NCBI GenBank assembly: GCA_021160245.1
Contig: JAGHCW010000242.1
Span: 1-19,451, forward strand
Direction: 5' to 3'
DNA from: a bacterium
Lineage (GTDB): Bacteria; B130-G9
Length of the DNA: 19,451 nt
The number at the start of each line of letters is the position of its first letter. Positions within the stretch are counted from its first letter, which is position 1. Positions 1 through 19,451 of this stretch are shown in pieces. The position numbers and the translations under genes were made by a program. Below the pieces are notes generated by a model. The model saw only the letters and a list, made by a program, of their open reading frames with translations, was not told the origin of the DNA and did no database searches.

Positions 1-164
1 TAGTCCTTGTGATAGCGCCGAAGATCTTGGGCGGAAAAGAGAGTTTGCCCTCTGTCTCGGGCGAGGGATTTTCGCGATTGGCAATGGCCGCCATGTTTGA
101 GATACAATCCACGAGGCGTTTGGGCGGCGATTTGATTTTAGTTGCCTACCCGAGGGGCGCATAA
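1..164 (+). CDS. ribD: RibD C-terminal end (riboflavin pyrimidine deaminase/reductase), 5'-truncated
   Basis: The reading frame is open from position 3 to the TAA at 162-164 and gives the last 53 residues of a protein cut by the window edge. The segment APKILGG, then an S-R-L-A-M stretch and a final hydrophobic strand (GGDLILVAYP), matches the end of the RibD reductase domain. That domain reduces the ribosyl side chain of the deaminated pyrimidine in riboflavin synthesis. The deaminase domain lies outside the window. The gene order ribD, ribE, ribBA, ribH, nusB supports the call. The 70-nt gap to ribE suggests one transcript, and any FMN riboswitch would be upstream of the window. Confidence 0.85.
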   Translation, partial: VLVIAPKILGGKESLPSVSGEGFSRLAMAAMFEIQSTRRLGGDLILVAYPRGA

Positions 165-234
165 TAAGTCCGATTTTCGTCAAATAGACTTTGATAGTGC
201 GCTCTTTTGCGGAGCAATGAGAGGTTGTGAGCAG

Positions 235-930
235 ATGTTCACAGGGTTGGTTGAGGCGATTGGGACGATCAAGAACTTGTCCGGCGCGTCTAGTCGAGGC
301 GTTCGCTGCGTGGTCTCGCTGCCATTTGATGATGTCAAAGTCGGGGACAGCATTTGCGTGTCGGGCGTTTGTGTGACTGTGACGGAGGTTCTATCAAGGG
401 CCTTCGGCTATTCTCTATCCGAGGAGACGTCTGGGGCCTTTGGTTTCTTTCTATCTGAAGAGACGCTTAGTCGCAGCAAGTTTGCGTCGCTTGCTATCGG
501 TAGCCATATAAATCTCGAGCGAGCGCTAAGACTCTCCGATCGGCTTGGCGGCCATATAGTTCAGGGTCACGTGGACGAGGTGGGAGAGATGGTCTCGAGC
601 GATAGGGCGGGCGAATCGAGGCGGCTGCGCTTTAAGCATTCTGGTCGGCATGACGCGCTTGTTGTGGAGAAGGGCTCTATTGCGGTTGATGGCGTGAGTC
701 TTACTGTCTCAGGATGCTCCAAGGGCGAGTTCTTCATTTCGGTGATACCCCATACTCTCGATCAGACAACGCTAAAGAACCTGAAACCTGGTGAGACTGT
801 CAATCTGGAGTTCGACTTGATCGCCAAGTGCGTCCTGAAGGGGCTGGAAGTTCACTTGCAGGACAAGCCTTCCGGAGGCCGAAAAGGCGGCGTCAATGTT
901 AATCTATTGAAGGAGCACGGGTTTGCTTAA
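235..930 (+). CDS. ribE: Riboflavin synthase alpha subunit
   Basis: This enzyme dismutates two 6,7-dimethyl-8-ribityllumazines into riboflavin and a pyrimidine that LumS (RibH) reuses. The start at ATG 235 is chosen because the product then opens with the family's MFTGLVE. A GAGGT motif lies about 8 nt upstream, and the in-frame TTG at 142 would overlap ribD. Both lumazine-binding barrels are visible. The N-barrel has GDSICVSGVCVTVT and NLERALRL.DRLGGHIVQGHVD; the C-barrel has VDGVSLTV, IPHTL and NLEFDLIAK. The protein is 231 residues, longer than the usual 210-220, because residues 56-67 and 68-79 are a diverged tandem duplication containing LSEET twice. The fold around it is intact, so the gene looks functional. 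The gene is sometimes called ribC. Confidence 0.95.
   Translation: MFTGLVEAIGTIKNLSGASSRGVRCVVSLPFDDVKVGDSICVSGVCVTVTEVLSRAFGYSLSEETSGAFGFFLSEETLSRSKFASLAIGSHINLERALRLSDRLGGHIVQGHVDEVGEMVSSDRAGESRRLRFKHSGRHDALVVEKGSIAVDGVSLTVSGCSKGEFFISVIPHTLDQTTLKNLKPGETVNLEFDLIAKCVLKGLEVHLQDKPSGGRKGGVNVNLLKEHGFA
400..471 (+). repeat. Diverged in-frame 36-bp tandem duplication inside ribE
   Basis: Units 400-435 and 436-471 agree at about 25 of 36 bases by hand comparison and encode AFGYSLSEETSG and AFGFFLSEETLS. Most riboflavin synthases have only one copy of this strand and S-x-E-T-L turn. Several of the differences are synonymous third-base changes, so the duplication appears old and maintained in frame. 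Confidence 0.8.
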
Positions 931-1051
931 TCGCGCCGCAGGCTGTAGTACTCTAGAGTAGTGGCGCCTCAATGTTAGTTTTTAATCGAGCGAGAATTGT
1001 CCTATCAGCGTCAAACCTGTGCGACATCTCGCAATAGCGGTGGGTTAGACA

Positions 1052-2296
1052 ATGGCAAGTTCAGAGACAAGTTCAGAGACAAGTTCAGAAAAAATAGTAT
1101 TTGATTCAATTCCGAAGGCGATAGAGGAAATCGCGGCCGGCAGAATGGTGATCGTCGCTGATGATGAGGACCGTGAGAATGAGGGCGACTTGACCTGCGC
1201 AGCCTCGAAGGTTACAGACGACATCATCAATTTCATGGCGACGTTTGGCCGTGGCCTTATTTGTGTTCCGCTCTTGGGTGAGAGGTTAGACACACTCGGC
1301 CTTGAGTTGATGACAGACAAGAACACGGCGCCGTTTGGGACGGCGTTCACTATTTCCGTTGACGCCAAGCACAATGTGACGACTGGCATTTCGGCTGCGG
1401 ACCGGGCGGAGGCCATCAAGGTTCTTGCTGATGAAAGCAAGGGACGGGAGGATTTGGTTGTCCCGGGACATATATTTCCACTTCGCGCAAATCCTGGGGG
1501 CGTTCTCGTTCGGACCGGTCAGACGGAGGCGGCCGTTGATCTTGCGCGGCTCGCGGGACTTTATCCCGCTGGGGTGATATGCGAGATAATGAACGACGAC
1601 GGTAGCATGGCGCGGGTCCCGGACCTCATACGTTTCAGGGAAGCGCACGGCATTCCGGTTGTAACGGTAAAAGACATCGTTGAGTTCCGGCTTCGGAGCG
1701 AGCGATTGGTTGAGCGGGTTTCAAAGACACGCCTTCCCACGAAGTTCGGCGAGTTCCTGTGCATTACATATCGCGATATTATTAAGGATGAGTACCACGT
1801 GGCGTTGGTGATGGGCGACATTAGCGGCAAGGATAGCGTTCTCGTGCGTGTGCACTCCGAATGTTTGACTGGTGAGGTTTTCAAATCCCTGAGATGTGAT
1901 TGCGGTGACCAATTGCAGATGGCGCTGCAGATGATAGCGAACGAGGGAGCTGGAGTACTATTGTATTTGCGGCAGGAGGGTCGGGGCATTGGCCTACACA
2001 ACAAGCTTCGAGCCTACGAGCTTCAGGATGAAGGCAGGGATACGGTCGAGGCGAACGTTGAGTTGGGCTTTGAGCCGGATAAGCGCGAGTATGGAATGGG
2101 CGCGCAGATACTTCGTGATTTGGGCGTTGAGAGGATGCGGCTTTTGACGAACAATCCCGTCAAGTTGATTGCGATGGATGGCTATGGCTTGAAAACTGTC
2201 GAGCGGATTCCAATCGAGGTGGAACCGACAAAAGATAGTAAGGAATATCTCAAGACGAAACGGACCAAGATGGGTCATTTGCTGACGAATGTCTAG
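1052..2296 (+). CDS. ribBA: Bifunctional 3,4-dihydroxy-2-butanone-4-phosphate synthase / GTP cyclohydrolase II
   Basis: One 414-residue protein supplies both riboflavin precursors. The N-terminal half converts ribulose-5-phosphate to DHBP, and the C-terminal half opens GTP to the diaminopyrimidine. DHBP synthase motifs include [11 protein letters not shown] at 37-47, HGTAF-like [15 protein letters not shown] and PGHIFPLRA. The cyclohydrolase half carries its zinc site as C271, C282 and C284 within [10 protein letters not shown]...[13 protein letters not shown] and LLTNNPVK follow. Both halves look complete, so both activities are expected. The N-terminus is unusual: MA followed by SSET, SSET and SSEK, encoded by a 12-bp repeat. 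The 121-bp gap after ribE is the longest in the riboflavin block and could carry a secondary promoter, although I could not identify one. Confidence 0.96.
1058..1093 (+). repeat. 12-bp tandem repeat, three copies, at the 5' end of ribBA
   Basis: The unit agttcagagaca occurs exactly at 1058-1069 and 1070-1081, and imperfectly at 1082-1093 where the end is mutated to aaaaa. It encodes [12 protein letters not shown] immediately after the start Met-Ala. Because 12 is divisible by three, copy-number change would keep the frame. Confidence 0.9.
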
Positions 2297-2343
2297 CGTT
2301 TTGCTGGGAGCAATTCGATGACTGATTTTTTAGGGGCACTTAG

Positions 2344-2808
2344 ATGATAGAGAGACATGGCATAATTGAAGGTAAGGGACTAAAAGTCGCCATCGTGGTT
2401 TCGCGATTCAACGAGTTCATCACTGGCCGGCTGGTTTCGGGCGCTTTGGATTGCCTGAAGCGGCATAACGTGTCAGATGACGACATCGAGGTTGTCTGGG
2501 TTCCCGGGGCGCTTGAGATAGCAGGTGTTGCCGGGCTGCTTTCTAGGCGGGCTTCGCACGACGCGATAATCTGCCTCGGGGCGGTGGTCCGAGGAAGCAC
2601 ACCACATTTTGACTACGTGGCGTCTCAGGCGGCAAGAGGAATAGCCTCGCTCGCCATTCAGAGCAAAGCGCCCGTCATATTTGGCGTGCTGACCTGTGAT
2701 ACAATCGAACAGGCAATTGAGCGGGCCGGAGCAAAGTCAGGAAACAAGGGCTTCGATGCGGCTCTTTCCGCCATCGAGATGGCCGATTTATACAAGAAAT
2801 TGAATTAG
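2344..2808 (+). CDS. ribH: 6,7-dimethyl-8-ribityllumazine synthase
   Basis: The 154-residue protein condenses the ribitylaminopyrimidine from the RibBA/RibD route with DHBP to give the lumazine used by RibE. The family usually assembles as 60-mers or pentamers. Recognisable parts are SRFNE at 20-24, VPGALEIA at 53-60, [14 protein letters not shown] at 79-92 with the catalytic-type His88, and FGVLTCDT followed by NKGFDAA near the C-terminus. Length and motifs are normal. The usual E or D after the RG of the phosphate-binding loop is a serine here. An AGGGG Shine-Dalgarno lies about 8 nt before ATG 2344. The 47-nt gap after ribBA fits operon expression. Confidence 0.97.
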
Positions 2809-2884
2809 CCGTATTTGTGCCCGGCGCCATTTGGGAACAACAGGCAGAACGGGGGCATTGGGCGCATGTTGAGGTCAATAGCAA

Positions 2885-3325
2885 ATGGGGAATCGTCATC
2901 GCGCGAGAGAGATCGCAATGCAGCTTCTATATCAGCGCAGGGAAGCAGGGGCTCAGGTTGAGGAGCTGATAGAGGACTATTTTACGGGAAGGCCCGTCAA
3001 CGAGGAGACCAGGGCCTACGCGGAGAGTCTCATAAGAGGCGCCTCAGATGACCTCAATTTCATTGACCAGCTTCTTGACGAGGCTTCTCAGAATTGGTCG
3101 CTTGACAGAATACTCCCCATCGACCTCACGATACTACGCTTGGCGGCATTCGAGATGCTCTTTGGTGGCATTGCGCCAGCGGTTGCAATTGACGAGGCTT
3201 TGATTCTTGCAAGACGTTTCAGCTCTTCGAAATCGGCGCCGTTCATCAACGGGGTGTTGGACAAGGTCAAGCATCTAGGGAAGGCCAAGAAGGCCGCTCT
3301 CAATGCGCTGAAGGAGAAGCCGTGA
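2885..3325 (+). CDS. nusB: Transcription antitermination factor NusB
   Basis: NusB, with NusE/S10, binds boxA RNA and helps antitermination of rRNA operons. The 146-residue all-helical product has the family opening RHRAREIAMQLLYQ. A central LDRILPIDLTILRLAAFEML follows, and then the C-terminal IDEALILARRFS-SKSAPFINGVLDKV signature. It follows ribH by 76 nt, and the ribH-nusB pairing is widespread in bacteria. A GAGGT motif sits about 11 nt ahead of ATG 2885. The stop overlaps the GTG start of the phosphoesterase that follows, which implies translational coupling. Confidence 0.95.
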   Translation: MGNRHRAREIAMQLLYQRREAGAQVEELIEDYFTGRPVNEETRAYAESLIRGASDDLNFIDQLLDEASQNWSLDRILPIDLTILRLAAFEMLFGGIAPAVAIDEALILARRFSSSKSAPFINGVLDKVKHLGKAKKAALNALKEKP

Positions 3326-4071
3326 AGTCCTTTGTCATATCGGATATTCACGCCAACTTTGAGGCCTTCTCAGCCGTCATTTCCGACATCGATTCCATCG
3401 CCGAAATGAATGCAAGAATCGTATCTCTGGGCGATATTGTTGGCTATGGCGCCTGCCCCAATGAATGTATTGAGCTGGCGAAATTCAGAGTCTCGGCGTC
3501 GGTCCTGGGCAATCACGACGCCTGTGTTCTGGGTCTTACCGACGTGAACCTATTCAACACAGTCGCAAAGGAGGCGCTCGTTTGGACTCAGAGAATCCTG
3601 ACTAGGGACTCACGGGATTGGCTCATGGCCTTAAAGAGCAAACTGTTGATCAAGCAGGCGGACGCAACGTTCACTCACGCCTCGCCCTATGAGCCGTCTC
3701 AATGGCATTATCTTATTAACTACGGCATTGCCAAACTGGCGTTTGGCGCCATGGAGACCCCGATTTGCTTTATCGGTCACTCGCATCAGCCCGTCTTTAT
3801 CATGGAAGAGGCGGACGGCACAATTGACGTTGCACATCCCCAAGAAAGGCCTTCGATAACATGTGAGCCCGGCACGAGATACATCGTGAATGTGGGTAGC
3901 GTCGGTCAACCGAGAGACGGCATAAACAAAGCATGCTATGTCGTTTGGGATGACGAGGCGCAGACCATAAGCGTTCGCCGAGTATCGTATAATGTGCGAC
4001 GGACACAGCAAAGGATATTCGCCGTCGAGCTGCCAGCAGCGCTTGCCATGCGACTCGAAACGGGCCTTTGA
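3322..4071 (+). CDS. Calcineurin-like metallophosphoesterase
   Basis: A 249-residue member of the dimetal phosphoesterase superfamily (YfcE/MPP-like). Metal-ligand motifs appear in the expected order: D-I-H at 8-10, GDIVGYG at 37-43, GNHD at 63-66, H119 in FTHASPYEP, and GHSH at 152-155. NVGSVGQPRDG completes the set. The GDxxxYG form and the SVGQPRDG tail are typical of the subgroup that acts on small phosphodiesters or phosphorylated metabolites, but the substrate cannot be told from sequence. It is probably cytosolic, as no signal peptide is seen. The GTG start at 3322 overlaps the nusB TGA by four bases, so expression is likely coupled to nusB. Confidence 0.88.
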   Translation: MKSFVISDIHANFEAFSAVISDIDSIAEMNARIVSLGDIVGYGACPNECIELAKFRVSASVLGNHDACVLGLTDVNLFNTVAKEALVWTQRILTRDSRDWLMALKSKLLIKQADATFTHASPYEPSQWHYLINYGIAKLAFGAMETPICFIGHSHQPVFIMEEADGTIDVAHPQERPSITCEPGTRYIVNVGSVGQPRDGINKACYVVWDDEAQTISVRRVSYNVRRTQQRIFAVELPAALAMRLETGL

Positions 4072-4075
4072 GTTT

Positions 4076-4100
4076 GCAGGAAGTCTGCGGACGTCCTTGC
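4076..4100. terminator. Imperfect hairpin between two convergent genes
   Basis: The arms GCAGGAAGTC and GACGTCCTTGC flank the loop TGCG and pair over nine base pairs with one mismatch and one bulge. The element falls just 3' of the phosphoesterase stop and 23 bp from the pilT stop on the other strand, so it could end transcripts from both sides. There is no clear T-tract, so this remains tentative. Confidence 0.3.
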
Positions 4101-4122
4101 ATCAAGCCAATCGCTCTATTCT

Positions 4123-5238
4123 CTAGCGGCGCCTCTTGCCACCAGTTGATTGGCTAAGCGTTGCTGCCTTCTCACTACCCATCGCGATCATCTGCTGGAG
4201 CTCTTCTGGCTTAAGCGAGAAATTGAGTGCGATTTGGAGCGAGATTGTCCTGCTCTGATACAACCTGAATAGCGATTGATTCAGTGTCTGCATACCGTGC
4301 CTTTCTTGGCCAGTCTGCATGACGGAGTATATCTGATGTATCTTGTCCTCACGGATGAGGTTTCGGATTGCGGGTGTTGGGATCATAACTTCGGTAGCCA
4401 GACAACGTCCCCTGCCACTCATCTTCGGCAGAAGCGACTGAACCATAACGCCCTGCAAAACGAACGAGAGCTGGGTCCTAACCTGTGGCTGCTGATGCGG
4501 CGGAAACACGTCAATTACGCGGTTGATCGTCTGGGCCGCGGAGTTCGTGTGAAGCGTCGCGAACGTCAAATGGCCCGTCTCAGAGATGACCAGCGCAGCG
4601 GAAATCGTCTCAATATCCCTCATCTCACCGATCAGGATTACGTCAGGGTCCTGCCTTAGAACGTACTTGAGCGCTGTCGTAAAGCTCGACGTGTCGGCTC
4701 CGATCTCACGCTGGTTCACGAGGCTGTTCTTATGCTTGTGCAGGTACTCGATCGGGTCCTCAACGGTAATGATGTGGACGTGTCTCTCTTCGTTGATCTT
4801 GTTCAAGATCGAGGCCAGCGTGGTCGTCTTGCCACTACCGGTCGGCCCGGTAATCAAGATCAAGCCCTTCGGAATGTTAGGGAAAGTGCTAACGACCTTG
4901 GGCAAACCAAGCTGTTCAAAATCGAGTATCTCCCATGGAATTGTCCGGAAGGCGCATGCGACGCCACCTTTCTGGAGAAACATATTTCCCCTAAACCTGG
5001 AGAGTCCCTTCACGCCGAATGAAAGATCGAGTTCCTTGTCCTCTTCAAAGCGATGCTTCTGGGCATCTGTCAAGACGGAGTAGCCCAGACGCTTAGTATC
5101 CTTGTTTGTGAGAACAGGATAGTCCATCGGCTGGAGAAGACCGTCAATTCTGATTTGAGGCGCCGTGCCAGCGCTCAGATGCAGGTCAGTCGATCCCTTT
5201 TCAACCATCTGTGTCAAAAGTTGAGGCAGCGTAACCAA
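4123..5238 (-). CDS. pilT: PilT-type twitching motility / pilus retraction ATPase
   Basis: PilT is the hexameric secretion-type ATPase that depolymerises type IV pili at the cytoplasmic face of the inner membrane. The 371-residue product has Walker A GPTGSGKT at 131-138. The Walker B region ILIGEMRD at 201-208 includes Glu205, and the His box TGHLTFATLHT lies at 221-231. AIRNLIRE at 290-297 is the motif that marks PilT rather than PilB. The start is TTG 5238, supported by a strong AAGGAGG (complement of 5246-5252) seven bases upstream. No other pilus genes are present in the window. It is the last gene of a minus-strand cluster, 81 bp after the PfkB kinase. PilU or a PilT paralogue is the main alternative. 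Confidence 0.94.
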   Translation of the reverse strand: MVTLPQLLTQMVEKGSTDLHLSAGTAPQIRIDGLLQPMDYPVLTNKDTKRLGYSVLTDAQKHRFEEDKELDLSFGVKGLSRFRGNMFLQKGGVACAFRTIPWEILDFEQLGLPKVVSTFPNIPKGLILITGPTGSGKTTTLASILNKINEERHVHIITVEDPIEYLHKHKNSLVNQREIGADTSSFTTALKYVLRQDPDVILIGEMRDIETISAALVISETGHLTFATLHTNSAAQTINRVIDVFPPHQQPQVRTQLSFVLQGVMVQSLLPKMSGRGRCLATEVMIPTPAIRNLIREDKIHQIYSVMQTGQERHGMQTLNQSLFRLYQSRTISLQIALNFSLKPEELQQMIAMGSEKAATLSQSTGGKRRR

Positions 5239-5319
5239 CTATTATCCTCCTTGCCCAAACGGACATTCAAGTAGCTTATCTATCTCGTATGCCATAATGT
5301 ATGCTAAATATGGTCACGT

Positions 5320-6240
5320 TCAGAACCCAAAGTCAAATCCGAAACTAGAAAGCTCCGCAAGTTTTGCCCTACGGGCGGCAATTTCGTCTTGACTCGCCGC
5401 AACAAGACCCTCAACACCGAAGGCCTCTACGGTGAACGACGCTACGACCGTTCCAATCACCAAGGCATTCATCAGCATCTCAAACGAGTAGATGCTATCT
5501 TTGCCGTCGAGATAGCCAAAAAAGGCGCCTGCAAATGAATCGCCGGCCCCTGTGGGATCGATGACATTTGGCGTGTTGAACGCGGGTAATGCGGCGGTTT
5601 GGTCTCCGGTAAAGAGAATGGAGCCGTATTCCCCCCGCTTGCAGACAACGACCCTGGGGCCCAGCTCAAGGGCTTTCTGGCCTGCCTTCCAGATGTTATG
5701 CTCATCACAAATCTGTCGCAGTTCATCTTCGTTTATCGTCAGAACGTCGATCTTCTTCAATGCCTTAAGCAGAGATTTCCTCTTGCTCTCTATCCAGAAG
5801 TTCATCGTGTCCAGGCCCACCATGCGCTTGTCGGGGCCTAGTGCGTTCAACACGTCGGTCTGAAGGTCTGGATCGATATTCGCCAAGAATGCAGTCTCGC
5901 ATTCGGTGTAGTCCTCCGGTATCTCCGGCTTAAACTCGGCAAATACATTGAGGTGAGTTGCGAGCGTTTCTCGCTGATTCATGTCAGGCAAGTATCTGCC
6001 ACTCCAACGAAATGTCTGGCCCGGTTTTTGGGATAGTCCAGATAGATCACAGAATTTGCCAAGGAAGCTCAATTGCTTGTCTGGAAAATCATCCCCGACA
6101 ACGGCAACGAGATTGACATCAGTGAATTTGGATGCCGCGACAGAGAAATAAGTCGCAGAACCGCCTAGCAGATCTTCGCGTTTGCCCGAAGGGGCTTCAA
6201 TCGAATCGAATGCCACCGAACCAACAACAGTAATAGCCAA
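5320..6240 (-). CDS. PfkB/ribokinase-family sugar or nucleoside kinase
   Basis: The 306-residue product is a ribokinase-fold kinase. It has an N-terminal VVGSVAFD strand, the Gly-Gly substrate hinge within DLLGGSAT at 23-30, an N-E-D-E motif at 170-173, and the C-terminal PfkB signature DPTGAGDSFAG at 228-238 with catalytic Asp234. Family members phosphorylate ribose, fructose-6-P, adenosine, inosine and others, and the substrate cannot be read from these motifs. It lies 16 bp after the MTA phosphorylase gene, so a role in purine-nucleoside or methylthioribose salvage is a reasonable inference. The start is TTG 6240, directly before the first beta strand, with GGGAGG about 8 nt upstream that lies just beyond the stop of the preceding gene. 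Confidence 0.88.
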   Translation of the reverse strand: MAITVVGSVAFDSIEAPSGKREDLLGGSATYFSVAASKFTDVNLVAVVGDDFPDKQLSFLGKFCDLSGLSQKPGQTFRWSGRYLPDMNQRETLATHLNVFAEFKPEIPEDYTECETAFLANIDPDLQTDVLNALGPDKRMVGLDTMNFWIESKRKSLLKALKKIDVLTINEDELRQICDEHNIWKAGQKALELGPRVVVCKRGEYGSILFTGDQTAALPAFNTPNVIDPTGAGDSFAGAFFGYLDGKDSIYSFEMLMNALVIGTVVASFTVEAFGVEGLVAASQDEIAARRAKLAELSSFGFDFGF

Positions 6241-6256
6241 ATCTAAACCTCCCTAC

Positions 6257-7117
6257 TCACATGTACTTGTCTATTAAGAGTCCAAGCCGCTGCCTTATCT
6301 CGTCGGACACTAGGTCACGGTCAGTAATAACCGCATCTTTAAGTGACGACCGACATAAGCACTTGCGACCCTCTGACACCTTGGGCACAACATCCCTTAA
6401 AACCGCGATAGCATTGCCCACATTCTTCTGAAGGTTCGCTATCACCTCTTGAATCGTAACCGCCTCGGTTGCCTCGCGCCAAACATCATAATCCGTGACA
6501 CATGCAATCGTGGCATAGCATATCTCCGCCTCGCGAGCGAGCCTCGCCTCCTGGACATTCGTCATCCCGATAACGTCAAACCCGAGTTGACGAAAAAAAC
6601 CCGATTCTGCCTTCGTCGAGAACTGCGGGCCCTCGATGCACACGTAGGCGCCGCCATCATGGACCCGAAGATTAGCTCGCCTGCAAGCCGAAACAAGCAG
6701 GCTCCGCAATTCCGGACAGAATGGCTCCGCAACGCAAGTATGGGCCACAATACCATCGCCAAAGAAAGTGCTAACTCGCTTGGTTGTCCGGTCAAAGAGC
6801 TGATCGATGATGACAAAATCAAGCGGCTTGATCTCCTCCTTAAGGCTCCCGGTTGCGGTTACGCCGATAACAGCGTCCACGCCCAAACTCTTCATCGCGT
6901 ATATATTTGCGCGGAAATTGATCTCGGACGGCATTATCCTGTGGCCGATACCGTGCCTCGGCAAAAACGCTACTCGCACACCGTCGAGAGTGCCTAGAAC
7001 AATCTGGTCTGAAGGCGCGCCAAACGGAGTCTCAACCGATATCCGCTCCACATCCACCAGGCCATCCATCTTATAGAGACCGCTGCCGCCTATTATGCCC
7101 ACTTCCGCTCGCGCCAT
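6257..7117 (-). CDS. mtnP: S-methyl-5'-thioadenosine phosphorylase
   Basis: This enzyme phosphorolyses methylthioadenosine, the by-product of polyamine and other SAM-dependent synthesis, to adenine and methylthioribose-1-phosphate. With the chosen start the protein has 286 residues. Motifs include GIIGGSGLY near the start, TPFGAPSD at 30-37, phosphate-site FLPRHGIGHR at 51-60, EGPQFSTKAES at 162-172 and GMTNVQEA at 184-191. Asp209 and Asp211 in TDYD are the residues family members use to recognise a 6-amino purine, which favours adenosine over inosine substrates. ATG 7117 is preferred over two upstream in-frame starts because CGGAGG lies about 7 nt before it and the conserved strand begins five residues later. 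It is first in a cluster with the PfkB kinase. Confidence 0.92.
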   Translation of the reverse strand: MARAEVGIIGGSGLYKMDGLVDVERISVETPFGAPSDQIVLGTLDGVRVAFLPRHGIGHRIMPSEINFRANIYAMKSLGVDAVIGVTATGSLKEEIKPLDFVIIDQLFDRTTKRVSTFFGDGIVAHTCVAEPFCPELRSLLVSACRRANLRVHDGGAYVCIEGPQFSTKAESGFFRQLGFDVIGMTNVQEARLAREAEICYATIACVTDYDVWREATEAVTIQEVIANLQKNVGNAIAVLRDVVPKVSEGRKCLCRSSLKDAVITDRDLVSDEIRQRLGLLIDKYM

Positions 7118-7192
7118 CCATTGCCTCCGGAATGCCAAAGCCATTACTAACTCGCCGCCGTGCAAATAGCTCGGCTTGCGCCATATAGAATG

Positions 7193-7224
7193 ATTATGAT
7201 GCTTATTCCTTGTTCATTTGTCAA
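7193..7224 (-). promoter_or_regulatory. Sigma70-like promoter candidate for the mtnP-pfkB-pilT cluster
   Basis: Reading the minus strand, a perfect TTGACA (complement of 7219-7224) is followed after 17 nt by CATCAT (7196-7201), or after 20 nt by CATAAT (7193-7198). This places a transcription start about 70 nt ahead of the mtnP ATG. The -35 box is exact and the -10 is 4 of 6. Only inspection supports this. Confidence 0.45.
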
Positions 7225-7333
7225 ATGCTGCTTAGCAGATGCACATGGGCCATCGCCAGCAGACGCGTCGCGCGAAACTCACCTCCCAAAAGGCAGTCTA
7301 ATAAGTCGAGGCAGTTCCGCAGGCGATTTATTA

Positions 7334-7540
7334 TTGTGGTGTGAAGGGCTTTTGGAGATGTTGTTTAGGGTCGGCCGAGTAAGGTTAGCAAAATCGCTAT
7401 TGGAGAAACTGACATTGGTCAACGCGTTCTACCTGCTCAATCTAAAGCCGGAGGAAAGAAGCAGATTGGCTAAAAAGTCGCTGGTGGAACACTTCAAAGA
7501 GGGCTTCCGACATGCTCTGGAGACCTTCGCCCCAACATAG
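7334..7540 (+). CDS. Doubtful small ORF, unknown function
   Basis: I do not recognise this product. The frame is open from 7160 to the TAG at 7538-7540, but the part before about 7320 is Cys/Pro/Ser-rich and overlaps the mtnP promoter candidate, so it looks non-coding. The last 68 codons are more protein-like: a hydrophobic opening (LWCEGLLEMLFRVG), then basic amphipathic helices ending near LKPEERSRLAKKSLVEHF and a short C-terminus. The start could be TTG 7334 (weak GCAGG upstream) or ATG 7358. The helical, basic pattern with EERSRLAKKS is loosely like the N-terminal stretch of LpxL-type acyltransferases, so it might be a fragment, but this is weak. It may also be no gene at all. Confidence 0.3.
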   Translation: MWCEGLLEMLFRVGRVRLAKSLLEKLTLVNAFYLLNLKPEERSRLAKKSLVEHFKEGFRHALETFAPT

Positions 7541-7978
7541 CACAGCGCCGAAACGCCGCTAAACACTTGACGTCAGACACTCTCCAAGCCCTCCCAAAGA
7601 GAACTTCAGACTCCTACGCGCCTCGACCACCGAAAAACGCCCTTAGCGACTCTGCTACCCACTACATCTGACATAAATCACACCCACAAACACCACCGGT
7701 TGAGAATCCCTGACCCCCACAAACACCATCCTGCGGAACTGCTGGTCATTCCCGGCCGCGCTTGACCGCGGCGAGATACCAGTGGTACTATCGCTCAAAC
7801 TGTACATACAGAGCCCGCGGGCAATGTCTTCCTACCGCCTTTCGCCTTCGGAAATATGTGCTCCGCACCGTTAGTCTCTCGATCTCCGGAAGTCTGCTTC
7901 CCACACCACAGACGAATCCCGTCCGACTTCTCTCTCTCCATCATGAATGTCTCGATCAACGGCGGTCCAGCTACATCC
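7541..7978. other. Gene-poor spacer with paired 33-bp-spaced segments
   Basis: No convincing gene is seen in these 438 bases. They contain the 13-mer cccacaaacacca twice, at 7683-7695 and 7716-7728, exactly 33 bp apart. A GC hairpin with 6-bp arms GCCGCG/CGCGGC and a 6-nt loop lies at 7755-7772. On the minus strand a 50-codon frame (7807 to 7655) is open and spans both copies, giving MVFVGV and VVFVGV eleven residues apart. I take this as a short repeated intergenic element rather than a gene. Confidence 0.45.
7683..7728. repeat. Two direct copies of a 13-bp motif with 33-bp period
   Basis: The 13-mer cccacaaacacca is identical at 7683-7695 and 7716-7728, and flanking bases (cc after the copy with one variable base) also agree. 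The period of 33 is a multiple of three. No further copies were noticed in the window. Confidence 0.6.
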
Positions 7979-10747
7979 TTATGACGCTTGTCCCCCGGAC
8001 TTTCGCCTGAGTCGCTTGCCGAGCTTCATCAGTTCAAACGCAATGAGATAGATTGCGGCCGCGCCCAGTATGTAAATCCAGTCGATGGCACGGGGCCCAA
8101 TGAAGTAGAGAAAGTCCCTTATGAAGGGAGCATATACCGCCAGGCAGACCATGCCGATTGAGCCAGCAATCGAGGCCAGCAGAATTTTGTTCGTGGCGAA
8201 GTCCCGATCGAAGATGCTCCTGAAGTCGAATCGCCGCGAGATGATATTGACGAACTGGCAGAATGCGATCGTCAAGTAGCTGAGCGCCGTTGCCCGCGCA
8301 TAGTGCATGGTGGTCATCATGTCGGTTGTGAGTTTGATCCCCTCTCGGGACATGTAGATCCCGAAATTGGCGAACGCGAGCGCGCCCATGAGGATACCTA
8401 AAAGGAGCACCTCAACCGAAGTTGCGGTGTTCACTATGCGGGCCTTCGGGTCACGAGGCGGCGCGTTCATGATGCCGTCCGCTGGCGGGTCGAACGTCAG
8501 AAATGTAAGCGGCATAACTTCAGCAAGCAGGTCGATTGCCAGTATCTGGATGGCCAGTATAGGTATCGCCCAATCTCCGAGGGCTACGGCTGCGAGTCCC
8601 AAGAGCACGATCACAAGCTCCGCGGCGTTGGTTGTCAGCGAGGCTAGGACAGTTTTCCTCAGGTTAGCGTAGATCGTCCTCCCTTCCTTGACCGCCTCAA
8701 CAAGCGTTAAGAAGCTATCATCGAGCAGGACGAGCTCTGCCGCCTCTTTTGCGACATCTGTTCCTGTCCGCCCCATCGCCACGCCAATTGCAGCTCGCTT
8801 TAGCGCCGGCGCATCGTTGACACCATCACCTGTGACAGCTACTACTTCGCCCTGTTTCTCCAAAAGACTCACAATCCGCAATTTGTCCTCTGGATCGACT
8901 CGCGAGAAAATAACGGCATCTGTTGAATTGAGCACCTCTGAAAGTTTGCTGTCGTTCATCTGTTCAAGTTCGGCGCCAGTGTAAACCGGTGGCTCGCCGG
9001 CCCGAGAAAGCCCGATCTCTCGGCCCACGGCCTGGGCGGTGATTGCGTGGTCTCCCGTCATGATGATGATCCTGATATGAGCGTCGTGACAACTTTCAAT
9101 CGCCTCCTTCACGCCCTCCTTCGGCGGATCGATCATCCCCATAAGGCCGAGGAATACTACATCTTTCTCGACAGCCTCGATTTCATAGTCGGAGCCGTTC
9201 TCCTCAAGTGGGCGGAAGGCGATCGCAAGCACGCGGAGCGCCTGGCGGGAGTAGGCCTCGTTCAGATGCTGGATGTGCCGCTTGTCCTCTTCTGTGATGG
9301 GGACGGTTTTCCCATCTCGATAGATGAACTTGGAGATGGATAAGACGCTCGCAGTAGCGCCTTTTACCGCGAGTTGTTGACGGTCTCCGAACTGACGGAC
9401 GGAGCTCATCCGCTTGCGCTCCGAATCGAACGGAAACTCGTGCAGCTCTTTGTTCTCCTCGTCCTCCTTCGGGCTTCGGGTCCCCAGCTTCGTAGAGAGA
9501 GTTATGAGCGCCGCCTCGGTTGGGTCGCCAATTGGATACCAGCTATGATGTTCATCGTCAGGCGGGCGAATCTCAGCATTCGACGCCATTGTTGCGGCAT
9601 CCATCATAATCTCTATTTCGTCGATCTGGTCCTTGGTGAGAGGTTTGCCGTCCGGGCCCAGGATGCTTCCGACTGGTTCATAGCCGATGCCGGTCGTCTT
9701 GAACTCCTTGCCATTAGACCAGACCGTGGTGACTGTCATCTCATTCTTGGTGAGCGTGCCCGTCTTGTCAGTGCATATCACGGTCGTGGAGCCGAGTGTC
9801 TCGACAGAGGGGAGGCTCTTCACCACGGCCTTGCGCTCGGCCAATCTCCTACTCGTCGTTGAGAGCGCCACATTGACCTGTGCGGGCAACGCCTGAGGCA
9901 CGGCTGCAACCGCAATGCCAAGTGCGTATATTAGACTCGTAAAAAGCGCGAATCCTTGCCACAGGGCAACCAGGAACAATCCTACACTGATTGCTACTAC
10001 GATGATTGTCAGGTACTTCGCGAGGACGCCTAGTTCCTTTTGTAGAGGCGATCTTGCGGTCTTGGTCTCTTGAGTCATGCTGGCTATCTTGCCCATCTCG
10101 GTGTCCATGCCGGTTTTGATAACGACACCCAACGCGGTGCCCGTGGCGACAGTTGTGCCGGTATAGGCAATGTTATCTCGATCCGCGATGATGCTTCGCT
10201 CTGGTATCGCCTTGCTATGCTTCCCCTCAGGGGTTGATTCTCCCGTTAGAGAGAACTCATTTGTTCGAAGATCGAAAGCTTCAATAATGCGCATGTCGGC
10301 AGGCACTTTGTCGCCCGCCTCAACCTGGACAACGTCCCCTGGTACCAGCAGGTGCTGGGAGAGCTCCTGGACCTCGCCTTCGACCATGACCTTCGCCGGT
10401 GAATTGATGAGCTCTCGCAGGCGTTCCAGTACCTTGCCGGCCTTGTACTCCTGCACGAAGCCAATGACAGAGTTGATCATCACAATGACAAACATCACTG
10501 TCCCGTCGCGGTAGCTGCCTATGGCGAACGATATGGCGCCCCCAGCTATCAAGACGAGAACGAGTAGTTCCCTAAACTGCATCAAAAACAGAAGCCACTT
10601 GGGCATTCCGACGTCTGCTGCTATCTCATTTGGCCCATGTTCCCGGCGCCTGCGATCAGACTCGTCGCGCGGCAAGCCCTTCTCGCTGGTTCCCAGCGCA
10701 TCCATGGCCTCGCGGGCCGTCATCTGGTAGAATTCTCTCTCAGCCAT
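7979..10747 (-). CDS. P-type cation-transporting ATPase (P2-like), PQALP variant
   Basis: A 922-residue inner-membrane ion pump. All core parts are present: N-terminal cation-ATPase domain with HGPNEIA, actuator TGES at 168-171, DKTGT with phospho-acceptor Asp327, nucleotide-domain KGAT at 462-465, TGDHAITA at 565-572, and the hinge TGDGVNDAP at 639-647. About ten membrane segments are arranged as in Ca2+ or Na+/K+ pumps. The ion site differs from SERCA: M4 reads VPQALP with Gln285 where PEGLP has Glu, M5 keeps Asn707 and Glu710, and M6 reads IDLLAE with Asp739 and Glu743. The transported ion is therefore uncertain; Ca2+, Na+, Mg2+ or H+ are possible. A TGAGGA site precedes ATG 10747, and the gene is divergent from tex. 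Confidence 0.9.
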   Translation of the reverse strand: MAEREFYQMTAREAMDALGTSEKGLPRDESDRRRREHGPNEIAADVGMPKWLLFLMQFRELLVLVLIAGGAISFAIGSYRDGTVMFVIVMINSVIGFVQEYKAGKVLERLRELINSPAKVMVEGEVQELSQHLLVPGDVVQVEAGDKVPADMRIIEAFDLRTNEFSLTGESTPEGKHSKAIPERSIIADRDNIAYTGTTVATGTALGVVIKTGMDTEMGKIASMTQETKTARSPLQKELGVLAKYLTIIVVAISVGLFLVALWQGFALFTSLIYALGIAVAAVPQALPAQVNVALSTTSRRLAERKAVVKSLPSVETLGSTTVICTDKTGTLTKNEMTVTTVWSNGKEFKTTGIGYEPVGSILGPDGKPLTKDQIDEIEIMMDAATMASNAEIRPPDDEHHSWYPIGDPTEAALITLSTKLGTRSPKEDEENKELHEFPFDSERKRMSSVRQFGDRQQLAVKGATASVLSISKFIYRDGKTVPITEEDKRHIQHLNEAYSRQALRVLAIAFRPLEENGSDYEIEAVEKDVVFLGLMGMIDPPKEGVKEAIESCHDAHIRIIIMTGDHAITAQAVGREIGLSRAGEPPVYTGAELEQMNDSKLSEVLNSTDAVIFSRVDPEDKLRIVSLLEKQGEVVAVTGDGVNDAPALKRAAIGVAMGRTGTDVAKEAAELVLLDDSFLTLVEAVKEGRTIYANLRKTVLASLTTNAAELVIVLLGLAAVALGDWAIPILAIQILAIDLLAEVMPLTFLTFDPPADGIMNAPPRDPKARIVNTATSVEVLLLGILMGALAFANFGIYMSREGIKLTTDMMTTMHYARATALSYLTIAFCQFVNIISRRFDFRSIFDRDFATNKILLASIAGSIGMVCLAVYAPFIRDFLYFIGPRAIDWIYILGAAAIYLIAFELMKLGKRLRRKSGGQAS

Positions 10748-10792
10748 CTACAGTATCCTCAGTTTTGGAATACTCGTTTGCGCAAAGCAGCT

Positions 10793-10821
10793 AAGATACA
10801 CAATGCGCCCTGAAATCCCAA
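10793..10821 (-). promoter_or_regulatory. Sigma70-like promoter candidate for the P-type ATPase gene
   Basis: On the minus strand TTGGGA (complement of 10816-10821) and TATCTT (complement of 10793-10798) are separated by 17 nt, each matching consensus at 4 of 6. This would give a leader of about 40 nt before ATG 10747. It rests on inspection only. I found no equally good promoter for tex on the other strand. Confidence 0.35.
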
Positions 10822-10963
10822 GACGAACATACACTTTGATTCTTGCCCTGCTCACTTGCAGGTCAAGACGGCCCACAAGGAGACATATTTATTGCAACTA
10901 AGAGGGAATAGGGGGATGATTGAAATGGATAGAGGGTGAAAGACCGAAATGGGAAGTGAATAG

Positions 10964-13108
10964 ATGACCACAAACCACATATCTACTATTGCTCGTGAGC
11001 TGAAGCTCGGCCGAAGACAGATTGAGGCCACTGCAGCGTTGCTCAAAGAGGGTAGTACTGTGCCCTTCATCGCTCGCTACCGTAAAGAGGCAACCGGCTC
11101 GCTCGATGAGGTGGCAATAGTTTCAATCCGCGACCGGCTGGAGCAGCTGGAGCAATTGGACAAGCGTCGCGAGGCTATCCTGCAATCACTTTTGGAGCGT
11201 GAGCTTCTTACCGAGGAGCTAAAGAAGGCGATAGACGCCGCCCAAACAATGGCGGAGCTGGAGGATATCTATTTACCGTATAAGCCGAAGCGGCGAACTC
11301 GCGCCAGCATCGCCAAGGAAAAAGGCCTGGAGCCCCTCGCAAGTCTTCTATTCTTGAACCAAGAGAATGAGGCAATCGACCCATTGGCAGAGGCCGCGAA
11401 GTTCGTCGATGAGGAGAAGAATGTCTCCTCTGTTGACGAGGCGCTGGCCGGCGCTCGGGATATTATCGCGGAGATGGTTAGTGAGGACCGTGATGCCCGT
11501 AGGCTGCTGCGAGACCTTTTCCTTAAGAAGGCGACATTGAAGTCCCAGATGATCAAGGGAAAGGAGATCGACGGAGCGAAGTTCAAGGACTATTTCGACT
11601 GGGAGGAGCTCGCCAAGGATGCCCCGTCGCATAGGATATTGGCGCTTCTGCGTGGCGAGCGCGAGAAATATCTCTCCCTGCATGTCCAACCGCCGCGTGA
11701 GGAGGCCGAATCGTTAATTCTAAGCCAGTTTGTGCTGGCAAAGACGAGGGCCTCGGAGCAAGTTGCGGAGGCGGCTCGGGATTCCATTAAGCGACTGCTT
11801 GGCCCATCAATGGAGAACGAATTTAGGTCATCTCTCAAGCTGCGGGCTGATGATGAGGCAATAAAGGTCTTCGCTGACAATCTCCGTGAATTGCTCCTCG
11901 CATCGCCTCTTGGTCAGAAAAGAGTCCTTGCGCTCGACCCCGGCTTTCGAACAGGATGCAAGCTAGCCTGCCTCAATGAACAGGGAGACCTACTGGTCCA
12001 CGACGTCATATACCCCCATAGCGGCGATACGGCGGCCAGAGCGGCCGGGAAGAGGATGACCGAGCTCTGTCGCGAGAACAGAATTGAGGCCATCGCCATT
12101 GGGAATGGTACCGCCAGCCGCGAGACCGAGGCGTTCGTGCGTGGTCTTGAGCTATCTAGTGCAATCCCTATTGTCGTGGTGAGCGAATCTGGGGCATCGA
12201 TATACTCAACCTCGGAGATAGCCCGCGCGGAGTTTCCGGACTATGACGCAACTGTTAGGGGCGCCATATCCATCGGACGGCGGCTCATGGACCCGCTCTC
12301 AGAGCTCGTTAAGGTCGATCCCAAGTCAATTGGCGTCGGCCAGTATCAGCACGACGTTGACCAGGCGGAGCTTCGGAGCACCCTTGATGAGGTCGTGATC
12401 AGCTGCGTCAACAAAGTCGGTGTCGATCTCAATACCGCAAGCCGTGAGCTGCTCTCTTACGTCTCGGGACTTGGGCCTCAGCTTGCTCAGAACATCGTGG
12501 AGTATCGTGCTCAAAACGGCGCCTTCAGCTCGCGCAAGCAGCTGAGCAAAGTCCGCCGGCTCGGACCGAAGGCTTTTGAGCAGGCCGCCGGATTTCTTCG
12601 AATACAGGGAGCGAAGCACCCTCTCGACTCATCGGGAGTGCATCCTGAGAGCTATCGGATCGTTGATAAGATGGCCGTGGATTGCGGATGCACCATCTCA
12701 GAGCTGATGAAAGAGGAGAGACTCCGAAAAAAGATTGAGATCGACCGGTATGTATCGGCCACGATAGGTTTGCCGACGCTCAGCGATATCCTAAAAGAGC
12801 TCGCAGCGCCTGGGCGTGATCCGCGCATGAGATTCGAGGTCTTCTCCTTCAAAGAGGGAATAATGACGATTGGGGACCTGGAGGAGGGTATGCAGCTTCC
12901 CGGAATCGTGACTAACGTAACCGCATTCGGCGCATTCGTTGACATTGGCGTGCGTCAGGACGGACTTGTTCACATCAGCAACCTTGCGGACCGGTTCGTC
13001 AAGAATCCGGCGGATATTGTCAAGGCCGGCCAACACGTCTTGGTTACCGTGCTGGCAATTGATGTCCAGCGCCGGCGCATCTCGCTTTCGATGAAAAATA
13101 CCGCTTAG
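10964..13108 (+). CDS. tex: Tex-like S1 RNA-binding protein
   Basis: Tex is a conserved cytoplasmic nucleic-acid-binding protein linked to transcription and RNA metabolism. The 714-residue product has the helical N-terminus with STVPFIARYRKEATGSLDE and YLPYKPKRRTRASIAKEKGLEPLA. The YqgF/RNase H-like domain follows, starting near 325 with LDPGFRTG. A helix-hairpin-helix region lies at about 490-530 (LNTASRELLSYVSGLGP), and a C-terminal S1 domain runs from about 642 (GIVTNVTAFGAFVDIG...DGLVHIS). Order and length are typical. ATG 10964 is preceded by GGGAAGTGA. The gene appears monocistronic, divergent from the P-type ATPase and followed by a 421-bp spacer. Confidence 0.95.
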   Translation: MTTNHISTIARELKLGRRQIEATAALLKEGSTVPFIARYRKEATGSLDEVAIVSIRDRLEQLEQLDKRREAILQSLLERELLTEELKKAIDAAQTMAELEDIYLPYKPKRRTRASIAKEKGLEPLASLLFLNQENEAIDPLAEAAKFVDEEKNVSSVDEALAGARDIIAEMVSEDRDARRLLRDLFLKKATLKSQMIKGKEIDGAKFKDYFDWEELAKDAPSHRILALLRGEREKYLSLHVQPPREEAESLILSQFVLAKTRASEQVAEAARDSIKRLLGPSMENEFRSSLKLRADDEAIKVFADNLRELLLASPLGQKRVLALDPGFRTGCKLACLNEQGDLLVHDVIYPHSGDTAARAAGKRMTELCRENRIEAIAIGNGTASRETEAFVRGLELSSAIPIVVVSESGASIYSTSEIARAEFPDYDATVRGAISIGRRLMDPLSELVKVDPKSIGVGQYQHDVDQAELRSTLDEVVISCVNKVGVDLNTASRELLSYVSGLGPQLAQNIVEYRAQNGAFSSRKQLSKVRRLGPKAFEQAAGFLRIQGAKHPLDSSGVHPESYRIVDKMAVDCGCTISELMKEERLRKKIEIDRYVSATIGLPTLSDILKELAAPGRDPRMRFEVFSFKEGIMTIGDLEEGMQLPGIVTNVTAFGAFVDIGVRQDGLVHISNLADRFVKNPADIVKAGQHVLVTVLAIDVQRRRISLSMKNTA

Positions 13109-13529
13109 CTAGATCGTGCTTCCTTCTATGTGATTGTGACGGTCGTAATCGTTCTCTCGAATGACTCCTCCATGGCCGGCTCCAGGCGACTCAACGCGGC
13201 TCCGTCGTTCTTGCACAATCAGGAGTTTTCGTAATCATTGGTTTTGTCTGTTGGGGGTTGGGGCTTGTGGGTCACTCATGGGCAGTGCTTCGTTCCCTGG
13301 AGGGGGACCACAATAGCCTGATCAGAAGTTGCACCTACGGCTACTATTGTTTTCGTCCCTCTGGGGCGAAGATGTCCATCGACATTCAACGCAACAATCC
13401 AAGCCCTTCAGCAACCCACGAGATGAATACGGAAACTCCTCACGGATTGCGCCTCTTGCCTTGCCGCCCGTGGGCTGTTAGTTTCTACTAATCTTGGACC
13501 ACATCATAAGAAAGGACTAAAAAAGCGCT
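13109..13529. other. Spacer between tex and selD
   Basis: I see no convincing gene in these 421 bases. A 77-codon frame at 13258-13491 has a poor start and an odd composition. An imperfect inverted repeat is present: caatagcc near 13311-13318 pairs with ggct-act-attg near 13338-13349, making a stem-loop of about 40 nt with an unpaired insertion. Another plus-strand frame through 13329-13427 reads VAPTATIVFVPLG, then CPSTFNATIQ, which does not begin with a start codon. It may be a dispersed intergenic element. The selD leader starts at the 3' end, with AAAGGA at about 13511-13516. Confidence 0.4.
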
Positions 13530-14597
13530 GTGACCAAAGATGAGAGAGCGGAGATTCAAGAGAGACTGACCGCCTCGGTGGCGGGGGCTGGGTGAGCGTC
13601 TAAGCTAGGTCCGGGTGACCTATTAGAGGCTCTCTGTGGACTTCCGCTGAAGAAGGACCCGAATATCATTGCGGGGCCATCGATTGAGCACGCCGAGGAT
13701 GCTGGCGTTTATCGATTGACGGATGAGATCGCGCTCGTTCAAACGATCGATTTCTTCACGCCCATCGTTGACGATCCATTCACTTTTGGCCAGATAGCCG
13801 CCGCGAATGCGCTCAGCGATCTCTATGCGATGGGTGCGAGGCCTCTCTCTGCGCTGAACCTCGTCTGTTTCCCGAGCAAGAAGATGGAGATTGACGTCCT
13901 GCGGCGCGTCCTGTTGGGGGGCCTCAATAAGGTACACGAGGCGGGCGCCGTGTTGCTTGGCGGTCATTCCATCGACGATCCCGAGATAAAATATGGGCTT
14001 GCGGTTACGGGCCTCGCTCATCCCGATAAGATAGTCAGAAACAACACCGCTAAGGTCGGCGACAAGCTCATCTTGACCAAGCCAATTGGCACCGGTGTTA
14101 TCTCCACGGCGGTAAAGGGGGGGCTTGTCGATGAACGAGGCGCGGCTAAGGTCGCACAGACTATGGCAATGCTCAATAAAGGCGCTGCCGAGGCCATGAT
14201 AAAGGTTGGAGTCAATGCCTGCACGGACGTAACGGGCTTTGGGCTTGTGGGCCACCTCACTGAGATGATGTCCGAGGATAGATTCGGCGTGCGCCTCGAT
14301 CTTGATTCTCTTCCGTTGATGGACGGCGCGGTCGATTTCATGCGTCAGAAAATCGCTCCAGGGGGCTTATTCCGCAATCGGAAGTTCTGGGGAGACAGGA
14401 TCATTCCGGACGACGAGGTTCCCCAAGAGATATTCAATCTTCTCTTCGACCCACAGACTTCGGGAGGCCTTTTGATCGCCGTCGAATGCGCAAAATGCGA
14501 CCTCCTCCGGCGCGAGCTCGCACTAGCTAACGTTGCTACTATCGCCGAGATTGGCGAGATCATACCTGAACCTATCGGGCGTCTCATAGTGAGATAG
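13530..14597 (+). CDS. selD: Selenophosphate synthetase, itself a selenoprotein (Sec22 encoded by UGA)
   Basis: SelD makes selenophosphate from selenide and ATP, the selenium donor for Sec-tRNA and 2-selenouridine. Translation from GTG 13530 gives 21 residues ending VAGAG, an in-frame UGA at 13593-13595, then ASKLGPGDL and an uninterrupted SelD body. The UGA falls exactly where E. coli SelD has Cys17, and the conserved Lys is three residues on, as in the family. ANALSDLYAMGARP, LGGHSIDDPEIKYGLAVTG, KPIGTG, DVTGFGLVGHL and DPQTSGGL are all present. Read through, the protein is about 355 residues, normal for SelD; starting after the UGA removes the catalytic loop. The stop at 13518-13520 leaves GTG 13530 as the first possible start. 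A SECIS-like hairpin follows the UGA. selA, selB and selC must lie elsewhere. Confidence 0.93.
13594..13632 (+). promoter_or_regulatory. Bacterial SECIS hairpin for UGA recoding in selD
   Basis: Immediately 3' of the UGA the RNA folds into a long hairpin. The apical stem TAGGTC (13606-13611) pairs perfectly with GACCTA (13617-13622) around loop CGGGT. Below it a two-base bulge GC (13604-13605) separates CTAA (13600-13603), paired with TTAG (13623-13626). The stem continues with GCGT against AGGC (one G-G mismatch) and GA against TC. The loop begins 16 nt after the UGA and is rich in G, as in bacterial SECIS elements recognised by SelB. The fold was found by eye and its energy was not computed. 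Confidence 0.82.
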
Positions 14598-14692
14598 TGA
14601 CAGATTGAGGTGGAACCCCCTCAGCGCTGGCGTGTTGGATTCTATATGAAGACATTTCCAGATTTAACTTGGCAATAGAGGGGATTACTAGA

Positions 14693-16165
14693 ATGAGAAA
14701 AGCAACCGCAATCTATATTGTCGGGGTCCTTATCGCCTGCGCATTTATGGTCGGTTTCTGGATGGCATCCCGCGACGCAGTGTCAGTCCGAGCCGCGGCG
14801 CCTTCCGAGGCGCTTGCTCAGACGACGGATTCCGCGCCGGAATTAGCCATGACTCCCCACACATTTCGGGATGTGGCCAAGAGAGTCAGCCCGGCTGTTG
14901 TCAGCATAACGTTTAGAAAGGCCGTTAAGACCTCCAGAACCTCATCTCCATTCTGGTTTTTTCAGGACCAATTCGGATTCGGGAGACCCGGGCGGCGTCA
15001 GAGGCAGCCGAAGGAGCAAGAGCATTGGAGCACTGGCGGTGGAACGGGCTTCATCATCGACAAGTCCGGCTTGATCCTAACAAATAACCATGTAGTTGCT
15101 GACGCTGATGAGATAGACGTGAAGCTATTAGATGACAGGGAGTATAGGGCTGAAGTAGTTGGACGGGACCCGCAAACCGATGTGGCATTGATCAGAATAG
15201 ACGCTGGCGAGGACCTACCGGTAGCCGCTCTCGGGGATTCCTCTAAGCTCCAGGTGGGCGATTGGGTTTTGGCCATCGGCAATCCCTTTGGCTATGACCA
15301 CTCCGTTACGGTGGGAGTCGTCAGCGCCAAGGGGCGTCAGATCGGAGCGGGCAACTACGACCGCTTCATCCAGACGGACGCCTCAATCAATCCGGGCAAC
15401 TCCGGGGGCCCACTCATTAACATCTACGGCGAGGTGATTGGGATCAACACTGCAATTGCGGGACTCAGAACCGGTATCGGATTCGCGGTTCCCATCAACA
15501 TGGCCACAGCCATAATCCCAGATTTGAAAGAGCACGGTGAGGTCATTCGCGCTTGGCTGGGTGTTATGATTCAGCCCATCACACCGGACTTCCAGGAATC
15601 GCTCAACCTCGAGAAGCGCGAGGGCGCGCTTGTGTCGGAGGTTGTCGCGGATAGCCCGGCCGAAGAAGCCGGCTTGGAGATCGGCGACGTTATCATTGAA
15701 TTTGACGGTCAGCCTGTGAAGTCGTCACAGCAGCTTCCGGAAATGGTTAGTCTATTGCCCGTGGGCAAGAAGGTGAAACTACAGGTCATCCGCGATGGCA
15801 AGACCAAGAAACTGCGGGCCAAGCTGGCCCAGAAGCCCTCATCAGAGGTCGCAGAAAAGCGTGAAGGAAAGGAGCGCGAAGGGTTGGGTCTTACTGTTCG
15901 CGACTTAAGTCCCGAGACAATCAAGCGATTTGGCTTGCCGGTTAACATGCAGGGCGCAATCGTTACCGATGTTAGGTTCAAGAGCCCGGCTGAGCGAGCC
16001 GGGATAAAAGAAAGCGACATAATCCTCAAGATTGGGTGGAAGCAGGTAAAAGACGCGAATCATTTTTACAGACTCATCGCAGAACTTGAGCCCGGCACAC
16101 ACCTAGTCCTGATATACCGAGCTGGGAATCAGTTTTTCGTTACGGTTGACATTAAGGACGAGTAA
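14693..16165 (+). CDS. HtrA/DegP-type periplasmic serine protease with two PDZ domains
   Basis: A Do-family protease/chaperone that degrades misfolded envelope proteins. The 490-residue product has an N-terminal membrane anchor or signal (about residues 4-25, AIYIVGVLIACAFMVGFW). The trypsin-like domain has triad His133 (TNNHVV), Asp163 (QTDVALI) and Ser237 (GNSGGPL). PDZ1 starts near WLGVMIQPI, and PDZ2 starts near GLTVRDLSPE with the carboxylate-binding-type loop; the total is typical for DegP/MucD. A linker rich in R and Q lies between signal and protease. ATG 14693 is used because AGAGGGG ends 9 nt upstream; a TTG at 14669 is possible. Its stop overlaps the start of the next gene as TAATG. 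Confidence 0.93.
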   Translation: MRKATAIYIVGVLIACAFMVGFWMASRDAVSVRAAAPSEALAQTTDSAPELAMTPHTFRDVAKRVSPAVVSITFRKAVKTSRTSSPFWFFQDQFGFGRPGRRQRQPKEQEHWSTGGGTGFIIDKSGLILTNNHVVADADEIDVKLLDDREYRAEVVGRDPQTDVALIRIDAGEDLPVAALGDSSKLQVGDWVLAIGNPFGYDHSVTVGVVSAKGRQIGAGNYDRFIQTDASINPGNSGGPLINIYGEVIGINTAIAGLRTGIGFAVPINMATAIIPDLKEHGEVIRAWLGVMIQPITPDFQESLNLEKREGALVSEVVADSPAEEAGLEIGDVIIEFDGQPVKSSQQLPEMVSLLPVGKKVKLQVIRDGKTKKLRAKLAQKPSSEVAEKREGKEREGLGLTVRDLSPETIKRFGLPVNMQGAIVTDVRFKSPAERAGIKESDIILKIGWKQVKDANHFYRLIAELEPGTHLVLIYRAGNQFFVTVDIKDE

Positions 16166-17058
16166 TGAGCTCTCACTTGGGACCGAGATTCAAAGGCGTT
16201 CTGAGCTTTCTGATAGTCCTTTCGGTCTTCTTCTCAAGCATCGTGTTTGTGCTCAGAAAGAGCGATGCGATGGTGGAGAGCTATAAGTTTCGCAGTGATA
16301 TGGTATTTGTGCCGTCGCCAGCCCTTACGAAGATCGCTTGCCTGGGTTTCGACAACCTGCTCTCGGACCTTCTTTGGCTTCGGACTATAATGTACGTCCA
16401 TAATCAACAGAAGGGCGCCAAGCGCTTCAGTTGGCTGAAGCAGATGCTCGACGTGGTGACTGAACTTGATCCCTATCCATGCGATATATATGAACGAGGC
16501 GGCGCTTGGCTGTATCAGGACGCCGAGAGGCCCAACGATGGCGTGAGATTCTTCCAGAAGGGCATTAGGAATGTACCTCAGACCGCAAAAACGAAGTGGA
16601 AGCTCGCGTACCATCTAGGCCAGTGCTTCCGCAATGTCCTATACGACGAGAAAGACGCCACTCGCTATTTCGAGATGGCCATGAAGATGCCCGACGCGCC
16701 TAAAGTCCTAATGGTGGCCGTGGCAGCCGGATACGAGCGGCAAGGGCTCTTTGACAAGGCGCAGAAGCTTTGGGAAAAGACCCGAGAGACGACCGGTGAC
16801 CCTAACATCGCCCGCGCGGCGGACGACAAGATCAGGTTTATTGAGGATACGAGGCAGGCGATTGAGTCGCTACAACAGAAGGTCAATCAATTCCAAGATA
16901 AGTTTGGCCATCCGCCTGATGATCTCCAAGCTCTGGTTGACGCCGGCTACATCCCAAGCGTTCCCGAGCCGCCACTTTTAGGCAAATACGAGTTTGATCA
17001 ATCGGAGGGCAGAGTGCGCTACCTCTTCATCCCACAGGAACTTGCGGGACTACATTGA
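16165..17058 (+). CDS. Membrane-anchored TPR-like protein of unknown function
   Basis: I do not recognise a specific function. The 297-residue protein has one N-terminal transmembrane segment (about 11-30) after a short basic tail. A conserved-looking FDNLLSDLLWLRTI segment follows, and then helical repeats of TPR type: ELDPYPCDIYERGGAWLY, GVRFFQKGIRNVP, KWKLAYHLGQCF, ATRYFEMAMKMP, AAGYERQGLFDKA. It ends with a coiled-coil-like stretch (ESLQQKVNQFQDKF) and a compact tail. Most of the protein should face the periplasm, judging from the charge pattern, but that is inference. The start overlaps the HtrA stop (TAATG), and its own stop overlaps the next start, so it is probably co-translated with both neighbours. 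This supports an envelope role. Confidence 0.8.
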   Translation: MSSHLGPRFKGVLSFLIVLSVFFSSIVFVLRKSDAMVESYKFRSDMVFVPSPALTKIACLGFDNLLSDLLWLRTIMYVHNQQKGAKRFSWLKQMLDVVTELDPYPCDIYERGGAWLYQDAERPNDGVRFFQKGIRNVPQTAKTKWKLAYHLGQCFRNVLYDEKDATRYFEMAMKMPDAPKVLMVAVAAGYERQGLFDKAQKLWEKTRETTGDPNIARAADDKIRFIEDTRQAIESLQQKVNQFQDKFGHPPDDLQALVDAGYIPSVPEPPLLGKYEFDQSEGRVRYLFIPQELAGLH

Positions 17059-18374
17059 AGCCGAAAAGGATACTCATCTCACCAGGCGACGCCTCGAACA
17101 ATATCGGGGACTTGGCGATACTAACGTCAGTTGTCTCGCTCATAAGGAGGTTCATTCCTGACGTAGATATTGCCGTCTTCGCGAACAGGAGAGACCGCAT
17201 ACGAGACATTCTAGCAGTAGAGACGCTGCCAAAGGGCAAGGGCCTGCTTGCGGCAATCAGGAGTCTCCCATCCACCATGAGGGAAATTCGGCGATGCGAT
17301 CTTCTCGTCTGGGGCGGCGGGCAGCTGCTGCAGGATATATCAAGCCAGCTATATATCCCGTTTCATATAATGAGGCTAGCGCTTGCCGTACTCATGAAGA
17401 AACCCACCCTCATATACTCCATCGGCGCCGGCCCGATAAGGTCATTCTTCAGCAGGGCTCTGACCAGAATCGTTGTCAGCCGGGCGGACACCATAACCGT
17501 CCGGGACGCAAAATCCGCTGATATGCTCGCGTCGTGTGGCATTGAGCGAGACAGGATAGCTGAGACTCCAGACCCCGCGCTTGCGCTTCGACCCGATAAT
17601 GATTTCGATGTAGAAGCTCGCCTTTTGGAAATGGGTCTCGACCCGAAAAGACCAATACTCGGAGTGGCTGTCAGGCGGCTTTTTCATCGCAACTCCGGGA
17701 TTCTGCCGATAAGTCTTAGGATGAAGCTGGGGCTTGTATCGCGAGAGCAAAGGGCGAGATTTGACAGCTTCGGTTTCGAGCTGGCGAGGTTCATCGATTA
17801 CGTCGTCGAGAGATACAACTTTCAGGTTCTGTTCATCCCGATGTACACAGAGCCCGGCCAGAATGATCAGGCCGTCGGCCGGCAAATCGCATCCACAGTG
17901 CAGCGAAAGGGCGATGTCTTCCACTTGCCCCCTGGCCATACAAGCAGGCAGGTTCTGAGCATTATGTCAAAAACATCCGCCATGCTCGCCGTGAGAATGC
18001 ACGCCGCGGTTCTTAGTGCTGTCGCCGGGACTCCGTTAATTTGCCTTCATTATGCTCCCAAGGGCGCGAGTTTCATGGAGAACATTGGCCTTGCAGACTA
18101 CTCCCTGCCGGTCGAGGACACCAATTGCGGCGTTCTTATGAGACTATTCAGCAAACTGATGGCAAACCGTGACGCGATTGTGGAAACAATGGCCGGCAGT
18201 GTGCAGGCCTCGCGTTCCGACGTGTTGTTAAATGTGTCAAGCGTCAAGGAGTTACTCGGAATGGCGCCACTGGGTGAGGAGGCGGTCAATGAGTTCCTCT
18301 CGGAATTCTCAGTCAAACCCAATAAGCCGGCGGAACGGCTGAGTCATTCTCATGCGGACAGAATCGCTTGTTGA
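17055..18374 (+). CDS. Polysaccharide pyruvyl transferase family protein (CsaB-like)
   Basis: A 439-residue member of the family that adds pyruvate ketals to sugars of cell-surface polysaccharides. It has the N-terminal N-I-G-D (16-19) variant of the glycine-rich entry motif, WGGGQLLQD at 86-94 with an S-S-Q following, and YSIGAGP. The signature VRDAKSADML follows, then DPALAL and AVRMHAAVLSA near 312-322. These motifs match the GT-B-like domain order. The TTG start at 17055 overlaps the preceding TGA (TTGA), and no in-frame alternative lies between it and the first beta strand. The polymer substrate is unknown. Position between a membrane TPR protein and an MlaF-type ATPase points to envelope building. 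Confidence 0.88.
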   Translation: MKPKRILISPGDASNNIGDLAILTSVVSLIRRFIPDVDIAVFANRRDRIRDILAVETLPKGKGLLAAIRSLPSTMREIRRCDLLVWGGGQLLQDISSQLYIPFHIMRLALAVLMKKPTLIYSIGAGPIRSFFSRALTRIVVSRADTITVRDAKSADMLASCGIERDRIAETPDPALALRPDNDFDVEARLLEMGLDPKRPILGVAVRRLFHRNSGILPISLRMKLGLVSREQRARFDSFGFELARFIDYVVERYNFQVLFIPMYTEPGQNDQAVGRQIASTVQRKGDVFHLPPGHTSRQVLSIMSKTSAMLAVRMHAAVLSAVAGTPLICLHYAPKGASFMENIGLADYSLPVEDTNCGVLMRLFSKLMANRDAIVETMAGSVQASRSDVLLNVSSVKELLGMAPLGEEAVNEFLSEFSVKPNKPAERLSHSHADRIAC

Positions 18375-18389
18375 GGCGCGGGGGCGAAT

Positions 18390-19124
18390 TTGATTGAGAT
18401 AATTAACCTGCACAAATCCCTCGACGGCGTCGAGGTCTTACGAGGCGTTAATCTGGATATCCCGGGCGCCAAGACGACGGCAATTATTGGCTCATCCGGG
18501 ACGGGCAAGTCCGTGCTCTTGAAGCACATCATCGGTTTGCTCAAGCCGGACAGCGGCACGATAATCGTCGATGGTGTGGACACAAGCGAGCTCAATGGGC
18601 GTGAGTGGAATGAGCTTCGGAAAGATAAGTTCGGGATGCTCTTTCAGGAGGGAGCGCTATTCGATTCCATGAACGTTTTTGAGAATGTCGCCTTCTTTCT
18701 TGAGCAACACACAAAGCTCTCGAAGGAGGAGATTGCCCACAAAGTGGGGGAGAAGCTCGAACTCGTGGGGCTCCCAAACGTGGAGCACAAAATGCCCTCC
18801 GAGCTCTCCGGCGGAATGAAGAGACGCGTTGCTCTGGCGAGAGCGATTATCGCAAGCCCTCATATAGTGCTCTTCGATGAGCCGACAGTCGGCCTCGATC
18901 CCATAATATGCGCCTCAATCATAGACCTCATCAAACAGACGCAGGAGCAGCTTGGCATCACTTTCGTTATGGTTACGCACAACATTCTTGCTGGATTCTC
19001 AATCGCCCAGAAGATAGCCATGCTCCACGAGGGCCGGATTATCGAGTCGGGCACAGCGGAGGAGATGAGGAACTGCGAGAATCCCATCGTCCAGAACTTT
19101 ATCAAGAACATTGAGTTCGGCTGA
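18390..19124 (+). CDS. ABC transporter ATPase, MlaF/Mkl-like (lipid transport)
   Basis: A 244-residue ATPase with Walker A GSSGTGKS at 34-41, Q-loop with LFQEGALFDSM, signature LSGGM at 139-143 followed by KRR, Walker B IVLFDEP at 159-165, D-loop and H-loop VTHN. The GTGKSVLLK and FQEGALFDS forms are characteristic of MlaF and related ATPases that drive phospholipid transport between the membranes. No permease (MlaE) or MCE-domain gene (MlaD) is seen on either side; downstream is a convergent methyltransferase. The start at TTG 18390 lies 15 bp after the csaB-like stop and directly before the first beta strand. It probably ends the transcript begun at htrA. Confidence 0.9.
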   Translation: MIEIINLHKSLDGVEVLRGVNLDIPGAKTTAIIGSSGTGKSVLLKHIIGLLKPDSGTIIVDGVDTSELNGREWNELRKDKFGMLFQEGALFDSMNVFENVAFFLEQHTKLSKEEIAHKVGEKLELVGLPNVEHKMPSELSGGMKRRVALARAIIASPHIVLFDEPTVGLDPIICASIIDLIKQTQEQLGITFVMVTHNILAGFSIAQKIAMLHEGRIIESGTAEEMRNCENPIVQNFIKNIEFG

Positions 19125-19177
19125 GGCGGCTCTCATAGCCAATAATGGCCATGGGAATCGCCGGGCCGGAATGAGGC

Positions 19178-19451
19178 CTAAGGCCGCGCTACGAAGACCG
19201 ACACACAATGACGCGACAGGCTCTTTCTCTCCACGACGAGCGAGGGTGCAAGACCAGTCTGCAAAAACTCCTCGAACTGAAACATAAACGGCGCAACGGT
19301 GCTTGAGAAAATTATCTGAGCGCGGCCAGTAGGGGTGAGGTGCTCGGACACACCCGCCCAAAAGCCCCTTATCACCTCGCCGTTTTTGCCCCCCAAATAC
19401 GCCTGCTCCCACGGGTTCTTCGGGTCAACGAAGAAGAAGGGCGTGTTAAAA
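19178..19451 (-). CDS. Class I SAM-dependent methyltransferase, C-terminal part (HemK2-like), truncated by the window
   Basis: The frame read on the minus strand from the edge is open to TAG at 19180-19178 (91 codons). It reads FNTPFF, a close match to the NPPF/NPPY motif of N-methyltransferases acting on planar amide or amino groups. A helix follows (YLGGKNGEVIRGFW), then a strand with LTPTGRAQIIFSST, the usual late methyltransferase beta strands. The extent before the N-T-P-F segment, including the SAM-binding GxGxG, lies outside the window. It is convergent with the ABC ATPase gene across a 53-bp gap. The exact substrate, for example a release-factor glutamine, is unknown. Confidence 0.65.
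   Translation of the reverse strand, partial: FNTPFFFVDPKNPWEQAYLGGKNGEVIRGFWAGVSEHLTPTGRAQIIFSSTVAPFMFQFEEFLQTGLAPSLVVERKSLSRHCVSVFVARP

Follow-up and report, generated by a model that had tools for sequence, protein, structure and literature searches.

A selD gene with an in-frame UGA at the selenocysteine position in a genome that also carries selA, selB, and selC

The 19,451-nucleotide contig analyzed here (the window) carries a gene for SelD (selenide, water dikinase) that is crossed by one in-frame TGA. We conclude that this is almost certainly an ordinary selenocysteine (Sec)-type selD gene, in which UGA would be decoded as the catalytic Sec through SelB, tRNA-Sec(UCA), and a hairpin. 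The gene occupies positions 13530..14597 of the + strand, and the TGA read as Sec stands at 13593..13595.

The first-pass annotation had proposed that a UGA at this codon hides the true start of a selD gene with a normal total length near 355 residues. Translation showed a frame that runs continuously from a GTG at 13530 to the stop codon at 14595-14597, with the TGA as its sole interruption, and read-through gives a 355-aa product in which residue 22 is Sec and whose N-terminal sequence is VTKDERAEIQERLTASVAGAGUASKLGPGDLLEALCG. By eye only, GAAAGGA at 13510-13516 is a possible ribosome-binding site. The product belongs to the SelD family as claimed, since it scored 370.5 bits against the TIGR00476 profile (E 6e-111; cut-off, 125). 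We aligned it with the Cys-type SelD chain of PDB 3u0o, which matched residues 10-354 (E 1.4e-72) and placed the UGA opposite the Cys of HGAGCGCK, so that the codon does sit at the Cys/Sec position of the active site. E. coli SelD likewise has Cys at this site. The predicted Lys three residues further on is K25, which completes a UxxK motif with U22 (...LTASVAGAGUASKLGPGDL...), a motif tabulated for Sec-type SelD (PMC13188914). Under translation table 11, the open reading frame that follows the TGA has its first start at TTG 13716 and encodes 293 aa. A standard gene caller would thus lose the N terminus, as anticipated, and misannotation of selenoprotein genes owing to their UGA is a known problem (PMC4561486).

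In order to evaluate the conservation of the codon, we compared related SelD loci with a readable Sec site. TGA was present in 100 of 109 loci and a Cys codon (TGC or TGT) in the other 9, and no other codon was seen; because a Sec-type query was used to find these loci by similarity, the 100:9 ratio is not a population frequency. Among 60 genomes searched, two relatives from the same family had a full-length SelD (69% and 66% identity), both with TGA inside the match, and a third family genome (83% complete) showed distant paralogues only. These comparisons exclude a chance in-frame TGA: homology to SelD extends upstream of the codon, and the codon itself has been conserved in many lineages. 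Some of the distant genomes (G024, G034, G035, and G047) contain at least two full selD genes, several of them of the UGA type, and in G047 two UGA-type selD genes adjoin a longer open frame of 745 aa without a UGA.

A SECIS-like stem-loop overlaps and follows the UGA (13591..13635, + strand). Its apical stem pairs 13606-13611 with 13617-13622 around the loop 13612-13616 (CGGGU), and a bulge lies at 13604-13605. The RNA from 13590 to 13640 folded with -21.1 kcal/mol (z, -2.1), and 8 of 200 shuffled sequences folded equally well. The apical stem, AGGUC-CGGGU-GACCU, occupies nucleotides 15 to 29 when the U of UGA is taken as 1. Since much of this stem also encodes GPGD, we took synonymous recoding with each gene's own codon usage as the null for apical pairing. 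Across 46 UGA loci, thinned for relatedness, a mean of 4.11 of the five apical pairs was formed, compared to 3.08 expected (standard deviation, 0.11), a value reached in none of 1,000 randomizations; slid pairings, used as a comparison, gave 1.0 to 2.7. In contrast, the 8 Cys loci showed no excess (2.25 pairs versus 2.19 expected). The selD gene of the window forms 5 of 5 apical pairs, which is modest evidence when taken alone, as 4% of its synonymous variants do the same. Codon choice was also skewed in loci not thinned for relatedness: the Gly codon in the stem was GGT in 62 of 76 loci, versus 588 of 2,931 Gly codons elsewhere, and an Ile codon preceding it was ATA in 25 of 50, versus 335 of 1,914 elsewhere (Fisher P = 2.5e-7). 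In the two family relatives, the hairpin was not the minimum-free-energy fold of the 54-nucleotide stretch, but all five apical pairs could still form. Together, these results support the view that the hairpin is a SECIS element under selection in UGA-type selD genes, and, by analogy with the E. coli system, it would be bound by SelB.

The UGA had been taken to imply a full Sec machinery, and its presence was borne out when we searched the genome for selA, selB, and selC (3.43 Mb in 244 contigs, the window being contig 157; 94.8% complete, 1.8% contamination). The genome encodes a 497-aa SelA and a 674-aa SelB that scored above the NCBIfam cut-off and has the C-terminal winged helix. One match to the tRNA-Sec model exceeded the Rfam gathering score and carries a TCA anticodon; the 16 other matches all fell below the cut-off, and the best four of these were Ser, Arg, and Leu tRNAs. 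The absence of selB and selC, which the first-pass annotation had named as grounds for rejecting its proposal, is therefore not what the genome shows. All three genes sit on contigs other than the window's, and because the assembly is fragmented, a binning error is conceivable. Within the window itself, an Rfam scan gave no match at gathering scores and ARAGORN detected no tRNA, selC being located on another contig.

We considered other readings of the TGA. The TGA might reflect a sequencing error, or selD might be a pseudogene in which a Cys codon has mutated to a stop; a single change from TGC or TGT would be enough, and Cys-type SelD genes do exist. However, the TGA recurs at the same codon in 100 of the 109 related loci, from independent assemblies, the frame is otherwise open throughout its 355 aa, and selection acts on the hairpin in UGA-type genes, which leaves this reading extremely improbable. 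It is equally improbable that translation truly starts after the UGA, at TTG 13716, to yield a product without the N terminus: the 293-aa frame does exist there, but such a product would lack 62 residues, including the active-site Sec/Cys and Lys, and the lost segment aligns with other SelD proteins in a genome that has SelA, SelB, and tRNA-Sec for UGA decoding.

The residue inserted at the UGA is not visible from the sequence alone, so that an ordinary amino acid could in principle be incorporated through suppression or a changed genetic code. We give this reading almost no weight, given that the remaining genes in the window either terminate normally or require no read-through of a TGA, that a dedicated tRNA-Sec(UCA) is present along with SelA and SelB, and that Cys, the analogue of Sec, is the only alternative found among relatives. 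Codon conservation and the presence of the Sec machinery were the grounds for rejecting all of these readings: sequencing error, pseudogene formation, restart at 13716, and a changed code.

In the preferred reading, decoding of the UGA as Sec, the E. coli system serves as the analogy for SelB binding, UGA decoding, and catalysis in this organism. SelB carrying Sec-tRNA-Sec(UCA) would bind the hairpin just past the UGA of selD, and the UGA would be decoded as the Sec that acts as the catalytic residue. SelD would then convert selenide and ATP to selenophosphate, which SelA would use to convert Ser-tRNA-Sec to Sec-tRNA-Sec, itself required in turn for making SelD. This self-dependence, already pointed out in the first-pass annotation, is real but was already known for Sec-type SelD.

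We also looked for other selenoproteins in a partial search of the genome that covered a few families. The formate dehydrogenase alpha subunit (contig C6, 1617-3626, - strand) has a Cys codon and no UGA at the presumed Sec site (ARLCHSS). Genome matches to AhpC/Prx (peroxiredoxin-like), thioredoxin, FlpD, and CCG contained no in-frame stop; neither MnmH (YbbB, selenouridine synthase) nor HesB-like proteins were found in the genome; and a GRDB search gave no match in this genome and none in the control genomes either. When the window and the surroundings of selA, selB, and selC were scanned for TGA read-through, no second convincing candidate emerged, as judged by eye. SelD is reported to be the single selenoprotein of the genome in several YbbB-containing species (PMC1794560). 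Our literature search found no paper on the selenoproteome of Coatesbacteria. It is possible, though we consider it unlikely, that this organism has no or hardly any selenoproteins besides SelD and lacks MnmH, so that the Sec machinery would serve largely to make SelD, or SelD would serve another use of selenium. That SelD stands nearly alone is a hint and not a demonstration, as the known prokaryotic selenoprotein families number more than 110 (PMC13188914) and our search covered a few of them.

Elsewhere in the window, the riboflavin synthase frame (142-930) contains a near-duplicated stretch, AFGYSLSEETSGAFGFFLSEET, at 391-470 that resembles a short tandem duplication within the frame or an oddity of the assembly. 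The predicted N terminus of a RibBA-like frame carries a short tandem repeat (1052-1090). A 297-aa protein encoded at 16165-17058, flanked by a DegP-like protease and a polysaccharide pyruvyl transferase, had no Pfam match at an E value of 0.001.

That SelD can have Sec at this site has long been established. The observation of a UGA in selD is confirmed, and the sequence comparisons support the interpretation first put on it, which is right; the feature itself is an ordinary case of a well-known kind. The window's SelD resembles the Sec-containing bacterial SelD proteins of TIGR00476 in family, UGA position, UxxK motif, length, the hairpin past the UGA, and the genomic presence of selA, selB, and selC, and we found no difference from them. 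It shares whole-length homology with Cys-type SelD (the PDB 3u0o chain) but has Sec in place of Cys, and the tested Cys-type loci lack the pairing excess past the codon. The gene is thus an additional member of the Sec-containing group; a selD gene that a standard caller would shorten is now corrected, and the finding documents the use of Sec in a bacterial lineage that has been sparsely sampled.
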